Below the pieces are notes generated by a model that was given only the letters and a program-made list of their open reading frames with translations, was not told where the DNA came from and made no database searches. DNA of 64,000 nt from Cyanobacteria bacterium FACHB-DQ100. Lineage in GTDB: Bacteria > Cyanobacteriota > Cyanobacteriia > Leptolyngbyales > Leptolyngbyaceae. Where the stretch lies: assembly GCA_014695195.1 (NCBI GenBank), contig JACJNW010000028.1:930001-994000 (forward strand), written 5' to 3'. The stretch's first letter is position 1. Each line of letters starts with the position of its first letter. Below, piece by piece: positions 1-64,000 of this stretch. Position numbers and translations under genes: made by a program.

Positions 1-1267
1 GGAGTTCTTCCAACGAGTATGGGAAAACGGTGATATTTATCTCAGTCAGCAGCAAGGTTGGTATTGCGTTTCCTGCGAGGAATTTAAAGAGGAGCGTGAG
101 TTATTAGAAGACCGTCGCTGCTCAATTCACACCAATAAGGAAGTAGAATGGCGCGACGAGGAAAACTACTTCTTCCGCCTGTCTCACTATCAAGAAAAAC
201 TGGAAAGACTCTACGCAGAACATCCAGAATTTATCCAGCCCGAAATTCGCCGGAATGAAGTGCTGAGTTTTGTCGGTCAAGGGTTAAGAGATTTTTCAGT
301 TTCGCGAGTCAATTTCGACTGGGGATTTCCGGTTCCCGTCGATCCAAAACATACGATTTATGTTTGGTTTGATGCGCTCCTTGGATATATCACAGCATTG
401 CTCGAACCGGATCAAGAACCGACGTTAGAGAATGCAAGTTCTAAGTGGTATCCGTTTGATCTTCACATTATTGGAAAAGATATTCTCAGGTTTCACGCCG
501 TTTATTTTCCCGCAATGTTAATGTCAGCCGGATTGCCCTTGCCAAAGATGGTATTTGGACATGGGTTCCTTGTGCGTGATGGCGTGAAGATGGGTAAAAG
601 TAGTGGCAACGCGATCGATCCAGTCGCCTTAGTTGAACGATATGGAGTCGATGCGTTTCGATACTATTTCCTCAAAGGCATCGAATTCGGGCGGGATGGC
701 GTGTTTGAAGAAGGGCGCTTCGTCGATATGTGCAACGCCGATCTTGCCGATGGATTTGGTAACTTGCTGAATCGTAGTTTGGGCTTGATTCACAAAAATA
801 GTGGTGGAGTGGTTCCGGAGGTCGAAATTTCAGTCGATCATCCGTTGAGGGCGATCGCTGAAGGGCTAGGAGAACGGGTGGCAAAAGCTTATGACTCTCT
901 AGCGTTTAATGTCGCTTGTGAAGAAGTTTTAACGCTGATTCGATTGGGTAACAAATATATCAACGAACAGGCTCCCTGGTCGCTTTACAAATCAGGGAAA
1001 AAGCAAGAGGCAGAAGAAGTTCTCTATGCAGTCTTGGAGTCGGTGCGCTTGGCGGCGTATCTTTTAGCACCGATTATTCCTCGCACTAGCACGTTGGTTT
1101 ATCAACAATTAGGTTTTAATGTTGACTTTAATGACGCTAACTTAATTGATATGTCAATTGCTTTCCCCGATCAGTCAAAATGGGGAATACTTCGTGCTAA
1201 ACAAGCACTTCAAAAACCTCAACCTGTTTTTCAAAAACTCGAACTTCCGGTCGAAAGTTCACCCTAA
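1..1267 (+). CDS. metG: Methionine--tRNA ligase, 3' part (5' end outside window)
   Basis: Charges tRNA-Met with methionine in the cytoplasm. The reading frame is open from base 2, so the N-terminus with the HIGH motif lies upstream of the window. Visible are a zinc knuckle of the CxxC...CxxH kind within 61-140 (WYCVSCEEF, then RRCSIH), the class I signature KMGKS at 587-601 (the KMSKS variant, followed by SGNAIDP), and the anticodon-binding helical domain after about base 750. The protein ends in ELPVESSP without the C-terminal EMAP/Trbp111-like domain found on some MetG proteins. A NYN-domain gene follows on the same strand about 70 bases later. Identification is firm; only the truncation limits it. 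Confidence 0.96.
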   Translation, partial: EFFQRVWENGDIYLSQQQGWYCVSCEEFKEERELLEDRRCSIHTNKEVEWRDEENYFFRLSHYQEKLERLYAEHPEFIQPEIRRNEVLSFVGQGLRDFSVSRVNFDWGFPVPVDPKHTIYVWFDALLGYITALLEPDQEPTLENASSKWYPFDLHIIGKDILRFHAVYFPAMLMSAGLPLPKMVFGHGFLVRDGVKMGKSSGNAIDPVALVERYGVDAFRYYFLKGIEFGRDGVFEEGRFVDMCNADLADGFGNLLNRSLGLIHKNSGGVVPEVEISVDHPLRAIAEGLGERVAKAYDSLAFNVACEEVLTLIRLGNKYINEQAPWSLYKSGKKQEAEEVLYAVLESVRLAAYLLAPIIPRTSTLVYQQLGFNVDFNDANLIDMSIAFPDQSKWGILRAKQALQKPQPVFQKLELPVESSP

Positions 1268-1335
1268 GTGCGTGATGAATGTTCGCTCTTTATTTTCGTT
1301 CAAAACTTTTCATAAAAAATCTGAGGATAGCAACT

Positions 1336-1953
1336 GTGTTGAACCATATTAATCACGAAGCAGAGACAGTATTTTCGCCAGAGCAAGTGCTCGAAAATCG
1401 CGGACGGGTTGCCATTTTTATTGATGGCTCAAACCTGTTTTATGCTGCGTTACAACTCGGCATCGAAATCGATTACACAAAGCTCCTGGTACGGCTCACT
1501 TCTGGTTCAAGATTGCTGCGATCGTTCTTCTATACCGGGGTCGATCGCACCAACGAAAAACAGCAGGGATTTCTTCTGTGGATGCGGCGCAACGGATATC
1601 GCGTGATTTCTAAAGACTTGGTGCAACTGCCTGATGGCTCGAAAAAAGCGAATCTCGATGTTGAAATTGCGGTCGATATGATGTCGCTGGTGGGGTCTTA
1701 CGACACGGCGGTTTTGGTTAGCGGTGACGGAGATCTCGCGTATGCGGTGAATGCAGTCAGCTACCGTGGGGTACGGGTTGAGGTCGTGAGTTTACGATCG
1801 ATGACCAGCGATAGCTTGATTAATGTTGCCGATCGCTATATCGATCTGGACAACATCAAAGAAGACATCCAGAAAACGCCCCGGAGTTATACGTATCGTC
1901 CGTTAACCAGTATCGGTTTAATGGATGAACACGATGATGAGCATTCGCCTTAA
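1336..1953 (+). CDS. NYN domain protein of the LabA/DUF88 family
   Basis: A PIN-like (NYN) fold protein, a family of predicted metal-dependent RNases. In Synechococcus a member, LabA, modulates circadian output. The core runs from RVAIFIDGSNLFYAA through DVEIAVDMMSL to LVSGDGDLAYAV, giving the expected acidic residues (D in FIDGSN, D in ANLDVEIAVDM, DGD). The longest open frame starts at ATG 1279, but GTG 1336 (VLNHINHEAE) has AGGA at 1324-1327 with 8-base spacing and is preferred. It lies just downstream of metG on the same strand and could be co-transcribed. Membership of the family is clear; the specific LabA role is only inferred by similarity. Confidence 0.85.
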   Translation: MLNHINHEAETVFSPEQVLENRGRVAIFIDGSNLFYAALQLGIEIDYTKLLVRLTSGSRLLRSFFYTGVDRTNEKQQGFLLWMRRNGYRVISKDLVQLPDGSKKANLDVEIAVDMMSLVGSYDTAVLVSGDGDLAYAVNAVSYRGVRVEVVSLRSMTSDSLINVADRYIDLDNIKEDIQKTPRSYTYRPLTSIGLMDEHDDEHSP

Positions 1954-2039
1954 AGTAAAGAAGTCGGGAGCAATATCGGGATAAATTTCGTCGTTTGTCC
2001 CGGTAGCTCCCTGGTTCTTTTGGTTTGAGGAATTTTATT

Positions 2040-3191
2040 TTGCGTCGTTCAATCTTCTTGAATCTAGCTCTCATTGCGCTGCTCATCGGCGCAAGTGGTT
2101 GTGGCGATCGCAATCGCACGGCTGAAAAGTTGGCAACAGACACACAAGGCGCACAGAAGTTTGATAGCAACCTGACGTTTAATAATGTGACGCTAGAGCA
2201 AGCCAACGACAAAGGGCAGCTTTGGTGGCGCGTGAAGGCGAAGCAGGCGGTCTACGCCAAAGATCAGAAGAACGCAACGGTGCAAGAGCCAAAAGGGGAG
2301 CTATTCCAGGATGGTAAGCCCATCTTTAAGCTCGAAGCGCAACGCAGCGAGATTCAGCAAGACGGAAAATCAATTATTCTCAAAGGGCAAATTACTGCCG
2401 TTGATATTCGCGATGGATCGGTTCTCAAAGGTAATGAGATGGAATGGCGACCGACCGAAGATGTATTAATTATTCGCAACGGATTCAACGCAGACCATAA
2501 GCAGATTCAACTGGCAGCTAAAGAAGGTCGGTTCCTGACTCGCGCTCGACGAGTAGACGTAACCGGGCAAATTGTCGCACAGGCGAAAGACCCAACGCTA
2601 CAACTGCGAGGAGAGCGATTAACCTGGCTGATCCAAGCGCAGAAATTAAGCAGCGATCGACCGATTCAAGTCGATCGCTATGAAAACAAGCAGGTGAGCG
2701 ATCGTGGCGGTGCTGACCAAACTGAGGTCGATCTGAAGTCTAAAATTGTCAATCTTCGTCAGAATGCGCGGATTGCCCTACAAAGCTCAAATACGCAAGT
2801 CAGCAGCAATGCCCTGAGTTGGAATGTTGATCAAAAAACGCTGTCTGCGAGCGAACCCGTGACGATCGTGAACTCTGCTCAACAGGTGACGCTGACCGCA
2901 GATCAGGGCGAAATGCTGCTGGATCAGCAAATTGCAAACCTCAGTGGCAACGTGCGGGGCGTTGGGGAAAGGAATCAATCGCGATTGAGCGCCGATCGTG
3001 TGAAGTGGTTCTTGGCGACACAGCAGTTTGAAGCAAACGGCAATGTGAACTATCAGCAGAGCAATCCGCCCTTTAGTATTGCAGGCCCGCAAGCCTCTGG
3101 AAAGCTAGATACTCAACAGGTCGCGGTGAACGGCGGACAGCAAGGGGGACGAGTGGAAATCCAGATTACACCGCGCGGGTTAGGACGGTAA
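2040..3191 (+). CDS. lptC: LptC-like lipoprotein of the LPS transport system
   Basis: Periplasmic, membrane-anchored component of the Lpt bridge that carries lipopolysaccharide from the inner to the outer membrane. The N-terminus reads LRRSIFLNLALIALLIGASGC, a hydrophobic signal ending in a lipobox, so this copy is probably a lipoprotein. The rest is beta-rich with repeated OstA/LptC-type segments (LKGQITAVD, VDVTGQIVAQ, LSGNVRGVG, EANGNVNYQQ). At about 384 residues it is twice the E. coli length, as usual in cyanobacteria. Start chosen as TTG 2040 because GAGG at 2027-2030 sits 9 bases before it; a TTG at 2025 in the same frame lacks such a site. Confidence 0.85.
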   Translation: MRRSIFLNLALIALLIGASGCGDRNRTAEKLATDTQGAQKFDSNLTFNNVTLEQANDKGQLWWRVKAKQAVYAKDQKNATVQEPKGELFQDGKPIFKLEAQRSEIQQDGKSIILKGQITAVDIRDGSVLKGNEMEWRPTEDVLIIRNGFNADHKQIQLAAKEGRFLTRARRVDVTGQIVAQAKDPTLQLRGERLTWLIQAQKLSSDRPIQVDRYENKQVSDRGGADQTEVDLKSKIVNLRQNARIALQSSNTQVSSNALSWNVDQKTLSASEPVTIVNSAQQVTLTADQGEMLLDQQIANLSGNVRGVGERNQSRLSADRVKWFLATQQFEANGNVNYQQSNPPFSIAGPQASGKLDTQQVAVNGGQQGGRVEIQITPRGLGR

Positions 3192-3197
3192 AACCGT
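3185..3197. terminator. Short hairpin between convergent lptC and CTDH genes
   Basis: ACGGT, three A, ACCGT form a small 5-bp stem followed by T-rich sequence (TTTATTTTATT). It lies at the stop of the upstream gene. Weak, but well placed for termination of lptC. Confidence 0.35.
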
Positions 3198-3208
3198 ATC
3201 AGTTTATT

Positions 3209-3604
3209 TTATTGACGCAATTTCATTAGTTCTTGGGGCGAAGCGTTCAGTTTAATCCGCGTGAACATCAATTGATCATTTGAGTCGAGCGTAAAGTACC
3301 AAGTGACATTTACGCCGAACATAGGCATCTGAACTCTTCCCGTAATTTGAAATTCGATCGCATTTTGGTCGGTGGTATGAGACGTTCCAGCTTGCGGCAG
3401 AGCAGTTAATCCAGGGGCTTCTTTTTGCAGGTAAGCCGTGATCGCTTCTCGCCCAATGATCGGTTGCTCAAACGGAGGTTGCATTGCACCTTCGATCGCA
3501 AACAACTGACTGGTCGCCTCAAATTCTCCAGCATTTAGCGTCTCAAAATATCGCAAAATTATTGGGTGTGAAATGCCTTCAATTTCGATCGATTGCGTTT
3601 GCAT
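3209..3604 (-). CDS. OCP C-terminal-domain homologue (CTDH), NTF2-like carotenoid-binding protein
   Basis: 131 residues with the NTF2-like fold of the orange carotenoid protein C-terminal domain: ILRYFETLNAGEFEATSQLFA, then GAMQPPFEQPIIGREAI, ending in VNVTWYFTLDSNDQLMFTRIKL. In the family, a conserved Tyr (here in ILRYF) and Trp (here in VTWYF) hydrogen-bond the ketocarotenoid keto group. CTDHs dimerise around one ketocarotenoid, can hand it to helical carotenoid proteins and quench singlet oxygen. This copy contains no cysteine at all, unlike the CTDH group with a conserved redox Cys. No OCP N-domain or HCP gene is adjacent. The crtO ketolase at 52663 could provide the ligand. Confidence 0.85.
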   Translation of the reverse strand: MQTQSIEIEGISHPIILRYFETLNAGEFEATSQLFAIEGAMQPPFEQPIIGREAITAYLQKEAPGLTALPQAGTSHTTDQNAIEFQITGRVQMPMFGVNVTWYFTLDSNDQLMFTRIKLNASPQELMKLRQ

Positions 3605-3679
3605 GGGTTGATCTCACTCGCTCCGACCAAGCTACTGGATTATTAGAATAGAAGTCCTGCTTCTGCGGATGGAATTTTG

Positions 3680-4585
3680 ATGTCACGAACGGAAGAAATT
3701 AAGCAAAAAGCGATCGAGCTTGGGTTTCACAAAGTCGGCATTGCCTCGGTGGACAATTCGGCTCAAATCAGTGCAGTTCAAGCATTGCAGAAATGGCTTG
3801 ATCGTGGCTTTCAAGCAGACATGGCATGGATGGAAAATCCGAAGCGTCAAAATATTCGGGAATTGGTGCCAGGAGCGCGATCGATCATTGCTGTGGCGCT
3901 GAACTATTACACTCCGCAGCAGCGACCGGAGGGAAAAGAATATGCAAAAATTTCCCGTTATGGTTGGGGACGTGATTACCATCGGATTTTGCATAAGAAA
4001 TTGAAGGCATTTTCGACCTGGCTAGAGCGTGACGGTACACAGGCACGTTATTTTGCAGATACAGCTCCAGTACAAGATAAGTTTTGGGCGCAACAAGCAG
4101 GACTCGGTTGGATCGCGAAAAACGGCAATGTGATCACTCGCGAATATGGTTCTTGGGTGTTTCTCGGTGGCATTGTCATCGATTTAGAGTTAGCGATCGA
4201 TCAACCTTACACGCAGCATTGTGGAACCTGTACCCGCTGCATTGATGCTTGTCCAACGGATGCAATCACAGAACCATTTGTAATCGATGCAAATCGGTGT
4301 ATTGCGTACCATACGATCGAGAATCGTGCCGAAACGCTCCCAGAGATTAATCTCAAGGGTTGGGTGGCAGGATGTGATATTTGTCAGGATGTTTGCCCCT
4401 GGAATCAGCGATTTGCCCAAGAAACCGATGTCCAAGATTTTCAGCCGCGATCGTGGAACGTTGCACCCACCCTGCAAGAACTAGCTGAGATTTCGGAAGA
4501 GGAGTACGATCGACGCTTTACCGGGTCAGCTTTGCGGCGAATTAAAATTGAGATGTTACGACGAAATGCGAGAGCCAATTTTTGA
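3680..4585 (+). CDS. queG: Epoxyqueuosine reductase QueG
   Basis: Cobalamin-dependent iron-sulfur enzyme making the last step of queuosine formation in tRNA anticodons (epoxyqueuosine to queuosine). Two 4Fe-4S motifs are visible: CGTCTRCIDACP (C181, C184, C187, C191) and C207 with CDICQDVCP (C232, C235, C239). The N-terminal catalytic region carries NPKRQNIRELVPGARSIIAVALNYY and RYGWGRDYH. At 301 residues it lacks the C-terminal HEAT-like extension of longer homologues. ATG 3680 is used; an in-frame TTG precedes it by one codon. It faces the thioredoxin-like gene across a terminator. B12 dependence connects it in function with cobD at 24046. Confidence 0.93.
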   Translation: MSRTEEIKQKAIELGFHKVGIASVDNSAQISAVQALQKWLDRGFQADMAWMENPKRQNIRELVPGARSIIAVALNYYTPQQRPEGKEYAKISRYGWGRDYHRILHKKLKAFSTWLERDGTQARYFADTAPVQDKFWAQQAGLGWIAKNGNVITREYGSWVFLGGIVIDLELAIDQPYTQHCGTCTRCIDACPTDAITEPFVIDANRCIAYHTIENRAETLPEINLKGWVAGCDICQDVCPWNQRFAQETDVQDFQPRSWNVAPTLQELAEISEEEYDRRFTGSALRRIKIEMLRRNARANF

Positions 4586-4589
4586 GTGT

Positions 4590-4629
4590 CAGACGGTAGC
4601 ACAAATTAGAGTTTGAAATCTACCGTCTG
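4590..4629. terminator. Bidirectional hairpin between convergent queG and thioredoxin-like gene
   Basis: CAGACGGTAG at 4590-4599 pairs perfectly with CTACCGTCTG at 4620-4629 around a 20-base loop. It occupies the gap between two convergent genes. No long T tract, so efficiency is uncertain. Confidence 0.5.
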
Positions 4630-4644
4630 CGATCGTGTCTCTAC

Positions 4645-4959
4645 TTAGTTCGATTCTGCTAACACTGCTTGCAACCGACTGCGAAACTCACCCTTGGGGT
4701 GTCCGCCTTTCACTTCACCCAGAATTTTGAACTCTTCCTCCGGTGAATCACAAATAATGTAGGTGGGCCACCCCATCTCAGCTTTATCGGGGTACTGAGC
4801 CAGCAAAATCTTGCGGTACTTCCGATAAGTTGCGGTATCTTGCATTTTCACATCTACAAACTGCAAGCCCAACTCCTCAACCACTTTTTGGTCGTAGAAC
4901 GACATCTTGTGACAAATTCCGCAATCTTCCGACGAAAACTTAATTACTGCACGAGCCAT
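4645..4959 (-). CDS. Thioredoxin-family protein with CGIC active site
   Basis: About 104 residues with a thioredoxin-like fold: the N-terminal strand AVIKFSSEDCGICHKM carries the dithiol CGIC, and the cis-proline region is MGWPTYIICDS. A CGIC centre instead of CGPC, an acidic stretch before it and a short C-terminus set it apart from canonical thioredoxin; similar proteins are common in cyanobacteria and their substrates are mostly unknown. ATG 4959 is preferred over an in-frame TTG two codons upstream. It is convergent with queG and divergent from the DUF2854 gene. Confidence 0.8.
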   Translation of the reverse strand: MARAVIKFSSEDCGICHKMSFYDQKVVEELGLQFVDVKMQDTATYRKYRKILLAQYPDKAEMGWPTYIICDSPEEEFKILGEVKGGHPKGEFRSRLQAVLAESN

Positions 4960-5088
4960 ACTCAAATCATTTTTGGAATACCGTTCCAGCGTAAAAGATC
5001 TTGAGGTCGATCGCGCCGATTTCGTAAAACTCCGTTAACTGGAATTCTGCGATAATAGTGTTAATAAATATTGCAGCGAGTCAGTCTT

Positions 5089-5655
5089 ATGTTTCTTCGT
5101 CGAATTCCTCTCGGTGCGTTATGTCTGGGTGGAGGAACCATTATTACGATCGTCGGATTTGCCGCGTATGCGCTAAACTATGCCGCCCTCAACATGATCG
5201 GGTTCTTCTATGGAATTCCTCTACTCTTAGGTGGTGTTGCACTTAAAATCACTGAATTGCGCCCTGTGCCGCTCAGTGTGCCCACAACCCCCGAAGTAGA
5301 AGCCCTGAAAGCGACTCAAGCAACCGCTACCCAAAAACAAGTCTTCGACGATGTAACGCGCTTTCGCTACGGACAAGAAGCCCATCTTGATAGTGCGCTC
5401 AAGTTCTTGGGACTCAGCCCAAGCGATGACGATCGCCCCACCCTCATTGGTCTGCGCGAGGAAAATCGAGACGGCGCTTATGCCATGGTGTTAGAATTCG
5501 ACTCCCCGTTTATCTCGCTTGAAACCTGGCAGAAAAAAGTCGAAAAAATGACCACATTTTTTGGTCCAGGAGTTCGAGTCGAAGTGGCTCAACCTGAAGA
5601 AGAACGAGTCGATCTTGCGATCGTTGCTACCCCCAGCGTCACTGCTGCCGTTTAG
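5089..5655 (+). CDS. DUF2854 family membrane protein
   Basis: About 188 residues. The N-terminus has two hydrophobic segments (ALCLGGGTIITIVGFAAYAL and NMIGFFYGIPLLLGGVAL), followed by a soluble domain with the family stretches DDVTRFRYGQEAHLDSALKFLGL and DRPTLIGLREENRDGAYAMVLEFDS. DUF2854 proteins occur in cyanobacteria and plant plastids; no biochemical role is established. ATG 5089 is chosen over a TTG at 5071 because hydrophobic residues begin soon after it. Convergent with rpmA across a strong hairpin. Confidence 0.75.
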   Translation: MFLRRIPLGALCLGGGTIITIVGFAAYALNYAALNMIGFFYGIPLLLGGVALKITELRPVPLSVPTTPEVEALKATQATATQKQVFDDVTRFRYGQEAHLDSALKFLGLSPSDDDRPTLIGLREENRDGAYAMVLEFDSPFISLETWQKKVEKMTTFFGPGVRVEVAQPEEERVDLAIVATPSVTAAV

Positions 5656-5665
5656 CGACTAAAAA

Positions 5666-5687
5666 AGCCGTCCAAAGTTGGACGGCT
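5666..5687. terminator. Rho-independent terminator of rplU-rpmA (bidirectional)
   Basis: AGCCGTCCA at 5666-5674 pairs with TGGACGGCT at 5679-5687. On the minus strand the stem is followed by six T (the A run at 5661-5666), a textbook terminator for rpmA. On the plus strand it closes the DUF2854 gene. Confidence 0.8.
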
Positions 5688-5707
5688 CTTAATCCTTCGA
5701 GTTCGAC

Positions 5708-5977
5708 TTAAGCCGAAACTTCTGCAACTGAATAAACGCTGACCTTCTGACGATCTTTACCCATGCGCTCGAACTTCACTTCACCTTCGATCAGCGCAAA
5801 CAGCGTGTCATCGCTGCCCCGTCCGACGTTATTTCCAGGATGAAACTTCGTGCCGCGTTGACGCACCAAGATATTTCCTGCCTTCACGACTTGACCGCCG
5901 AACCGCTTTACACCCAAACGCTGAGCATTAGAATCGCGTCCGTTGCGGGTACTACCTGTTCCCTTCTTATGAGCCAT
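5708..5977 (-). CDS. rpmA: 50S ribosomal protein L27
   Basis: 89-residue large-subunit protein whose N-terminus reaches the peptidyl transferase centre. The sequence [29 protein letters not shown] is highly diagnostic, as are [19 protein letters not shown] and DDTLFAL. The start ATG is preceded by GAGGGAATT, a good ribosome binding site. It follows rplU by 35 bases on the same strand in the conserved rplU-rpmA order. Confidence 0.98.
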
Positions 5978-6012
5978 AATTCCCTCTGAAATGGTGTTCT
6001 CGAATCTCTAGA

Positions 6013-6366
6013 TTAACCGTTCGCTTGTTCTTTGGTCGCGATCGCGCTGCCGCCCAAGCTGATTGAATCAATCATAATCCGGGTCAATTCTTGACGATGA
6101 CCACGTTTTTTGCGGGTTTTCTTTTTCGGTTGCATCTTGTAGACGATTACCTTGCGTCCGCGCAGGTGACGCATCACCGTTGCCTGAACGATCGCGCCTT
6201 CTACAACGGGCGCGCCCACGCTGATGTCCCCTTCGTTGTTGACCAGCAAAACGCGATCGATGTCGATCTGCGAGTCTACGTCTCCCACAAGGCGATTCAC
6301 ATCATAAAAGCGACTCGGTTCGACCCGAATTTGCTGCCCTGCGATCTCGATAATTGCGTAAGCCAT
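6013..6366 (-). CDS. rplU: 50S ribosomal protein L21
   Basis: Large-subunit protein that contacts 23S rRNA. Diagnostic stretches are MAYAIIEIAGQQIRVEPSRFYDVNRL, VLLVNNEGDISVGAPVVEGA and YKMQPKKKTRKKRGHRQELTRIMI. An open frame extends to 6441, but ATG 6366 is the family start and has AGGAAAA just before it, so the upstream 75 bases are leader. First gene of a two-gene operon with rpmA, with a candidate promoter at 6462-6491. Confidence 0.97.
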   Translation of the reverse strand: MAYAIIEIAGQQIRVEPSRFYDVNRLVGDVDSQIDIDRVLLVNNEGDISVGAPVVEGAIVQATVMRHLRGRKVIVYKMQPKKKTRKKRGHRQELTRIMIDSISLGGSAIATKEQANG

Positions 6367-6461
6367 GAGTTTTTCCTGAGTAGTCGCCGTACAGGTCGCG
6401 ATCTCTACGAATCGCCGTTGACAAATACCTGATCCGAGCATGAATTGTAAGCCAGTTATCT

Positions 6462-6491
6462 AGTATGCAAAATGTAAAGCGATCGTGTCAA
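6462..6491 (-). promoter_or_regulatory. Candidate sigma-70 promoter for rplU-rpmA
   Basis: Reading the minus strand, TTGACA (6486-6491) is followed after 18 bases by CATACT (6462-6467). The -35 is a perfect match and the -10 is partial. It lies about 95 bases upstream of the rplU start codon. Confidence 0.45.
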
Positions 6492-6549
6492 GTCACATTT
6501 TCTGCGGGTGCAAGATACACTGAAAGTAAGGTGAACATTTGAGATACCT

Positions 6550-7386
6550 ATGGCAGAAATCGTCCGGCAGAGTGAGCTACTGAATCAGACTGTCCTTGAT
6601 CGCGCTTCGATGCAGGAAGTAGGACAGGTAGAGGTACTGTGGATGTACCCGAAAGTGAATCGGGTGTTGGGATTTATCTGCAAATCGGGCTGGCTTGGCA
6701 AGAAAAAAACGGCGTTTAACTTGGATCAGCTAGAAGCGATCGGGAGCGATGGCGTTTTGGTGAATTCGCCGCCTGTCGAAACAGATGTCGAGAAGGTGAA
6801 ACAGCTTGAATCGCTTGTCAATTGCGAAGTGTGGACGGATGCAGGCGATCAAGTGGGTAAGGTTGTCGATTATCTGTTTAATTTAGAAACGGGTGAAATT
6901 GAGCATTACTTATATGTTTCCGATGGTTGGGGAGGCATTGTGGGAAGCGTTTACCTTCTGCCACCGAACTATATTTTGAGATACGGCAGTCGGCGGGTGA
7001 TGGTTCCCAAGGAATCGGTTGAATCGTTTGCGGTGTATCGGGGTGGAGTGCAGGAAAAATTCTCGAAAGTTAAGGATTTGTTTAGTGAGGAGAAGGGTCA
7101 GGTGACGCAAGAAGTGCGATCGCTTGCCGAACTCGCTCGCGAAAAAGCTCGCCGATTAAAGGAAAAGGCGCGATCGTTCACCGAACAAGCCTACGAATTT
7201 GTCGAAGATATTGCGCTTGATGAAACAGAGCCTTATGCTGCTCCGGCTTCTGAGCCTGCACCTTGGGACGATTGGGAAGATGAACCCGCTAAGCCAAAAT
7301 CGCAGGAACTCAAAACGCCTGTCGAGCCGAAACGATCGCCGAAATCCCCAACTGCTGATGCTTGGGATGACGACGACTGGATGTGA
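6550..7386 (+). CDS. PRC-barrel domain protein
   Basis: 278 residues with two PRC-barrel units (about 5-75, with SELLNQTVLDRASMQEVGQVEVLW; and about 85-160, with VNCEVWTDAGDQVGKVVDYLFNLETGEIEHYLY). The C-terminal third is charged and probably helical (LAREKARRLKEKARSFTEQA), then Pro/Asp rich, ending in WDDDDWM. PRC-barrels are RNA- or protein-binding modules (RimM, photosynthetic reaction centre H subunit). Two-domain proteins with acidic tails are common in cyanobacteria and of unknown role. Divergent from rplU with a 180-base shared upstream region. Confidence 0.8.
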   Translation: MAEIVRQSELLNQTVLDRASMQEVGQVEVLWMYPKVNRVLGFICKSGWLGKKKTAFNLDQLEAIGSDGVLVNSPPVETDVEKVKQLESLVNCEVWTDAGDQVGKVVDYLFNLETGEIEHYLYVSDGWGGIVGSVYLLPPNYILRYGSRRVMVPKESVESFAVYRGGVQEKFSKVKDLFSEEKGQVTQEVRSLAELAREKARRLKEKARSFTEQAYEFVEDIALDETEPYAAPASEPAPWDDWEDEPAKPKSQELKTPVEPKRSPKSPTADAWDDDDWM

Positions 7387-7494
7387 AGATTATGAATTCA
7401 AAATAGTATTTCTCCGGATGGCAGGTCTTTCTCTGTCGTAGTGAATTTGAAGTGCTGACATGAGCGACTCAATTTCAAACGATAGAGAAAAACT

Positions 7495-9648
7495 ATGCAA
7501 CGAAAATGGATTACGTTTTTGGGACTGTTGCTGAGTAGTGTATTGCTCATTATCCTGAGTCAGGCGCAGCCCGCCTTGTCGATCGCGCCTCCTGCGGCAA
7601 CAGTGACCAAAATCGCGGCGGACATGGGCAAATTGATCGGACGTAAACCGACGCGCCCGATTCTGATTACAGATAAGAAGTCTGCCCCTTCTATCTTTGC
7701 CCAAAGTATTAAGGATGCGGCGGGACATGGAGCAGTGACGATCGCTGCAACCAAAGAAGGCGGCAAATGGCGGGAACAAGACGAAGGCGAGACGATGGAT
7801 ACCTGCTGGATCGTTTGGCTGTCCTCTTATGCTAACGATGCACAAGATAAATCCCTGCTGGCTCACGAAATCTATCACTGTTTTCAAAACGAGCTGCTTG
7901 GCGTGAACCAGTTACCGGAATGGTTCATCGAAGGATCGGCAATGTGGGCAGGTGAAGAATACGCAGGCGGAACCAAGATGAGCAGTCCGATGTGGAAGGA
8001 CTACTTAAGCGGCGAAAAATCACTTTTTGATCGCGGCTACGATGCGATCGGCTTTTATGCCCACTTGAAAAATAGCGGAGTTGATGTTTGGAAGCGGCTC
8101 GACTCGATTATGAAAACCGCCTCAAACGATTCGGATGGCTTGTTCAATCAGTTCGTCAAATCTGCTGGAGATTCTTTTCTGACAACCTGGGCATCTGGAC
8201 TCGCTCGGAAATCTGAGGCGGGAGCGGATTGGAATACCATAGGGCCGGGAATTACTGCGGATAAACGATCAAGTAAGGCGACCACCGTTTCTTCCAGTTC
8301 GCCACTGTCCCGCGAAATCACACGCGGAACTCAAGCCCTGTACGAGATTAACGTTCCTAGCGGAAAGATCATTCAGTTCGATATCAAAGGATATGGAGCC
8401 TTGCGCTGGACGGGTGGTAGTAGCGACATTCTGAAATTTAGCCAGGTATTTAATAAGCGCTACTGTGTGGGAGAAACCTGTCGCTGTGAAAATGGAAATT
8501 CTCCCTCCGGTGTAGAATCGGCTCCGTCAAATCAAGTTCTGCTAGCGGTGACGGGTACTACACGATCGACCAAGGTTGATGTGACGGCTGAAGACAATTC
8601 TTGTAAAGAGAAGAAGCCCAATAGCGGCAGCGGAAATAGCGGCGGAAGCTCAGGCAACACGGGATCCAACTCGCCGAATAGCGGCAACACAAAAACCGGA
8701 GCAAGCTATGGTGATCCGCATTTGATCACCTTTGATGGGTTCCGCTACAGCTTCCAAACGATCGGCGAATTTCTGCTGAGCCAATCTCAGGATCAGAAGT
8801 TTGTCGTTCAAACGCGGCAAGCTCAAGTGCCGGGGCAAGAATTGACGCTGAACCGTGCGGTTGCCTTGAAGGTCGGCAACGATCGCATTGGATTCTACAC
8901 CGCTAAAGACTCAGCCCCGATCGTGCGCGTCAATGGAGACGTGAGCACCAGCGATCGCCGCTCTTTTGCCGATGGCTCAATGCAGAAACGCGGCGATCGG
9001 GAATATGTAGTGCAGTGGAATAGCGGAGAACAAGCCACAATTCGACTGATTGAAGTTGCAAAAATGACGTTTCTCAATGTCACGCTCAATGTTCCAAATC
9101 GATCGAATCGGTACACTGGATTACTAGGAAACTTAGACGGCAATGCAGCAAACGACTTGCGAACCCGTTCGGGCAAAGTCATTCCAACAAAATCGAGCTA
9201 TGGACAATTCACCAGTGCGCTGAGTAATCTGTTACCCACGCCTATTCCTTTGTCAAGTATCGAAACGGCGTTTCTCGATCAGCTTCATCGTGAGTTTGGT
9301 GATAGTTGGCGGATTCAGCAAAGCGAGTCGCTGTTCGATTATGAAGCGGGACAATCGACGGAAACGTTTAGCGATCGGCGTTTTCCCCGCCGCTATCTGA
9401 CATTAGGCTCATTGATGCCTGCTCAACTGCGATCGGCAGAAGCCGTTTGCCGCAATGCGGGAGTCGAAGCGAATTTGCTAGAAGGCTGCATTTTTGATGT
9501 GGGACTGACGAATCAGCCTGGATTTGCTCAAGCCGCAGCAAATGCGTTAGTACAAGGAGTGATTGATCGGGCGGTCGATCGCGTCATCGATCAAGTCCAA
9601 GAAAAAATTCCGGTGAAGCTTCCAGTGCGGATTCGCTTCCCTTGGTAA
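7495..9648 (+). CDS. Secreted gluzincin-like metallopeptidase fused to a von Willebrand factor type D domain
   Basis: 717 residues. Residues 1-30 form a signal peptide. A peptidase-MA-like region follows with HEIYH at 124-128 and EWFIEGSAMW with E146, matching the HExxH plus downstream EGxA zinc site of gluzincins. Next comes a region with a small Cys-rich segment (RYCVGETCRCENG), then a Gly/Ser/Asn linker (about 365-400). A VWD domain begins at SYGDPHLITFDGFRYSF (about 404) and includes YTGLLGNLDGNAANDL. The C-terminal 150 residues have no recognised motif. Likely exported, cutting or binding an extracellular partner; the substrate is unknown. Ends in a perfect hairpin shared with the convergent gene. 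Confidence 0.82.
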   Translation: MQRKWITFLGLLLSSVLLIILSQAQPALSIAPPAATVTKIAADMGKLIGRKPTRPILITDKKSAPSIFAQSIKDAAGHGAVTIAATKEGGKWREQDEGETMDTCWIVWLSSYANDAQDKSLLAHEIYHCFQNELLGVNQLPEWFIEGSAMWAGEEYAGGTKMSSPMWKDYLSGEKSLFDRGYDAIGFYAHLKNSGVDVWKRLDSIMKTASNDSDGLFNQFVKSAGDSFLTTWASGLARKSEAGADWNTIGPGITADKRSSKATTVSSSSPLSREITRGTQALYEINVPSGKIIQFDIKGYGALRWTGGSSDILKFSQVFNKRYCVGETCRCENGNSPSGVESAPSNQVLLAVTGTTRSTKVDVTAEDNSCKEKKPNSGSGNSGGSSGNTGSNSPNSGNTKTGASYGDPHLITFDGFRYSFQTIGEFLLSQSQDQKFVVQTRQAQVPGQELTLNRAVALKVGNDRIGFYTAKDSAPIVRVNGDVSTSDRRSFADGSMQKRGDREYVVQWNSGEQATIRLIEVAKMTFLNVTLNVPNRSNRYTGLLGNLDGNAANDLRTRSGKVIPTKSSYGQFTSALSNLLPTPIPLSSIETAFLDQLHREFGDSWRIQQSESLFDYEAGQSTETFSDRRFPRRYLTLGSLMPAQLRSAEAVCRNAGVEANLLEGCIFDVGLTNQPGFAQAAANALVQGVIDRAVDRVIDQVQEKIPVKLPVRIRFPW

Positions 9649-9695
9649 AGAAAACCGTGCACTCGACAAGACCGATTGAGTGCACGGTTTTCTTT
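9647..9695. terminator. Perfect 18-bp bidirectional terminator hairpin
   Basis: The stem at 9647-9664 (beginning AAAGAAAACCGTG) pairs without mismatch with 9678-9695 around a 13-base loop. The A and T runs at the outer ends make it an intrinsic terminator in both directions. Both stems overlap the stop codons of the convergent genes. Confidence 0.85.
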
Positions 9696-10362
9696 AAATT
9701 GCGTCAATATTAACGGTTTCGATCGCGGGTGTCGTCTTCGCAACGGTTGATCGCTGACGAGACACTAACTCTGTTCCAGTGCGCTGTTTATTAGCGCGAT
9801 ACTTTTCTGTGATTTTTTGACCCGTCAAGAAATTGCTGCTTTCGCGAGTTTCGGCTCCGGCCAGGCGATCGAACTGTCGCACATCTTGACCAATCAGCAC
9901 CAGACGTTTCGACGCTTTATCAATCCAGAAGCGGTGCAAAGTCTGTGTTCCATCGCGAGAGCCGCGTAGCTGATCGACTAAAAGCACACCGTTCTCAATT
10001 TTGATCTGAATCGATTCCAACATGCCGCCGCAGTTTGAACACAGCAATAGACGTGGAGCCATGCCGATACGCTGCCATTGACCGTTCGGCTGTCGCTGCA
10101 AAACGAGCAGCATCCGGGCACGATCGCCTCCCGAATTTGCCGTTTGAATCAATCTCAAAACCGTATCCGCTCTGCGATCGCCATTGAGGTCGCCCTCAAC
10201 TTTGCCTTCAATTTGCCATCCTTTCGGCACTAGGGCTTGGATACTGGTTCCGTTTGAGGGAAACCCGACCGGATTAATTTGCTTAGAAGATTGAGCAATT
10301 GCAGGCGCAACCGGAGCGATCACAAACATCGCCAATACTAGAGTCGAAATTGCACGTTTCAT
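9694..10362 (-). CDS. Secreted hypothetical protein with one VCBS/FG-GAP-like motif
   Basis: 222 residues with a clear signal peptide (MKRAISTLVLAMFVIAPVAPAIAQ). The mature part contains GDLNGDRRADTVLRL, resembling the calcium-binding DxNxDxxxD loop of FG-GAP/VCBS repeats, followed by VLQRQPNGQWQRIG and a CSNCGG pair of cysteines. Only one such repeat is visible, so no beta-propeller can be claimed. Probably periplasmic; function unknown. Confidence 0.7.
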   Translation of the reverse strand: MKRAISTLVLAMFVIAPVAPAIAQSSKQINPVGFPSNGTSIQALVPKGWQIEGKVEGDLNGDRRADTVLRLIQTANSGGDRARMLLVLQRQPNGQWQRIGMAPRLLLCSNCGGMLESIQIKIENGVLLVDQLRGSRDGTQTLHRFWIDKASKRLVLIGQDVRQFDRLAGAETRESSNFLTGQKITEKYRANKQRTGTELVSRQRSTVAKTTPAIETVNIDAI

Positions 10363-10381
10363 ACAGGAATGATTGAACTAC

Positions 10382-10411
10382 CGGGCTTCAGTAGTATAAG
10401 CTTCAAGCCCG
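10382..10411. terminator. Possible hairpin between two minus-strand genes
   Basis: CGGGCTT (10382-10388) and AAGCCCG (10405-10411) can pair around a 16-base loop, between the flavin reductase stop and the next start. No T tract, so this is tentative. Confidence 0.25.
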
Positions 10412-10479
10412 ATAATTCTTACTGCGGAAATTACGAGTTTGAAAGCTCGAATCAACCGTCGCTCGATCGAGCGATTAAC

Positions 10480-10959
10480 TTAACCGCCGTACTGCCAACC
10501 TGTGCTTTCGAGCAGGAGCGGTTCACCTTCGCGATGCACTCCAGCCGCGATCACTTCACCCACAAACACCGTATGATCCCCATGATCCACGGTTCCGACG
10601 ACTCGGCATTCCACATAGCCAAGCGCCTCGGAGATAATTGGGCATCCGGTTTCGCCTAAGTAGAACTCTACATCCTCGAATTTGTTACCGACTCGACGCT
10701 GCGGCTTAAAAAATTTCTGCGCGAGGTCTTTCTGTCCAGCTTCTAGAAAGCTCAGTGCAAATACGCCACTGTTGCGAAGCATTTGGTTGGAGCCAGAGTC
10801 GCTTTTAACGCAGTTCACGACGATCGGTGGCTTAAACGATCCCTGCATCACCCAACTTGCAGTAAAGCCGTTTACATTTTCTCCATCTTTGACACCGCAG
10901 ATATACAACCCATGCGGAATCTTCAGCAACATTGCTTTTTTTGCCTGTTCGTCGAGCAT
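10480..10959 (-). CDS. Flavin reductase family (FMN-binding) protein
   Basis: 159 residues with the split-barrel flavin reductase-like domain: ALLKIPHGLYICGVKDGENVNGFTASWVMQGSF at the N-terminus, PPIVVNCVKSDSGSNQMLRNSGVFALSFL, and GDHTVFVGEVIAAGV near the C-terminus (the conserved GDH..F.G.V motif). Members bind FMN and reduce flavins with NAD(P)H, or are the reductase module of cyanobacterial diflavin proteins; this one is stand-alone. It lies downstream of psbY on the same strand with a hairpin between them. Confidence 0.85.
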   Translation of the reverse strand: MLDEQAKKAMLLKIPHGLYICGVKDGENVNGFTASWVMQGSFKPPIVVNCVKSDSGSNQMLRNSGVFALSFLEAGQKDLAQKFFKPQRRVGNKFEDVEFYLGETGCPIISEALGYVECRVVGTVDHGDHTVFVGEVIAAGVHREGEPLLLESTGWQYGG

Positions 10960-11025
10960 TGCAGGTTTCCTTAAATTTGTACCGATTAACTTCTCAAGAT
11001 TAACAAGCGCGATCGCAAAACAAAA

Positions 11026-11053
11026 CCGACTTCTCTACGGTGAGAAAAGTCGG
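11026..11053 (-). terminator. Intrinsic terminator of psbY
   Basis: On the minus strand a stem of CCGAC...GTCGG extended by CTC/GAG (with a two-base bulge) is followed by TTTTGTTTTG. It lies 28 bases after the psbY stop and before the flavin reductase gene. Confidence 0.6.
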
Positions 11054-11080
11054 CTCAAGCGTGAAGGCTTAATTTAGCGG

Positions 11081-11200
11081 TTACTTTGCCAAGAAGCCCT
11101 TCACTTGCTGTAATGCGTAAGGAAGAATTCGAGAAACAGCCCAACCCCCTGCCAGAATGATCGGAAATAACACGATTAGGACGCGAAAATCAAAATCCAT
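11081..11200 (-). CDS. psbY: Photosystem II protein Y
   Basis: A 39-residue single-span thylakoid protein, read directly from the minus strand: MDFDFRVLIVLFPIILAGGWAV, then SRILPYALQQVKGFLAK. The D.R..IVL.P..LAGGWAV pattern and size are those of PsbY, a small subunit bound at the periphery of photosystem II near cytochrome b559. ATG at 11200, TAA at 11081. It is followed by its own terminator, so it is probably transcribed alone or as a short leader transcript. Confidence rests on the motif and length, not a search. Confidence 0.85.
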   Translation of the reverse strand: MDFDFRVLIVLFPIILAGGWAVSRILPYALQQVKGFLAK

Positions 11201-11240
11201 ACCCGCTCTCTCGCTTAATCAGACGTTTCAATAATTTAAA

Positions 11241-11268
11241 TTTGTACCGTATTTCGTGTAGCTTTCAA
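11241..11268 (-). promoter_or_regulatory. Candidate promoter for psbY
   Basis: On the minus strand TTGAAA (11263-11268) and TACAAA (11241-11246) are separated by 16 bases, about 40 bases before the psbY ATG. Both hexamers are imperfect. Confidence 0.3.
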
Positions 11269-11287
11269 AGCAGTTTTCTCAGAGGGT

Positions 11288-11842
11288 TCACATTTGTACA
11301 CGAAAACCGAGATCCGTTCCTTTGTTCGCGTGAACGAGTGCTAATTTCTCGTAATGTTGAGCGTGTTCGATCAGGTGTTCGACTTCTGAATCTAAAAGTT
11401 CACGAATCGGCTTGCCCGGAACGCCAACGACTAACGATCGTGGTGGTACATCCTTAGTCACAACTGATCCCGCTCCAATGATGCTGCCTGCTCCCACTCG
11501 TACCCCATCAAGGACGATCGCCCCGATACCAATCAAACAGCCCCGCTCGATATGAGCGCTATGAATCACGGCTCGATGTCCCACCGTGACAAATTCTTCG
11601 AGGATCGTCGGATGACCCGGATCACCGTGAAGAATTGCCCCATCTTGAATATTCGTGCTGGCTCCAAGGCAGATTCTTTCTACATCGGCGCGGACGACTG
11701 CGTTATACCAAATGCTGGCTCCAGCAGCGATTTCGACATTGCCAATTACCGTAGCATTAGGCGCAACGAAGGCAGCGATCGTCAAATCAGGAGGATTCCA
11801 ATAAGACGGAGAAAAAAGAATTGGGACTTCAGAAGGATTCAC
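11288..11842 (-). CDS. Gamma-carbonic-anhydrase-like hexapeptide-repeat protein
   Basis: About 184 residues of left-handed beta-helix: FVAPNATVIGNVEIAAGASIWYNAVVRADVERICLGASTNIQDGAILHGDPGHPTILEEFVTVGHRAVIHSAHIERGCLIGIGAIVLDG. Three His in the usual gamma-CA positions are present (ILHGD, VGHRAVIHSAHI), so a metal site is likely. Family members are carbonic anhydrases or carnitine/acyl-CoA related hexapeptide proteins; it lacks the RbcS-like repeats of CcmM. The open frame extends to 12100, but the extra N-terminus overlaps the divergent gene and reads as non-conserved; GTG 11842 is the best start found. Carbonic anhydrase activity is inferred only. Confidence 0.85.
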   Translation of the reverse strand: MNPSEVPILFSPSYWNPPDLTIAAFVAPNATVIGNVEIAAGASIWYNAVVRADVERICLGASTNIQDGAILHGDPGHPTILEEFVTVGHRAVIHSAHIERGCLIGIGAIVLDGVRVGAGSIIGAGSVVTKDVPPRSLVVGVPGKPIRELLDSEVEHLIEHAQHYEKLALVHANKGTDLGFRVQM

Positions 11843-11938
11843 GGTGATAATGAGACTAGAAACGCGCAAAGAGAAGACCGTTATAATAATTTCACGATCG
11901 CGCTTCACTTTAATGAAATATTCGATTTCCCGCACTTC

Positions 11939-12448
11939 ATGATTAATCCCAGTTTGCAGTACCCGATATTTGGACCCGAAATTCAGTGCCCACACTGTCG
12001 GCAAACGATCCCAGCGTTGACTCTGACAGATACCTATTTGTGTCCACGCCACGGCGCGTTTGAGGCGAATCCGAAGACAGGCGAACTCATTCACCTCCAA
12101 TCAGCGCGACACTGGCGGCTGTGGAATGATGAATGGTATCGCCAACACACCCACCCGGATGGCATTCGGTTTGAGATTCATGAGGCGCTCGATCGACTTT
12201 ATACGCAGGGCTACCGAGCGACTCGCGTGATTATTGCTCAGCGCTATAAGGAACTCATCAGCACGTATTTAGAGCGGAGTACCCCTTGGAGGGGACAATC
12301 CGATTCTCCGAAACCGAGACTTTATGGGCTTCCGGTCGAGTTTAGTCCTGATCCAAAAGATGATCCCTGCTGGGATGTAATTAATTTTGATTTAGAGAAG
12401 GAACCAGGAGCGCCTGTTCGCTATCCGTATTTTCGATTGTTTGAATAG
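11939..12448 (+). CDS. TIGR02652-type conserved cyanobacterial protein
   Basis: 169 residues. An N-terminal zinc-ribbon-like unit (IQCPHCRQTIPALTLTDTYLCPRHGAFEA) has four likely metal ligands, two Cys in CPHC and Cys/His in CPRHG. A Trp/Arg-rich region follows (SARHWRLWNDEWYRQHTHPDGIRFEIHEALDRLYTQGYRATRVIIAQRYKELISTYLER). This layout is that of a small cyanobacterial family with no assigned function. ATG 11939 is chosen; the longer open frame back to 11552 overlaps the divergent gamma-CA gene and looks non-coding. A VOC protein follows 5 bases later. Confidence 0.75.
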   Translation: MINPSLQYPIFGPEIQCPHCRQTIPALTLTDTYLCPRHGAFEANPKTGELIHLQSARHWRLWNDEWYRQHTHPDGIRFEIHEALDRLYTQGYRATRVIIAQRYKELISTYLERSTPWRGQSDSPKPRLYGLPVEFSPDPKDDPCWDVINFDLEKEPGAPVRYPYFRLFE

Positions 12449-12453
12449 AGCCA

Positions 12454-12867
12454 ATGCACCACGTTTCGATCCGAACGGCTGATATTTTCAGGGCGATCGC
12501 ATTCTACGAGCAGCTTGGATTTCAAGTGTGTGAGCGATTCCAAACGGGTTATACCTTAGCGTGCTGGATGGAAGGCTTGGGCGGACGGATCGAACTGCTG
12601 CAAATTCCTGAACCGAAACCCGTACCCGATGCCTTTCACGATGAGCATTACACCGGATACTATCATCTGTCGTTTGATGTGACGGAATTGACCGATGAAT
12701 TACCGCAGTGGATCGAATCGCTGAAAACGAAATTGGGTGAGCAAGATCAAGCATTAACGGTGTTACTGGAGCCGGCACAGCAAATGATCGGCGATCGCGT
12801 GTATGAAGTGGCATTCATTGCCGATGCGGACGGATTACCGATCGAATTTCTCAATCGGCTGAAGTAA
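12454..12867 (+). CDS. VOC (glyoxalase/bleomycin resistance) superfamily protein
   Basis: 137 residues with the paired beta-alpha-beta-beta-beta modules of VOC enzymes: MHHVSIRTADIFRAIAFYEQLGFQVCERF in the first half and YYHLSFDVTE...EVAFIADADGLPIEFL in the second. Candidate metal ligands are His in HHVSI, Glu in RIELLQI, His in YYHLSF and Glu in PIEFL. The substrate cannot be told. It begins 5 bases after the TIGR02652 gene, suggesting one transcript. Confidence 0.82.
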   Translation: MHHVSIRTADIFRAIAFYEQLGFQVCERFQTGYTLACWMEGLGGRIELLQIPEPKPVPDAFHDEHYTGYYHLSFDVTELTDELPQWIESLKTKLGEQDQALTVLLEPAQQMIGDRVYEVAFIADADGLPIEFLNRLK

Positions 12868-12948
12868 TGAAACTCAGGAAGGCGAATTCAGACTATCTCT
12901 AAGAAATTCGATTTGTCTTTCATGCCGAAATTCGGGCAGTAGAGTACC

Positions 12949-14343
12949 ATGCTCTCACCCGGATCGATTTGGTGTGGTATGCGCTCGGAACCCTTTCTCG
13001 ACAACTGGACCTATCTCAAAGTTGAATTTAACTGGCTGGAGCGGTTGTTGTTGACTGCCGTGGCGAAACAGCGCAAGGACGTAAAGACGATCGAGCGAGT
13101 ATCGCAAACTAAAGCCGATCTCGTTACCAGTCATTGGTGGAAAGGATTGATTAGTTTAGACGAGGCGATCTCGTCAGATTCTCCGGTTGAGCGGCGAAAA
13201 TCTTCGCCTGCTCCAACCTATCAGCAGCAACTAGACGCACGGATTCAGTCAAGTGGGCAGCATGGAATTGGCTTGGCGCTGCCGATGCTGCGTGATCGCT
13301 TGAATCTGACAACGTTTGAGAAAAATGTAGTTCTAATTGCCCTCGCGCCGGAAGTTCACCGACGATATGCTCAACTGTATGGCTACTTACAAAGCGGTCA
13401 TGATGTTGCTGAGCGACCGACGATCGATCTCGTACTCCGCTTGCTTTGTCGAACCGATGCAGAATGGCGGACGGTGCGATCGAGCTTGAGTGATTCCAGC
13501 CGATTGATGAGATCGGGGTTGATTGAGGTAGAGGAGAATGATCGATCGTCGTTTTTATCGCGATCGATCAAGCTTTCCGATGAAGGCGTTAATTTTTTGC
13601 TGAGTGAGCCAGCAGAATTAGCTGAACTAGAAGAGTTAATTGCCGCTCAGATGCCCGCGCCGATCGCAATGACGCGATCAAGGAAATCCGTCAATCTGGT
13701 ATTGCCGGAAGCCGTTCAAGCGCAACTGGCGCAAGTTTGCGATCGCATTCGATTTGCACCCCAGCTACAAGCTTGGGGATTTACCGCATCGACAGGCGTG
13801 ACTGCTTTATTGATCGGTGCTAGTGGAACAGGGAAGACGATCGCGGCTCAATCGATCGCCCAAAAATTAGCCCTGCCACTGGCTGAAATCGATCTCGCGA
13901 TCATGGATGATTCGATCGAACTGATCGAAGAGTTGATTGATCAGGCACCAGAATTCGTATTGATTAAATCGGCTGAACGGTGGTTAAAGCGATCGGCTCC
14001 GATTGCACAGGTGATTCAACTGATTGAGGCTCGTAGCGGTTTAACTTGCTTTAGTGTGCGACATCGACTTGCAATCCCAACCGCACTACGATCGCGCATT
14101 CACTTTACGATCGAATTTCCTAAACCCGATGCTGCGGCTCGTGTGCAGCTTTGGAAGCAGGCATTTCCCGAAGTAACGCCGATCTCTGAAATAGACTGGC
14201 AAACATTGGCTAAGAAGCATTCCCTTACTGGGGGAGAAATTCAGAAAATTGCAGAGATTTCGGCGATCGAAGCCCTTTCACAAGATGCCTCAGAAATCGA
14301 GTTACATCACGTTCTTAAAGCAATCTCCCGACTTTCCCAATGA
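12949..14343 (+). CDS. AAA-type ATPase with degenerate Walker B, resembling contractile-injection-system ATPases
   Basis: 464 residues. The N-terminal half (LDNWTYLKVEFNWLERLLL; LRDRLNLTTFEKNVVLIALAPEVHRRYAQLYGYLQ; RPTIDLVLRLLCR) matches the layout of ATPases that accompany phage-tail-like injection systems. The AAA module has an intact Walker A (GASGTGKT, about residue 290-297). The Walker B position reads FVLIKSAERW with no DE pair, and the sensor 1 region reads CFSVRHRL without the usual Asn/Thr. The arginine and sensor 2 region (LRSRIHFTIEFPKPD; LTGGEIQKIAEISA) is kept. It may bind but not hydrolyse ATP. No tail genes are nearby. Start could also be ATG 12979. Confidence 0.72.
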   Translation: MLSPGSIWCGMRSEPFLDNWTYLKVEFNWLERLLLTAVAKQRKDVKTIERVSQTKADLVTSHWWKGLISLDEAISSDSPVERRKSSPAPTYQQQLDARIQSSGQHGIGLALPMLRDRLNLTTFEKNVVLIALAPEVHRRYAQLYGYLQSGHDVAERPTIDLVLRLLCRTDAEWRTVRSSLSDSSRLMRSGLIEVEENDRSSFLSRSIKLSDEGVNFLLSEPAELAELEELIAAQMPAPIAMTRSRKSVNLVLPEAVQAQLAQVCDRIRFAPQLQAWGFTASTGVTALLIGASGTGKTIAAQSIAQKLALPLAEIDLAIMDDSIELIEELIDQAPEFVLIKSAERWLKRSAPIAQVIQLIEARSGLTCFSVRHRLAIPTALRSRIHFTIEFPKPDAAARVQLWKQAFPEVTPISEIDWQTLAKKHSLTGGEIQKIAEISAIEALSQDASEIELHHVLKAISRLSQ

Positions 14344-14671
14344 GCGGCAGGACGATCGATTTTCGCTGCCACAACCGCACCATCAGAACCAAATTCAGCA
14401 CAAAGTAACCCGAAGTGAGAAAGCTTGCCGTCAACAATAGCGGCAACTGCGCGGAGTCAGACGTAAAGGCGCTCGCGCCCATCAATCCGTAGAGCAACAG
14501 CCAGCCCATCGCAAGCTTCACCACGAATCGACTCAATGCGCGTTCTCGGCGGCTGCTCGATTGTCGATACAGCGTCCAAAGGGCTGGAAAAAATCCAAAA
14601 ACGGGTAAAAGATAGAAAAATAGCCGCAAATGCCGGACTGCATCGGGTTCTAGGCGATCGAAATCATTCAT
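14315..14671 (-). CDS. Small multi-pass membrane protein, unknown
   Basis: 118 residues with about three hydrophobic segments (LRLFFYLLPVFGFFPALWTLY, FVVKLAMGWLLLYGLMGASAF, LPLLLTASFLTSGYFVLNLVLMV) and a short charged N-terminus MNDFDRLEPDAVRHLR. I do not recognise a specific family. Its 3' end overlaps the 3' end of the AAA gene by 29 bases, in convergent orientation, and it is divergent from the AI-2E exporter. Confidence 0.55.
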   Translation of the reverse strand: MNDFDRLEPDAVRHLRLFFYLLPVFGFFPALWTLYRQSSSRRERALSRFVVKLAMGWLLLYGLMGASAFTSDSAQLPLLLTASFLTSGYFVLNLVLMVRLWQRKSIVLPLIGKVGRLL

Positions 14672-14782
14672 AAGTCAAAGGGATCACGGCGGAAGGAGGA
14701 TGAACCGAAACCAAAGCGCGATAATAATAACTAGAGACTGCCCAAAACGATCTCGTGAATTACTGTCGTTAGTTGTTGCATC

Positions 14783-15928
14783 ATGCCTCATCGCAATAAA
14801 GTGTGGATTTGGTGGGATTCTTTATCTCCGGTATTAAAAGCGGTTGTGATCGCCTTTTTTGTGCCGCTTGTGGTGTTGAATGCGTGGGCGATCTCGTCTA
14901 TTTTTGATTATTTTCATTCTTTATTAGTCATTGTCGCTGGCGCATCGTTGCTGACCTTTTTGCTGAATTATCCAGTTAGCTATATGCAGCAGCACGGAGC
15001 GACACGAGGACGGTCGGCAATTGTCGTGTTTCTGTTTACGATTTCGGTTTTACTTGCGATCGGGGTAACGCTGGTTCCGTTGGCACTCCAGCAAGCTCAA
15101 CAGTTGGTGGTTCGATTACCAGATTGGATCGACTCAGGACAACGACAATTAATCCTGCTCAATGATCAAATCGAAAAAGCTGGATTCCCAGTGAGTCTTG
15201 ATGTATTGGCAGATCAAATCACGGCTCCATTGAAAAATCAATTGCAGCGATTAGCCGGGGATATTCTTGGGTTAGCGGTGATTACTGTCACCAGTTTGCT
15301 CGATGTTGTGTTGACGTTAGTATTGACATTTTATTTGCTGCAACACAGTGATCGTTTGTGGCAAAGTTTAGTTGAATGGTTGCCGCCTCGGATTCGAGAT
15401 CCATTTAGCGAAACATTGCGCCTGAGCTTTCAGAACTTCTTTTTCAGTCAGTTGATCTCGTCTACCTCGATGGGGTTTGTGCTGACGGTAATCTTTCTGA
15501 CGTTGCGCGTTCCGTTTGGATTGCTGTTTGGGTTAACGATCGGCACAATGGCGCTGATTCCATTCGGCGGATCGGTCGGGATTGCGTTGGTCTCGCTGCT
15601 GGTAGCGTTGCGCGATATTGGGTTGGGCGTTGAGGTGTTGATTGCCTCGTTGATTGTGCAGCAGATTATTGAAAATCTGATCATGCCGCGCGTGCTAGGT
15701 AGCTTTACGGGACTGAATCCGGTGTGGGTGTTTGTTTCGATTCTGATGGGGGCGCGGGTTGGCGGATTGCTAGGTGTGGTGGTGGCAGTGCCGATCGCGG
15801 TTGTGATTAAGAGCATTTTGGTGTCGTTGCGATCGCCTCATCCAACGATTTTAGTGACCACAGATCCGCATCCGGTGACGATCGGGCGATCGGACTCGGC
15901 GGAACTGACAAAAGCGACCGACAGTTAA
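14783..15928 (+). CDS. AI-2E family transporter (PerM/YdiK type)
   Basis: 381 residues with about eight membrane spans. N-terminal pairs (AVVIAFFVPLVVLNAWAI, LLVIVAGASLLTFLLNYPVSYM), a periplasmic helical region (IDSGQRQLILLNDQIEKAGF), and the conserved C-terminal half ending in GLNPVWVFVSILMGARVGGLLGVVVAVPIAVVIKSI, the family signature. Members export diverse solutes, including AI-2 in E. coli TqsA; most cyanobacterial ones have unknown cargo, and quorum sensing should not be assumed. Confidence 0.88.
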   Translation: MPHRNKVWIWWDSLSPVLKAVVIAFFVPLVVLNAWAISSIFDYFHSLLVIVAGASLLTFLLNYPVSYMQQHGATRGRSAIVVFLFTISVLLAIGVTLVPLALQQAQQLVVRLPDWIDSGQRQLILLNDQIEKAGFPVSLDVLADQITAPLKNQLQRLAGDILGLAVITVTSLLDVVLTLVLTFYLLQHSDRLWQSLVEWLPPRIRDPFSETLRLSFQNFFFSQLISSTSMGFVLTVIFLTLRVPFGLLFGLTIGTMALIPFGGSVGIALVSLLVALRDIGLGVEVLIASLIVQQIIENLIMPRVLGSFTGLNPVWVFVSILMGARVGGLLGVVVAVPIAVVIKSILVSLRSPHPTILVTTDPHPVTIGRSDSAELTKATDS

Positions 15929-16006
15929 CGGTGTAATGTGCAATTGCTTGATAGTTCTTTTCGGTGTTCGCCCATACTGAATCTGTCCTGTTTAGGGTGA
16001 ACTCAG

Positions 16007-16258
16007 ATGCCTAGAACGCCGACCGAATTTTCTGTCCATATCATGATGGAAGGTGGACATCGCGAAGAAGTGCGATTTCCGACAATTCAAGACTTTCAGA
16101 AGTGGTACAGTGGCGAACTGATGCCAAAAGCCGCTTCAGAAGATTTTATTAGTGTTCCGATTAAAAACATCCAGGGCGAATACATGGTGGTGCGTCCAGC
16201 GCGAGTAGTAAGTTTGCGAGTTGAGCCAGTGTTTGCGGGGAGTGTTGATCGCTATTAA
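16007..16258 (+). CDS. Conserved small cyanobacterial protein
   Basis: 83 residues, soluble, starting MPRTPTEFSVHIMMEGGHREEVRFPTIQDFQKWYSGELMPK and ending GEYMVVRPARVVSLRVEPVF. I associate this pattern with a small conserved cyanobacterial family of unknown function. It has a compact alpha/beta composition and no metal or catalytic motif. It is closed by a strong hairpin, suggesting its own transcript. Confidence 0.65.
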   Translation: MPRTPTEFSVHIMMEGGHREEVRFPTIQDFQKWYSGELMPKAASEDFISVPIKNIQGEYMVVRPARVVSLRVEPVFAGSVDRY

Positions 16259-16273
16259 ATTTCTAATTTTCAG

Positions 16274-16306
16274 ATCGCGCAGAGCGGCTTAGTCGCTCTG
16301 CGCGAT
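16274..16306 (+). terminator. Strong 13-bp hairpin after the 83-aa gene
   Basis: ATCGCGCAGAGCG (16274-16286) pairs perfectly with CGCTCTGCGCGAT (16294-16306) around a 7-base loop, 15 bases after the stop codon. It is not followed by a T run, so it may stabilise the 3' end as much as terminate. Confidence 0.55.
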
Positions 16307-16373
16307 TTCGTGATTGCATCCCGATTTTGCAAACCATTCGGTACGATCGAATGACGTAATCAACGATACGAAA

Positions 16374-16577
16374 ATGCAGGACGACACGATTCAAGACGAC
16401 ACAATTAAATTAGATCAATTTCTCAAGTTTCAAGGACTGGCGCAGACGGGTGGACAGGCGAAACTGTTAATTCAGTCGGGAGAAGTGCGGGTAAATGGCA
16501 AGATTGAGACCCGACGCGGACGCAAATTAGTCAAAGGCGATCGCGTGACCACGCTGGGAGAAACCATTGAAGTCTAA
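16374..16577 (+). CDS. Small S4 RNA-binding domain protein
   Basis: 67 residues forming a single S4 fold: IKLDQFLKFQGLAQTGGQAKLLIQSGEVRVNGKIETRRGRKLVKGDRVTTLGETIEV. S4 domains bind structured RNA; this YbcJ/RqcP-like short form lacks any catalytic partner. ATG 16374 (MQDDTIQDD) is chosen over an ATG at 16314, since the extra 20 residues begin next to the upstream hairpin and are not conserved-looking. The MBL-like gene starts 42 bases later on the same strand. Confidence 0.85.
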   Translation: MQDDTIQDDTIKLDQFLKFQGLAQTGGQAKLLIQSGEVRVNGKIETRRGRKLVKGDRVTTLGETIEV

Positions 16578-16619
16578 TCTCCCTTAGAATCAAATGGAGT
16601 AGCGTTCCGGTCAGCGACA

Positions 16620-17399
16620 ATGTATCTTACTTGGCTTGATAGTAATTCCTGGCTGATCGAATTAGCCGATCGACGCATTCTGCTTGATCCGTGGTTGGTC
16701 GGCGAATTGACCTTTGGCAATGTCGGCTGGTTGTTCAAAGGAACACGATCCCACGATCGCCCCATTCCCGAAAATCTCGATCTGATTTTGCTGTCTCAAG
16801 GCATTGAAGATCACGCCCATCCTGAAACGTTGAAGCGGTTGGATCGATCGGTTCCGGTTGTTGCTTCTGCAAGTGCGGCAAAAGTTGCACAAGCGATCGG
16901 CTTTAAGTCGATTACGACGTTAAAACCTGGAGAATCGTTCACGCTCAGTTCATCGGTGCAAATTCAAGCCACTGTAGGCTCGGCATTAGGTCCGGGGACG
17001 CAGGAAAACGGCTATTTGCTAACAGAATTACCAACCGGGGTAACAGTGTACTATGAGCCGCACGGAAGTCATCCTTCAGCATTACCCACTCCAATCGATG
17101 TCGTGATCACACCGATAATCGATTTAGCCTTGCCTCTAGTGGGTTCGATTATCAAAGGGACTGAGAGCGCGATCGAGCTTGCGAAGCAAGTCAAACCACA
17201 AGTCATGCTTCCGACCGCAGCTGGTGGAGAGATTCAATTTGAAGGCGTTTTGATCTCGCTGCTCAAGGAAATCGGCAATGTTGAGGATTTTCGCGCCAAA
17301 CTGACTCAAGCGAATCTCAATACACAGGTGATTGAACCCAAACCGGGCGATCGCATTGAGATTGCTGTCGAGTCGGCGACGATCGCAAATTCGCTCTAA
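16620..17399 (+). CDS. Metallo-beta-lactamase-fold protein with altered metal motif
   Basis: 259 residues with the opening of the MBL fold (YLTWLDSNSWLIELADRRILLDPWLVG). Where active members have THxHxDH, this protein has SQGIEDHAHP, so the first two His are replaced by Gln and Ile. Later metal-site elements (a strand ending in an ASP, His after PTAAGGE) are also not evident. Likely a degenerate or repurposed paralogue. By contrast the exported MBL at 26009 keeps THGHFDH. Close homologues with LLSQGxEDHAHP occur in other cyanobacteria as far as I recall, so this is probably not decay. Confidence 0.75.
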   Translation: MYLTWLDSNSWLIELADRRILLDPWLVGELTFGNVGWLFKGTRSHDRPIPENLDLILLSQGIEDHAHPETLKRLDRSVPVVASASAAKVAQAIGFKSITTLKPGESFTLSSSVQIQATVGSALGPGTQENGYLLTELPTGVTVYYEPHGSHPSALPTPIDVVITPIIDLALPLVGSIIKGTESAIELAKQVKPQVMLPTAAGGEIQFEGVLISLLKEIGNVEDFRAKLTQANLNTQVIEPKPGDRIEIAVESATIANSL

Positions 17400-17439
17400 G
17401 TCTAACGAAATTAACTGGCTTTGTTGTCCAATCTGGGAA

Positions 17440-17528
17440 GCCCCCTAAATCCCCCACGGGTGGGGGACTTCAAACCGAAAAAGGTGCAAGATTCTCAAAC
17501 TCTCTCATTTATGGGGGATTTAGGGGGC
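17440..17528. repeat. Intergenic inverted-repeat element (C-rich, MITE-like)
   Basis: A 17-base arm at 17440-17456 (GCCCCCTAAATCCCCCA) is the exact reverse complement of 17512-17528, separated by 55 bases. Inside, CCCCCACGGGTGGGGG (17451-17466) is a second hairpin. Partial relatives of the arm occur at 28470-28497, 54560-54570 and 59374-59384, all intergenic. Such elements are widespread in cyanobacterial genomes; it is too short to encode a transposase. Confidence 0.7.
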
Positions 17529-17580
17529 AAGAAGCCGCTCAAACCGAAGCGAAAACTCCAAACTTCATAAAGGTGTGACT

Positions 17581-17859
17581 ATGCCCCCACTTTCCAGACA
17601 AGAACTCGAAACCGAACTCAAACAGCTTGAGGGTTGGACAATTCAAAACGGCAAACTGCATCGTGAATTCAAATTTCCCTCGTTTGTCGAAGCTTTCGGA
17701 TTCATGTCAAGCTTGGCACTCGTTTCCGAAGCGCTTGGACATCATCCAGAATGGTTCAACGTTTACAATCGCGTCACGATCGACCTCACCACCCACGACG
17801 CTGGCGGAATTACCTCGAAAGATATGGAGTGGGCGCGTCGAGCCAACCAATTGGAATAG
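17581..17859 (+). CDS. phhB: 4a-hydroxytetrahydrobiopterin dehydratase (pterin carbinolamine dehydratase)
   Basis: 92 residues, whole-length match to the PCD/DCoH family: LEGWTIQNGKLHREFKFPSFVEAFGFMSSLALVSEALGHHPEWFNVYNRVTIDLTTHDAGGITSKDMEWARR. The catalytic HHPEW segment is intact. The enzyme dehydrates 4a-hydroxy pterins so the cofactor can be recycled. ATG 17581 has AAAGG at 17569-17573 with 7-base spacing; a GTG six bases earlier is less likely. No aromatic hydroxylase is adjacent. Confidence 0.93.
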   Translation: MPPLSRQELETELKQLEGWTIQNGKLHREFKFPSFVEAFGFMSSLALVSEALGHHPEWFNVYNRVTIDLTTHDAGGITSKDMEWARRANQLE

Positions 17860-18001
17860 ATTCAGCAAAATGTCCAGATTTTTTACGTTAGTCCGGAAGA
17901 GCGAAATAATCGTGCGTAAAGGGTTCCTACGTAACCTAGAGAACATCGTCTGAACCTTGTACAGAGACGATCGCAATTCTTGATTTTGGCGAGGACTGGA
18001 A

Positions 18002-18814
18002 ATGTTAGCGCAAGATTTGAAAATCACCAGCATTGTAGGAACAGGTGAGGAGTCCTCCGAAGGATTCCGCGCTTTGCTTTCTCAAATTGAATCCGAACTT
18101 TGTCGCAGCGAAGTCTTTCGTCGCGCGGTAGCAAGTTTGGAAGAAAGCCTTCCTGAAGGCGCATCCGCACAATTTTGTCTCAAAGCTGTTGGACGAGAAG
18201 CGATTCGATTAGCGCTGCAGGAAATGATGCCCCAAGCCGCCTCAGCGCCAAAACCTGCTGAGCCTGTTCACTGCAAGAAGCCACTATCCGAGTCGGAGCA
18301 GCATCGCCAGACAGGTTTAGCTCGATTAGGCGCACAAATCCGCACTGCCCGCCAAGTCCAAGCAATGTCGATCGCGGAGTTGCACAGCAAAACGCTGGTT
18401 CCGGTACATCAACTGCAAGCGATCGAAGCGGGTCACGGAGCGCACTTGCCCGAAGATATCTACCTGCGGGGATTCATACACCGCATTGCCAAAGCGCTTG
18501 ATCTCAATAGTGATCAGCTTCTCGAATTGCTGCCTGAGATCGATCCTGTCAAAGCTGTCCTGCCGACTTGGTATCATCCCCCGCAAAAGAGCGCGATCGA
18601 GATTGGTGGAATGGCGCTAAAACCTGTGCATCTCTATCTCGGCTATGCCGCAATGTTGAGCGGCGGGTTCGTTTGGCTCTCGCACCAATCGGCTCCTAAC
18701 ACATCAATGAAGAGCTTGAATTCGCCTCAAGTTGAACCCGCTTCCAAAGCTGAAGCTCAACCGACTGCAAAAATAAGCGCAAAGATGCAAGTTTCTGCAC
18801 CCGAACGGCTCTAG
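18002..18814 (+). CDS. RodZ-like helix-turn-helix membrane protein
   Basis: 270 residues. Residues about 100-175 form a Cro/RodZ-type helix-turn-helix (LARLGAQIRTARQVQAMSIAELHSKTLVPVHQLQAIEAGHGAHLPEDIYLRGFIHRIAKALDLN). A single hydrophobic segment follows (PVHLYLGYAAMLSGGFVWLS, about 218-237), then a short Pro/Ala/Lys-rich tail. The topology (cytoplasmic HTH, one span, outer tail) is that of RodZ, which links MreB to the cell wall machinery, but the outer domain is very short. The N-terminal 90 residues are not recognised. Convergent with the exosortase gene. Confidence 0.7.
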   Translation: MLAQDLKITSIVGTGEESSEGFRALLSQIESELCRSEVFRRAVASLEESLPEGASAQFCLKAVGREAIRLALQEMMPQAASAPKPAEPVHCKKPLSESEQHRQTGLARLGAQIRTARQVQAMSIAELHSKTLVPVHQLQAIEAGHGAHLPEDIYLRGFIHRIAKALDLNSDQLLELLPEIDPVKAVLPTWYHPPQKSAIEIGGMALKPVHLYLGYAAMLSGGFVWLSHQSAPNTSMKSLNSPQVEPASKAEAQPTAKISAKMQVSAPERL

Positions 18815-18822
18815 AAAATTCT

Positions 18823-18861
18823 GAAGGCATTGATTAACTAGATTGATTAACCAGTGCCTTC
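18823..18861. terminator. Bidirectional hairpin between RodZ-like and exosortase genes
   Basis: GAAGGCA (18823-18829) and TGCCTTC (18855-18861) pair, and the stem continues inward over about eight more bases with one mismatch. The right arm overlaps the last codons of the exosortase gene. Confidence 0.6.
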
Positions 18862-19740
18862 ACGCTTTAAATTCAAAATTGGCTGAATTGCGTAATAGTA
18901 AATCGTAAATAGCACTCCAGAAAAAACCTGTCCGCCGATCGATCCATGCCAAAACTCAAACGCAGCTTTCCCCCAGTAAACGGCTGCTAATACCATTACT
19001 GCAATTCGTACAATATTGAGTAATAACGCCAAGGTGATTCCGATCGCGATCAACCGCACCATCACGATCGCTCTCACTCGAAACGCTAATCCGATGATCA
19101 CGGCGGCGATCATAATGACAAACGCCATTTCAAATCCATCACATCCGGGCGCAACTTCCACGCTTCCGGCTGGCAAAATCACGAACTCATTCTGCAAATC
19201 AACAGGTTGCCCGATCGCCCGCAATACCCAACTGCCTCCCCACGCCATAAACTCCGCCAAAGCTTTCGGTGGCGCAAAGATACTCCAGAGGTGACGGGCG
19301 ATGCGCTGCCAATTTGGATGTAGGCTGATCGTGAGCAGCGCGATCGCCAACCATTGATGGCGCAAAAAGCTTAAGCCAAGATAGCTCAGGGTGCCGCCAA
19401 TCAGCATAATCATGCAGCCAAACGCTTGTGGAGCCGTAGCTGGGTAATAAAAATAAAAAATAGCTAGACCGCCCAGCACAAGGCTACTTCCAAGCCATTG
19501 ATCTTCGGTTAGGGGTTGGTCGAGTGAAGCGTGATGCTGATCGCGTCTTAACTGTCGAACGGCAAGCCCGATAAGCAGCACATTCAGAATCAAATGGGGC
19601 ATCCCGCTTACTTGAGTCGTTGCAGCAAGCGATAACCAAGTCGGAAAATACACGCCCAGTCCGAGTGCTGCACCGAGCAAAAGAATCCAGTTATGGATTG
19701 ATCTCAGGCTTGATTTGAAGTCGGAAAAATCTCTAGGCAT
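18847..19740 (-). CDS. Cyanoexosortase (probably C-type)
   Basis: 297-residue multi-pass membrane transpeptidase-like enzyme. The three catalytic signatures of the exosortase/archaeosortase family are visible: Cys in VEVAPGCDGFEMA, Arg in LLNIVRIAVMV and His in FEFWHGSIGG. Exosortases cleave and transfer PEP-CTERM-like sorting tails of exported proteins. Type C is suggested by the HpsJ-like partner immediately upstream, with a 25-base gap on the same strand. No PEP-CTERM-tailed protein is encoded in this window. The substrate is therefore elsewhere. Confidence 0.85.
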   Translation of the reverse strand: MPRDFSDFKSSLRSIHNWILLLGAALGLGVYFPTWLSLAATTQVSGMPHLILNVLLIGLAVRQLRRDQHHASLDQPLTEDQWLGSSLVLGGLAIFYFYYPATAPQAFGCMIMLIGGTLSYLGLSFLRHQWLAIALLTISLHPNWQRIARHLWSIFAPPKALAEFMAWGGSWVLRAIGQPVDLQNEFVILPAGSVEVAPGCDGFEMAFVIMIAAVIIGLAFRVRAIVMVRLIAIGITLALLLNIVRIAVMVLAAVYWGKAAFEFWHGSIGGQVFSGVLFTIYYYAIQPILNLKREGTG

Positions 19741-19765
19741 CCATGTTTAAAGTCAATGTCTAAAA

Positions 19766-20374
19766 TCAATGTCTAAATAAGTACAATCCGTAGCGCCCTA
19801 GAACCAAAAGCGAAATTCCAATCACAGCAAAATTGCCAACGGACAGAAAACCAGTTTTGAAAATGCTGTTATTTGCCGTTTGCTTTGCGGTCTCTGTGCG
19901 GGTAGTGAGTTGCTGCATGGCTTGCTCTATCTGCTGCGGTGAGATTTTCCCTGCCGCATTGGGATCAGATTGAATCGCCTCGATGCGTGAGCTAAGCTGC
20001 GAGGACTGAGCACTGATGCGATCGAGTGCTTGACGCTGCAACGATAAGCTATCCTGTGCCACTACTGCACAAAACAATAGAAACGAAATGCCGATCGCAA
20101 AACAAAATAGCGAGATCGATCGCAGCAGTTTTCGCCGTTCGGCTCCGTAAATTAACAGAGATAGCCCAAACAAGATGACAATACTGCGGTTGCTAATTTG
20201 TTGCAGCGTTCCCAAACGCCAACCTGCTTCTGCAACATTGACGGGAAACACAATGACTAGAAAATCGAGCGCAAAAGCAACCAGACAAGTGCACCCTACG
20301 ATGCGACAAAGCTTTTTTGCGCGTGACGACTCAATTAGCGGGGAACTCACGATCGGTTTAGAAGTAAAAGTCAT
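19766..20374 (-). CDS. HpsJ-like membrane protein, exosortase partner
   Basis: 202 residues with four predicted spans (VGCTCLVAFALDFLVIVFPV, SIVILFGLSLLIYGA, SISLFCFAIGISFLLFCAVVA, VGNFAVIGISLLVLGRYGLYLF) and, between the third and fourth, a soluble helical region (LQRQALDRISAQSSQLSSRIEAIQ...IEQAMQQLTTRTETAKQTA). HpsJ is known from the hormogonium polysaccharide locus; HpsJ-like proteins often neighbour cyanoexosortases. The gene is directly upstream of the exosortase in an apparent two-gene operon. The biochemical role is unknown. Confidence 0.75.
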   Translation of the reverse strand: MTFTSKPIVSSPLIESSRAKKLCRIVGCTCLVAFALDFLVIVFPVNVAEAGWRLGTLQQISNRSIVILFGLSLLIYGAERRKLLRSISLFCFAIGISFLLFCAVVAQDSLSLQRQALDRISAQSSQLSSRIEAIQSDPNAAGKISPQQIEQAMQQLTTRTETAKQTANNSIFKTGFLSVGNFAVIGISLLVLGRYGLYLFRH

Positions 20375-20525
20375 ACAAAAGCGACGCTAAAGTAATCTCT
20401 ACAAAATTCGGTAGATTGCGTCGGAATTCCGCGAAAGGAATGCCTCAATTGTATCAACGCGATTTTAGTGAACTAGGGAAAATACTTAAACTTCATTAAT
20501 CCTAGATAGTCGATTCATCCAGAGT

Positions 20526-23435
20526 TTACCGAGTCTGAGCAGGGGATTCCTCAACGGGTCGAATAATCGCAGGGGCAGGAGTCACTTCCGGGCGGAAGAT
20601 AGCTTTTAGCGACTCTTCCAAAGTTGGAGTCATGACAATGCGATTTTCGTAAGCAACGACGACTCTGACTAAAGTGGGTAAACTGTTTTGCTCGGCTTCC
20701 AGATAGATGGGTTCGACGTAGAGCAGCGATTGTTCGATCGGAACGACGAGTAGATTTCCTTGAATTGCTCTCGACCCCTGACGATTCCAGAGTGAAATTT
20801 GTTGCGAAATCACGGGGTCTTGATTGATTCGCGCTTCGATTTGTTCAGGGCCATAGACTAAACGCTCTTTGGGAAAGGTATAGAGCAGCAATCGCCCGTA
20901 GTTTTCACCGTCCGATCGCGCTGCTAACCAAGCAACCAAGTTTGTGCGAGCCTGCGGAGTGTAAGGCAACAATAGAATAAATTCTTCAAACGGAACGGTC
21001 GGAAGGCTGGTAATTAGATAGTAAGGCTCGACCAGTCGTGATTGATTGCCGTAGACTTCATTTGCGATCGTCCATTGATCCTCCCGGTTGTAAAACACTT
21101 GGGGATCGGTCATGTGATAAGTTCTGAGACGATCGGATTGAATTTTGAAAAAGTCTACGGGATAGCGAATATGCTGACGCAGCGTTTCGGGCATGGCGCT
21201 GAGTGGCTTAAATAAACTTGGAAATATTTTTGTCCAAGTAGTAATGATGGGATCACTTGGATCAGCAACATAGAAATCGACTGAGCCATTGTAAGCATCA
21301 ATCACAACTTTAACGGAATTGCGAATGTAATTAATTTGATTTTGTGTTGGCTCAGAGTAAGGATAACGATCGCTCGCTGCATACGCATCGATCATCCAAT
21401 AAAGATAATTTTGATTGGGTTCTGAGGCATTTGGATTGCCATTTGCAGCAACGAGATAAGGATTGCTGTCATATCTGAGAAATGGCGCGATCGCTTGAAT
21501 TCGCTGCTTTATGGTGCGCCGAAACAGCACTTTCGTTTCTGGCAAAAACTCCCGCGTGACTAGCAGCCGCCAATCTTTCAAATACATTGCAAACAAACTA
21601 CGTCGCCACCAAGATCCGATCGAGAGACCACCTTTACCGTCGTAGCTGTTGTAAGCATTATCGCTGCCGCTCGGATAGTCTAACTCTTGCTGCCGAGTTC
21701 CTGTCATAACGTGCGTATCGGTAAGCTCACCGTAATAGATTCGGGGTCTACCGATCGGGATGCTATCGCGAATCGCTTGACTCGATGTTACAAGTGCGCC
21801 TCCGTTTGTGTTACCGATATCTTTGACAAAATATTCTGGTAATCCACCTGCCCCCACGACATTCACTGGACTGATCGTAAAACCATACCCGTGTGTATAA
21901 ACCAAGTGTTGATTTACCCAGGTTTGAGCTTGTTCTGGAACAGCGCGGTAATCTAATTCTCTTGCAGCAACTAGGACTTGTCGGCGTTCAGTCTGACTCG
22001 GTGCGGGTTGAGACGATGATGCTGGAGCGCTGGGTCTTTGGGTCGGGGCTTCGGTTCGTAGCGTGTAGCGATCGAAATCCGCATCGGGAAACCGATAATA
22101 GAGCCGAATCTGCTGCAATTCGCGATTGGTATCTAGCAAAGGGCGCTGATCCCACAGTCGAATATTGCGAACGGTGAGATCGTTGTTTCTCAAATCTGCT
22201 TCGCTGAGTTGTCCTTGAGGATTAAAAGTTTGAGTGTCGATCGCATTCAAGCCAAACGCTTGACGAGTGAGGGCGATCGATCTTTCGATATAAGGTTGCT
22301 CTCGTACTAATTCATTTGGCTGCACGATGAGGTACTGCACCACTTCGGGCAGAACGACTGCAACGATGGCAACAACACCGTAGACAATTAATCCAAAGCC
22401 GACCCAGCGACGACGCTTCGATCTCGGTCGCCAGAAGATCCAGCGCCAGAAGAGATAGAGCGCGATCGCAAGTGCTGTGATTCCGAGCGCAACATAGGCG
22501 GGTAACTGGACATGGATATCGGTATAGCCCGCGCCATAAACGGCTCCTCGCGTTGAGTAAAGCAGTTCATAACGGCTGAGCCAATAGCTAAATGCCAGCG
22601 AGAACATGAACAGACTGCCTACTCCAAATAAGTGGCGCTGTTGTGTAGAGGAGAATCCAAGAAAACGCCCTTCGCTCAGGCTATTCCCAGATAACAGATA
22701 GCTCAAACTAACAGAGAGCAATCCAAACAGCGACAATCCTACTAACCATAGTGAAAGCAATTCGGCGATGGGAAGTGCAAAAATATAAAAGCTAATCTCG
22801 TGATTAAACAGAGGATCTGCTGCATTAAATGCAGTGGGATACAGATACTGCAATAGATCAATCCAATGCTGAGATAATATGAAGCTCAATAATAGAGTTA
22901 ATACAATTGCGATCGCAGTTAATAAAAATTGAGGAAAAATCAGAATCGAAATTGCAGCAGCGAACGCGATCGCCGGATACCAAATCTCAGTACTAAAGTG
23001 CTGAACAATTTGCCAAATTGCACTGAGATTAAACAATGAAACTGTTGTGACGAAATTCGATTGCCAATAACGCCAAGCTAACTGTCCATAGTGAGCGAGC
23101 ATAAACCCGATCGTGAGGCTGAGTACGATCGCCAGTGGTAACAGTGTTCTCAACCGTAGAGATAGGAGTGTATCAAATCGCGCTTCTTTTTCATCGATTA
23201 GTGGGTCATGTTTTAATCGATCGACCGTTCTGAGATTGAGCAGAAAATATGCGATCGTCACGCCTGCAACAATCAGTCCGAGCAGTCCCTGAGTAATAGT
23301 TTTTATCAGAAAAACGGGCAGATACCCGACCTCCTGAAACCAAAAAATCTCTGCTCCAAAATGAGCAAAGACACTAAGCAAAATCCATCCACCTAAACAG
23401 AAGGTGAAAAACTTTAGGAAAGTGTTTTGAAGCAC
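20526..23435 (-). CDS. UPF0182 family large membrane protein
   Basis: 969 residues. About seven transmembrane segments occupy the first 370 residues (for example [43 protein letters not shown]), followed by a large extracytoplasmic domain with the family hallmarks [37 protein letters not shown] and [29 protein letters not shown]0182 (COG1615) is found in actinobacteria and cyanobacteria with no established function. Full family length, no break visible. A short Pro/Ser/Gln insert follows [12 protein letters not shown]. Upstream lie the DUF721-cobD-Rrf2 genes, 64 bases away. Confidence 0.9.
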
Positions 23436-23499
23436 AGCGTTGAAGCGAATCTTTTCATCAAACTCACGTTAGTTTAACGCGAATTAGAAGGCGCATTCT

Positions 23500-24042
23500 C
23501 TAACGTTTTGCAGCGCAAATGGCACAAACTGACCAGCGTTGAAGCTCTCCCGGCGGCGTTGGACTGCCGCACTCCGGACAAAGCGGCAAATGTTGAGCGC
23601 GACTCTGTACGATCGATGACCAGCGATCGAATGCAGTTTTGGCATTGCTAAATAGCGCAAGCTGCGTTTCAATCTCTGAAGTTTGCCTTGGTAAAAGACT
23701 CGGATGACTTTGCCAAGGATCAGACTCAACCGGAGTTTCAGTCTGAGGCGATCGCCATTGAGCGGTCGAAAATCGAATGTCGCTGAGATCGATCGATAAC
23801 CGCTCTCGAATCTTTCTCAAAATCATGGAACGTTCAAACACAAGCGTCTGTGTCCAAACTGGACTCGCAGTCGTTACTTCCAGAACGTTGCGCTGAATAG
23901 CGATCGGTTGAGCATAATTCGCAATCTTCTCGCTAACCAGTTCTGCCCAGATCTCTAGAATGCGCTGTAGCTGTTGACGCTCTAGAGACTGATAATGCGG
24001 CTCGATCGCCCCCAAAATCGACTGTAATTCTTGAAACGACAT
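23500..24042 (-). CDS. DUF721 (DciA-like) protein with C-terminal zinc ribbon
   Basis: 180 residues. The N-terminal part (SIQ.. as FQELQSILGAIEPHYQSLERQQLQRILEIWAELVSEKIANYAQPIAIQRNVLEVTTASPVWTQTLVFERSMILRKI) is the DUF721 fold. In other bacteria DciA, a DUF721 protein, loads or operates the replicative helicase DnaB. The C-terminus adds CPECGSPTPPGELQRWSVCAIC, a four-Cys zinc ribbon. Its start lies 3 bases past the cobD stop, so it is the third gene of the Rrf2-cobD-DUF721 operon. A helicase-loader role here is inferred. Confidence 0.82.
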   Translation of the reverse strand: MSFQELQSILGAIEPHYQSLERQQLQRILEIWAELVSEKIANYAQPIAIQRNVLEVTTASPVWTQTLVFERSMILRKIRERLSIDLSDIRFSTAQWRSPQTETPVESDPWQSHPSLLPRQTSEIETQLALFSNAKTAFDRWSSIVQSRAQHLPLCPECGSPTPPGELQRWSVCAICAAKR

Positions 24043-24045
24043 AAT

Positions 24046-24984
24046 TTATTGAAGAAATACGAGTGCGATCGCTAACCAAATCAAGAAGCACGATCGCGTT
24101 AAGTTCGTTGCTTGGTGAATGGTGTCGATCGTAATCGGTCGTAGCGGTTCACCGAGTAATGGTTTCTGTTTCTTAACGCCGCGATAATAATTCACTCCAC
24201 CAACTTGAACGCCTAAAACCGCCGCATACACACACTCACTCCAACCCGAATTCGGACTCGAATCCTTTGGCGCATCTCGTTGGCAAAGGCTCCAAACCTC
24301 AAGCGGCTTGCCTGAAATCAGACCTAAAGTAAACACCGTCGACCGACAAGGGAGCCAAGTCAGAACATCATCGGTTTTAGCGCTAAACCACCCAAAATCC
24401 GTAAATGGCGCTTCTCGATAGCCAATCATTGAATCAAGCGTACTCGCTGCCTTATACGCGATCGCCAACGGAACACTCCCCACCGGCGTAAATGCTCCAA
24501 TCAACGCATAAAACAATGGAGCCATCACACCATCAACAGCATTCTCGGTCACAGTTTCTAGAATAGCCCTGAGAATCTCTGGTTCCGGCAAATTCTCTGT
24601 GTCCCGACCGACATACAAGCGTAATCGCGATCGCGCCTCCTCCAAATTCGGCAGCAAGCCTAAAACATCTTCCGCAGCCATTCTCAAACTTCGTCCTGCG
24701 AAACAACTCGCAAGCAAAACGACCGCAATTGCAGTCCCAAACGCTGAATGAATCGATTTTGCAACTTCAATTGCGCCCCAAGCGATCGTAGCGCTTCCTA
24801 GAATGAGTGCGATCGTCAAGACAACTCCAGCGATCCTCAGCAGAATCGGATTTTTGGTGAATCGAAACGCGATCGTTTTGAATTGCTCGATCGCCCATCC
24901 CATCACCTGCACCGGATGAATCCAATTCCACGGATCGCCGATGCAAAAATCCAGCAATGCTGCCCCGATTAAAACCCCGCTCAT
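24046..24984 (-). CDS. cobD: Adenosylcobinamide-phosphate synthase CobD/CbiB
   Basis: About 312 residues, multi-span membrane enzyme that attaches aminopropanol (phosphate) to adenosylcobyric acid in B12 assembly. Diagnostic segments are ALLDFCIGDPWNWIHPVQVMGWAIE, the ETVTENAVDGVMAPLFYALIGAFTPVG core and KAASTLDSMIGYREAPFTDFGWFSAKTDDVLTWLP. The reading frame is open upstream to 25191 but ATG 24984 is the family start; it begins one base after the Rrf2 stop TGA, so the two are probably translationally coupled. Confidence 0.95.
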   Translation of the reverse strand: MSGVLIGAALLDFCIGDPWNWIHPVQVMGWAIEQFKTIAFRFTKNPILLRIAGVVLTIALILGSATIAWGAIEVAKSIHSAFGTAIAVVLLASCFAGRSLRMAAEDVLGLLPNLEEARSRLRLYVGRDTENLPEPEILRAILETVTENAVDGVMAPLFYALIGAFTPVGSVPLAIAYKAASTLDSMIGYREAPFTDFGWFSAKTDDVLTWLPCRSTVFTLGLISGKPLEVWSLCQRDAPKDSSPNSGWSECVYAAVLGVQVGGVNYYRGVKKQKPLLGEPLRPITIDTIHQATNLTRSCFLIWLAIALVFLQ

Positions 24985-24985
24985 C

Positions 24986-25432
24986 TCAAACCACAAAGCT
25001 CGCCCCTTCTCCCTGAGATGCCCGCCAACTCCGCGCATCGTAGTATAAATCCTCCAGCGAAATGCTGTACAGCGCGTTTTGCAGCTTTTTGTACAGTCGG
25101 TTCCACACGCTAAACGCCACCCAATCTTCTGCCTGAGCATCATCCGGTGTATGGTGCGACAAGGGTTCCACACTTTCCCCAACTGCCGCAAGAATCTGCC
25201 CTAGTGAAATTTCTGCGGGATGTCGCGCCAGTTGATACCCGCCCTGCGCCCCTCGAATCGAGTGAACCAATTTTGCTCGGCGCATTTCGATTAGCAACTT
25301 TTCCAGATAAGGAGCCGGAAGAGCTTGCCGAAGCGCGATCGCCTTGACCGAAGCTGGTCCATATTCTGGCTGAAAGCACAAATCTAGCAACGCCTTCACG
25401 CTGTAATGCCCGCGTGTCGTTAGCTTCATCAT
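24986..25432 (-). CDS. Rrf2 family transcriptional regulator
   Basis: 148 residues with the Rrf2 winged helix: MKLTTRGHYSVKALLDLCFQPEYGPASVKAIALRQALPAPYLEKLLIEMRRAKLVHSIRGAQGGYQLARHPAEISLGQILAAVGE. The three-Cys cluster ligand set of IscR/NsrR is absent (only one Cys, at position 19), so iron-sulfur sensing through the usual site is unlikely. It is directly upstream of cobD and coupled to it. A role in regulating this operon or cysteine/sulfur metabolism (CymR-like) is possible but unproven. Confidence 0.88.
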   Translation of the reverse strand: MMKLTTRGHYSVKALLDLCFQPEYGPASVKAIALRQALPAPYLEKLLIEMRRAKLVHSIRGAQGGYQLARHPAEISLGQILAAVGESVEPLSHHTPDDAQAEDWVAFSVWNRLYKKLQNALYSISLEDLYYDARSWRASQGEGASFVV

Positions 25433-25511
25433 CAGAGAAATTGTCTCATCCTACTCTGAATAGCCTAACAGGGAAGGCGAATTCTATTGAGGTCATGCAC
25501 TCAACCCAGTT

Positions 25512-25787
25512 CTACCGCTCTTTTAGAGATTTCACCCAGTAGTCTTTAGAAGTGCTCATTGGAATTCCTGTACTTGCAAGCTCTTGCTGAATCTTGAGTC
25601 TTTCCGAGACTGAGGGATTGGACAGAAACTTGGAACGGGTTACTAACTGTAAGCTCGAAGGCTGAACCGGACGAGACGCGATCGCAGGAGGAGTAGGCCG
25701 AAGCGCCAGTCCCACTAAACTTACGATCGATGCAGTCCAGCCCGTAAGCGCAGCAATGGTTAACCACTTTTCAACTGTCTGATTCAT
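25512..25787 (-). CDS. Small single-span hypothetical protein
   Basis: 91 residues beginning MNQTVEKWLTIAALTGWTASIVSLVGLALR, one membrane segment, followed by a Pro-rich stretch and a helical tail (SVSERLKIQQELASTGIPMSTSKDYWVKSLKER). No family recognised. An upstream in-frame start at 25802 is possible; ATG 25787 is chosen because hydrophobic sequence follows sooner. Lies alone between cobD operon and MBL gene. Confidence 0.45.
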   Translation of the reverse strand: MNQTVEKWLTIAALTGWTASIVSLVGLALRPTPPAIASRPVQPSSLQLVTRSKFLSNPSVSERLKIQQELASTGIPMSTSKDYWVKSLKER

Positions 25788-26008
25788 CCTCGACTCCACC
25801 ATGCTCAGGAACTTGCTTGCAGACCGGCTCTAACCGGACTAACAGAGATATCTTGCTCTCAATGATTATAACTTGATTAACAAAAGCAGGAATAGATCTC
25901 GCTCTGTTGTCAACCGTAAAGATTGGCAAATTTTGCGATATATAGGCAAAACTCCGGAGGAATTTCCACTAGAATCCGATGTCCCTTGCTCAAAAGACAG
26001 TGTTTTGA

Positions 26009-26851
26009 ATGGTTATGAATCTCAAGCGCCTGCTTCAAGTGGCGCTGCTTGTTTCAGTCGCAATCGTAATTTTGATGGTGAGTGTCGTACCGCAGGGATC
26101 AAGCGCTACGGCTGGAAAAACGCAATTGCAATGGTACGGACAGTCCGCATTTAAGCTCACCACTCCATCGGGTAAAGTCCTGTTAATCGATCCCTGGCTG
26201 ACTAATCCTGTAAATCCAAACGGCAAAACCGATCTCGCCAATCTCAACCGAGCAGATTTGATTCTGATTACACATGGTCACTTTGATCATGTCGGCGATG
26301 CCGTGACGATCGCCAAAAAAACAAACGCCCCCTTAGTCAGCACCGCCGACTTAGGACAGGCATTAGTAGGCATCGGCTATCCCAAAAACCTAGCTACCAC
26401 GCAAACTCTAGGGAATTTCGGGGGTGAACTGACGCTGTTAAACAATGAAGTGAAAGTTGCTTTCATTCCGGCTGTTCACAGTTCGGCAGTTGCATCAGAT
26501 GGGAATCCAGCCCAGTATGCAGGCAATCCGGGAGGATTCCTAATCACAGTGCAGAATGGGCCTGTCATCTATCACACAGGCGATACTGACGTTTTCTTGG
26601 ATATGCGGTTGATCCCAGAATTTCGTAAAGTTTCGGTGATGCTGGCTTGCATCGGCGATCGCTTCACGATGGGGCCTAAGCGGGCAGCCACTGCGGTGAG
26701 TTATGTTAAGCCAAATGTTGTGATCCCGATGCACTTTGGCACTTTCCCTTTATTAACCGGAACACCTCAAGCGTTTCAAGCCGAACTCGCTCGCCAAAGA
26801 GTCACAACAAAGCTTCAAGTCATGAAAGTGGGTCAAACGATTCAGCTTTAA
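26009..26851 (+). CDS. Exported metallo-beta-lactamase-fold hydrolase (UPF0173-like)
   Basis: About 280 residues with an N-terminal hydrophobic export signal (LLQVALLVSVAIVILMVSVV). The mature domain keeps the full metal set: LITHGHFDHVGD, a later His in FIPAVHSS, Asp in IYHTGDTDVFLDM and His in VVIPMHFGTFP. This is the UPF0173/YtnP-like subgroup of predicted metal-dependent hydrolases; the substrate is unknown. ATG 26015 is an equally possible start, two codons on. A short hairpin (CTGGTT/AACCAG, 26867-26881) follows the stop. Confidence 0.85.
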   Translation: MVMNLKRLLQVALLVSVAIVILMVSVVPQGSSATAGKTQLQWYGQSAFKLTTPSGKVLLIDPWLTNPVNPNGKTDLANLNRADLILITHGHFDHVGDAVTIAKKTNAPLVSTADLGQALVGIGYPKNLATTQTLGNFGGELTLLNNEVKVAFIPAVHSSAVASDGNPAQYAGNPGGFLITVQNGPVIYHTGDTDVFLDMRLIPEFRKVSVMLACIGDRFTMGPKRAATAVSYVKPNVVIPMHFGTFPLLTGTPQAFQAELARQRVTTKLQVMKVGQTIQL

Positions 26852-26862
26852 GTTGCTTGTAA

Positions 26863-26884
26863 TGCCTCTGGTTAAGAACCAGGG
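26863..26884 (+). terminator. Short hairpin after the exported MBL gene
   Basis: CTGGTT and AACCAG separated by AAG, with flanking GCC/GGC that can extend the stem. No T run. Probable transcript 3' end. Confidence 0.4.
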
Positions 26885-26998
26885 CAATTCTAAATCTGAA
26901 AAGAGTAGGGTCACAATATCTCTCTGGTTGCTTTACTTAACTTAACCACAGCACGTATCGTACAATACGCAAAGTATTCATGTATGAGAGGTGGTGTG

Positions 26999-27910
26999 AT
27001 GTCGGAGGCGGCAACGAAGCCCCTGACGATTCCGAGGGAGTTGCTGGGAGCGCCCGGTGATTTTAATCCAACGTTATTAATATTTCTGATCTCAAACGCG
27101 ATCGCCATTATCACCACACTCGGCTACTGGTGTTGGGGATGGGTGGATTGGGTTTGTTTTTGTCTAAATACGATCGGGCTGCATCTGCTGGGAACGGTGA
27201 TCCACGATGCTTGTCATGGTGTGGCGCACCGCAATAAGGTGATGAATGCACTCCTCGGACATGGAAGCGCCTTTTTCCTGTGCTTTTCTTATCCAGTCTT
27301 TACGCGGGTACACATCCAACATCACGGCAACGTCAATGATCCTGAAAACGACCCAGATCACGTCGTTTCGACGTTCGGGCCACTCTGGATCATTAATGCG
27401 CGATTTATGTACCACGAGTTCTTTTTCTTTCAGAGAAAGCTGTGGCGCAAAAATGAGCTGCTTGAGTGGTTTTTAGCGCGGCTGTCATTAGCGATGATCG
27501 TCTTTGTCGCAGTGAAGTACCACTTTTTGGGCTATGTGTTTAACTTCTGGTTTATTCCCTTGGCGATCGTGGGCTTGGTGTTAGGGCTGTTCTTTGACTA
27601 CCTGCCGCATCGTCCATTTAAGGAACGTGATCGCTGGAAAAATGCCAGAGTCTATCCAAGTCGAATTCTGAACGGCTTGATTTTGGGACAGAACTATCAC
27701 TTGGTGCATCATCTTTGGCCCGCTGTACCCTGGTACAAATATCAAGCTGCATACTATGCAGCAAAGCCGATTTTGGATGAAAAAGGATCGCCGCAATCGA
27801 TCGGACTGCTTAAAGAAGACTTTCTTGGCTTCCTCTACGACGTTTTCTTAGGCATTCGAATTCATCCCAAGCCGATTAAAGAAATTCCTGAAGCGCCGCT
27901 CGCTGAATAG
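26999..27910 (+). CDS. crtR: Beta-carotene hydroxylase CrtR
   Basis: 303-residue membrane di-iron enzyme of the fatty-acid-desaturase-like type that hydroxylates carotenoid rings (zeaxanthin, and myxoxanthophyll-type rings). The histidine boxes are intact: VIHDACHGVAHRN, VHIQHHGNVNDPENDPDH and YHLVHHLWPAVPWYKYQ. It matches the known cyanobacterial CrtR along its length (LLGAPGDFNPTLL; FFDYLPHRPFKERDRWKNARVYPS; LDEKGSPQSIGLL). ATG 26999 is chosen because GAGAGGTGG lies just before it; a 5-codon upstream ATG is weaker. Ends in a good terminator. Confidence 0.95.
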   Translation: MSEAATKPLTIPRELLGAPGDFNPTLLIFLISNAIAIITTLGYWCWGWVDWVCFCLNTIGLHLLGTVIHDACHGVAHRNKVMNALLGHGSAFFLCFSYPVFTRVHIQHHGNVNDPENDPDHVVSTFGPLWIINARFMYHEFFFFQRKLWRKNELLEWFLARLSLAMIVFVAVKYHFLGYVFNFWFIPLAIVGLVLGLFFDYLPHRPFKERDRWKNARVYPSRILNGLILGQNYHLVHHLWPAVPWYKYQAAYYAAKPILDEKGSPQSIGLLKEDFLGFLYDVFLGIRIHPKPIKEIPEAPLAE

Positions 27911-27914
27911 CCGG

Positions 27915-27948
27915 AAAGCCCCAACCCTGAAGTGAGAGTTGGGGCTTT
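27915..27948 (+). terminator. Rho-independent terminator of crtR
   Basis: AAAGCCCCAAC (27915-27925) pairs with GTTGGGGCTTT (27938-27948), and T continues to 27950. It starts 5 bases after the crtR stop. Confidence 0.85.
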
Positions 27949-28039
27949 TTAAGATCTGCCTGGATGGAGAGGATGCCTTTACGATCGCTGCGCCAGAATT
28001 AGTTATAGAAAAATTGTTATTAATGCGGAGAAAACAAAC

Positions 28040-28405
28040 ATGGGATATTTCCTAACCATCCTGGTAACAGCACTCAGCTTGCTTGTCGTGGATATTGTAT
28101 TACCCGGTGTCAATATTGAAAGCTTTGCGGTCGCGCTGATTGCAGGTGTGGTGATCGGTTTGGTGAATACTTTTATCAAGCCAATTTTGTCGCTGTTGAC
28201 GCTACCGATTAACCTGCTGACGTTGGGATTGTTTTCGATCGTCATTAACGGAATCTGTTTTACCTTGGCGGCTGCTTTGGTTCCAGGATTCCAAGCTCAC
28301 GGTTTAGTGTCCTTCTTGGTCGCACCGTTTATTCTGTCGCTGGCAAGCACATTCTTGAACAAGTATTTTGCTGAGCGCAATGTTGATCTCAAGCCGAATG
28401 CGTAA
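28040..28405 (+). CDS. Phage holin family 4-type small membrane protein
   Basis: 121 residues, four hydrophobic segments with the family features LVVDIVLPGVNIESF, GLVNTFIKPILSLLTLPINLLTLGLF and NGICFTLAAALVPGF (the Phage_holin_4_2 family, Pfam PF04020). Despite the name such proteins are mostly chromosomal and not tied to lysis; no phage genes are present here. Function unknown. Confidence 0.82.
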   Translation: MGYFLTILVTALSLLVVDIVLPGVNIESFAVALIAGVVIGLVNTFIKPILSLLTLPINLLTLGLFSIVINGICFTLAAALVPGFQAHGLVSFLVAPFILSLASTFLNKYFAERNVDLKPNA

Positions 28406-28408
28406 CTA

Positions 28409-28432
28409 AACATAAGTTTGAACATAAGTTTG
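28409..28432. repeat. 12-base direct tandem repeat
   Basis: AACATAAGTTTG occurs twice head to tail (28409-28420, 28421-28432) just after the holin-like stop codon. Likely a small duplication with no evident function. Confidence 0.5.
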
Positions 28433-28469
28433 ACAAAGGTTTTCGCTGCGGTTTGAGCGGTTAGTTGCC

Positions 28470-28497
28470 CCCTAGCTCCCTCACAAGTTGGGGGACT
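28470..28497. repeat. Partial copy of the C-rich intergenic element
   Basis: GCCCCCTAGCTCCCTCAC followed by AAGTTGGGGGACTT resembles one arm and inner hairpin of the element at 17440. It lacks the second long arm. Confidence 0.45.
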
Positions 28498-28543
28498 TTG
28501 ATAATTGTTTGATAACTGATCGATACCCATAGAATTCTGAAAT

Positions 28544-28575
28544 AAAAAAGGGCGGTATCTCAACCGCCCTTTTTT
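28544..28575. terminator. Bidirectional terminator between holin-like gene and aroH
   Basis: AAAAAAGGGCGGT (28544-28556) pairs with ACCGCCCTTTTTT (28563-28575) around a 6-base loop, with A and T runs on both sides. Strong intrinsic terminator for both convergent transcripts. Confidence 0.85.
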
Positions 28576-28578
28576 TCG

Positions 28579-28974
28579 CTAATTTTGAGGACTTGCGATC
28601 GAACTCAATGCCCAATCCGGTCGCAAATTCTTCGCCTGCCGCAAATAAGGATGATGAATTTTCACATCTGGATCAGGCGTATTGAAATGAATCAGAAACC
28701 GAATACAGCGCTCTAAACTACCCTGGACGTGCATTTGCTGAACATCAATCAGGGGCACATTCGCCCAGTGGGAGCGCTCACGAGCGATTGCCGCTGGAAA
28801 AATCGCATCAAGATCCTTAGTGACTGTAAACGTAGCGCTGACGATTTCCTCCGGGTCGAGTTGGTTACAAGTTTCTAACTCATCCAATAACTCTATTACC
28901 GCTTCCCGAATTGCCTCGATCGTATTCTCTGAAGCGGTGGTCGCTCCCCGGATTGCTCGTACTCGCCAATGCAC
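28579..28974 (-). CDS. aroH: Chorismate mutase AroH
   Basis: 131 residues, the AroH (trimeric, non-AroQ) fold. Converts chorismate to prephenate for phenylalanine and tyrosine. Signatures: MHWRVRAIRGATTASENTIEAIREAVIELL, EIVSATFTVTKDLDAIFPA, RERSHWANVPLIDVQQMHVQGSLERCIRFLIHFN. The last 20 residues (RQAKNLRPDW) are the usual C-terminal tail. Lies 83 bases downstream of sppA on the same strand. Confidence 0.95.
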   Translation of the reverse strand: MHWRVRAIRGATTASENTIEAIREAVIELLDELETCNQLDPEEIVSATFTVTKDLDAIFPAAIARERSHWANVPLIDVQQMHVQGSLERCIRFLIHFNTPDPDVKIHHPYLRQAKNLRPDWALSSIASPQN

Positions 28975-29057
28975 GTTCCCGTCCTCCTAAGTCTTGCTCG
29001 TTCGTACCTAGATTATCAACGAAAGGGCAAGGGTGAAATCCGGATAAATGCTTTGAT

Positions 29058-29894
29058 CTAAGGACGATACAACCACAGCGGCAATCCACAAGTCTCAAGT
29101 TCAAATTCCAACCAGTCCATACCTACCACAAGCGGCGGTAAAGCTCCGATTAAACCGTCTAGACGATCGTTCGAGGCGAAGCGACCGACTAAGGATTTCT
29201 TTTCTTCAAAGTTATAAGTCTTCGTCTTCTCTGGATCGAGATTCACCAGTTCACATGCCCAGCGTCGCGCATCTTCTTCGGTTCCTAAACGATCGACCAC
29301 ACCCAATTCAACCGCCTGCTGTCCGGTAAAAATTCGTCCGTCTGCAAACGATCGCACCGTTTCTTCTGAAAGATGGCGCGACTCCGCAACCGTTTGCACA
29401 AATTGAGAATAGCTGATATCGATCAGGTCTTGCAGAATTTTTTGTTCTGGCTCCGTGAGTTCGCGATCGAACGACAAAATATCTTTGTAGGGCCCTGATT
29501 TAATCACCTTGAACGATACGCCAACTTTCTCCAGCAATCGCTCAATATTGTTACCGCGCAGGATTACACCAATGCTACCTGTAATCGTTCCAGGATTCGC
29601 CATGATGTGCTGTGCGCCCATGCCGATATATACGCCGCCCGACGCGGAAATATTGCCGTAGCTCGCAACAATCTTAGTTTTTTGCCCCAACCGCTTCAGC
29701 GCTTCATAAATCTCCTGCGAATCGCCTACCGTTCCGCCAGGGCTGTCAATTCTCAGCAATAACGCCGGAAACTCTCGCTCCTCCACCGTTTTCAAATTTT
29801 CTAACACTCGTTTTCGAGTTGCGCCCGCGATCGCACCTTTAACTTCAATTCGAGCAATCTGCTTCCGCAACCCACGCTTAAACAACCGCACCAT
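29058..29894 (-). CDS. sppA: Signal peptide peptidase SppA (S49 family, short form)
   Basis: 278 residues, serine protease of the S49 clan that degrades leftover signal peptides and membrane fragments. Visible are IDSPGGTVGDSQEIYEAL, the nucleophile region YGNISASGGVYIGMGA, and a Lys in SGPYKDILS forming the Ser/Lys dyad, plus ITGSIGVI. There is no clear N-terminal membrane span in this start choice, and the length equals half of long-form SppA. The neighbour aroH may share its transcript. Plants have a light-induced SppA homologue. Confidence 0.9.
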   Translation of the reverse strand: MVRLFKRGLRKQIARIEVKGAIAGATRKRVLENLKTVEEREFPALLLRIDSPGGTVGDSQEIYEALKRLGQKTKIVASYGNISASGGVYIGMGAQHIMANPGTITGSIGVILRGNNIERLLEKVGVSFKVIKSGPYKDILSFDRELTEPEQKILQDLIDISYSQFVQTVAESRHLSEETVRSFADGRIFTGQQAVELGVVDRLGTEEDARRWACELVNLDPEKTKTYNFEEKKSLVGRFASNDRLDGLIGALPPLVVGMDWLEFELETCGLPLWLYRP

Positions 29895-30032
29895 AATGCC
29901 TTAACCATCACAAGTTAAGACAATTTTAACGTTTCCGCTTGAGATCCATTCGATCGACATCGCTATCCAGACTACTTAACACTTCTACATAATTTACTAA
30001 GATGAGAAGAACACCATTCCCAAATCGCACTC

Positions 30033-31103
30033 ATGCAGACTAAATCTCGCTCTTTGATCCTCCTGATTGCACCGTTTTTCCTGTGGGGAACCGCAATGGT
30101 AGCGATGAAAGGCGTAATTCCAAATACGACTCCGTTTTTCTTAGCGGGGGTGCGCTTACTACCTGCGGGACTTTTGGTGCTGCTAACGGCGGCATTTATG
30201 GGTCGATCGCAGCCCAAAGGGTGGGCAGCATGGCTCTGGATTAGTTTGTTTGCGATCGTAGATGGGGCGATGTTTCAGGGCTTTCTCGCTCAGGGATTAG
30301 TCAGAACCGGAGCGGGATTGGGATCGGTGATGATCGATTCGCAGCCGCTAGCGGTGGCACTCATGGCGCTGTGGTTGTTCGGTGAAAAGATTGGGTTTTG
30401 GGGCTGGGTGGGACTTGCGATCGGCGTTTGCGGCATTAGCTTACTGGGATTACCAGAAGAATGGATTCTTTCTGCTGGATCGCGGTTAGGCGATGCCCTA
30501 TTAGATATTCATTCGTTTACCGATTTATTAGCAGGATTGTTTGATAACGGACAGTGGCTGATGCTGTTAGCGGCATTATCAATGGCGGTCGGAACAATTA
30601 TTTCGCGCTATGTCTGCCGGTATACTGATCCAATTGTGGCGACGGGATGGCACATGATTTTAGGCGGATTGCCGCTGTTTGGATTATCAAACCAGCTAGA
30701 AAGTGGACAATGGACGAATTTAACGGCAGCGAACTGGGTGTCGCTCTCGTATTCGACGATTTTTGGTAGCGCGATCGCCTACGGCTTGTTTTTCTACTTT
30801 GCCGCCAGTGGAAGTCTTACGAGTTTAAGTTCGCTGACCTTTTTGACCCCTGTATTTGCGCTGTTGTTTGGAAATCTCTTCCTCGCAGAAGTCTTGAGTC
30901 CGGTTCAGTGGGTGGGCGTGGGCTTCACGCTAATTAGCATTTACTTAATTAATCAGCGGGATATGTTGGGCGAGAAACTCAGTGGTTCGATTTCTGAGTC
31001 GATCGAGGAAGTTCAGGGTAACATAGCCGAGAAAAGGCAATTGCTACCGCAAGCCGAATCAACTCTCAGTGAAATTACGACTCTGTCCGATTCCGACTCT
31101 TAG
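30033..31103 (+). CDS. EamA-type drug/metabolite transporter
   Basis: 356 residues with ten hydrophobic spans in two EamA repeats (LILLIAPFFLWGTAMVAMKGVIPNTTPFFLAGVRLLPAG; LTFLTPVFALLFGNLFLAEVLSPVQWVGVGFTLISIYLI). The extra middle loop (GDALLDIHSFTDLL) and a 55-residue polar C-terminal tail are noted. DMT transporters export amino acids, sugars or toxic compounds; specificity cannot be read from sequence. Divergent from sppA. Confidence 0.85.
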   Translation: MQTKSRSLILLIAPFFLWGTAMVAMKGVIPNTTPFFLAGVRLLPAGLLVLLTAAFMGRSQPKGWAAWLWISLFAIVDGAMFQGFLAQGLVRTGAGLGSVMIDSQPLAVALMALWLFGEKIGFWGWVGLAIGVCGISLLGLPEEWILSAGSRLGDALLDIHSFTDLLAGLFDNGQWLMLLAALSMAVGTIISRYVCRYTDPIVATGWHMILGGLPLFGLSNQLESGQWTNLTAANWVSLSYSTIFGSAIAYGLFFYFAASGSLTSLSSLTFLTPVFALLFGNLFLAEVLSPVQWVGVGFTLISIYLINQRDMLGEKLSGSISESIEEVQGNIAEKRQLLPQAESTLSEITTLSDSDS

Positions 31104-31156
31104 CTTTTAGCAATCCGAGTCGGATGGCGATATGACCTTCCGTTTTGGATTCCGCT

Positions 31157-32053
31157 ATGACTCGTTCTCTCCTCCTGATTGTCACTTGCGCGGCTTGTCT
31201 CAGTTTGTCTACGCGCTCAGTTCAAGCCATTCCCTCTCAATTAGCTACACCGCTTTTAGCCAAAACTGGAGAGCCAGCGAAAACGCCGTTTTGGGCATCA
31301 CCTTTGTTTCTGGGTGGGCTTGGGGCAACGAGCATTGCTGGAGCGCTTACGGCTTGGGTACTCAAGCGCAAATCGATCGCTGAGAATTTAGGTGAGCAGA
31401 GCCGCGCGATCGAGAATCTGGAGCGATCGCAGTCAGTGGTATCTAGCAGCAATGGAACTCCCGATATAAGACCGGAGCTTCTGCCGCTCACCGGGAATTC
31501 TCAATCAGAAACCGCCACCCAGGCAGGATCTGGTGGAATGCTGCAGGTCGTTGAATTACCCAAAGCAGTTTCTTCACTTGCGATCGAAGAAACCACGCGT
31601 CTTGCAAAAATCAACATTGTTGATGAACTGATTCAAGACTTACGATCGCCTGACCCTGCAAAGCGCCGCAAAGTCATTTGGGAGCTAGGGCAGCGCGGAG
31701 ATACTCGTGCTGTGCAACCGTTGGTTGATCTGCTCGTCGAGTCGGATTCTAAGCAGCGAAGTTTGGTTCTATCTGCACTTTCAGAAATTGGCACTCGAAC
31801 CCTGAAACCCATGACAAGAGCGTTAGCCGTTTCGCTCCAAGATGAGAATGCAGAGGTGCGAAAAAATGCCATTCGGGATTTGACCCGCGTGTTTGACATG
31901 GTTTCGCAGATGAGTCATTTGCTGCATCAAGCAACCGAAGATTCAGATCAAGAGGTGCAAGACACAGCGAAATGGGCATTGGGACAATTGAATCGAATTC
32001 GATCGACTCCCTCAGAAGCGCCCACGCTGAAAAATCCAGAGAGTTTGCCGTAG
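31157..32053 (+). CDS. HEAT-repeat protein with N-terminal signal and membrane anchor
   Basis: 298 residues. Signal-like N-terminus (MTRSLLLIVTCAACLSLSTRSVQA), then a possible span (FWASPLFLGGLGATSIAGALTAWVL), a low-complexity polar linker, and C-terminal HEAT/PBS-lyase repeats (LIQDLRSPDPAKRRKVIWELGQRGDTRAVQPLVDLLVESDSKQRSLVLSALSEIG and two more). Such repeats mediate protein binding. Start ATG 31157 is preferred over TTG 31145. Specific role unknown. Confidence 0.75.
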   Translation: MTRSLLLIVTCAACLSLSTRSVQAIPSQLATPLLAKTGEPAKTPFWASPLFLGGLGATSIAGALTAWVLKRKSIAENLGEQSRAIENLERSQSVVSSSNGTPDIRPELLPLTGNSQSETATQAGSGGMLQVVELPKAVSSLAIEETTRLAKINIVDELIQDLRSPDPAKRRKVIWELGQRGDTRAVQPLVDLLVESDSKQRSLVLSALSEIGTRTLKPMTRALAVSLQDENAEVRKNAIRDLTRVFDMVSQMSHLLHQATEDSDQEVQDTAKWALGQLNRIRSTPSEAPTLKNPESLP

Positions 32054-32082
32054 AGTAGGAAAACACTCCACGTTAGAATCCT

Positions 32083-33168
32083 GTGTCTCGATCGAATCCG
32101 CTTAAATTACTGCTGCTGTCTACTCCGGTTGGCGCGATCGGCTCCGGTTTAGGCGGCGGCGTTGAACTGACGCTCACAAATATTGCCCGATCGCTGATCC
32201 TTCTCAATCATTCAGTGACAGTAGTCGCGCCTGAAGGCTCTGTTCTGGATGGCATTCCGCTAGTGCCGATCGCGGGAAATCTCCAAATTACGGCGCAATC
32301 TCAGGGGCGCGATGCCCTGATTACGCTACCTGCGAATTCAGTGTTGGGGAATGCTTGGGACTATGCGCGGCAAGTTCAGCATGAGTATGATGTGCTGATT
32401 AATTTTGCCTATGATTGGCTGCCGTTCTATCTCACGCCATTTTTTGAACGCCCGATCGCTCATTTAGTCAGCATGGGATCGCTGACCGATGCAATGGATC
32501 AAATCATTGCTCAAGTTGCTGAACAGTTTCCCGCGACGATCGCGGTTCACAGTTTGGCGCAAGCAGAGACATTTTCGTTTCGCGATCGCTGTTTTAATCT
32601 CAAAAATGGCTTTGATTTATCGCAGTACCAATTCAATCCAACCCCAAAAAATCACCTCGCTTGGGTCGGTCGAATCGCACCCGAAAAAGGGTTAGAAGAT
32701 GCCGTCGCTGCCGTTGACCAAATTGGAATTCCGCTGAAAATCTGGGGCGTGCTTCAAGACGAAGCGTACTGGAATCACATTCGAGCAAGCTATCCAGATG
32801 CGCCGCTCGACTATTGCGGCTTCCTCTCTACTCAGGATTTACAAAAAGCGCTGGGAGAATCGAGAGCGTTGTTGATGACTCCGCATTGGGTCGAAGCGTT
32901 TGGCAATGTAGCGATCGAAGCACTAGCCTGCGGCGTTCCGGTGATCGCGTATCGTCGCGGTGGGCCGGCTGAGATTGTGCAGCCGGGTAAAACGGGGTGG
33001 CTGGTTGAACCGGATAGCGTCGCTGGATTAGTTGAGGCGATTTCTAAACTAGAGCAAATCGATCGCGCCGAATGTCGTCAGCAGGCAGAGCGCGAGTATT
33101 CTTTAGAAGCGATCGGAGAGCGGTTAGAAATTTGGCTCGATCGCATTGTACAATCCCAAGATTTATAG
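32083..33168 (+). CDS. Group 1 glycosyltransferase (GT4-like)
   Basis: 361 residues, GT-B fold. The N-terminal half starts LLLLSTPVGAIGSGLGGGVELTLTNIARSLILLNHSVTVVAPEG; the C-terminal half has WVGRIAPEKGLEDAVAA and the EAFGNVAIEALACGVPVIAYRRGGPAEIV motif with the E-x7-E pattern. Starts with GTG (32083). Donor and acceptor are unknown. The LD-carboxypeptidase gene follows 21 bases later, so a cell-envelope role is suggested. Confidence 0.85.
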   Translation: MSRSNPLKLLLLSTPVGAIGSGLGGGVELTLTNIARSLILLNHSVTVVAPEGSVLDGIPLVPIAGNLQITAQSQGRDALITLPANSVLGNAWDYARQVQHEYDVLINFAYDWLPFYLTPFFERPIAHLVSMGSLTDAMDQIIAQVAEQFPATIAVHSLAQAETFSFRDRCFNLKNGFDLSQYQFNPTPKNHLAWVGRIAPEKGLEDAVAAVDQIGIPLKIWGVLQDEAYWNHIRASYPDAPLDYCGFLSTQDLQKALGESRALLMTPHWVEAFGNVAIEALACGVPVIAYRRGGPAEIVQPGKTGWLVEPDSVAGLVEAISKLEQIDRAECRQQAEREYSLEAIGERLEIWLDRIVQSQDL

Positions 33169-33189
33169 ATCGCGAAATTTGTAGATTTT

Positions 33190-34089
33190 ATGAAACGCTG
33201 TCAGCCTCCTGCACCGCTTAAACCTGGCGATCGTCTCTGTGTGATTGCGCCAAGTGGCACCTTACGCGAACTAACTGCCTTCAAACAAGGCATTGAGGTG
33301 TGGAGGCAGCGCGGCTATCAGGTCGAGCTAATGGCTGGCTTTGACGACCAGCATGGTTATCTGGCGGGAACCGATGAACAGCGTCGCGCTCAATTTGCAG
33401 CCGCGCTGAATGATCCGGCTTGTCGCGGAATTTTGTGTGCCCGTGGAGGATGGGGCGGTGCAAGGGTGCTGGAAAAATGGCGCTTTCCCGCCGTTGAACC
33501 GAAATGGCTGATCGGGTTTTCGGATATTACCAGTTTGCTGTGGGCTTATGCAGAACAAGGTGTTTCTGGGGTTCACGCGCCGTTGCTCACGACGATCGCC
33601 GCTGAGCCAGAGTGGTCAAAAAAGCGTTTGTTTGATTGGATTGAAGGGCGTTCTCTGCCTGCGCTTCAAGGGTCAGGCTGGGTAAGAGGTCAAGCGTCTG
33701 GATTGTTATTGCCTGCAAATCTTACGGTCGCGACGCATCTTCTAGGGACACCGTGGCAACCGGATTTTTCGGGGGTGATTTTGGCGATCGAAGATGTCAC
33801 TGAAGCCCCGTATCGCATCGATCGAATGCTGACGCAATGGCGCTTGTGTGGAGAGTTTCGCCATATTCGTGGGATTGCGATCGGGCGATTTAGTAAGTGT
33901 GATCCGCCTGCGGGAATGCCGAGTTTTAGCATTGAAGAAGTGCTACGTGATCGACTCTCTGATCTAGGAATTCCGATCGTATCTGGTTTACCGTTTGGTC
34001 ACGATGGCGAAAATGCAGCGTTGCCTGTGGGAATTCCAGCCGAGATTGATGGCGATCGAGGCGTTCTCAGCTTTCAAGCGAATACTTGA
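33190..34089 (+). CDS. LD-carboxypeptidase (S66 family)
   Basis: 299 residues. Cleaves the L-D bond of tetrapeptide side chains during peptidoglycan recycling (LdcA), or in some members the microcin immunity MccF reaction. Signatures are PPAPLKPGDRLCVIAPSGT, ILCARGGWGGARVLEKW, nucleophile Ser in LIGFSDITSLL, Glu in VILAIEDVTEAPYRIDRMLTQW, and His in GLPFGHDGENAALPVG. Ends 16 bases inside the convergent Uma2 gene. Confidence 0.92.
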   Translation: MKRCQPPAPLKPGDRLCVIAPSGTLRELTAFKQGIEVWRQRGYQVELMAGFDDQHGYLAGTDEQRRAQFAAALNDPACRGILCARGGWGGARVLEKWRFPAVEPKWLIGFSDITSLLWAYAEQGVSGVHAPLLTTIAAEPEWSKKRLFDWIEGRSLPALQGSGWVRGQASGLLLPANLTVATHLLGTPWQPDFSGVILAIEDVTEAPYRIDRMLTQWRLCGEFRHIRGIAIGRFSKCDPPAGMPSFSIEEVLRDRLSDLGIPIVSGLPFGHDGENAALPVGIPAEIDGDRGVLSFQANT

Positions 34090-34646
34090 TCAACCGCAAT
34101 CTCGAAGCCGTTGAGAACTTTTTGAGTCGCGATCGTCTGTCCGGGGCTAAAAATCTGCCAGGATTGGTCGATCGTTCTCACCATGATTAGTTTTGCTTCA
34201 GGAAAGACAAGCCAAACTTCCTCGCAACCGGATTCTAGGTATTCGATCGCTTTCGCAAACATTTCCTCGGCGAAATCGGTCGGAGAAGCAACTTCCGCAA
34301 TTAGAGGATAACTTCGTGGAACCGTAGCACTTTGATTAAACTGAGCAAACAGAGGTGCGGGAAGATAAGCACAATCCGGTCGTCGTCCTTGCTTTTGAGT
34401 CCGACAAGGGGCTTCCGGTAACGCTTTGCCCCCTGGCTCATGTGCTGTCGCATAGTTGTTCCACGCGGTCACAATATTGCCTTGAGCGATTGAGTGCTTA
34501 ACCGTCATTCCTGTTTTTTCAACTAATTCACCATTTACCCATTCCATGTCTTGTGGAGGATTGGCAACGAAATCCTCCAAGGTGAATGGTTTAGAAATTT
34601 CTTCTTGTACTGGTGCAAGAATTTCTTGCGAAACAGTTGCAATCAT
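34074..34646 (-). CDS. Uma2 family endonuclease-like protein (DUF820)
   Basis: 190 residues with the PD-(D/E)xK-like Uma2 fold: FTLEDFVANPPQDMEWVNGELVEKTGMTVKHS, GRRPDCAYLPAPLFAQF, LIAEVASPTDFAEEMFAKAIEYLESGCEEVWLVFPEAKLIMV. Acidic and Lys catalytic positions appear present (RPDCAY, IAEVAS, AKAIEYLE). Uma2 proteins are highly expanded in cyanobacteria; their target is unknown and mobility has been suggested for some. Overlaps the LD-carboxypeptidase 3' end by 16 bases in convergent orientation. Confidence 0.82.
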   Translation of the reverse strand: MIATVSQEILAPVQEEISKPFTLEDFVANPPQDMEWVNGELVEKTGMTVKHSIAQGNIVTAWNNYATAHEPGGKALPEAPCRTQKQGRRPDCAYLPAPLFAQFNQSATVPRSYPLIAEVASPTDFAEEMFAKAIEYLESGCEEVWLVFPEAKLIMVRTIDQSWQIFSPGQTIATQKVLNGFEIAVDQVFA

Positions 34647-34671
34647 TATTTTTTCTCCATGTATTTTACTT

Positions 34672-36474
34672 CTAGCGGGAAAGTGAAGCGATCGAGACTC
34701 CTAGCCATTGCTCGAAGTTCTGCTGCTGAAGCTCGGATGGATTTTCGATCGTCTCAATTCCGTAACTGGTTGCACGCGGTTTTGCAAGCGTCAGCGATCG
34801 CTGCTTCAATTCATCGCCATGGAATACCGTCAACGTAATCGTATCTCCGGGCTGATAATCCTTCAGTCGCTCCTCAAACTGCCCGGAATTGACGCGGAAG
34901 CCATCGATCGCCAGAAGTTCATCACCAGGGTCGATCGCCGCTTTCTGAGCAGGCGAACCCGCTTCGACAAATTTGATCATTTCCCGACCGCCTTCTGTCT
35001 TCACCGTCATTCCAGCAAACGGCGGTAAATTTGGTGTGTCGACGTTCGATCGCAGACGCAATCCAAATGCGGCTAAATATTCGTCAAATGGAAGTTCTTC
35101 CGTTCCGTGAAGATAGCGATCGCAGAAATTTGTTAAATCAAAGCCAGCAATTGATTCGATCGTTGTTTTCAATTGTTCGGGAGTGAAGCCGATTTCGTCT
35201 TTACCAAATTGCTGCCACATCACGCGCATGACATCATCAAACGATCGTTGATTCTGATGCTTGATCCGAATCGCTAAGTCTAACAGCAGCGTCACCATCT
35301 CACCTTTGAGATAATAGGAAATCTGAGAATTGGCACTATTCGCATCGGGACGATAGAGCTTAATCCAAGCATCAAAACTCGATTCGCTTAAGGGTTGCAC
35401 TAAACGTCCGGGCGTTGTCAAATAGCGAGAGACTTCTTGACCCAACGCATTAAGATAAGCCTTTGCATCATAAATTCCTGCACGATAGGGAAAGATTAAA
35501 TCATAGAAGCTGGTTGTTCCTTCACTAAACCAAAGTGACGGCGTGTAATTTTCACCGTCGTAATCAAATACTTCAAGCGCTTTTGGTCGAATTCGTTTCA
35601 CATTCCAAAGATGAAAGAATTCATGAGAAACGAGCTGCATAAAGCGATCGTACTTCTCTTTCGCCCGAAATCCTAAACGCGAATAAATCAAAGAACAGCA
35701 ATCTTTATGCTCTAATCCACCGAAGGAATTTGCAGTTAAATGTAAGAGAAAGAAATAGCGATCGTAAGGCAATCCGCCAAACATTTCAGCCTCAACCTGA
35801 ATGATTTTTTGTGTGTCTTGAACAATGCGATCAACATCTAGTTTTCCTTCTCCCCAAACCACAAATTGATGCGGTTTTCCTAATACTTCAAACGAATAAA
35901 CTTGATGCTGTCCAATCTCAAATGGACTATCGACCAATGTATCGAAATCTTTGGCTTCAAAGGTGTTAGGTGCGATCGCAGGCAGCGCCGTCACAACTTG
36001 CCAATCTGAACGCGGCGGAACGATCGTGACGCGAAAGGGTTGCTTCTCATACCCCGGCACATAAAAGAACAGTGCTGCTCCGTTGAAATACCCGTGATTT
36101 TCATCGAGATGATTCGTCCGTACCGTCAATTCATTGGCAAAAATCTGGTAGTGAACCTCGATCGCCTCTTTACCCTGAGTTTGAATCTGATAGTGATTTT
36201 TAGCTAACTTTTGCCAGGGCGATGCAGATTTGAAACCTTGCAAATGGCGTGAATACTCGCGCACTAAGTACGATCCGGGTGTCCAAACGGGCATCTTGAG
36301 GTCGATCGTTGGCAATGTCCAACCCTGAATTCGCAGCGTCACCTCGAATAAATGCGACTCCGGCTCAGGCATCGCAACGACATACTCAAACGACAAAGCA
36401 CTCTGTGGAGAAGAGTTTGAAATTTCCGCTTCTGGACGTAGCGATCGGATAGCTCCAAACTCTTCGTGATTCAT
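34672..36474 (-). CDS. M61 family aminopeptidase with PDZ domain
   Basis: About 600 residues. N-terminal beta domain (FEYVVAMPEPESHLFEVTLRI), catalytic domain with HEFFHLWNVKRIRP and downstream WFSEGTTSFYD providing the HExxH plus E zinc site, then a C-terminal PDZ domain (AGMTVKTEGGREMIKFVEAGSPAQKAAIDPGDELLAIDGFRVNSG). The M61 type enzyme is glycyl aminopeptidase. No signal peptide, so probably cytoplasmic. ATG 36474 is preferred; an in-frame TTG lies at 36495. Confidence 0.9.
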   Translation of the reverse strand: MNHEEFGAIRSLRPEAEISNSSPQSALSFEYVVAMPEPESHLFEVTLRIQGWTLPTIDLKMPVWTPGSYLVREYSRHLQGFKSASPWQKLAKNHYQIQTQGKEAIEVHYQIFANELTVRTNHLDENHGYFNGAALFFYVPGYEKQPFRVTIVPPRSDWQVVTALPAIAPNTFEAKDFDTLVDSPFEIGQHQVYSFEVLGKPHQFVVWGEGKLDVDRIVQDTQKIIQVEAEMFGGLPYDRYFFLLHLTANSFGGLEHKDCCSLIYSRLGFRAKEKYDRFMQLVSHEFFHLWNVKRIRPKALEVFDYDGENYTPSLWFSEGTTSFYDLIFPYRAGIYDAKAYLNALGQEVSRYLTTPGRLVQPLSESSFDAWIKLYRPDANSANSQISYYLKGEMVTLLLDLAIRIKHQNQRSFDDVMRVMWQQFGKDEIGFTPEQLKTTIESIAGFDLTNFCDRYLHGTEELPFDEYLAAFGLRLRSNVDTPNLPPFAGMTVKTEGGREMIKFVEAGSPAQKAAIDPGDELLAIDGFRVNSGQFEERLKDYQPGDTITLTVFHGDELKQRSLTLAKPRATSYGIETIENPSELQQQNFEQWLGVSIASLSR

Positions 36475-36536
36475 AGCGCTCAACTCCGGCAACAAAGGAT
36501 TTCTCTATCCATCATGCCGCAATTCCACAACCCAAC

Positions 36537-37229
36537 TCACCCCTTTTTAGAGGCTAACGCAGTAAGCTGCTGCAAATTTATCAGATGAATGACCTGCTGC
36601 TTCGGCTCAATCCGAATCCAGCCCTTGCTATCCAGCTTTTCGAGAATTTTGCTCGTTTCCTCAACGGTGATATCGGTTACATCAGCCAGATCTTTGGCAG
36701 GAATATTGAAAATATAAACCCCTGAGCCAGAAGACTGACCGTAGCTTTCAGCTAGCCCGACTAACGTGTTGACAAGCTTAATAGCTGCGGGTTGATGGCG
36801 CAACTGAAATCTAAGATTCGTTTGGCGCAATCGTCGTACCATCAATTGCAGCATTCGATGGTGGAGTTGCGGGTCTTTAAACAGGGTTTGGATAAAGCGC
36901 TGTGCCGAAATGCTCATCAGCCGCACATTAGAGAGCGCAATCACATCGGTCGATCGGGGAGATTCATCCAAAATCGCCATTTCACCGAAAAAGTCGCCGC
37001 GACCGAGGAGCGCCAGCGTTGAAACCTCTTCGCCTGTACCAGAGTGTCGTCGGACTTTGACCCAGCCAGAAACCACAAAATACACAGCATTTCCCCAGGC
37101 ATCTTCCATCAAAACGGCTCTGCCACTGGGGTACTCATGTTCAGTCGCAACGGAGAGCAACCAATCTAGCGTCTCTGGATTTGCCGCCGCGAGTAATGGA
37201 AATAGCTCACTGAAAACTTCAGTCTGCAT
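36537..37229 (-). CDS. Crp/Fnr family transcriptional regulator
   Basis: About 230 residues. The N-terminal cyclic-nucleotide-binding-like barrel has GNAVYFVVSGWVKVRR and RGDFFGEMAILDESPRSTDVIAL, with the Glu and Arg normally contacting a cyclic nucleotide phosphate present. The C-terminal winged helix is IFNIPAKDLADVTDITVEETSKILEKLDSKGWIRIEPKQQVIHL. Whether it binds cAMP or another ligand cannot be told. Starts at ATG 37229, with GTG 37241 possible. Alone between M61 and CysQ-like genes. Confidence 0.88.
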   Translation of the reverse strand: MQTEVFSELFPLLAAANPETLDWLLSVATEHEYPSGRAVLMEDAWGNAVYFVVSGWVKVRRHSGTGEEVSTLALLGRGDFFGEMAILDESPRSTDVIALSNVRLMSISAQRFIQTLFKDPQLHHRMLQLMVRRLRQTNLRFQLRHQPAAIKLVNTLVGLAESYGQSSGSGVYIFNIPAKDLADVTDITVEETSKILEKLDSKGWIRIEPKQQVIHLINLQQLTALASKKG

Positions 37230-37291
37230 CGGATGATCCACTGGGGAAAGAGGTCGTTTTTATCTTTCCCCAATTCTTCACGTGATATTCA

Positions 37292-38143
37292 TCACACCGA
37301 AAGTTGGGGATCAAGAACGGCTCTTAACCGGGGTAAAAGCGCCTCTACCGCCTCTCTTTGCCCAATGACGATCGCTTGCTGATGCGCCAAACTTTCTAAA
37401 TTTAAGACCTCTGGAGTGAACTCGATCGTGTTGCCGTCTAAGTCACAGCACGCCAAGCCCGCAGTTTGTGCAATCGCGATCGGGGCGACCGTGTCCCAAA
37501 CTTTCACGCGGCGATTTAGGTATAGATAGACCTCAGCTTTTCCTAACACCACGTTCATTACTTTTAAGCCGAAGCTTCCAGGCGATCGCAAAAATTCAAT
37601 TTCAGGGATTGATGCAGAGATCTGGCGGGCAGTATTGCGGAAATCTTTATCGCCAATAATGATGCGGTAGGAATCGACTCGCGCTTGCGGAATCTTACAA
37701 AGCTCCGGCTCATCGTCTCCGATCGTCTGCCACACGCCTAATGATTTTCCACCGTAATAAAGAGCATCCTGCTCCGGTGCATAAATCCAACCCGCGATCG
37801 GCGATTGGTGTTCCAGAAGTCCAACTAACACTGCATAATCCGGATCGCCGTGAATAAAATCCTGGGTGCCATCGAGCGGATCAATACACCAGAGTCGATC
37901 GTACTCTTCCTGATACTGTTTGCGAGAGGCAGCGTTTTCTTCAGTAATGATGCCGTCGTTGGGAAAAAGCGTAGTGAAGAATTCAGAAAGCTGTCGATCA
38001 AGCGCTTGATCGACTGTGGTGACAAAATCACCGGGTTCCTTCTGAAAGACTTCGTAGTTCTGGGTGGAAAGGGTTTTGGCTTGTTGTCCACACGATCGAA
38101 CAATGCGCCGGATCTCGGTCAACTGGGCGGGAGTGAAAATCAT
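37292..38143 (-). CDS. Inositol monophosphatase / 3',5'-bisphosphate nucleotidase family (CysQ-like)
   Basis: 283 residues. Metal-dependent phosphatase with the family set: GDFVTTVDQALDRQL, ITEENAAS, IDPLDGTQDFIHGDPDYAVLVGLL and the C-terminal VKVWDTVAPIAIAQTAGLACCDLDGN. Substrate could be PAP/PAPS or inositol or fructose phosphates; CysQ is favoured by resemblance only. The open frame reaches 38269, but ATG 38143 (MIFTPAQLTE) is the natural start. The 59-aa zinc-ribbon and PIN/TRAM genes lie just upstream on the same strand. Confidence 0.85.
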   Translation of the reverse strand: MIFTPAQLTEIRRIVRSCGQQAKTLSTQNYEVFQKEPGDFVTTVDQALDRQLSEFFTTLFPNDGIITEENAASRKQYQEEYDRLWCIDPLDGTQDFIHGDPDYAVLVGLLEHQSPIAGWIYAPEQDALYYGGKSLGVWQTIGDDEPELCKIPQARVDSYRIIIGDKDFRNTARQISASIPEIEFLRSPGSFGLKVMNVVLGKAEVYLYLNRRVKVWDTVAPIAIAQTAGLACCDLDGNTIEFTPEVLNLESLAHQQAIVIGQREAVEALLPRLRAVLDPQLSV

Positions 38144-38231
38144 GGACAGAGGGTGAAGGATGACAGGAGCGATCGTAGAAGACAGATTCTGAAAGCACAA
38201 CCGGATACACAAAGATTTTATCGTTGAGATT

Positions 38232-38411
38232 TTATCGTTTGTGCGCTTTCCAGGTTCCACCGTAAACATAGAAGGGATTATTTTGGCTCACTTGATCCCA
38301 ACAGCTTCGACAAGCAAAAATCCACTCACCAGACTCATCGCATTGAATACGGTAGAGAACAGGAGCGGATTTTTCACAAAGAGAACAAGTTTTTTCTCGA
38401 TCGCGACTCAT
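38232..38411 (-). CDS. 59-aa zinc-ribbon-like small protein
   Basis: Found by reading the minus strand; it is a complete 60-codon frame from ATG 38411 to TAA 38232. The product begins MSRDREKTCSLCEKSAPVLYR and ends FYVYGGTWKAHKR. Two CxxC knuckles, C9-C12 and C34-C37 (ACRSCW), plus C24 suggest a zinc ribbon. The start is 4 bases after the PIN/TRAM stop, so they are probably one operon. Overlaps the unused N-terminal extension of the CysQ-like frame in another frame. The conserved look (Trp, Cys pairs) makes a real gene likely; function unknown. Confidence 0.72.
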   Translation of the reverse strand: MSRDREKTCSLCEKSAPVLYRIQCDESGEWIFACRSCWDQVSQNNPFYVYGGTWKAHKR

Positions 38412-38415
38412 GGAT

Positions 38416-39495
38416 TTACGCTAAAGCTGAAGCTTTTGGTTTAGCAAAGATCATACGACCTGCGGAAGTCTGCAAAGAGCTGGTGACGATCACTTGAAGC
38501 TCTCCACCAACATAGCTGCGCCCATCTTCAACCACAACCATCGTGCCGTCATCAAGATAGCCAATCCCTTGAGCGGGTTCTTTCCCTTCTCGCAGAATTT
38601 TTAGATCAATGCTATCTCCTGGTAAGTAGGACGGGCGAATCGCTTGAGTCAAATCATTGACGTTCAGAACGGGGACTTTCTGAACGGTTGCAACTTTATT
38701 CAGGTTGTAATCGGTGGTCAGTAGGGTTCCGTTGATTTCTTGAACGAGACGCACCAGCTTCGCGTCTACAGTTGGGATATCGTCGTAGTCTGCGGGATGA
38801 ATGACCACACGATCGGGATAGGTTTCTCGAATCCGATTGAGAATGTCGAGTCCTCGCCGTCCCCGGACTCGTTTTTGGTCGTTCGAGGCATCTGCAACCT
38901 GCTGGAGTTCTTGCAGAATGAACTGCGGCACGAGTAGCTGACCTTCGAGAAAGCCTGTATCCAACAGGTCGGCAATTCGACCATCGATAATGCAGCTTGT
39001 ATCGAGGACTTTTGTGGTGGCAGCTTTGATCGTGCCTTCAGAGAGCAGGAGCGTTTCAGCGCTGCTGGGATTGATCAGGCGTAAAAGCGATCGACCATGC
39101 ACATCCGCAAGCGACATGCCTGAAACTGCAAACATGATGCTACCAACCACAGCCGTGAGCGGTTTGAGAAACGAGAATTCCGATGGAATCGGCAGCAGGA
39201 AAATCGGTGCAAGCAGCAAATTCGCGACCAAAAGCCCAATCACGAGACCGACTGAGCGACTGAGTAGGGTATAAGCTGGAAGTTGCCGGACATCACGTTC
39301 GATTCGGCGAAAGGTTGTCTGGGCGACAAGCCCGATCGCTAAACCAAAAATTGCACCAAACCCGCCACAAACCCAGCGGAGTGCTTCTGGATTTGAGACT
39401 TGTTGCAGTACACTTCCAGGCAGTGCTTCAATGCCGTGAAAGCCAGTTTCCGCCCCTGCTAGGATAAATGAGATGATGATAATTGCGTCGAGCAT
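38416..39495 (-). CDS. PIN/TRAM domain membrane protein (YacL-like)
   Basis: 359 residues. Four N-terminal hydrophobic segments (MLDAIIIISFILAGAETGF; LRWVCGGFGAIFGLAIGLVAQ; SVGLVIGLLVANLLLAPIFLLPI; LTAVVGSIMFAVSGMSLA), a PIN RNase domain (VLDTSCIIDGRIADLLDTGFLEGQLLVPQFILQELQQVADASNDQKRVRGRRGLDIL...NGTLLTTDYNLNKVA) with conserved Asp residues, and a C-terminal TRAM domain (SYLPGDSIDLKILREGKEPAQGIGYLDDGTMVVVEDG). ATG 39495 is the family start. Probably an integral-membrane ribonuclease; the RNA target is unknown. Confidence 0.9.
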   Translation of the reverse strand: MLDAIIIISFILAGAETGFHGIEALPGSVLQQVSNPEALRWVCGGFGAIFGLAIGLVAQTTFRRIERDVRQLPAYTLLSRSVGLVIGLLVANLLLAPIFLLPIPSEFSFLKPLTAVVGSIMFAVSGMSLADVHGRSLLRLINPSSAETLLLSEGTIKAATTKVLDTSCIIDGRIADLLDTGFLEGQLLVPQFILQELQQVADASNDQKRVRGRRGLDILNRIRETYPDRVVIHPADYDDIPTVDAKLVRLVQEINGTLLTTDYNLNKVATVQKVPVLNVNDLTQAIRPSYLPGDSIDLKILREGKEPAQGIGYLDDGTMVVVEDGRSYVGGELQVIVTSSLQTSAGRMIFAKPKASALA

Positions 39496-39827
39496 AATGG
39501 CACTGGAGACGCATTGGAGCGTCTGTACGGGAAAATTGCGAGTCAAGCAAAACGATGAAGCACTGCACCCAGTCACGCGAAGTTACCGGATCGATGGGAA
39601 TTTGATGCAAATCAAATTCGCTAAATACTGTCAGGCTTACGAACCGCTTGACTTGGCATCATTATATCCTGCTTGTTCGTGGATTCCTGCCCCCAAATGC
39701 TTATCTGATGGGGGGTTTACCTCACTCTGCCGCATTTTGTGATACAAAGTTTAGCGATTTCTGAGAAGCGATCGCCTCTTTTGCTCTACATTTCCCGAAA
39801 TTGAGTTTGAAAAATAAGTTACAAGTC
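39496..39827. other. Non-coding region between PIN/TRAM and hemW
   Basis: 332 bases between divergent genes. It contains an AGACGC/GCGTCT hairpin near 39507-39524, a 9-bp palindrome at 39598-39619 and a CCCCC/GGGGG pair near 39691-39715, and a HIP1 site near 39768. No conserved ORF seen. Likely holds promoters for both genes. Confidence 0.5.
39598..39619. promoter_or_regulatory. Palindrome GAATTTGAT/ATCAAATTC
   Basis: Two perfect 9-base arms (39598-39606 and 39611-39619) flank GCAA. AT-rich dyads of this sort can be operators or hairpins. It lies about 105 bases upstream of the PIN/TRAM start. Confidence 0.35.
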
Positions 39828-40994
39828 ATGGAATTTAACATTCCAAGTTCGGCGTATATTCATATTCCGTTTTGCCGCAGACGGTGTTTCTACTGCGACT
39901 TTCCGATTTCTGTAGTCGGGGATCAACGCAACGGCAGCAATTTTAGAACGATCGTCAATTATGTCGATAAATTGTGTCAAGAAATTGATCAGACTACAAA
40001 TTTAGGTGAACCGTTAAGAACTGTGTTTTTTGGTGGGGGAACTCCTTCGCTTTTATCGGTTTCACAATTGCGGCAGATTTTAGAGCGGCTCGATCGTCAG
40101 TTTGGAATTCTTCCTGATGCGGAGATTTCGATGGAGATTGATCCGGGTACGTTCGACCTCGCGCAAGTTCAGGGATTCAAATCAGCCGGAGTCAATCGCT
40201 TCAGTTTAGGGGTGCAGGCGTTTCAATCTGATATTCTCAAAGCTTGTGGAAGAACTCACACGGTTGAAGATATTTATCATTCGATCGATCTACTTCATCA
40301 AGCAGAAATCAAAAATTACAGCTTAGATTTAATCTCAGGTCTTCCCCATCAAACGATCAAGATTTGGCAGGATTCTCTCGATCGCGCAATTGCACTTTCA
40401 CCCGCACATTTATCGATCTACGATCTAACGATCGAACCGCAAACGCCCTTTGGCAAACAATTAAAGCCGGGTGAAAAACCTTTACCCTCAGATGAATTAA
40501 CCGCAGATTTCTATCGATTTGCTCAACAGAAATTGACGAAAGCTGGTTTTGAGCATTATGAAATCTCAAACTATGCGAAACCCGGCTATCAATGTCAACA
40601 CAATCGCGTGTATTGGGAGAACCGATCGTTCTACGGTTTTGGGATGGGCGCGACGAGTTTTCTGAACGGCGATCGCGTTTCTCGACCGCGTAAGCTGCTT
40701 GAGTATTACGCTTGGCTTGAAGCACCACAATTAGACTCTGAGACAACCCAAGCTGAGCACTTATTAGATAGTTTAATGGTGGGATTGCGATTGCAAGAAG
40801 GAATTGATTTGAAGCAGCTAAGAGAGCGGTTTGGAGAGGGTGCGATCGCTCAAATTCTAGACTGCTTACAGCCCTACAAAAAAGTGTCCTGGGTCGAAAT
40901 CACGCCAGGAAGAATTAAGCTCACTGATCCCGAAGGCTTTCTTTTCTCAAATGTGATTTTAACGAAGCTATTTGCACGATTCGACGAAGATTAA
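39828..40994 (+). CDS. hemW: Radical SAM protein HemW (heme chaperone / coproporphyrinogen dehydrogenase-like)
   Basis: About 388 residues. Radical SAM cluster CRRRCFYCDF within AYIHIPFCRRRCFYCDFPIS, with GGGTPS, MEIDPGTFDLAQVQGFKSAGVNRFSLGVQAF and the C-terminal HemN-like domain (FEHYEISNYAKPGYQCQHNRVYWENRSFYGFGMGA). HemW binds and delivers heme; many are annotated as HemN but lack its extra features. ATG 39828 preferred over an in-frame TTG at 39801. Convergent with the PAP2 gene, with no gap. Confidence 0.93.
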   Translation: MEFNIPSSAYIHIPFCRRRCFYCDFPISVVGDQRNGSNFRTIVNYVDKLCQEIDQTTNLGEPLRTVFFGGGTPSLLSVSQLRQILERLDRQFGILPDAEISMEIDPGTFDLAQVQGFKSAGVNRFSLGVQAFQSDILKACGRTHTVEDIYHSIDLLHQAEIKNYSLDLISGLPHQTIKIWQDSLDRAIALSPAHLSIYDLTIEPQTPFGKQLKPGEKPLPSDELTADFYRFAQQKLTKAGFEHYEISNYAKPGYQCQHNRVYWENRSFYGFGMGATSFLNGDRVSRPRKLLEYYAWLEAPQLDSETTQAEHLLDSLMVGLRLQEGIDLKQLRERFGEGAIAQILDCLQPYKKVSWVEITPGRIKLTDPEGFLFSNVILTKLFARFDED

Positions 40995-41720
40995 TTAAGG
41001 TTCTGATTTTAATAGCTCTCTTCGATGTTGCCAAACTTCTAAACTTAGAGTGCAGGTCATTAACCACACAAATCCTGCTCCATAGCCCGCAATAATATCT
41101 GTCAGCCAATGCACACCAAAATACATCCGACTAAAACCAATGAGCGCAATCAGAAGTGACATTAACAACACAATTAGACTACGATATTTCCCATAACGTT
41201 TTGCTAACAAATATCCGAACAATCCATACATGACGATCGACAACATCGCGTGTCCGCTCGGAAAGCTATAGAAATTTACCTCAACGACTCTTGACCACAA
41301 TTCCGGTCGTGCTCGTTCAAATAGTCGCTTCAGTAGCAAATTCAGCCCCAACGCCCCGACTCCGCCGATCGCGATCGTCATTGCCTGCGATCTCTGATGA
41401 CGCAGCAAAACAAGACTCATAATTACAGCAACGATAACCAGCACCATTGGATCGCCAATCGCAGTCACAAACAGCATAATTGGAGTCAGCCACGGAGCCT
41501 GAAGCCGATGAATTGCAAACAGCACACTAATATCAAATGCCTGCGTCTGGTCGTGCATCACCGTCTCTGCGAGTTCTGCAAATCCCCAAAGCGCGATCGC
41601 GGCTGTGACAAGCCCAACCAAACGTACCACAGTCAATAGCGGCGTGATTCGATGCCCGACCCTTCGCCGCCAAAACGTTAAAATTCTTTCGCTTAATCGT
41701 CGAATGATTTCGACCAACAT
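40995..41720 (-). CDS. PAP2 superfamily membrane phosphatase
   Basis: 241 residues, six spans. The acid phosphatase motif is complete: KRLFERARPEL, FYSFPSGHAMLS and SRMYFGVHWLTDIIAGYGAGF (Lys-Arg, Ser-Gly-His and Arg-His). Candidates are undecaprenyl-pyrophosphate or lipid phosphatase. Directly abuts the hemW stop in convergent orientation. Confidence 0.9.
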   Translation of the reverse strand: MLVEIIRRLSERILTFWRRRVGHRITPLLTVVRLVGLVTAAIALWGFAELAETVMHDQTQAFDISVLFAIHRLQAPWLTPIMLFVTAIGDPMVLVIVAVIMSLVLLRHQRSQAMTIAIGGVGALGLNLLLKRLFERARPELWSRVVEVNFYSFPSGHAMLSIVMYGLFGYLLAKRYGKYRSLIVLLMSLLIALIGFSRMYFGVHWLTDIIAGYGAGFVWLMTCTLSLEVWQHRRELLKSEP

Positions 41721-41844
41721 CTATTTAAGACAACGCAATCTTGATACTTTGACAAGACTAGAAGGTGAAATTCGTCTAGCCACAGTTTGAGATTTTTGAA
41801 GTGTTAAGAAGCGAGAAAATTAAGCCATGGTAATGAATTCTAGT

Positions 41845-41889
41845 CCTATACTGCACTTATAGGGTGAGGTAAATTGGGATGAGGTAAAT
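41845..41889 (+). promoter_or_regulatory. Inverted repeat and two direct repeats upstream of Usp gene
   Basis: CCTATA (41845-41850) and TATAGG (41858-41863) form a dyad. Directly downstream TGAGGTAAAT occurs at 41865-41874 and again at 41880-41889, 15 bases apart. All lie 64-108 bases before the Usp start, where an operator would be. Confidence 0.35.
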
Positions 41890-41952
41890 CTCACTTCAAA
41901 TAATCAATAAGCATTCGATTAAGTCTTCAATTAAACTATTGGGAGAATCGGT

Positions 41953-42465
41953 ATGTTTCGGAAGATTTTAGTTGCGCTCGATCATGCTGAAACAGGTCAG
42001 GGCGTGTTTGAAAAGGCGATCGAGTTTGCAAAAGTCAATCAATCACAATTAATGCTGCTGCATGTGATTAGCCCGATTGACGAAGGGATACCGACTCCAA
42101 TGTATCCCATGCCAGATAGCCTTTACCCCATGCAGCATGAAGCGTTGATTCGGTCTTCAGCACAGTTGCTTTCTCAGGCTGAAGCCGCAGGATTAGATAT
42201 GCTGAGAGCACGAGATGCGGCAGCCACAGCAGCGGGAGTTCGATGCGAATTTACACAGCACGTCGGCGATGCGGGTGACACAATTTGCACGATCGCTCGA
42301 ACCTGGAATGCAGATTTAGTCATGATGGGGCGCAGGGGGCGATCAGGCATCAGTGAATTTCTCCTCGGCAGCGTCAGCAATTACGTACTACACCATGCAC
42401 CCTGCTCTGTTTTAGTGGTTCAAGAAGCATTGGTTCCGACTAAAACTTGGGTTAGGACACGTTGA
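41953..42465 (+). CDS. Universal stress protein (UspA family)
   Basis: 170 residues with Usp fold: MFRKILVALDHAETGQGVFEKAIEFAKVNQSQLMLLHVISP and the ATP-binding motif GRRGRSGISEFLLGSVSNYV (G-2x-G-9x-GS). This is the ATP-binding subtype. The middle carries a Pro/Met-rich insert (PTPMYPMPDSLYPMQHE). Followed by a strong hairpin. Stress role inferred from family. Confidence 0.88.
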   Translation: MFRKILVALDHAETGQGVFEKAIEFAKVNQSQLMLLHVISPIDEGIPTPMYPMPDSLYPMQHEALIRSSAQLLSQAEAAGLDMLRARDAAATAAGVRCEFTQHVGDAGDTICTIARTWNADLVMMGRRGRSGISEFLLGSVSNYVLHHAPCSVLVVQEALVPTKTWVRTR

Positions 42466-42483
42466 TTTCAGCGAAAAATTAAA

Positions 42484-42510
42484 AAGCGCGATCGCAGTTG
42501 AATCGCGCTT
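42484..42510. terminator. Hairpin terminator between Usp and TPR genes
   Basis: AAGCGCGAT (42484-42492) pairs with ATCGCGCTT (42502-42510) around 9 bases in the gap between two convergent genes. Confidence 0.6.
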
Positions 42511-42541
42511 CTTGGCAGGTCACAAAAATCACAGCGAACAA

Positions 42542-43378
42542 TTAAGCTTCGCGAGGGGGGCGGACACTTAGAATCGATAGGAATCGATTATCTCGTCGGA
42601 GCGCCGCAAAATCCGAATTGGTTTGCGCCATCTCACGATACTCCTCTGGACTCAGCTCGATCGCTCGTTGCAAATGCTCAAACGCGAGATCCGCTTTGCC
42701 CTGGATCGCATAACAGCAGGCTTTGTTATACCAAACTGTTGCGGCATCCGGTCGAAGCGCCAGCGCTCGATCGTAGCTCTCGATCGCCGCATCAATATTG
42801 CCCATGTGATAGAGCGCATTGCCGCGATTTGTCCAGGATTCTTCAAAATCTGGCTTGAGTTCGAGCGCGCGATCGTAGCTGGCGACGACTCGTTCTAGCT
42901 GTCCGAGTTTTCGCAACGCTAAGCCGCGACTGTACCAAGCCCAGTAGTAATCTGGCTTGAATTCAATGGCGCGATCGTAGCTATTGACCGCATCGTCGTA
43001 ACGTTCTAGGTTCCGTAGCGAAATGCCCCGGTTGTACCAAGCCCAGTAGTAGTCAGCGCGATATTTAATCGCTTGGTCGTAACTTTTAATCGCTTGGTCG
43101 TAGCGTCCTAGTTCATCGAGTGCGTTGCCGCGATTGTTCCAGGCTTCGGGGAAACCGGGTTGATACTCGATCGCTTGGTTGTAGCTGTCGATCGCTTGTT
43201 CGTAGCGTCCCAGATGGTAAAGCGAGTTACCTCGGTTGTACCAGGCATCGGGATAGTCGGGCTTGAGATTCAGCGCAGCTTCGTAGCTAGAAACGGCTGC
43301 TTCGTAAGCTTTCGTCTTATTCAGGTACAGCCCCTTCTGGAAAAAAAGCGTTATTTCAACATCTTGAGCGTGGCTCAT
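42542..43378 (-). CDS. Tetratricopeptide repeat protein
   Basis: 278 residues with about seven TPR units (for example AWYNRGNSLYHLGRYEQAIDSYNQAIEYQPGFPEA), then a C-terminal MAQTNSDFAALRRDNRFLSIL common after cyanobacterial TPR tracts. No signal or membrane segment. Protein-protein scaffold of unknown partners. ATG 43378 chosen over an in-frame GTG just upstream. Convergent with Usp. Confidence 0.85.
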   Translation of the reverse strand: MSHAQDVEITLFFQKGLYLNKTKAYEAAVSSYEAALNLKPDYPDAWYNRGNSLYHLGRYEQAIDSYNQAIEYQPGFPEAWNNRGNALDELGRYDQAIKSYDQAIKYRADYYWAWYNRGISLRNLERYDDAVNSYDRAIEFKPDYYWAWYSRGLALRKLGQLERVVASYDRALELKPDFEESWTNRGNALYHMGNIDAAIESYDRALALRPDAATVWYNKACCYAIQGKADLAFEHLQRAIELSPEEYREMAQTNSDFAALRRDNRFLSILSVRPPREA

Positions 43379-43496
43379 CACCGGAGTCCGTCTTACACAT
43401 CACTGTCCTTGTTAAGATTCCCAGATGTTGTGCGACAAATCACAGATGAAATGAAAATTTATAAGCGTGAGCAGAAAAAAGTCCGACTAAGTTAGA

Positions 43497-44237
43497 CTAA
43501 AGGGTTGGCATTTGAGACGCGTGAATTTCGATTTCTGTCGTTAATTCTTTATTCTGAATTGAGAGCAATTTAACCTGAAACGCAATTCCGGCAAATTCAA
43601 GGTAAGGCTGACTAACTAAGGTTTGCATCCATTGCATTAAAGCAATCATGAGTGGAATCGATTGACCATCATTCGGGGTGCAATAAAATGATTCCATTTT
43701 GATAGGTTCGATTTCAGTCCGCGGACAAACAACAGCGCTAAAACCGATCGTTTGTATATTCCTCGCGCTCCGAATGATCGCATCTCCGGTGAAGCGCATT
43801 CTGTTATTACTTAGTAACCGAAGGCTGAACGGAGGCTTCAATTCTAAAAACACAGTTTTGCCTTCAACGTTTAATTCAATCGGTTGAAGAAAGCCTTTAA
43901 CATAATCTGAATTCATGTTTCGATTCAGATTATCTTCAGAAAGAACGAGTCGAATATGACTATCGATCGGTTCGCTTAGCCGAATTTTTCCTAACAGAAT
44001 GCTGAGCGGATCAACAGAAATCTGGTCAGCTTGAACTTCTACTTCCTGAACCTGAATTTCATCTTTAACAATGTTGCGCCCTGCAAAAGAAATATTTTCT
44101 ACTTCGCCCTGAAATAATTTAACTAGATTAGTTCTTGCAGACACAGCAACTTTCCTAAACTCGTCAAGCTGAGTTCCTACAACAAGTTTGGCAAATTCAG
44201 AGAAGATGTTTTCTTCAGGACGAGGCGAATCAGACAT
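43497..44237 (-). CDS. DUF2993 (LmeA-like phospholipid-binding) protein
   Basis: About 246 residues, starting MSDSPRPEENIFSEFAKLVVGTQLDEFRKVAVSARTNLVKLFQGEVENISFAGRNIVKDEIQVQEVEVQADQISVDPLSILLGKIRLSEPIDSHIRLVLSEDNLNRNMNSDYVKGF. The vQadQISVDPLSILLGKIRL stretch is characteristic of DUF2993. Family members bind phospholipid; some are envelope proteins, but no signal is seen here. Role in this organism unknown. Confidence 0.8.
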   Translation of the reverse strand: MSDSPRPEENIFSEFAKLVVGTQLDEFRKVAVSARTNLVKLFQGEVENISFAGRNIVKDEIQVQEVEVQADQISVDPLSILLGKIRLSEPIDSHIRLVLSEDNLNRNMNSDYVKGFLQPIELNVEGKTVFLELKPPFSLRLLSNNRMRFTGDAIIRSARNIQTIGFSAVVCPRTEIEPIKMESFYCTPNDGQSIPLMIALMQWMQTLVSQPYLEFAGIAFQVKLLSIQNKELTTEIEIHASQMPTL

Positions 44238-44394
44238 AGGTTTCAAGCTGAGAATACTCGTAATTTAAGGCAATTCTCGTAAAACCATATCTACTAAATT
44301 GAAGTAAGTTTTTATTGATATTCTGCGTCCCAAGATAGAGGTAAAGCAGATCGGAGTTTTTTAGGGTACGATCGCACTCCTTCACTTAACAGTC

Positions 44395-45039
44395 ATGAAT
44401 CATCCACCCGCACCTTGGATACTTAAAGGTCATGGTTTTCTCACGCTGCATTTGATTGACTTTAACGTTGCCGCAAAAGTCATTCCTAAAAATCTCGAAA
44501 TTGTTCAAGTCCTGCCCGGAAAAACGATCGGCGGCTTAGTGCTTGGCAAATATGAACCGAGTTCGACGTTAACCTATGGAGAATTAATCGCTGTTGCAGG
44601 TTTAGTTCGCTACGGTGGCAAGATTGGAAGCTGGGTCTCCCATATTTATGTCGATGATCAAAGCTCGATCGCAGGGGGTCGAAATATTTGGGGCTTACCG
44701 AAGGAAGAAGCACAATTTCTTTGGCAACCTGGCGGGGGTGCGATCGTTAAACAAGGCGATCGGACGCTCTGCAATTTGACTCAAGCTTGGCAATTCAATC
44801 TACCGCGACTGAACGGACAGTTTGACACTTATACCCAGCTTGCAGAGGAATTAATGCGGTTTGAAAGTTCAGCCGTCGGAAATCTTTCGATCGTCAATTC
44901 TCGGCTTGAGGTTCCGTATTCTAGCCCGTTTGCCAACATGATTGATTCTCAGCCCTGGATGGCACTCAAAGCCGAATCGCTTGAAATTACGATCGCGGCC
45001 CCAGTTTCGGTGGGTGCTAAGGTTCCCATGCCTGTGTAA
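44395..45039 (+). CDS. Acetoacetate-decarboxylase-like (ADC fold) protein
   Basis: 214 residues, ADC-like beta fold. Segments LVLGKYEPSSTLTYGELIAVAGLVRYGGKIGSWVSHIYVDDQSSIAGGRNIWGLPKEEAQFLW are typical of the family. I cannot place the catalytic Schiff-base lysine with certainty, so enzymatic decarboxylation is not claimed. Many cyanobacterial members have unknown substrates. Closed by a strong terminator before the convergent Ycf66 gene. Confidence 0.75.
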   Translation: MNHPPAPWILKGHGFLTLHLIDFNVAAKVIPKNLEIVQVLPGKTIGGLVLGKYEPSSTLTYGELIAVAGLVRYGGKIGSWVSHIYVDDQSSIAGGRNIWGLPKEEAQFLWQPGGGAIVKQGDRTLCNLTQAWQFNLPRLNGQFDTYTQLAEELMRFESSAVGNLSIVNSRLEVPYSSPFANMIDSQPWMALKAESLEITIAAPVSVGAKVPMPV

Positions 45040-45052
45040 ATTCGAGACGAAA

Positions 45053-45077
45053 AAGGGCTTGATGATCTCAAGCCCTT
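45053..45077. terminator. Bidirectional hairpin between ADC-like and Ycf66 genes
   Basis: AAGGGCTTGA (45053-45062) pairs perfectly with TCAAGCCCTT (45068-45077) around TGATC, preceded by A and followed by CTTGTAAT. Terminates both genes. Confidence 0.8.
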
Positions 45078-45088
45078 CTTGTAATACC

Positions 45089-45943
45089 TTATTCAGCTTC
45101 GGGTGGATCGGCGGGAAGATTCTTTTCTTCGGCATCTGCAAGAGCCGCTTCAACCTGCTCCGGAGTCGGTGGATGTGGTGGAACAGCTTGCGGATGATTC
45201 GCTTCAAATGCGATCTCTTCTTCGATAATTTCATCAGCCGTCGAAGCCGATTCTGATGCGCCGTCTTGATCAATTGACACAGATTTCGATTCTACCGCTT
45301 GCTCAGATTTCACGATGTCTTCTTCAAAGTTGAAGGCTTCATCATCGGTTTCGGTTGCGTCCTCACGGAAGTCTTTCCGCACATAAGTTGTCGTATTCTT
45401 TTCGGGCTTTTTGAACAGTCCCCCGAACACTCCGGGAAGCGAAGCTACCGCACTGCCCACGGCACCGATCGTTCCCATCACATCCGGCTTAGACGCTTCG
45501 GGGGTAGGATTGCCAAAATCTTCCCGCTTTAACGGCTGATACGGTTCGGCTGGCATTTCGGGCGTTTTGTTCAGCACTGATTGAACGCGCTCTCGTACTG
45601 TTGTCACCGCTCGTTTGCCTTGCTCCAAGACTTTTGAAGTATTTTCCGAGTTGACGACCTCGTTTAATTTCGATTGTAATTCAGCCGTTGAAGGCGTGTA
45701 GCCCAGTCGAGCGGTCAGGGCTTGATAGCCGAACCAACTGATCAACGACACACTCGCAATTTGTCCCAACAGAACCGCACCGGTAATGCGATCGGCGCAA
45801 ATCCAAAGCACTAACGCATAAAACAATCCCACACCCGCAAGTGTGAGATCACCTTTGCGATAAATATTTGGGTAAAAGAAAGCGGACATATACAGCCCGA
45901 AACTACCCAACGCGACGACTAGCGCTAAAAGATATGTCAGCAT
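45089..45943 (-). CDS. ycf66: Ycf66 family protein
   Basis: 284 residues. The first 85 residues are membrane-embedded (LLALVVALGSFGLYMSAFFYPNIYRKGDLTLAGVGLFYALVLWICADRITGAVLLGQIASVSLISWFGYQALTARLGYTP), the Ycf66 core seen in cyanobacteria and early plastid genomes. The remainder is a long acidic, Pro-rich low-complexity tail (EEDIVKSEQAVESKS; PPHPPTPEQVEAALADAEEKNLPADPPEAE). Function unknown; involvement in photosynthesis is only suggested by distribution. Confidence 0.88.
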   Translation of the reverse strand: MLTYLLALVVALGSFGLYMSAFFYPNIYRKGDLTLAGVGLFYALVLWICADRITGAVLLGQIASVSLISWFGYQALTARLGYTPSTAELQSKLNEVVNSENTSKVLEQGKRAVTTVRERVQSVLNKTPEMPAEPYQPLKREDFGNPTPEASKPDVMGTIGAVGSAVASLPGVFGGLFKKPEKNTTTYVRKDFREDATETDDEAFNFEEDIVKSEQAVESKSVSIDQDGASESASTADEIIEEEIAFEANHPQAVPPHPPTPEQVEAALADAEEKNLPADPPEAE

Positions 45944-46025
45944 GTTGCTGCCCTCAACTCGGAAAAACTACTCTCAATGTACTGCGAAGCGTCGATCGGC
46001 GAAGGTAGGGTTTACAGAACAGTAC

Positions 46026-46952
46026 CTAAGCCAAGATTTGCTCGTCAAGCGAAAAATCGATTTCGGATTTGTCGCGCCCTGTCTTGAGATAGTCGTTCTG
46101 ATAGGAATCTTTTAGCCCGGAAACGAGGTCAAATTCGGGTTTCCAATCGAGTTCGGTTATCGCCTTGTGAATATCTGCAAAAAAGTGCTGTGTCCGCATC
46201 GGAAATGCTTTCTTTTTGCCGAAATCGAATTTTTTCGGGTCGTAATGCACGATTTTGATCGCGCTCGGATCTTTGCCTGCTGCTTCTGCACAAGCGCGTG
46301 CTAAACCGTCAAAGGTTACAGCTCGATCGCCAGACACATTGTAAATCTGCCCGATCGCGCTCTGATTGCCCAACACTTTCGCCATTGCTGCCGCTAGGTC
46401 TTTGACGTGCCCAAACTGAGTAAAGTGCTGTCCGTGACCGGGAATGGGAACCGGACGATCGCGAACGATGCGATCGAAAAACCACGCTTCTAGATCGTTG
46501 TAGTTCTGTGCTCCATAAATGTAAGTCGGACGAATCGAGGTAAACGGAATTCCCGCTTCAGCCAGATAAGATTCTGTGTCATGCTTGCCTTTGTGCCGGC
46601 TTTTCGGATCAACCGCATCGCCTTCGACGTGCGGCATTTGGTCTGACTTGAGATAAACCCCTGCCGAACTCATATAAACAAAATGCTGAATCCGACCTTT
46701 GAACAGTTCAGCTAGGGGTTGAGTATCGCTGAGTTCGCGCCCGTTGTTGTCGAAAATCGCATCAAAATCGAGATCGGCTAACTGTTTCAAGTCGGTGGCG
46801 TTGGTACGATCGCCCTTAATTTGTTTCACGCCTTCTGCCGGAGCAGGCTTATTGCCTCGGTTGAACAATGTAACCTCATGCCCTTGAGACACCAAAAGCT
46901 GAGTGAGATAGACTCCAATAAACCGAGTCCCGCCCATAATCAGAATTCGCAT
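46026..46952 (-). CDS. NAD-dependent epimerase-like protein, CSP41-related
   Basis: 308 residues, Rossmann SDR fold: MRILIMGGTRFIGVYLTQLLVSQGHEVTLFNRGNKPAPAEGVKQIKGDRTN, YMSSAGVYLKSD with Tyr-x-x-x partly altered, RPTYIYGAQNYNDLEAWFFDRIVRDRPVPIPGHGQHFTQFGHVKDLAAAM. The layout matches chloroplast stem-loop binding protein CSP41 homologues, which bind RNA in plastids. Sugar-epimerase activity is not demonstrated for that group. Alone on its transcript. Confidence 0.85.
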   Translation of the reverse strand: MRILIMGGTRFIGVYLTQLLVSQGHEVTLFNRGNKPAPAEGVKQIKGDRTNATDLKQLADLDFDAIFDNNGRELSDTQPLAELFKGRIQHFVYMSSAGVYLKSDQMPHVEGDAVDPKSRHKGKHDTESYLAEAGIPFTSIRPTYIYGAQNYNDLEAWFFDRIVRDRPVPIPGHGQHFTQFGHVKDLAAAMAKVLGNQSAIGQIYNVSGDRAVTFDGLARACAEAAGKDPSAIKIVHYDPKKFDFGKKKAFPMRTQHFFADIHKAITELDWKPEFDLVSGLKDSYQNDYLKTGRDKSEIDFSLDEQILA

Positions 46953-47026
46953 AACGATCGATTTACACGCAACAATTTTTTATCTTAAGGCGATTACGCT
47001 CACAGAATTTCTTAGTTTTTTTGGCT

Positions 47027-47770
47027 TTAGAGTTGTTCGGGCTCGATGCCGAGTTCTCGGAGTTTTGCGGCTAAGCGATCGGCTCTTTGTGCTTCTTGCT
47101 CGGCTCTTTGTGCTTCTTGCTCGGCTCTAAGTTCTGCCGCTCGTCGAGCGGATTCCGTTTCTTCGAGACCCAGCAGTTGAATTCCAGAACCCGCTTCAAA
47201 GAACTTGAGATCCTGATTTTTTAGACATAAATCGATTCCTAAAACTTCGCTTCGGAGTGAGAAGTCATTGGGTTGATCGAGTGGAACTTGAGGAATTGGA
47301 AAGTAGTTTCCTTCAATCAGGCGGAAGCCTTTAAGTTGTGGTTTGAGATAATCGGCTGTGGGATCGTACTGAAAATATTCCTCGACACCCCAGAAAGCGT
47401 AGAGTCCTTTCTTCGAGCCTTGGTCTTCGTTAACGGTGGATTTTGAAGTAATTTCTAGAACGAAATTAGGATATTTCTCGCCTTCCTCCCACACTTTGTA
47501 CGATCGACGTTTGCGCTTTTCCTGATTTTTAACTACGAAGACATCCGGAGAGAGGCAAGCTTTTGAATTGCCTTCTTCGTAGTAAATCAAAATATTGCCA
47601 GAGACATAGACATTAGGCTGATTCTGAAAGTAGAGATCCAATACGCTAACCGAGTAAATCAAGTACTCTCGCTGAAAATCGGTTTCTGCCATCGGTTTAC
47701 CATCAGAATCTGGATATTCAATTTCTGCGAGCAGTTTTGCTAGTTCGTAGGCATCTTGAGTGGCTGCCAT
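47027..47770 (-). CDS. Uma2 family protein with C-terminal coiled coil
   Basis: 247 residues. Uma2/DUF820 core (ETDFQREYLIYSVSVLDLYFQNQPNVYVSGNILIYYEEGNSKACLSPDVFVVKN; PNFVLEITSKSTVNEDQGSKKGLYAFWGVEEYFQYDP), with the Asp, Glu and Lys catalytic positions retained. A C-terminal charged helix (ARRAAELRAEQEAQRAEQEAQRADRLAAKLRELGIEPEQL) includes a 7-residue repeat (AEQEAQR) twice. Second Uma2 gene of the window (the other at 34074). Confidence 0.82.
   Translation of the reverse strand: MAATQDAYELAKLLAEIEYPDSDGKPMAETDFQREYLIYSVSVLDLYFQNQPNVYVSGNILIYYEEGNSKACLSPDVFVVKNQEKRKRRSYKVWEEGEKYPNFVLEITSKSTVNEDQGSKKGLYAFWGVEEYFQYDPTADYLKPQLKGFRLIEGNYFPIPQVPLDQPNDFSLRSEVLGIDLCLKNQDLKFFEAGSGIQLLGLEETESARRAAELRAEQEAQRAEQEAQRADRLAAKLRELGIEPEQL
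47080..47121. repeat. 21-bp tandem duplication inside the Uma2 gene
   Basis: The unit CGGCTCTTTGTGCTTCTTGCT occurs at 47080-47100 and 47101-47121, in frame, encoding two copies of a seven-residue helix heptad on the minus strand. A partial third begins after. Likely slippage-variable. Confidence 0.7.
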
Positions 47771-47823
47771 TGCTCTACCTCGCGTTCAGCTAAATTAGAT
47801 TTATCACAATTAAAACGTTTGTC

Positions 47824-49182
47824 CTACTTACCGATACAAAATCGACTGAAGATGCGATCGAGTACCGACTCCGTGACATCTTCGCCCAGAATTTCACCTA
47901 AAGCTTGAATTGCACTTCGCAAATCGATCGTCCAAAAATCTAGCGGCAGTTGATTGGCGATCGTCATTTGCACTTGTTCTAACGCTGTTTTCGCTTTGGT
48001 TAATGCAGCCGCTTGACGTTGATTGATCGCTAAATCTAAATTTGCGGCTTGAATTTTTCCGGTTTGAACTGTGTTTAGAATTGCTGTTTCTAGGGCATCA
48101 ATTCCTTGATTGAGCGATGCCACAGTTTTCACAATTTGTAGTGCTGAAGGAAGATCACCGTTCACTTCAGCAAGATCAATTTTGTTAACAATTAGAATTA
48201 AGGGGCGATCGCTTACTTGTTCGTAAATTTCGCGATCGCTCTTGGTAAATCCAGTTTGAGCGTCAATCGTAAATAACACTAAATCCGCAGATTGAGCGGC
48301 TAAGCGCGATCGTTCAACTCCAATTTTTTCGACTTGATCTTCAGTTTCGCGAATGCCTGCGGTATCAAGCACTTGAATCGGAATGCCACCCACGACAAGC
48401 TGAGATTCAACCACATCGCGAGTAGTGCCAGGAAGATCCGTCACAATCGCACGATCGCTGCGGCTCCAAGCATTCAACAAACTGGATTTTCCAACGTTGG
48501 GACGACCGACGATCGCAACTTTTAATCCGGTTCTGAGCAATTCACCACGATCGGCGGTCGCTAGAATTCGGGTGACTTCGCCGAGAACATGACGAAATTG
48601 CGCTTGAATCTCGGCTTCATCGAGCGGGGGTAAGTCGTCTTCAAAGTCGATGCGGGCTTCCACTTCTGCCAAAATATCGAGACAAGTTGCACGAAGCTGG
48701 CGGATCGGATGTGCTAGTTTGCCTTGTAATCCGGCGAGAGCAGTTTGGGCGGCTTGGGGCGATCGTGCTCCAACGAGATCCGAAATGCTCTCGGCTTGTG
48801 TCAAATCTAATCGCCCATTTAGAAATGCTCTTAACGTGAATTCTCCGGGTTGCGCCAATCTTGCACCTTGTTCGATGCAAAGTTGTAGCACTTGTTGAAC
48901 CGCAATAATGCCGCCATGACAGTGAAATTCGACCACATCTTCGCGAGTGTACGATCGTGGAGCCAGCATCAAAAGCAATAAGGCTTCATCGACCGTTCGT
49001 TGCGTTTGGGGATGACGAATGAAGCCGTATAAAATGCGATGACTTTCCCAAATTTGGCGACCGGGAGAATGAAAGAGTTTTTGAGCGATCGTAACCGATT
49101 CAGAACCAGATAATCTCACGATGCCGACGCTTCCTTGTTCGGGGACAATAGCCGTTGCGATCGCAGCGATCGTGTCGCTCAT
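47824..49182 (-). CDS. mnmE: tRNA modification GTPase MnmE
   Basis: About 452 residues, GTPase acting with MnmG to modify uridine-34 of certain tRNAs (cmnm5U). Begins [28 protein letters not shown] motifs are [18 protein letters not shown], the [12 protein letters not shown] region, [22 protein letters not shown] and NKIDL; ends with the CIGK motif (RFCIGK). ATG 49182 overlaps the upstream acetyltransferase stop as ATGA, so translational coupling is likely; an upstream ATG at 49194 is within the preceding gene. Confidence 0.96.
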
Positions 49183-49745
49183 GACGGTCTCCAATTTTCG
49201 TTAATAAGACTCGATCGAATGTGATCTTCCCACTTGCCATTAATCAGAAGGTAATCTCTAGCATAGCCTTCGATCACAAATCCTAACTTCTTCAAAACAT
49301 TCGCGCTGCGTCGATTGTGTGGCATATAATTTGCGCTAATTCGGTGCAAATTCAGATCAGTAAATACATATTGAATGGCAGCTTGTAGCGCTTCATTCAT
49401 ATAGCCATGTCCTTGTTCTTTTTCTGCAAGGCTATAGCCTAAATTGCAAGAATATAAAACTCCTTGACTCATATTGGTGAAATTTACTGCACCAATCACA
49501 GTTCGTGGATCATCTTTCTTAAATAGAAATAAGCGCAGCGATCGATCATAGCCAAATTCGATCAAGCTCTTCTCAATCTGCTGCGACCAAAACTCACGAC
49601 TATGAAAATTAGCCGGACGCAATGGCTCGAATGGTTCGAGAAATGCACGATTCTCGGTATAGTATTTCACGATCGCTGCTGTATCGTTTTGCTGAAGCAA
49701 TCGAACAATTAACCGCGAAGTTAATAGAACAGGAGTTTGCAGCAT
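49179..49745 (-). CDS. GNAT N-acetyltransferase (RimJ/RimL-like)
   Basis: 188 residues, GNAT fold: [134 protein letters not shown]. The acetyl-CoA binding motif [11 protein letters not shown] is clear. Closest to ribosomal-protein alanine acetyltransferases; the substrate may be another protein or small molecule. Sits between selO (4 bases upstream) and mnmE (overlap ATGA). Confidence 0.87.
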
Positions 49746-49749
49746 TGTC

Positions 49750-51171
49750 TTACTTACGAATTCGAGTTAATAAATCATAGAAGGGTTGCCAATTGTCGTC
49801 ATCTGCGATCGGATTCCAAACGTCTTCGATTTCTGGGCGAACTAATCCGACTTCGGAGTTATATTCGTTCAACCTTGCAGGAATTTGATCAATCTCAAAG
49901 CGGCTTAACGTTTGCAAAGCCTGACAGTAACTTTGCCGCCAGTTCTCAAACAATTGCGCTAATTCCGTGTTTGATGTTTCATGTTGAGAAAAAATGCTAC
50001 TCGCGTTCTGGCTCCAGCTTGGATCAAATTGTTTAGTAATCTGCCAAAAAAAGTCGTGATAATCGATTTGAGCGGATTGAAGAAATTGAACGGTTCGGTA
50101 GACTAAATCTGATGCGATCGAGTTTTCTAACTGATCAAATCCCAATCGATACAGCATTCTTTGTTGATACGCTTTTTCGTAGTGTGATGCAAATTGAGAT
50201 AAGCCAGATTTAAGATCATCCTCAGAAATTACGCGCCTTAATGGAATTTGTAACATCTCCAAATTCCAGTAGCAAATTTCCGCTTGATTTGCATAAGCAT
50301 ACCGACCGTAATAATCAAAATAAGCGGCAGTAAAGCTGGGTTGATAGGTGGGAATGAACGCATACGGGCCATAATCGAAACTTTCACCCGTAATCGACAT
50401 ATTATCGGTATTCAATACGGCATGGCAAAATCCTGCTGCCATCCACTGCGCGACTAATTGAGCAACTCTTTCGACCAATTCCGCATAAAACAACGCATAC
50501 CGATCGCGCTCACTCATCAAATGTGGATAGTAAGTTTCAATTACATGATCGAGCAAGATCGCAATCAAATCCTTGCGGTTAATGGCATCTAATCGCTCAA
50601 ATGTACCGAAGCGAATATGAGATCGATTAAACCGAATCATCACCGACGATCGTGTGGGAGACGGTTCATCGCCGCGCCACAGTCCTTCCCCAGTTTCAAT
50701 CAAACTGAGACAGCGTGAAGTTCTCACCTTCAAGCGGTGCAACATCTCTGCCGCTAACACCTCTCGAACGCCACCTTTGAGCGTCAATCGACCATCGCCA
50801 CCCCGCGAATAAGGCGTTCTTCCTGATCCTTTTGTGCCGAAGTCATAGAGTTCTCCGTCCTTTGCGCGGACTTGCCCGTATAGAAAGCCACGCCCATCCC
50901 CTAATGCCGGATTGTAGGTTCCGAATTGATATCCGTGATACCGCATTGCCAAGAACGGCTCTCGTCCCTGGAACTTGCCAAAGGCTTCGATAAAATGCTC
51001 ATCGGTTACATTCTCTAGACCCAACTGCGCCAGAATGTCATCGTTGCGAAATCGGAGAATATGTTGGGGAAATTGAGCGGCAGAAACGCGATCGGAGAAC
51101 TCGTCTCCTAAGCGCTCAAACGCAGGCTCGTAGTTCAGAGCAAGTAGCGGGTTCGGGGAAAATTCAGTCAT
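49750..51171 (-). CDS. selO: Protein adenylyltransferase SelO (YdiU)
   Basis: 473 residues, pseudokinase-fold enzyme that AMPylates proteins, linked to redox stress responses. Characteristic stretches: FAKFQ (as [38 protein letters not shown]), [84 protein letters not shown]. Full family length. First gene of selO-rimJ-mnmE on the minus strand. Confidence 0.94.
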
Positions 51172-51268
51172 TCATCTTAACGGCGGCTTCTTATCAATCC
51201 TAGCGATATTCAGGCACAGTGACAGAGAGCGATTAAAATCAAGCAGGAGTCTAGTTCCTCGATTCTTC

Positions 51269-52582
51269 ATGACTGTCAAAGCATTCCGCAGCGCCATTCT
51301 AGATTTTATTGCTGATCCGTTCTTTGTGTCGGAATCTGAAAGTGTGCGATATATTCCAGACGGTTTACTCGTGGTTGACAACGGAAGAATCAAAGAACTG
51401 GGCGCGTATGAGCAATTAAAAGAGAAATATGCGGGAGTGGCGATCGTCACCTATCCTAACCACCTGATTCTCCCTGGATTTATTGATCTGCACGTTCATT
51501 TCCCGCAGACGGAGATGATGGCAGCCTATGGTGAGCAGTTATTGGAATGGCTGGAGAAGTTTACCTTTCCGGTTGAGCGCAAGTTCCAAGATAAAGCCTA
51601 TTGCGATCGGATTGCGCCGATTTTTATTGATCAACTGCTGCGAAATGGAACAACTACAGCGCTGGTACTTGCGGCTGTGTTTCCAGAGTCGGTCGAAGCT
51701 TTGTTTGAAGAAAGTGAGCGCAGAAATATGCGCTTGATTGCAGGCAAAGTGATGATGGATCGCAATGCTCCAGAGTTTCTCAGAGATACCGCAGAATCGT
51801 CTTATCACGAAAGCAAGGCCTTGATTGAGAAATGGCACAAAAAAGGTCGATCGCTCTATGCCGTCACTCCCCGATTTGCCCCGACTTCAACGCCAGAACA
51901 ATTAATGTATGCTGGCAAGCTTCTAGAAGAGTTTCCAGACACTTATCTACACACCCATCTCTCTGAGAATGTGAATGAGGTGGCTTGGGTGCAAGAACTA
52001 TTCCCAGACAGTAAAGGGTATGTAGATGCTTACGATCGATTTGGCTTGGTGGGAGAGCGATCGATCTTTGCTCATTGTGTGCAGTTAACCGAAGCAGAAT
52101 TCGATCGGCTCGCGGAAGCAAAATCGACGATCGCGTTTTGTCCAACATCTAATACATTCCTTGGTAGCGGATTGTTCGATCTTGAACGTGCCACCTCTGC
52201 CCAAATCAAAGTTGGACTTGCAACCGATGTCGGGGGTGGAACCAGCTTTTCAATGTTCCAAACTGCAAGCGAAGCTTATAAAATTACACAACTGCGACAA
52301 CAAAAGCTCTCTCCATTTCAGGCAATGTACCTAGCAACCTTGGGAGGAGCAAAAGCGCTGCATCTAGAAGACAAGCTGGGAAACTTTGAGGTCGGCAAAG
52401 AAGCAGATTTTATTGTGGTTGATCCGCGATCGACCCCGATCATGGCATTGCGTAACCAAGCCGAAACACCGATTACTTTAGAAGCCCTGAGCGATCGCCT
52501 CTTCAGCCTCATCATCATGGGCGACGATCGCTCGATTCAAGCCACCTATCTTTTGGGCGAACTTGCGTATGACAAGCAATAA
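51269..52582 (+). CDS. guaD: Guanine deaminase
   Basis: 437 residues of the amidohydrolase family, converting guanine to xanthine with ammonia release. Metal and catalytic motifs: HLILPGFIDLHVHFPQTEMMAAYGEQLLEWLEKFTFPVE (PG.ID.H.H.PQ), THLSENVNEVAWVQELFPD, FAHCVQLTE, FCPTSNTFLGSGLFDLERA, LATDVGGGTSFSMF. ATG 51269 with adequate spacing. Divergent from selO. Together with UraH at 58954 it points to purine breakdown for nitrogen. Confidence 0.93.
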   Translation: MTVKAFRSAILDFIADPFFVSESESVRYIPDGLLVVDNGRIKELGAYEQLKEKYAGVAIVTYPNHLILPGFIDLHVHFPQTEMMAAYGEQLLEWLEKFTFPVERKFQDKAYCDRIAPIFIDQLLRNGTTTALVLAAVFPESVEALFEESERRNMRLIAGKVMMDRNAPEFLRDTAESSYHESKALIEKWHKKGRSLYAVTPRFAPTSTPEQLMYAGKLLEEFPDTYLHTHLSENVNEVAWVQELFPDSKGYVDAYDRFGLVGERSIFAHCVQLTEAEFDRLAEAKSTIAFCPTSNTFLGSGLFDLERATSAQIKVGLATDVGGGTSFSMFQTASEAYKITQLRQQKLSPFQAMYLATLGGAKALHLEDKLGNFEVGKEADFIVVDPRSTPIMALRNQAETPITLEALSDRLFSLIIMGDDRSIQATYLLGELAYDKQ

Positions 52583-52662
52583 AGCCTGACTTAAGGGTGA
52601 ATTCAATCGATCGGGGTTTTGTCTATCGTAAGCCGTAGAGCGATTTCTAAGAGCGATGCGAT

Positions 52663-54360
52663 ATGAACACGTATGACTTCATCCTGATTGGTGCAGGACA
52701 CAATAGCTTGACCTGTGCTGCTTATCTCCTCAAAGCAGGCTATAAAGTCTTAATCCTCGAAAAGAACCCCATTCCGGGTGGAGCCGCAACGACCGAGCCA
52801 TTCATGCCAGAAGTAGTATCTGGATTCAAGTTCAGCCCTTGCGCGATCGACCATCTTTTCATCCATTTAGGCCCAGTAGTGCGGGAATTAGAACTCGAAA
52901 AATATGGCTTAGAGTATCTTTTCTGCGATCACGTGGCGTTCTGTCCGCATCCTGACGGCAAGTATTTCTTTGCTCATCGATCGGTGGAAAAAACCTGTCA
53001 AGAAATCGCCCGCTACAGTCCTCGCGATGCTGAGAAATATGCTGAATTTAATGATTTCTGGCAGCGAGTGATCGGATTTTTGACTCCGATGTTTAACGCA
53101 CCGCCAAAGTCGATCGTAGACATGGCAGGTAACTATGATCTTGAAAAGATTAAAGATCTCTTTTCATTGATAGGCGGAGGGGATCAAACACTCGACTTCA
53201 TTCGATCGATGTTCACTAGCCCCATGGACATCATTGATGAGTATTTCGATTCAGAATTCCTCAAAGCTCCCTTAGCACGACTGGCAGCCGAACTGAGTAC
53301 GCCACCTTCACAGAAAAATATGGCAGTCGGTTCGATTATGATGTCGCTGCGCCACAATCCTGGAATGGCACGTCCAAGAGGTGGAACCGGAGCCGTTACC
53401 GATGCACTGGTTCGCTGCGTCAACGATTTAGGTGGGGAAATTCTCGTTGATCGACCCGTCAAATCCGTTCTGATCGGAAACAATCGCGCAGAAGGTGTGC
53501 GGTTAATGAATGGGCAAGAATACCGCGCAAACATTGGCGTTATCTCCAGTCTAGATGCTCAGCGATTGTTCTTGAATTTAGTTGATCCAAGAGATGTGGA
53601 TGCGGCTGATCCGAAGTTACGAGAGCGTGTAGCTCGAAGAATCACAAACCACAACGAGGCAATTCTAAAAATTGATTGCGCCTTGTCGGAAGCACCCAAA
53701 TTTGTGAATCACAATCACCGTGATGAATATCTGATCGGATCAGTTCTGATTGCAGATTCAGTTGCTCAAGTTGAACTCGCACACACCGATCCGAACATTG
53801 GCAGAATTCCCCTTGAAGATCCTTCAATGTATGCCGTTGTTCCCAGTATGCGCGATCCATCTTTAGCGCCAGACGGCCAGCACGTTTTATGGATCGAATA
53901 CTTTGTGCCCTATCAAATTGCGGGAGCTAACGGAACTGGACTTAAAGGCACAGGGTGGACAGAAGAACTAAAAAATCAGGTTGCCGATCGCGTCCTCGAC
54001 AAACTGGCAGACTACGCACCAAACGTGAAATCCTCGGTTCTGGCACGTCGAATCGAAAGCCCACCCGAACTCGAAGAACGCATCGGGGTGCTGAAAGGCA
54101 ACTACTACCACTTGGATATGACCTTCGATCAAATGATGTTTTTCCGACCGCTGCCAGAATTAGCAAACTATAAAACACCGATCGACGGATTATTTCTCAC
54201 TGGAGCTGGAACGCATCCCGGCGGCTCAATTTCAGGATTGCCAGGACGCAACTGTGCGCGAGTGATTCTGCAATCACAGCGATCGCTTTCTCATACGCTC
54301 TCTGAAGTAGGCGACACCGTGAAATCAGCAGCACAATCTCTGTTTCGCGTAAATGAATGA
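52663..54360 (+). CDS. crtO: Beta-carotene ketolase CrtO
   Basis: 565-residue FAD-dependent, phytoene-desaturase-like enzyme converting beta-carotene mainly to echinenone. N-terminal Rossmann motif FILIGAGHNSLTCAAYLLKAGYKVLILEKNPIPGGAATTE. It matches Synechocystis CrtO closely in remembered stretches: FSPCAIDHLFIHLGPV, GLEYLFCD, YSPRDAEKYAEF, FNAPP, FDSEFLKAPLARLAAE, NEAILKIDCALS, GTGWTEELKNQVADRVLDKLADYAPN, LTGAGTHPGGSISGLPGRNCARV. Could provide echinenone to the CTDH at 3209. A hairpin follows. Confidence 0.9.
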   Translation: MNTYDFILIGAGHNSLTCAAYLLKAGYKVLILEKNPIPGGAATTEPFMPEVVSGFKFSPCAIDHLFIHLGPVVRELELEKYGLEYLFCDHVAFCPHPDGKYFFAHRSVEKTCQEIARYSPRDAEKYAEFNDFWQRVIGFLTPMFNAPPKSIVDMAGNYDLEKIKDLFSLIGGGDQTLDFIRSMFTSPMDIIDEYFDSEFLKAPLARLAAELSTPPSQKNMAVGSIMMSLRHNPGMARPRGGTGAVTDALVRCVNDLGGEILVDRPVKSVLIGNNRAEGVRLMNGQEYRANIGVISSLDAQRLFLNLVDPRDVDAADPKLRERVARRITNHNEAILKIDCALSEAPKFVNHNHRDEYLIGSVLIADSVAQVELAHTDPNIGRIPLEDPSMYAVVPSMRDPSLAPDGQHVLWIEYFVPYQIAGANGTGLKGTGWTEELKNQVADRVLDKLADYAPNVKSSVLARRIESPPELEERIGVLKGNYYHLDMTFDQMMFFRPLPELANYKTPIDGLFLTGAGTHPGGSISGLPGRNCARVILQSQRSLSHTLSEVGDTVKSAAQSLFRVNE

Positions 54361-54775
54361 GATCTGAATCTATTTAGCAATTTAGCAATATTGCTGTTCT
54401 GAGAGCGACGAGTGATGGCTGGTCGCTCTTCTTTGTGTTGAGGGTTGCGATCTTCAATCGCTTGCGGAACTATTCTGAACCGAGAACCGACATCGAAAAG
54501 GATTCGCAATTTAATCCGAGTTCGACAGGAACAGTTCGCCTCGATGAATCTGGGTAACCCCCTAAATCACAGCGACACTCTCCTCAACTCAAGGGTTCAT
54601 TCCCAGAAAACTATGTAAAGAACCTCCACAATGGTATTTAAAGATTTAGTGTCTTCTTAAAACTCAACGCTTTTCATCACAAAGTAACGAATGTTATAAC
54701 TTCTGCAAATCGAGGCAAATTGATCCTGACCGCTTGGCATGACCGCTGTTCGTTATTAATGAAACCCCTGTTGCA
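54361..54775. other. Non-coding region between crtO and SpoIID-like gene
   Basis: 415 bases. Starts with a terminator-like hairpin at 54402-54429. At 54560-54570 is ACCCCCTAAAT, a relic of the C-rich repeat. The rest shows no conserved ORF and presumably holds the promoter of the SpoIID gene; no clear -35/-10 pair was fixed. Confidence 0.5.
54402..54429 (+). terminator. Hairpin after crtO
   Basis: AGAGCGAC (54402-54409) pairs with GTCGCTCT (54422-54429) around a 12-base loop, followed by TCTTTGTGTTG. Probable crtO terminator. Confidence 0.6.
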
Positions 54776-55969
54776 ATGGTTAATCAAATGAATGCTCGAT
54801 CGCTCCTCTCGCTGTTCACCTTTTTCCCGAAATCCTTCGGCTTGGCGCTGTTGATTTGGGCAGCCACGATGATGCCTGTTCGCGCTCAGAAATCCGTCGA
54901 GTTGCGCGTTGCGATCGAAAAGGACGTACCCCAAGTCAATGTCGGTAGCTCGGTCAACGCTCAAGTTCTCGATGGCGCTCAGCGCGTGGTCGGTGAAATT
55001 CAAGGTATGAACGGCTTTGCCGCCCAAGTCAAAAACGGGGGAGTCGCGCTCGATCGTTGGCAGTCCGGTGCATTGTGGATTGTTCCCAAAGACAAAAACG
55101 GGGTTGTGTGGATTGGCAATCGCTGGTATCGCGGTCGAGTCTATCTCGTTCCAACAGGGAAAGGACTGACCGCCGTGAACTACGTAGACCTAGAGCAATA
55201 TTTATTTAGCGTTCTGGGTGCAGAAATGAACGGCAACTGGCCCCAAGAAGCGTTGAAAGCTCAAGCCGTTGCAGCCCGCAGCTATGCCCTGCACGAACGC
55301 CAAAACGCCAGAAACGGCATTTTCGACCTTGGTGATACTCAGGGTTGGCAGGTCTACAACGGACTGCAATCCGAATCTACCGGAACCCAGCAAGCCGTTC
55401 TAGCGACAACTGGACAAGTTTTAACCCATAACAATCGGGTCATCAACGCCGTGTTCCATTCGTCAGCAGGAGGCTGCACCGAGAATGTTGAAGATGTCTG
55501 GGTGCAAGCGCTACCCTACCTGCGAACGGTGCGAAATAATTTTGATCAAGGCTCACCCGTGAATGAATGGTCGAAAACCTTCACTACGGCTGAGATTGGC
55601 ACTCGATTCGGCGTAGGGAATTTGCAGCGTATGGAGCCTGTGAAAACGACTCCAGTTTGCGGACGAGTTCAATCGATGCGGATCGTTGGCGATCGCGGCT
55701 CAAAAGTTGTGGACGGCGATGCGGTGCGATCGGCGTTGGGCTTGAGAAGTACGCTCTTCACCGTCGCGCCGCAGTTTCAACCTGTTGCCAGTAAAGGCGG
55801 ACAAAAACAAGCCGTCGCTGGGTTTGTCATCAACGGTCGCGGTTTTGGTCACGGATTGGGCATGAGTCAGTGGGGAGCCTATAACATGGCACGCCAAAAC
55901 TACAATTACCAGCAGATCTTGCAGCAGTATTATCTCAATACTGCACTGGCTCAAATTCAGGTGCAGTAA
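54776..55969 (+). CDS. SpoIID/LytB domain protein
   Basis: 397 residues with an export signal (FGLALLIWAATMMPVRAQ) and the SpoIID fold: VDLEQYLFSVLGAEMNGNWPQEALKAQAVAARSYAL, FHSSAGGCTENVEDVW and the C-terminal GRGFGHGLGMSQWGAYNMAR. SpoIID is a lytic transglycosylase-type peptidoglycan hydrolase in sporulating Firmicutes; cyanobacterial versions are thought to act on cell wall or heterocyst/hormogonium processes, but this is inference. The nearest ATG is 54776; a second Met (MNARS) follows four codons on. Confidence 0.88.
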   Translation: MVNQMNARSLLSLFTFFPKSFGLALLIWAATMMPVRAQKSVELRVAIEKDVPQVNVGSSVNAQVLDGAQRVVGEIQGMNGFAAQVKNGGVALDRWQSGALWIVPKDKNGVVWIGNRWYRGRVYLVPTGKGLTAVNYVDLEQYLFSVLGAEMNGNWPQEALKAQAVAARSYALHERQNARNGIFDLGDTQGWQVYNGLQSESTGTQQAVLATTGQVLTHNNRVINAVFHSSAGGCTENVEDVWVQALPYLRTVRNNFDQGSPVNEWSKTFTTAEIGTRFGVGNLQRMEPVKTTPVCGRVQSMRIVGDRGSKVVDGDAVRSALGLRSTLFTVAPQFQPVASKGGQKQAVAGFVINGRGFGHGLGMSQWGAYNMARQNYNYQQILQQYYLNTALAQIQVQ

Positions 55970-55988
55970 CGGCACAGCGCCGAGTGGC

Positions 55989-57245
55989 TTACTGCTTGCC
56001 TTCTAAGCGGTGCTGCCACTCGGCATCGATTTGTGCTGAACGATCGATATCTTGTTCGATTAGGTCGCGATCGGTTGAGTAAATCAAATCGGATTGTTGA
56101 ATCACCGTCTCAGCCGCAAATTGTTGAGCATAAGCGAGTTTGTGCTGAACGATCGGATCACTCTGCGCCAATTGCTTCGCCCGCAGTTCTCGGTTTCGGT
56201 TGCGGTCTAGAATTCTCTGATTGCGTCCTTTAATCGAGAAGTAGCGAACCCCTGGAATCAGAAGATACGCCGTACTATAACCGAGTCCAATAAACGCAAG
56301 CACTCTCAAAGCAGCAATTCCAATTCCAGCCGTCATTCCCGTGAGCACGATCGCCAGAATCAACAGTGCAACTCCCAGACCTGCGGCTAAGGTAATTTGT
56401 CCAGAACTTGCTTGACTAAATTGGTAAAGTGATTCGCGCAAGAAAGCAGGGAGCCACTGCCGTTCCTGCTGAGACACGGTAGTTTGCAGCGAGGGGAAAT
56501 GATAAACGAATTGCCCATCGGGGCTTACTTCGGGTCGTCCGTCAAATTTGGTCAAGACGGGAAGCATGTACTGTTCAGATTCCTGCTCCGAAACTGTACC
56601 AACTGAGTCTAAAAACGGTGCAATCTGTTCTGCAATCACGGCTCCGCGATTGCTGCGGATCACGGCTGCGATCGATTGCCAGCGCCGCTCTTCTAGGTCT
56701 GCATTAGGATTGCCATCGCCAAATAAGAACGAGTAAATCGACTCCAGAAAGTTCAGGTCGCTATGTTGGCGATCGACCCGACGGCGATCGTAATCGGGCG
56801 TAAAAATCCAGAAAAAGTCGGGACTAAACCAAACCGTCGGCATCGAGAAATCGCCACCGCGATCGTCATCGCGATTGGAACTCAGGGCGATCGTCAGCGC
56901 CAGAATCGCTAGAAACGATGCCACGATTAGCAGCACCAGCACGACCCCAAACGACATCCGAATCAGGTAGAACAAAACGCGCCAAATTTTTTCCCAGGTT
57001 TCTTTCAGGCGGAGTCGAAAATCTTTATCGCGCAGAATGTCGCGAAAATTGCGCGGAAACTGATAAACAACTTCGCCAGATTCCGCCACCTGCAATTCTC
57101 CGTTTGCTTGGGAAGCGAGAGCAAGGAGTCCTTTTTCAGCAAAATTTACATTTAAGCCAGCTTGAGTAGCGACATCTCCGACCGTAGCGCGGTAGTTCAG
57201 AGATTCGATCGCTCTCAAAATGGCGGGATCAGGGGATGCGGTCAT
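55989..57245 (-). CDS. Conserved cyanobacterial membrane protein, unknown
   Basis: 418 residues. N-terminal about 75 residues resemble a winged helix (AILRAIESLNYRATVGDVATQAGLNVNFAEKGLLALAS), followed by a hydrophobic pair (VLFYLIRMSFGVVLVLLIVASFLAILALTIAL), a central soluble part with charged loops (DDDRGGDFSMP, DYDRRRVDRQHSDLNF), another hydrophobic pair (ITLAAGLGVALLILAIVLTGMTAGIGIAALRVLAFIGLGYSTAYLL) and a basic C-terminus. Similar proteins exist in cyanobacteria and plant plastids as far as I recall; no function known. Convergent with the SpoIID gene. Confidence 0.65.
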   Translation of the reverse strand: MTASPDPAILRAIESLNYRATVGDVATQAGLNVNFAEKGLLALASQANGELQVAESGEVVYQFPRNFRDILRDKDFRLRLKETWEKIWRVLFYLIRMSFGVVLVLLIVASFLAILALTIALSSNRDDDRGGDFSMPTVWFSPDFFWIFTPDYDRRRVDRQHSDLNFLESIYSFLFGDGNPNADLEERRWQSIAAVIRSNRGAVIAEQIAPFLDSVGTVSEQESEQYMLPVLTKFDGRPEVSPDGQFVYHFPSLQTTVSQQERQWLPAFLRESLYQFSQASSGQITLAAGLGVALLILAIVLTGMTAGIGIAALRVLAFIGLGYSTAYLLIPGVRYFSIKGRNQRILDRNRNRELRAKQLAQSDPIVQHKLAYAQQFAAETVIQQSDLIYSTDRDLIEQDIDRSAQIDAEWQHRLEGKQ

Positions 57246-57386
57246 AAGAGGGTTCCTGAGCAGAATTTACTCTTTCTTTAGTTTAGCTTTCATGAAATTG
57301 TGTCGTCTTATGGATTGCCGAAGAAGCACGATCGATTGAGCGCTACACTAAAAAATGTCTTGCTGTATAACAAACACCTTTGCCTT

Positions 57387-57908
57387 ATGTCTAGATCTCA
57401 ACGCAACGACAACTTCATCGATAAAAGCTTCACCGTCATGGCGGATATCATTCTGAAAGTCTTTCCCGCCTCCCGTAAGGAAAAAGAAGCGTTTGCCTAT
57501 TATCGTGATGGGATGTCGGCGCAAGCAGATGGTGAATACGCAGAAGCGCTCGAAAACTACGAAGAAGCGCTCAAACTCGAAGAAGACCCAAACGATCGCA
57601 GCTACGTTCTGTACAACATGGGTCTAATCTACGCCAGCAACGGCAATCACGAAAAAGCTTTGAGCTTGTATCATGAGGCGCTAGAAGAAAATCCCCGTCT
57701 GCCCCAAGCTTTGAATAACATCGCTGTGATCTATCACTATATGGGAGAAAGAGCGAAAGAAGACGGTAGGGAAGACGAAGGCGAAAAGCTATTTGATCAA
57801 GCAGCAGACTACTGGAAACAAGCGATTCTGCAAGCGCCGAACAACTACATTGAAGCGCAAAACTGGCTGAAAACGACGGGTCGATCGGACATCGATGTAT
57901 ACTTCTAA
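57387..57908 (+). CDS. ycf3: Photosystem I assembly protein Ycf3
   Basis: 173 residues with three TPR units ([113 protein letters not shown]) and the opening [26 protein letters not shown]. Ycf3 binds PsaA/PsaD during photosystem I assembly on thylakoids. ATG 57387 is the family start; the open frame extends to 57300. Directly followed by gatC (about 20 bases). Confidence 0.97.
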
Positions 57909-57929
57909 GCGGTTTTATTGGAGCGTCTC

Positions 57930-58217
57930 ATGATCGATCGCGAACAAGTGCAAAAAGTGGCGCATCTTGCCCGACTGCAACTCACGCCTGAAGAAGAAGA
58001 AAAGTTCACCACGCAGTTGAACAATATTCTCGACTACTTTGAGCAGTTGAGCGAGTTAGATGTAAGTAATGTCCAACCCACAACGCGGGCGATCGATGTC
58101 AGCAACGTCGTGCGCGTCGATCGACATCAACCTTATGAAAATCGAGAAGCGATTTTAGAAGGGGCACCTGATCGAGACGGCGAATTCTTCAAAGTGCCAA
58201 AGATCGTGACGGGCTAG
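57930..58217 (+). CDS. gatC: Aspartyl/glutamyl-tRNA(Asn/Gln) amidotransferase subunit C
   Basis: 95 residues. Stabilises GatA and GatB in the amidation of Glu-tRNA(Gln). The sequence MIDREQVQKVAHLARLQLTPEEEEKFTTQLNNILDYFEQLSELDVSNVQPTTRAIDVSNVVRVD with late FKVPKIV is diagnostic. ATG 57930 has TGGAG upstream. gatA and gatB are not adjacent, normal for cyanobacteria. Convergent 4-base overlap with the next gene. Confidence 0.94.
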   Translation: MIDREQVQKVAHLARLQLTPEEEEKFTTQLNNILDYFEQLSELDVSNVQPTTRAIDVSNVVRVDRHQPYENREAILEGAPDRDGEFFKVPKIVTG

Positions 58218-58912
58218 AGTACAAATTTGTCGTACCCACAATTCGCACATTTGATGTAGTGCCCCTGCCAGCGAACCAATTCGCCGCAGGTTGGGCAATG
58301 GAAGCTCAGATCGCCATTCATCAAGTTGGATTGTTGGGTACGTCGCTGTTTGAGCGATTCTTCTATGGGTTGGTGCTGCAATCGTTCCCGATAATTCTGT
58401 GTGGCGAGTTGTTGGGCTTGCTCTGCTGTCCAACGTCGATCGGGCTTCAGAGTCGGAACCTGGCGAAATGCAGACATGATTGAATTATCGTGACTTATTA
58501 GCGCGATCGTTGATGCAATAGCCTTACAGCAACTTGCAGGAGATTTAATCACTTGCGCTTCACTAAAGCGAATCACAATCCAACCGTGATCGGTGAAAAA
58601 TTGATTGCGCGATCGATCTTTCGGGCAGTCGAGAAAATGGATCGGCTGGCGCGTGTCGTAGGTGTAAGGCTCGTCAACTTCGATATCAATGGCAAGAGCG
58701 CGATCGAGATAAGCGAAATCCGGCACATAAGGCTGCTGTAATTCCGGGCGTTTGACTAATAAACCCGTGTGAATCTTGCCGGGAAAGTAGCGCCATAAAT
58801 CGCGCTCAAATTGGCTTTCTGATCGTCCGCGTGGTGGCTTATGATGAGTTCCGACTGGTGGCAACGGAGCGCGATCGACTTCCGGGAATAGAACCGTGGG
58901 CAACTTCTCCAT
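58214..58912 (-). CDS. Predicted PD-(D/E)xK nuclease-like protein with C-terminal zinc ribbon
   Basis: 232 residues. The first half ([89 protein letters not shown]) resembles Vsr/DUF559-type restriction-like folds, with PDFAYLD...DIEVDEP as the likely catalytic core. The last 35 residues are a four-Cys ribbon ([24 protein letters not shown]). Nuclease activity is inferred by pattern only. Stop overlaps gatC by 4 bases, and the start is 41 bases from uraH, divergent. Confidence 0.68.
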
Positions 58913-58953
58913 GCTTCTATTGTGCCGCTGAAATTCAAGCGTGTGGAATTCAC

Positions 58954-59313
58954 ATGGGTAAGCTAACCACTCACGTTCTCGATACGGCTCAAGGCTGTCC
59001 GGCTGCGAATTTAACGATTGAACTTTGGGCGATCGAGCCGCAAACAGAGCAGAAAACGCATCTCAAAACAGTGACAACAAACGCTGACGGACGCACCGAT
59101 AGCCCGATGTTGAATGAGTCAGAGATTAAAGTCGGAACCTATGAGCTAGTGTTTGTGATCGGAAACTACTTCGCAGCAAAATCCGTTAAAACCCCAGAAC
59201 CTGCCTTTCTCGATCGTATTCCTATTCGGTTTGGAATTGCAGATGCGGATGCTCACTATCATGTGCCACTGCTGGCATCTCCTTGGTCATATAGCACCTA
59301 CCGAGGCAGTTAA
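58954..59313 (+). CDS. uraH: 5-hydroxyisourate hydrolase (transthyretin-like)
   Basis: 119 residues of the transthyretin fold. Hydrolyses 5-hydroxyisourate from urate oxidation to OHCU. Active residues present: His in LTTHVLD, Arg in ADGRTD, His in HYHVPLL and the C-terminal YSTYRGS tetrapeptide that marks HIUases rather than hormone-binding transthyretins. ATG 58954 is the family start; an open frame reaches 58831 but overlaps the divergent gene. Urate oxidase and OHCU decarboxylase are not in the window. Confidence 0.95.
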
Positions 59314-59654
59314 CGCGACTTACTGCCGAATCTTCCAACAAATTCAGCAAAACCTGACGAGGGAGAAGTGCCCCCTATCCCCCAATACCATGAATAATTT
59401 AGGACTGCGCCACACAACCTGACAATACAGCCTGACAATCTCCGGGGCAACCGGAAGCGATCGGGCACCTCAAAGAGAATATTACGTCAGCGATGATGTC
59501 GATTCAATTGCGTCGATATGTTAGTCCAATGTCCTTCGCTAGCAATAAAAAGTTTTGACGAGCCGATCGCGTCTACCCTGATGCGCTGCCGCAATGCTTG
59601 TAAACTATGGCTGGTGCATTGGGTTTGTCCGTTTTGATGTTGATAGAGTTTCTC
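59314..59654. other. Non-coding region upstream of GH10-like gene
   Basis: 341 bases. Near 59374-59384 lies GCCCCCTATCCCCC, a relic of the C-rich element. GCCTGACAAT and CCTGACAAT repeat imperfectly at about 59417-59440. No conserved ORF in either strand. Confidence 0.45.
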
Positions 59655-60887
59655 ATGGCTATTCAGTTTCGCACCTTGTTACAGCATTGGAGAAAAGCGG
59701 TTCTCATTCCGTTGTTTTTGGTGTCCTTGCTCACAGTGATTCTGACTGAAACGCCTGGAATCGCTCAAACACCAGCAGTCCCGCCGGTTGGAACACCAGC
59801 AGTCCCGATCGTTCGTCCTGAAATTCGGGGCGTTTGGCTGACGCTGAACGATCTTGATGTGATGAAAGACCGCACAAAAGTCCAAGAGGCGATGAATCAA
59901 CTGGGGCGCTTGAACTTCAATACCATTTACCCCGTGATTTGGAATTCTGGTTATGTGACCTATCCGAGTGCAGTCGCGCAGCGTCAGGGCATTCAGCCGT
60001 TTGTGTATCGGGGATCAGATGGTCATGACATTCTGGCGGATGTGGTCGATCGTGCTCACCGTCAAGGGCTGCTGGTTGTTCCCTGGTTTGAGTTTGGCTT
60101 TATGACTCCCCTAACTTCGGAACTCGCAGTCAATCACCCCGATTGGCTCACCGAACAGCGCAACGGTGTTCAAACTTCGATCAGTGGTGCAGGTGAAGTT
60201 GCTTGGCTCAATCCCTTTCATCCTGAAGTGCAACAGTTCATTACCTCGCTCGTGGTGGAGGTCATGACGCAGTACAACGTTGATGGGATTCAGTTTGACG
60301 ACAATATGAGCCTGCCGCGTGAGTTCGGCTACGATGCGTACACGCGATCGCTCTACAAGAAAGAAACCAAAAAAGACGTACCCGCAAATCCAGCCGATCA
60401 AGCTTGGATGCGCTGGAGAGCGAACAAAATTACAGCTTTCATGGCGCAATTGGAAAAAGCCGTCAAAGATCGCAAATCAAACGCGATCGTCTCGATTTCT
60501 CCGAACTACTATGACTTTGCCTATAAATTCCATCTGCAAGACTGGCTCGCTTGGGTACGACAAGGGATTGCAGACGAGTTGATTGTGCAAGTGTATCGTC
60601 CGAATTTGCAGAGCTTTATCGAAAAGATTTCGCGTCCAGAAATTCAATTTGCCCAACAAAGAATCCCGACTGGCGTAGGCGTGTTTACAGGACAGCGAAC
60701 GAATCCCGTTTCGATCTACCAAATTCAGGAGCAGACAAGAGCGGCACGCGATCGCGGCTTAGGAGTAGCGTACTTCTATTACGAAAGCCTTTGGGACGTT
60801 GCACCGGAGCCGGCAAATTACCGTCAGGCTGGGTTTGAAGCGTTGTTTCCGGCTCCAGCTTATCGATCGGGCGTTTCGATGAGGTAG
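59655..60887 (+). CDS. Glycosyl hydrolase-like family 10 (GHL10, DUF187) exported protein
   Basis: About 410 residues with a signal-type N-terminus (KAVLIPLFLVSLLTVILTETPGIAQ), a short Pro-rich linker with PAVP repeats, then the TIM-barrel-like domain: EIRGVWLTLNDLDVM, NFNTIYPVIWNSGYVTYPS, LLVVPWFEFGFMTP, VEVMTQYNVDGIQFDDNMSLPREFGYD, AIVSISPNYYDFAYKFHLQDWLAW. The GHL10 group is thought to act on polysaccharides; activity is not shown here. ATG 59655 is taken; an in-frame ATG at 59607 is also possible. Confidence 0.82.
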   Translation: MAIQFRTLLQHWRKAVLIPLFLVSLLTVILTETPGIAQTPAVPPVGTPAVPIVRPEIRGVWLTLNDLDVMKDRTKVQEAMNQLGRLNFNTIYPVIWNSGYVTYPSAVAQRQGIQPFVYRGSDGHDILADVVDRAHRQGLLVVPWFEFGFMTPLTSELAVNHPDWLTEQRNGVQTSISGAGEVAWLNPFHPEVQQFITSLVVEVMTQYNVDGIQFDDNMSLPREFGYDAYTRSLYKKETKKDVPANPADQAWMRWRANKITAFMAQLEKAVKDRKSNAIVSISPNYYDFAYKFHLQDWLAWVRQGIADELIVQVYRPNLQSFIEKISRPEIQFAQQRIPTGVGVFTGQRTNPVSIYQIQEQTRAARDRGLGVAYFYYESLWDVAPEPANYRQAGFEALFPAPAYRSGVSMR

Positions 60888-60947
60888 TTGATTTTCTTCA
60901 CCCCATCTCCTGAATCAATTCAGTCGATGTATGTCAAAATGTGAAGT

Positions 60948-61865
60948 GTGTGGATCACCTCTTCGCCGACTACTGCTTTAACTCCAACTGCCGTTGCTCT
61001 AGGAAATTTCGACGGCATTCATCTAGGGCATCGACAAGTAATTACGCCTGTCTTAAGTAACGATGGAATCTTGCATTCTACTGTTGTTACATTTAACCCT
61101 CATCCAAAAGAATTTTTTACCGGAGAGCATCGATCGCTCCTCACGCCGCACGAAGAAAAGGTACTGACGCTTGAGGAAATGGGCGTAGAGCAGCTTGTTT
61201 TACTGCCGTTTAATCGAGAATTAGCAAGTTTGTCTCCGCAGCGGTTTGTTGAAGAAATTGTGGTTCATCAGCTTCAGGCGCGTCGGGTTAGCGTTGGGGC
61301 TGATTTTTGCTTTGGATATAAGCGATCGGGAACCGCAGCAGATTTGCAAGCGATCGCGGCAACCTTTGGAGTTGAAGTAGCGATCGTGCCGCTCCTGCAA
61401 ACTCATGGAGCGCGAATTAGCAGTTCTGCCATTCGAGAAGCATTGCTGTCTGGAGACTTGCACAATGCGAACCGAATGTTGGGACGATCGTATCGCTTGA
61501 TCGGACAAGTCGTAACCGGACAGCAACTTGGGCGAACGATCGGCTTTCCGACTGCGAATTTACAACTTCTACCGCACAAACTCATACCACGACAAGGCGT
61601 TTATGCCGTCAGAGTTTTGGGTGTGGGTGCAACGGCAATCCTGGGCGTAATGAATATCGGCAATCGACCGACTGTAAACGGTATGAGTCAAACGATCGAG
61701 GTACATCTACTCGATTGGTCGGGCGATTTGTATGGCAAAACGCTGATTGTGAAACTCGAAGAATTCATCCGTTCAGAGCAGAAGTTTGCTTCGCTCGACG
61801 ATCTCAAAGCGCAAATCAAAGCCGACTGCGACACTGCAAGAACCGCGCTCACAGCAATTTCCTAG
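60948..61865 (+). CDS. ribF: Bifunctional riboflavin kinase / FMN adenylyltransferase RibF
   Basis: 305 residues. The N-terminal FAD synthetase half has TAVALGNFDGIHLGHRQVITPVL, VTFNPHPKEFF and RISSSAIREALLSGDL. The C-terminal kinase half has GRTIGFPTANLQLL and VMNIGNRPTVNG...IEVHLLDW. Makes FMN and FAD from riboflavin. GTG start at 60948. MoxR gene follows 65 bases later on the same strand. Confidence 0.94.
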   Translation: MWITSSPTTALTPTAVALGNFDGIHLGHRQVITPVLSNDGILHSTVVTFNPHPKEFFTGEHRSLLTPHEEKVLTLEEMGVEQLVLLPFNRELASLSPQRFVEEIVVHQLQARRVSVGADFCFGYKRSGTAADLQAIAATFGVEVAIVPLLQTHGARISSSAIREALLSGDLHNANRMLGRSYRLIGQVVTGQQLGRTIGFPTANLQLLPHKLIPRQGVYAVRVLGVGATAILGVMNIGNRPTVNGMSQTIEVHLLDWSGDLYGKTLIVKLEEFIRSEQKFASLDDLKAQIKADCDTARTALTAIS

Positions 61866-61929
61866 AATTGTCGCCAGTCCTGGTAACCGTGGGTATGATC
61901 AACAGGACTTACCCGGTAGGAGTGCCCCG

Positions 61930-62838
61930 ATGAGAGCGCGAATTGAGCAGTTAACGCAGCATTTGAGTTTAGCGATCGTCGGCAAGCAAGAAGCAATTCA
62001 ACTGGTTCTCGTCGCGCTACTCTCTGGGGGTCATGCGCTATTAGAAGATGTCCCAGGGGTGGGCAAAACACTGCTGGCAAAATCCTTGGCACGATCAATC
62101 AACGGCAAGTTTCAGCGGCTCCAATGCACACCGGACTTACTGCCAACGGATGTCACCGGGACAAATATTTGGAATCCCCGTACCGGCGAGTTTGAGTTCA
62201 TGGCAGGGCCAATCTTTGCCAATGTGCTCTTAGCTGACGAGATTAACCGCGCTACTCCAAGAACTCAATCGGCACTGCTAGAAGTGATGGAGGAGCAGCA
62301 AGTGACGATCGACGGCGTTTCGCGCAAAGTTCCCACTCCGTTTTTCGTCATCGCCACTCAGAACCCGGCTGAATATCAAGGCACGTTTCCTCTCCCGGAA
62401 GCGCAGATGGATCGGTTTGCCTTGTCGTTATCGCTTGGATATCCCACCGAGTCCGAAGAACTCCAAATGTTAGAGCGCTTGCAGTCGGGTCAACGGGTGC
62501 AAGATCTGCCGCCTTGCATCAGTGTCGAAGAGATTCGCGAATTACAAGTCCTATGTTCTCAGGTTCGGGTGGAATCCTCGCTTCAGCACTACATTTTGAA
62601 TTTAGTCCGATCGACCCGCCAAGACGAGGAAATCCTTTTAGGCGTTAGCCCACGCGGAACTGTGGCACTTCAAAAAGCGGTACAAGCCTTCGCCTTCCTC
62701 GAAGGTCGAGACTACGCGATCCCGGATGATGTTAAAGCGATCGCGCCTCACGTTCTCTCGCACCGAATCATTGCAGCCAGTGGTATTCGATCGCGAATCA
62801 TTGTTGATCGATTGCTGCGGTCGATCGCGATTCCATAA
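61930..62838 (+). CDS. MoxR-family AAA ATPase
   Basis: 302 residues. Walker A in LLEDVPGVGKTLLAKSLA, Walker B in VLLADEINRATPRTQSALLEVMEEQQVTIDG, sensor 1 in VIATQNPAEYQGTFPLPEAQMDRF, sensor 2 in LGVSPRGTVALQKAVQ. MoxR ATPases act as chaperones for metal insertion or complex assembly, usually with a DUF58/vWA partner, which is not seen downstream here. ATG 61930 is preceded by GTAGGAGTG, a fair ribosome site. The open frame extends to 61786 but begins in the preceding gene. Confidence 0.9.
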   Translation: MRARIEQLTQHLSLAIVGKQEAIQLVLVALLSGGHALLEDVPGVGKTLLAKSLARSINGKFQRLQCTPDLLPTDVTGTNIWNPRTGEFEFMAGPIFANVLLADEINRATPRTQSALLEVMEEQQVTIDGVSRKVPTPFFVIATQNPAEYQGTFPLPEAQMDRFALSLSLGYPTESEELQMLERLQSGQRVQDLPPCISVEEIRELQVLCSQVRVESSLQHYILNLVRSTRQDEEILLGVSPRGTVALQKAVQAFAFLEGRDYAIPDDVKAIAPHVLSHRIIAASGIRSRIIVDRLLRSIAIP

Positions 62839-63054
62839 AATAGCAGTATTGCTTTTGAACCGTTGATTACCGCTCAATTTCTGAAGTAAATGTTCGTTTT
62901 CTTCCAAGACTTGATAAGTTAAGTGGACGCATGACAGAAATTTAGAAGAAAACGTTCATTTTTTCACAACTGTCGCTATAACTGTATATCATTCAATGTT
63001 TCTCGTTGTAGAAACGCTGCTGTGCTGAGTTGATCACGTCTTGCAGGTTATCCC

Positions 63055-64000
63055 ATGAGTGAAGCTGAAAACCAAAACCTCCCTTCTGTCCCTTCTGATC
63101 CAGTCGAGAACCCATCCGAAACCGAAAAGGGCTGGACGACCGTAAATTTTCCCAATGCGATCGATGTCGATACCATTCCAGAAGCCGAGCCAGAACCCTC
63201 ACAGGTGGGTCTCCGCATCCGAGATTTAGAACAGCACAATCATCGATTGCGATCGCGGGTGTCGGAGTTAGAATTTGCCCTTGGAGAAGCCCACGCCACT
63301 TTGAGAGCTGAAACCAAACGGTTTGAGACGCAGATCAGCACTCAACAAGCTGAAGCAGAACAGCGATCGACCCGCTTCACTCACCTGACTCAACAGCAAG
63401 CGACCATGATCGCAAAACAGCGTCAGGCGTTAAATGCGTCGCGCCAGAGATTGCAAGACCAAGAAGCGCAGATCGCGGAGCAGCTTCAAACCACTAAAAC
63501 CGCTCAAACCGAAGTCAATCAACTGGCTCAGAGCTTAGAACAAGCTCATCAAGCTCAACAAAAGCAGCAAATTCTGATCGAAACGCTAGCCGCACAACTC
63601 GAAGCTAGCCAAACTCAGGTGGCCCAGTTAGAGCGCGATTGTGCCCTCACCCAGCAGCGCTACGACGATCAAATTCAGCAATTGCGCCAGTCTGAGAACG
63701 CTTGTCGGGACTTGCGATCGCGCCTCCATCGTCAGCAGCAATACACCTTGCAATTCAAAGCTGCACTAGAAAAATGCCTCGATGTTTCTGCGACTCAAAA
63801 AATTGAAGAGTCAGTTGATTACGCAATCTCACAGAGCGAGTCTCAGTGCGAATCAGTTAGCTTTATCAAGGCACAGCCTGTTCAGCCCTGGTCTACCACG
63901 CTCGATCAGCAAGCTTGGGAATCCGAAACGGTAAACACCTTTGTCCCACCTGAAAGCGCCTGGGCAGTGGCTCCCGATGATGACAGTCTCTTCGAGGAAG
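63055..64000 (+). CDS. Coiled-coil hypothetical protein, 3' end outside window
   Basis: The frame from ATG 63055 stays open to the window edge, at least 315 codons. N-terminal about 60 residues are acidic and Pro/Glu-rich (MSEAENQNLPSVPSDPVENPSETEKGW). Then comes a long Gln/Ala/Glu-rich heptad region (RIRDLEQHNHRLRSRVSELEFALGEAHATLRAE through QQAEAEQRSTRF to LEQAHQAQQKQQILIETL), probably a coiled coil of about 150 residues. The tail is less ordered (FKAALEKCLDVSATQKIEESVDY). Homology not recognised; cyanobacterial proteins of this shape are common and uncharacterised. Confidence 0.65.
   Translation, partial: MSEAENQNLPSVPSDPVENPSETEKGWTTVNFPNAIDVDTIPEAEPEPSQVGLRIRDLEQHNHRLRSRVSELEFALGEAHATLRAETKRFETQISTQQAEAEQRSTRFTHLTQQQATMIAKQRQALNASRQRLQDQEAQIAEQLQTTKTAQTEVNQLAQSLEQAHQAQQKQQILIETLAAQLEASQTQVAQLERDCALTQQRYDDQIQQLRQSENACRDLRSRLHRQQQYTLQFKAALEKCLDVSATQKIEESVDYAISQSESQCESVSFIKAQPVQPWSTTLDQQAWESETVNTFVPPESAWAVAPDDDSLFEE

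Follow-up and report, generated by a model that had tools for sequence, protein, structure and literature searches.

The window analysed here, a stretch of 64,000 nucleotides from Cyanobacteria bacterium FACHB-DQ100, encodes on its forward strand a 717-residue protein whose domain order is nearly certain: a signal peptide is followed by a gluzincin-like metallopeptidase domain, a segment with four Cys, a Gly/Ser/Asn linker, a von Willebrand type D (VWD) domain, a segment resembling the C8 and RGM_C domains and a conserved tail. We refer to cyanobacterial proteins that share the module running from the VWD domain to the tail as carriers. The features are given below, with A1 denoting the three-row alignment of the peptidase unit and A3 the alignment of the carriers.

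7495-9648, + strand: whole open reading frame, 717 aa, ATG start, no internal stops
7495..7587, + strand: signal peptide, residues 1 to about 31 (MQRKW, a hydrophobic run and QPALSIA), judged by eye
7588..8244, + strand: gluzincin-like (clan MA type) metallopeptidase domain, residues about 32-250; HExxH plus E, matches to BSP, flagellinolysin and MXAN_6640 under cut-off, homology to Thermomicrobium WP_012642829.1
7864..7878, + strand: HEIYH, predicted zinc-binding motif, residues 124-128; H, E and H identical in 3/3 rows of A1
7930..7932, + strand: E146, candidate third zinc ligand, within WFIEGSAMW; invariant in 3/3 rows of A1
8245..8610, + strand: beta segment with four Cys (324, 329, 331, 370), residues about 251-372; 4/4 Cys also in the Thermomicrobium homologue
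8611..8700, + strand: Gly/Ser/Asn linker, residues about 373-402, from sequence composition
8701..9177, + strand: VWD domain without Cys, residues about 403-561; Pfam PF00094 1.2e-15, PDB FCGBP 7e-17
8710..8721, + strand: GDPH motif, residues 406-409, predicted Asp407-Pro408 self-cleavage site; DPH in 18/18 aligned carriers, homologous bond cut in FCGBP (PMC10880436, available part)
8755..8757, + strand: Q421, equivalent by spacing to FCGBP Q4094; Q in 16/18 carriers
9178..9564, + strand: C8/RGM_C-like segment with Cys652 and Cys665, residues about 562-690; RGM_C 8.2e-5 (under cut-off), RGMB 0.014, both Cys invariant in 17/17 rows of A3
9565..9645, + strand: C-terminal tail, ending IPVKLPVRIRFPW; Pro-Phe or Pro-Trp end in 14 of the 18 carriers with a complete C-terminus

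The last residues of the protein are RFPW, and its Cys lie at positions 104, 129, 324, 329, 331, 370, 652 and 665; the "beta" label of the four-Cys segment comes from the sequence, the structure models being too poor. An earlier sequence-only reading had proposed that a signal peptide, an HEIYH/Glu site, a Cys segment, a Gly/Ser/Asn linker and a VWD domain lie in one gene, amounting to an exported gluzincin-like peptidase fused to a VWD domain. This core of the interpretation stands, given the intact reading frame, the motif residues of A1, the Thermomicrobium homology and the PF00094 match (residues 405-561, 58.6 bits against a cut-off of 22.9), while its statement on a lack of precedent is too strong and the disulfide-linked network that it raised with reservation is not supported (see below). 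It did not recognise GDPH as a self-cleavage motif, nor did it note the conserved tail, the segment resembling C8 and RGM_C, the exchange of N-termini or the VWD-free peptidase unit of Thermomicrobium.

The peptidase unit and the history of the gene

The N-terminal domain displays the gluzincin signature H124, E125 and H128, followed by E146, all conserved in A1, but reaches the cut-off of no Pfam or NCBIfam family. Its nearest profiles, whose names we use as labels and not as tests, are Pfam BSP, which we take to be a member of clan MA (6.3e-4 for the isolated domain, 20.0 bits against a cut-off of 23.8), and, for the whole protein against NCBIfam, flagellinolysin (3.5e-5) and MXAN_6640_HExxH (0.0055). 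The last of these, a family of putative metalloproteases (NF045524), matches all three rows of A1 over the HExxH region when the isolated unit is searched (best 2.4e-7); in contrast to this local likeness, the N-terminal unit of the window protein scores 18.4 bits, and 17.7 in the genome search, against a family cut-off of 140 bits.

A firmer relationship emerged from plasmid records, among which a tblastn search at E<=1 found a single match in 72,556, in Thermomicrobium roseum (3e-11). Residues 113-370 of the window protein align in one piece with residues 273-541 of its plasmid-encoded WP_012642829.1 (25% identity, pairwise 1e-20), and the two have in common the HExxH, W..EG.A and YDAIG.YA motifs and five Cys; a sixth, C104, is aligned too in A1, but within a gapped stretch. 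Both proteins thus pair the peptidase with the four-Cys unit, whereas in the Thermomicrobium protein these precede a lipocalin-like segment (0.0087, under cut-off) and a VWD domain is absent, with no Pfam match to one up to E=10. This argues that the peptidase domain and the four-Cys segment constitute one travelling unit that is independent of the VWD. Judged from this homology, the peptidase unit is a real family; a chance occurrence of HExxH is ruled out by the one-piece alignment over 113-370 together with the dN/dS values given below. In wider searches for the unit, profile A1 retrieved nothing from the PDB sequences up to E=10, and none of its 28 pattern matches in viral contigs was confirmed. 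AlphaFold models, with two sequences each as input, were of low confidence (pLDDT 29.8 for the full protein and 36.6 for the peptidase domain). Going by its motif residues, the N-terminal domain would bind zinc and be catalytically active.

In a sample of 386 cyanobacterial genomes standing for the phylum, the whole protein finds matches in 38. In the 37 genomes other than its own, these start at residue 347 or later, save in one (G026, from 276), and span the VWD domain, save for short ones to the C-terminal segment. The N-terminal half is found in the genome of origin only (1/386), and profile A1 likewise (1/386). Within the order, which in this sample comprises the same 42 genomes as the family, strong matches to the peptidase unit occur in three (the genome of origin, G403 and G405), eight weak ones in seven further genomes (E 0.02 to 0.85), and the VWD module in nine. 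The survey of co-occurrence suggested by the earlier reading thus shows the peptidase-VWD combination to be rare, present in 1/386 genomes of the phylum sample and 3/8 of the genus. Among genome contigs, 36 pattern matches led to one relative, in Cyanobacteria bacterium FACHB-63 (92% identical).

Compared with two congeners (L067 and L068), the dN/dS ratio ranges by region from 0.029 to 0.242, the values against L068 being rough since dS is mostly >1. The lowest (0.029, 0.038) belong to the C8-like segment and tail, and the linker yields 0.101 against L067 and, with the same roughness, 0.242 against L068, the highest in the gene. The whole gene is under purifying selection, and as it is intact in three species, a pseudogene or an assembly artefact is ruled out. 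Its upstream neighbor, a PRC-barrel gene, is closely matched (80-100%) in 8/8 genomes of the genus, five of which lack the window gene. In three of these five (G404, G406 and G408), only 40 to 75 bases separate the PRC match from that of the downstream 222-aa gene (9694-10362 in the window), too little to accommodate the window gene, so that the site is empty; in the other two (G402 and G407), no marker gene besides PRC was found in the flank stretch taken. The empty sites indicate that the window gene is an accessory gene at a fixed site.

The carrier module and its N-terminal partners

The VWD domain covers positions 4-156 of the 156-position PF00094 profile and is the only VWD match in its genome at E<=0.001; the same search in 14 control genomes returned none. 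Its closest solved relative is human FCGBP (IgG Fc binding protein), with 7e-17 for the protein query and 4.1e-59 for profile A3. The segment that follows stays below the RGM_C (PF06534) cut-off in the window protein (22.2 against 27), is at or over it in 4 of 10 scanned relatives, and recovers RGMB (0.014) from the PDB with profile A3. No Pfam match to TIL, C8 or E domains was found in the window protein up to E=10, and in place of the VWD-C8-TIL-E order of a D assembly, the VWD is followed only by the C8/RGM_C-like segment with its two Cys. The earlier reading suspected that the VWD part has few Cys, and there are in fact none at all between residues 370 and 652. The disulfide-linked network that it associated with VWD domains is therefore not supported for this protein, and we reject a mucin-like assembly of that kind, given the Cys-free VWD and the absent TIL and E matches.

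Altogether, we recovered 19 carriers (the window protein, 17 further loci and one protein, L087, from a Nostoc plasmid) with the module at the C-terminus, one of which (L069) is broken within the module. Alignment A3 holds 17 of the 19, leaving out the broken one and L067, which is near-identical to the window protein; its invariant positions are the D, P and H of the DPH motif, the two Cys within the C8-like segment and a single Pro close to the C-terminus. The four complete carriers that lack the Pro-Phe or Pro-Trp end have a CLPxxGC-type tail instead. While the carriers are alike in this module and tail, those other than the gluzincin group (L034, L036, L037, L040, L042, L071, L087 and others) have N-termini without detectable gluzincin similarity and with other domains where these could be assigned. 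Among 10 carriers scanned, VWA7_N/Het-C matches were found in L042 (2e-21) and L071 (7.5e-24), a Prok-JAB match under cut-off in L034 (0.0088), and no convincing domain match in the N-terminal parts of L036, L037, L040, L041 and L070. L034 also displays HTHP...S..D, presumably the motif of JAMM peptidases. The N-terminus of L087 resembles that of L071 (blastp 3.7e-64), and in L072 and L038 the N-terminal part is short. At a blastp threshold of E<=1e-3, neither the gluzincin nor the JAMM-like N-termini have matches outside their own groups, and the matches between groups among the rest are confined to the first 130 residues.

A tree of 21 modules places the gluzincin and JAMM-like carriers as sisters (support 100/98), their N-termini being unrelated, and recovers the VWA7 group weakly (57/22). 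The nine N-terminal labels are explained by eight changes on this tree, the fewest possible, implying that clades keep their own N-terminus; frequent recent swapping is not shown by it. On these sequence comparisons, the VWD domain, the C8/RGM_C-like segment and the tail together are an interchangeable carrier module in cyanobacteria, preceded by gluzincin, JAMM-like, VWA7_N/Het-C or other segments, or by almost nothing. In viral contigs, A3 gave 12 pattern matches, of which one was confirmed, as a partial VWD at a contig end. Bacterial VWDs are already present in databases, where plasmid records carry the name "VWD domain-containing protein".

The GDPH motif and the fate of the peptidase

The window VWD possesses the complete set G406, D407, P408 and H409 plus Q421, spaced as in FCGBP. 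According to the available part of PMC10880436, the Asp-Pro bond of the FCGBP GDPH motif hydrolyses spontaneously; changes of the D or H stop or inhibit the cleavage, and a change of Q4094 has a partial effect. The same part of that source reports that cleavage stabilises the FCGBP domain, that the GDPH of MUC2 was uncut in one expression system and that, without a disulfide, cleavage could fragment the protein; why VWD domains are cut at GDPH is, by its account, unknown. Three FCGBP chains in the PDB (8r0t_B, 8r0t_C and 8qci_B) have profile position 11 as their first aligned residue, and the columns of A3 identify this position as the Pro of DPH.

We counted the motif in one alignment of 46 cyanobacterial VWDs, comprising 18 carriers and 28 others. 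DPH is found in 18/18 carriers versus 21/28 others (Fisher p 0.032), GDPH in 16/18 versus 16/28 (p 0.027) and DPH with the Gln in 16/18 versus 13/28 (p 0.005), the p values being weak as they are uncorrected for kinship. The full GDPH plus Gln set is displayed by 14/18 carriers versus 10/28 others; in the carriers with an incomplete set, His replaces the Gln in two and the Gly is missing in two. We read 11 further VWDs, one on a viral contig and ten from among the 15 plasmid records that were found. Six of the 11 have an intact GDPH, and the others show GDVH (three), GEPH (one) or GDPN (one). Such variants imply that the VWD fold needs no GDPH and that not every bacterial VWD is of the self-cleaving kind. 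As GDPH also occurs in large proteins that are not carriers (16/28), its conservation may reflect stability.

In FCGBP, the first strand is tethered by a disulfide, for which the window protein, devoid of Cys over residues 371-651, has no counterpart. Of the other VWD domains, 36/45 are likewise Cys-free in the stretch checked. One Cys lies in or just before the VWD in 7/19 carriers, and L072 and L073 have a pair that, by its position, might tether strand 1; the lack of a tether is thus not general in the family. We rate self-cleavage of the window VWD between Asp407 and Pro408 as about an even prospect. Since its VWD has no Cys, such cleavage would leave no disulfide tether.

We favor, at a confidence just short of even, a reading in which the gene specifies an exported gluzincin-type hydrolase on a portable VWD carrier that would be self-cut at Asp407-Pro408, with the peptidase possibly shed. 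The protein would be exported, after which the VWD would fold outside and break its Asp407-Pro408 bond, in the manner of the FCGBP and RGM VWDs. Only non-covalent contacts would then retain the peptidase unit together with the first strand, and the peptidase could be shed from a carrier module that remains behind at the cell envelope or matrix. The domain order, the homologies, the intact motif residues, the absence of Cys, the varied N-termini on one module, the purifying selection and the patchy presence are shown, whereas export, zinc binding, catalysis, self-cleavage, release, carrier location and substrate are inferred, and we lean somewhat against actual release of the peptidase. The first strand might stay bound even without a disulfide. 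Extended to the family, the model would describe a cyanobacterial "self-releasing passenger" system, in which a mostly Cys-free GDPH VWD with the C8-like segment and the Pro-aromatic tail would fold beyond the membrane, break its Asp-Pro bond and shed an exchangeable N-terminal hydrolase, be it a zinc peptidase, JAMM-like or Het-C-like, turning the chemistry of mucin-type and RGM proteins to release and not to stabilisation; this extension we regard as improbable.

The leading alternative, which was also the view of the earlier reading, is a peptidase, secreted or at the cell surface, that stays uncut and is localized through binding of its VWD to a surface, glycan or matrix. Animal VWDs are extracellular and associated with adhesion, the available part of PMC12419801 (eLife 2025) suggests adhesion for a bacterial vWD, and varied N-terminal domains on one module would suit a binding module equally well. 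An "adhesive" role of the window VWD itself would be drawn only from the likeness to animal proteins. Against this alternative count the DPH present in all 18 aligned carriers, the complete GDPH plus Gln set in 14 of them and the absence of a tethering Cys in the window protein; we hold it to be possible but on the unlikely side.

The presence of unrelated enzyme-like N-terminal domains on a single carrier also raises the prospect of a conflict effector resembling polymorphic toxins, with the VWD carrier delivering toxic hydrolases of the gluzincin, JAMM-like or Het-C type against competitors or predators. The patchy presence and empty sites described above would fit such a role, as would the Nostoc plasmid carrier L087, which adjoins an IS630 transposase, and the locus L043, where a VWD lies within an RHS-type protein. 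However, classical polymorphic toxins vary at the C-terminus, according to the available part of PMC3482391, whereas the variation here is N-terminal. They also have immunity genes, whereas the 222-aa neighbor (9694-10362) persists in all three congeners whose site is empty; it is thus no specific immunity partner, and a toxin-immunity pair with it is ruled out. We consider a conflict role quite unlikely. Lower still do we place proteolytic self-processing, in which the gluzincin domain would cleave the linker behind it, either releasing itself or maturing the C-terminal module: the long Gly/Ser/Asn linker would permit it, and the available part of PMC12419801 proposes such release for myxobacterial zincin-prokSAA-vWD proteins, but it leaves unexplained the GDPH plus Gln of four carriers with short N-termini (L038, L039, L072 and L073).

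Precedents and significance

Several known systems come close to the window protein. The VWD-C8 units of FCGBP resemble it in that a C8-type segment follows a VWD with GDPH and the assisting Gln, and differ in that the window VWD lacks Cys and the strand-1 disulfide, TIL/E matches are absent and a peptidase stands in front. The RGM proteins likewise have a GDPH VWD followed by an RGM_C-type segment, while the window protein has a different N-terminal domain and another conserved tail; RGMs bear a GPI anchor. The statement in the earlier reading that no protein of this architecture had been described proved too strong: the available part of PMC12419801 (2025) mentions myxobacterial zincin-prok-SAA-vWD-Ig proteins, which likewise unite an N-terminal zincin and a C-terminal vWD in one secreted protein. 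There, the myxobacterial vWD is called the first bacterial example, and adhesion together with proteolytic release is suggested. These proteins, which we liken by description and not by sequence, differ in also having a prok-SAA lipocone and Ig domains. A zincin-VWD form without prok-SAA was not found in the literature searched, nor, in the literature screened at the level of titles and abstract openings, was a cyanobacterial VWD peptidase or a cyanobacterial family of carriers that join varied N-termini to a GDPH VWD. In PMC3482391, no VWD occurs in the first 300,000 characters of the main text, and one "von Willebrand" was counted for the paper.

What goes beyond the literature searched is thus this family of cyanobacterial carriers; bacterial VWDs themselves were already known. 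The family extends the zincin-VWD combination beyond the single published bacterial case that we found and ties the modules of animal mucins, FCGBP and RGMs to bacterial VWD proteins. A Cys-free bacterial VWD, its motif lying exactly where an exchangeable enzyme adjoins a conserved C-terminal module, would offer a simple, genetically tractable test of cutting for release.

The neighboring gene and the conserved C-terminal tail

Window 9694-10362, minus strand: gene for a 222-aa protein neighboring the peptidase gene
Window 9565-9645, plus strand: conserved extreme C-terminus of the peptidase, also present in the carriers of A3, our alignment of 17 carrier modules

The 222-aa product is probably exported and had no match in the Pfam search; its gene adjoins a PRC-barrel gene in congeners both with and without the peptidase gene. 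The C-terminal tail of the carriers, which ends in Pro-Phe or Pro-Trp in 14 of 18 and in CLPxxGC plus one residue in the remaining 4, could serve as a sorting or anchoring signal.

Unusual settings, a broken copy and a possible remnant of the module

L043, 2051-11371, minus strand, genome G014: 3107-aa VWD-containing protein
L099, 5001-5270, end of an IMG/VR contig: partial VWD with GDPH
L069, 3104-4084, minus strand, genome G388: truncated carrier gene
G074:C35:8138-8308: short carrier-like fragment matched in the genome search

The L043 protein displays hemolysin-type calcium repeats along with Calx-beta-like and RHS/YD repeats (read by eye), with its GDPH VWD module placed toward the C-terminal third. 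In L099, the GDPH VWD start is preceded by a long, repetitive and very G+C-rich stretch, and this contig could be DNA of bacterial origin within the viral collection. The L069 gene is shortened by a stop within the module, past FGDSWRIS, and the genome search recorded one TAG inside its match at this locus. The G074 fragment, which resembles only residues 655-714 (the end of the C8-like segment and the tail) and contains one internal stop, is a possible remnant of a former carrier gene.

A carrier on a Nostoc plasmid

L087, 2807-4999, Nostoc sp. UHCC 0302 plasmid: VWD carrier

This carrier has an N-terminus similar to that of the VWA7_N/Het-C carrier L071 (blastp). Since its gene lies on a mobilizable 37-kb plasmid beside an IS630 transposase, with a tyrosine recombinase nearby, members of the VWD carrier family can reside on mobile DNA.
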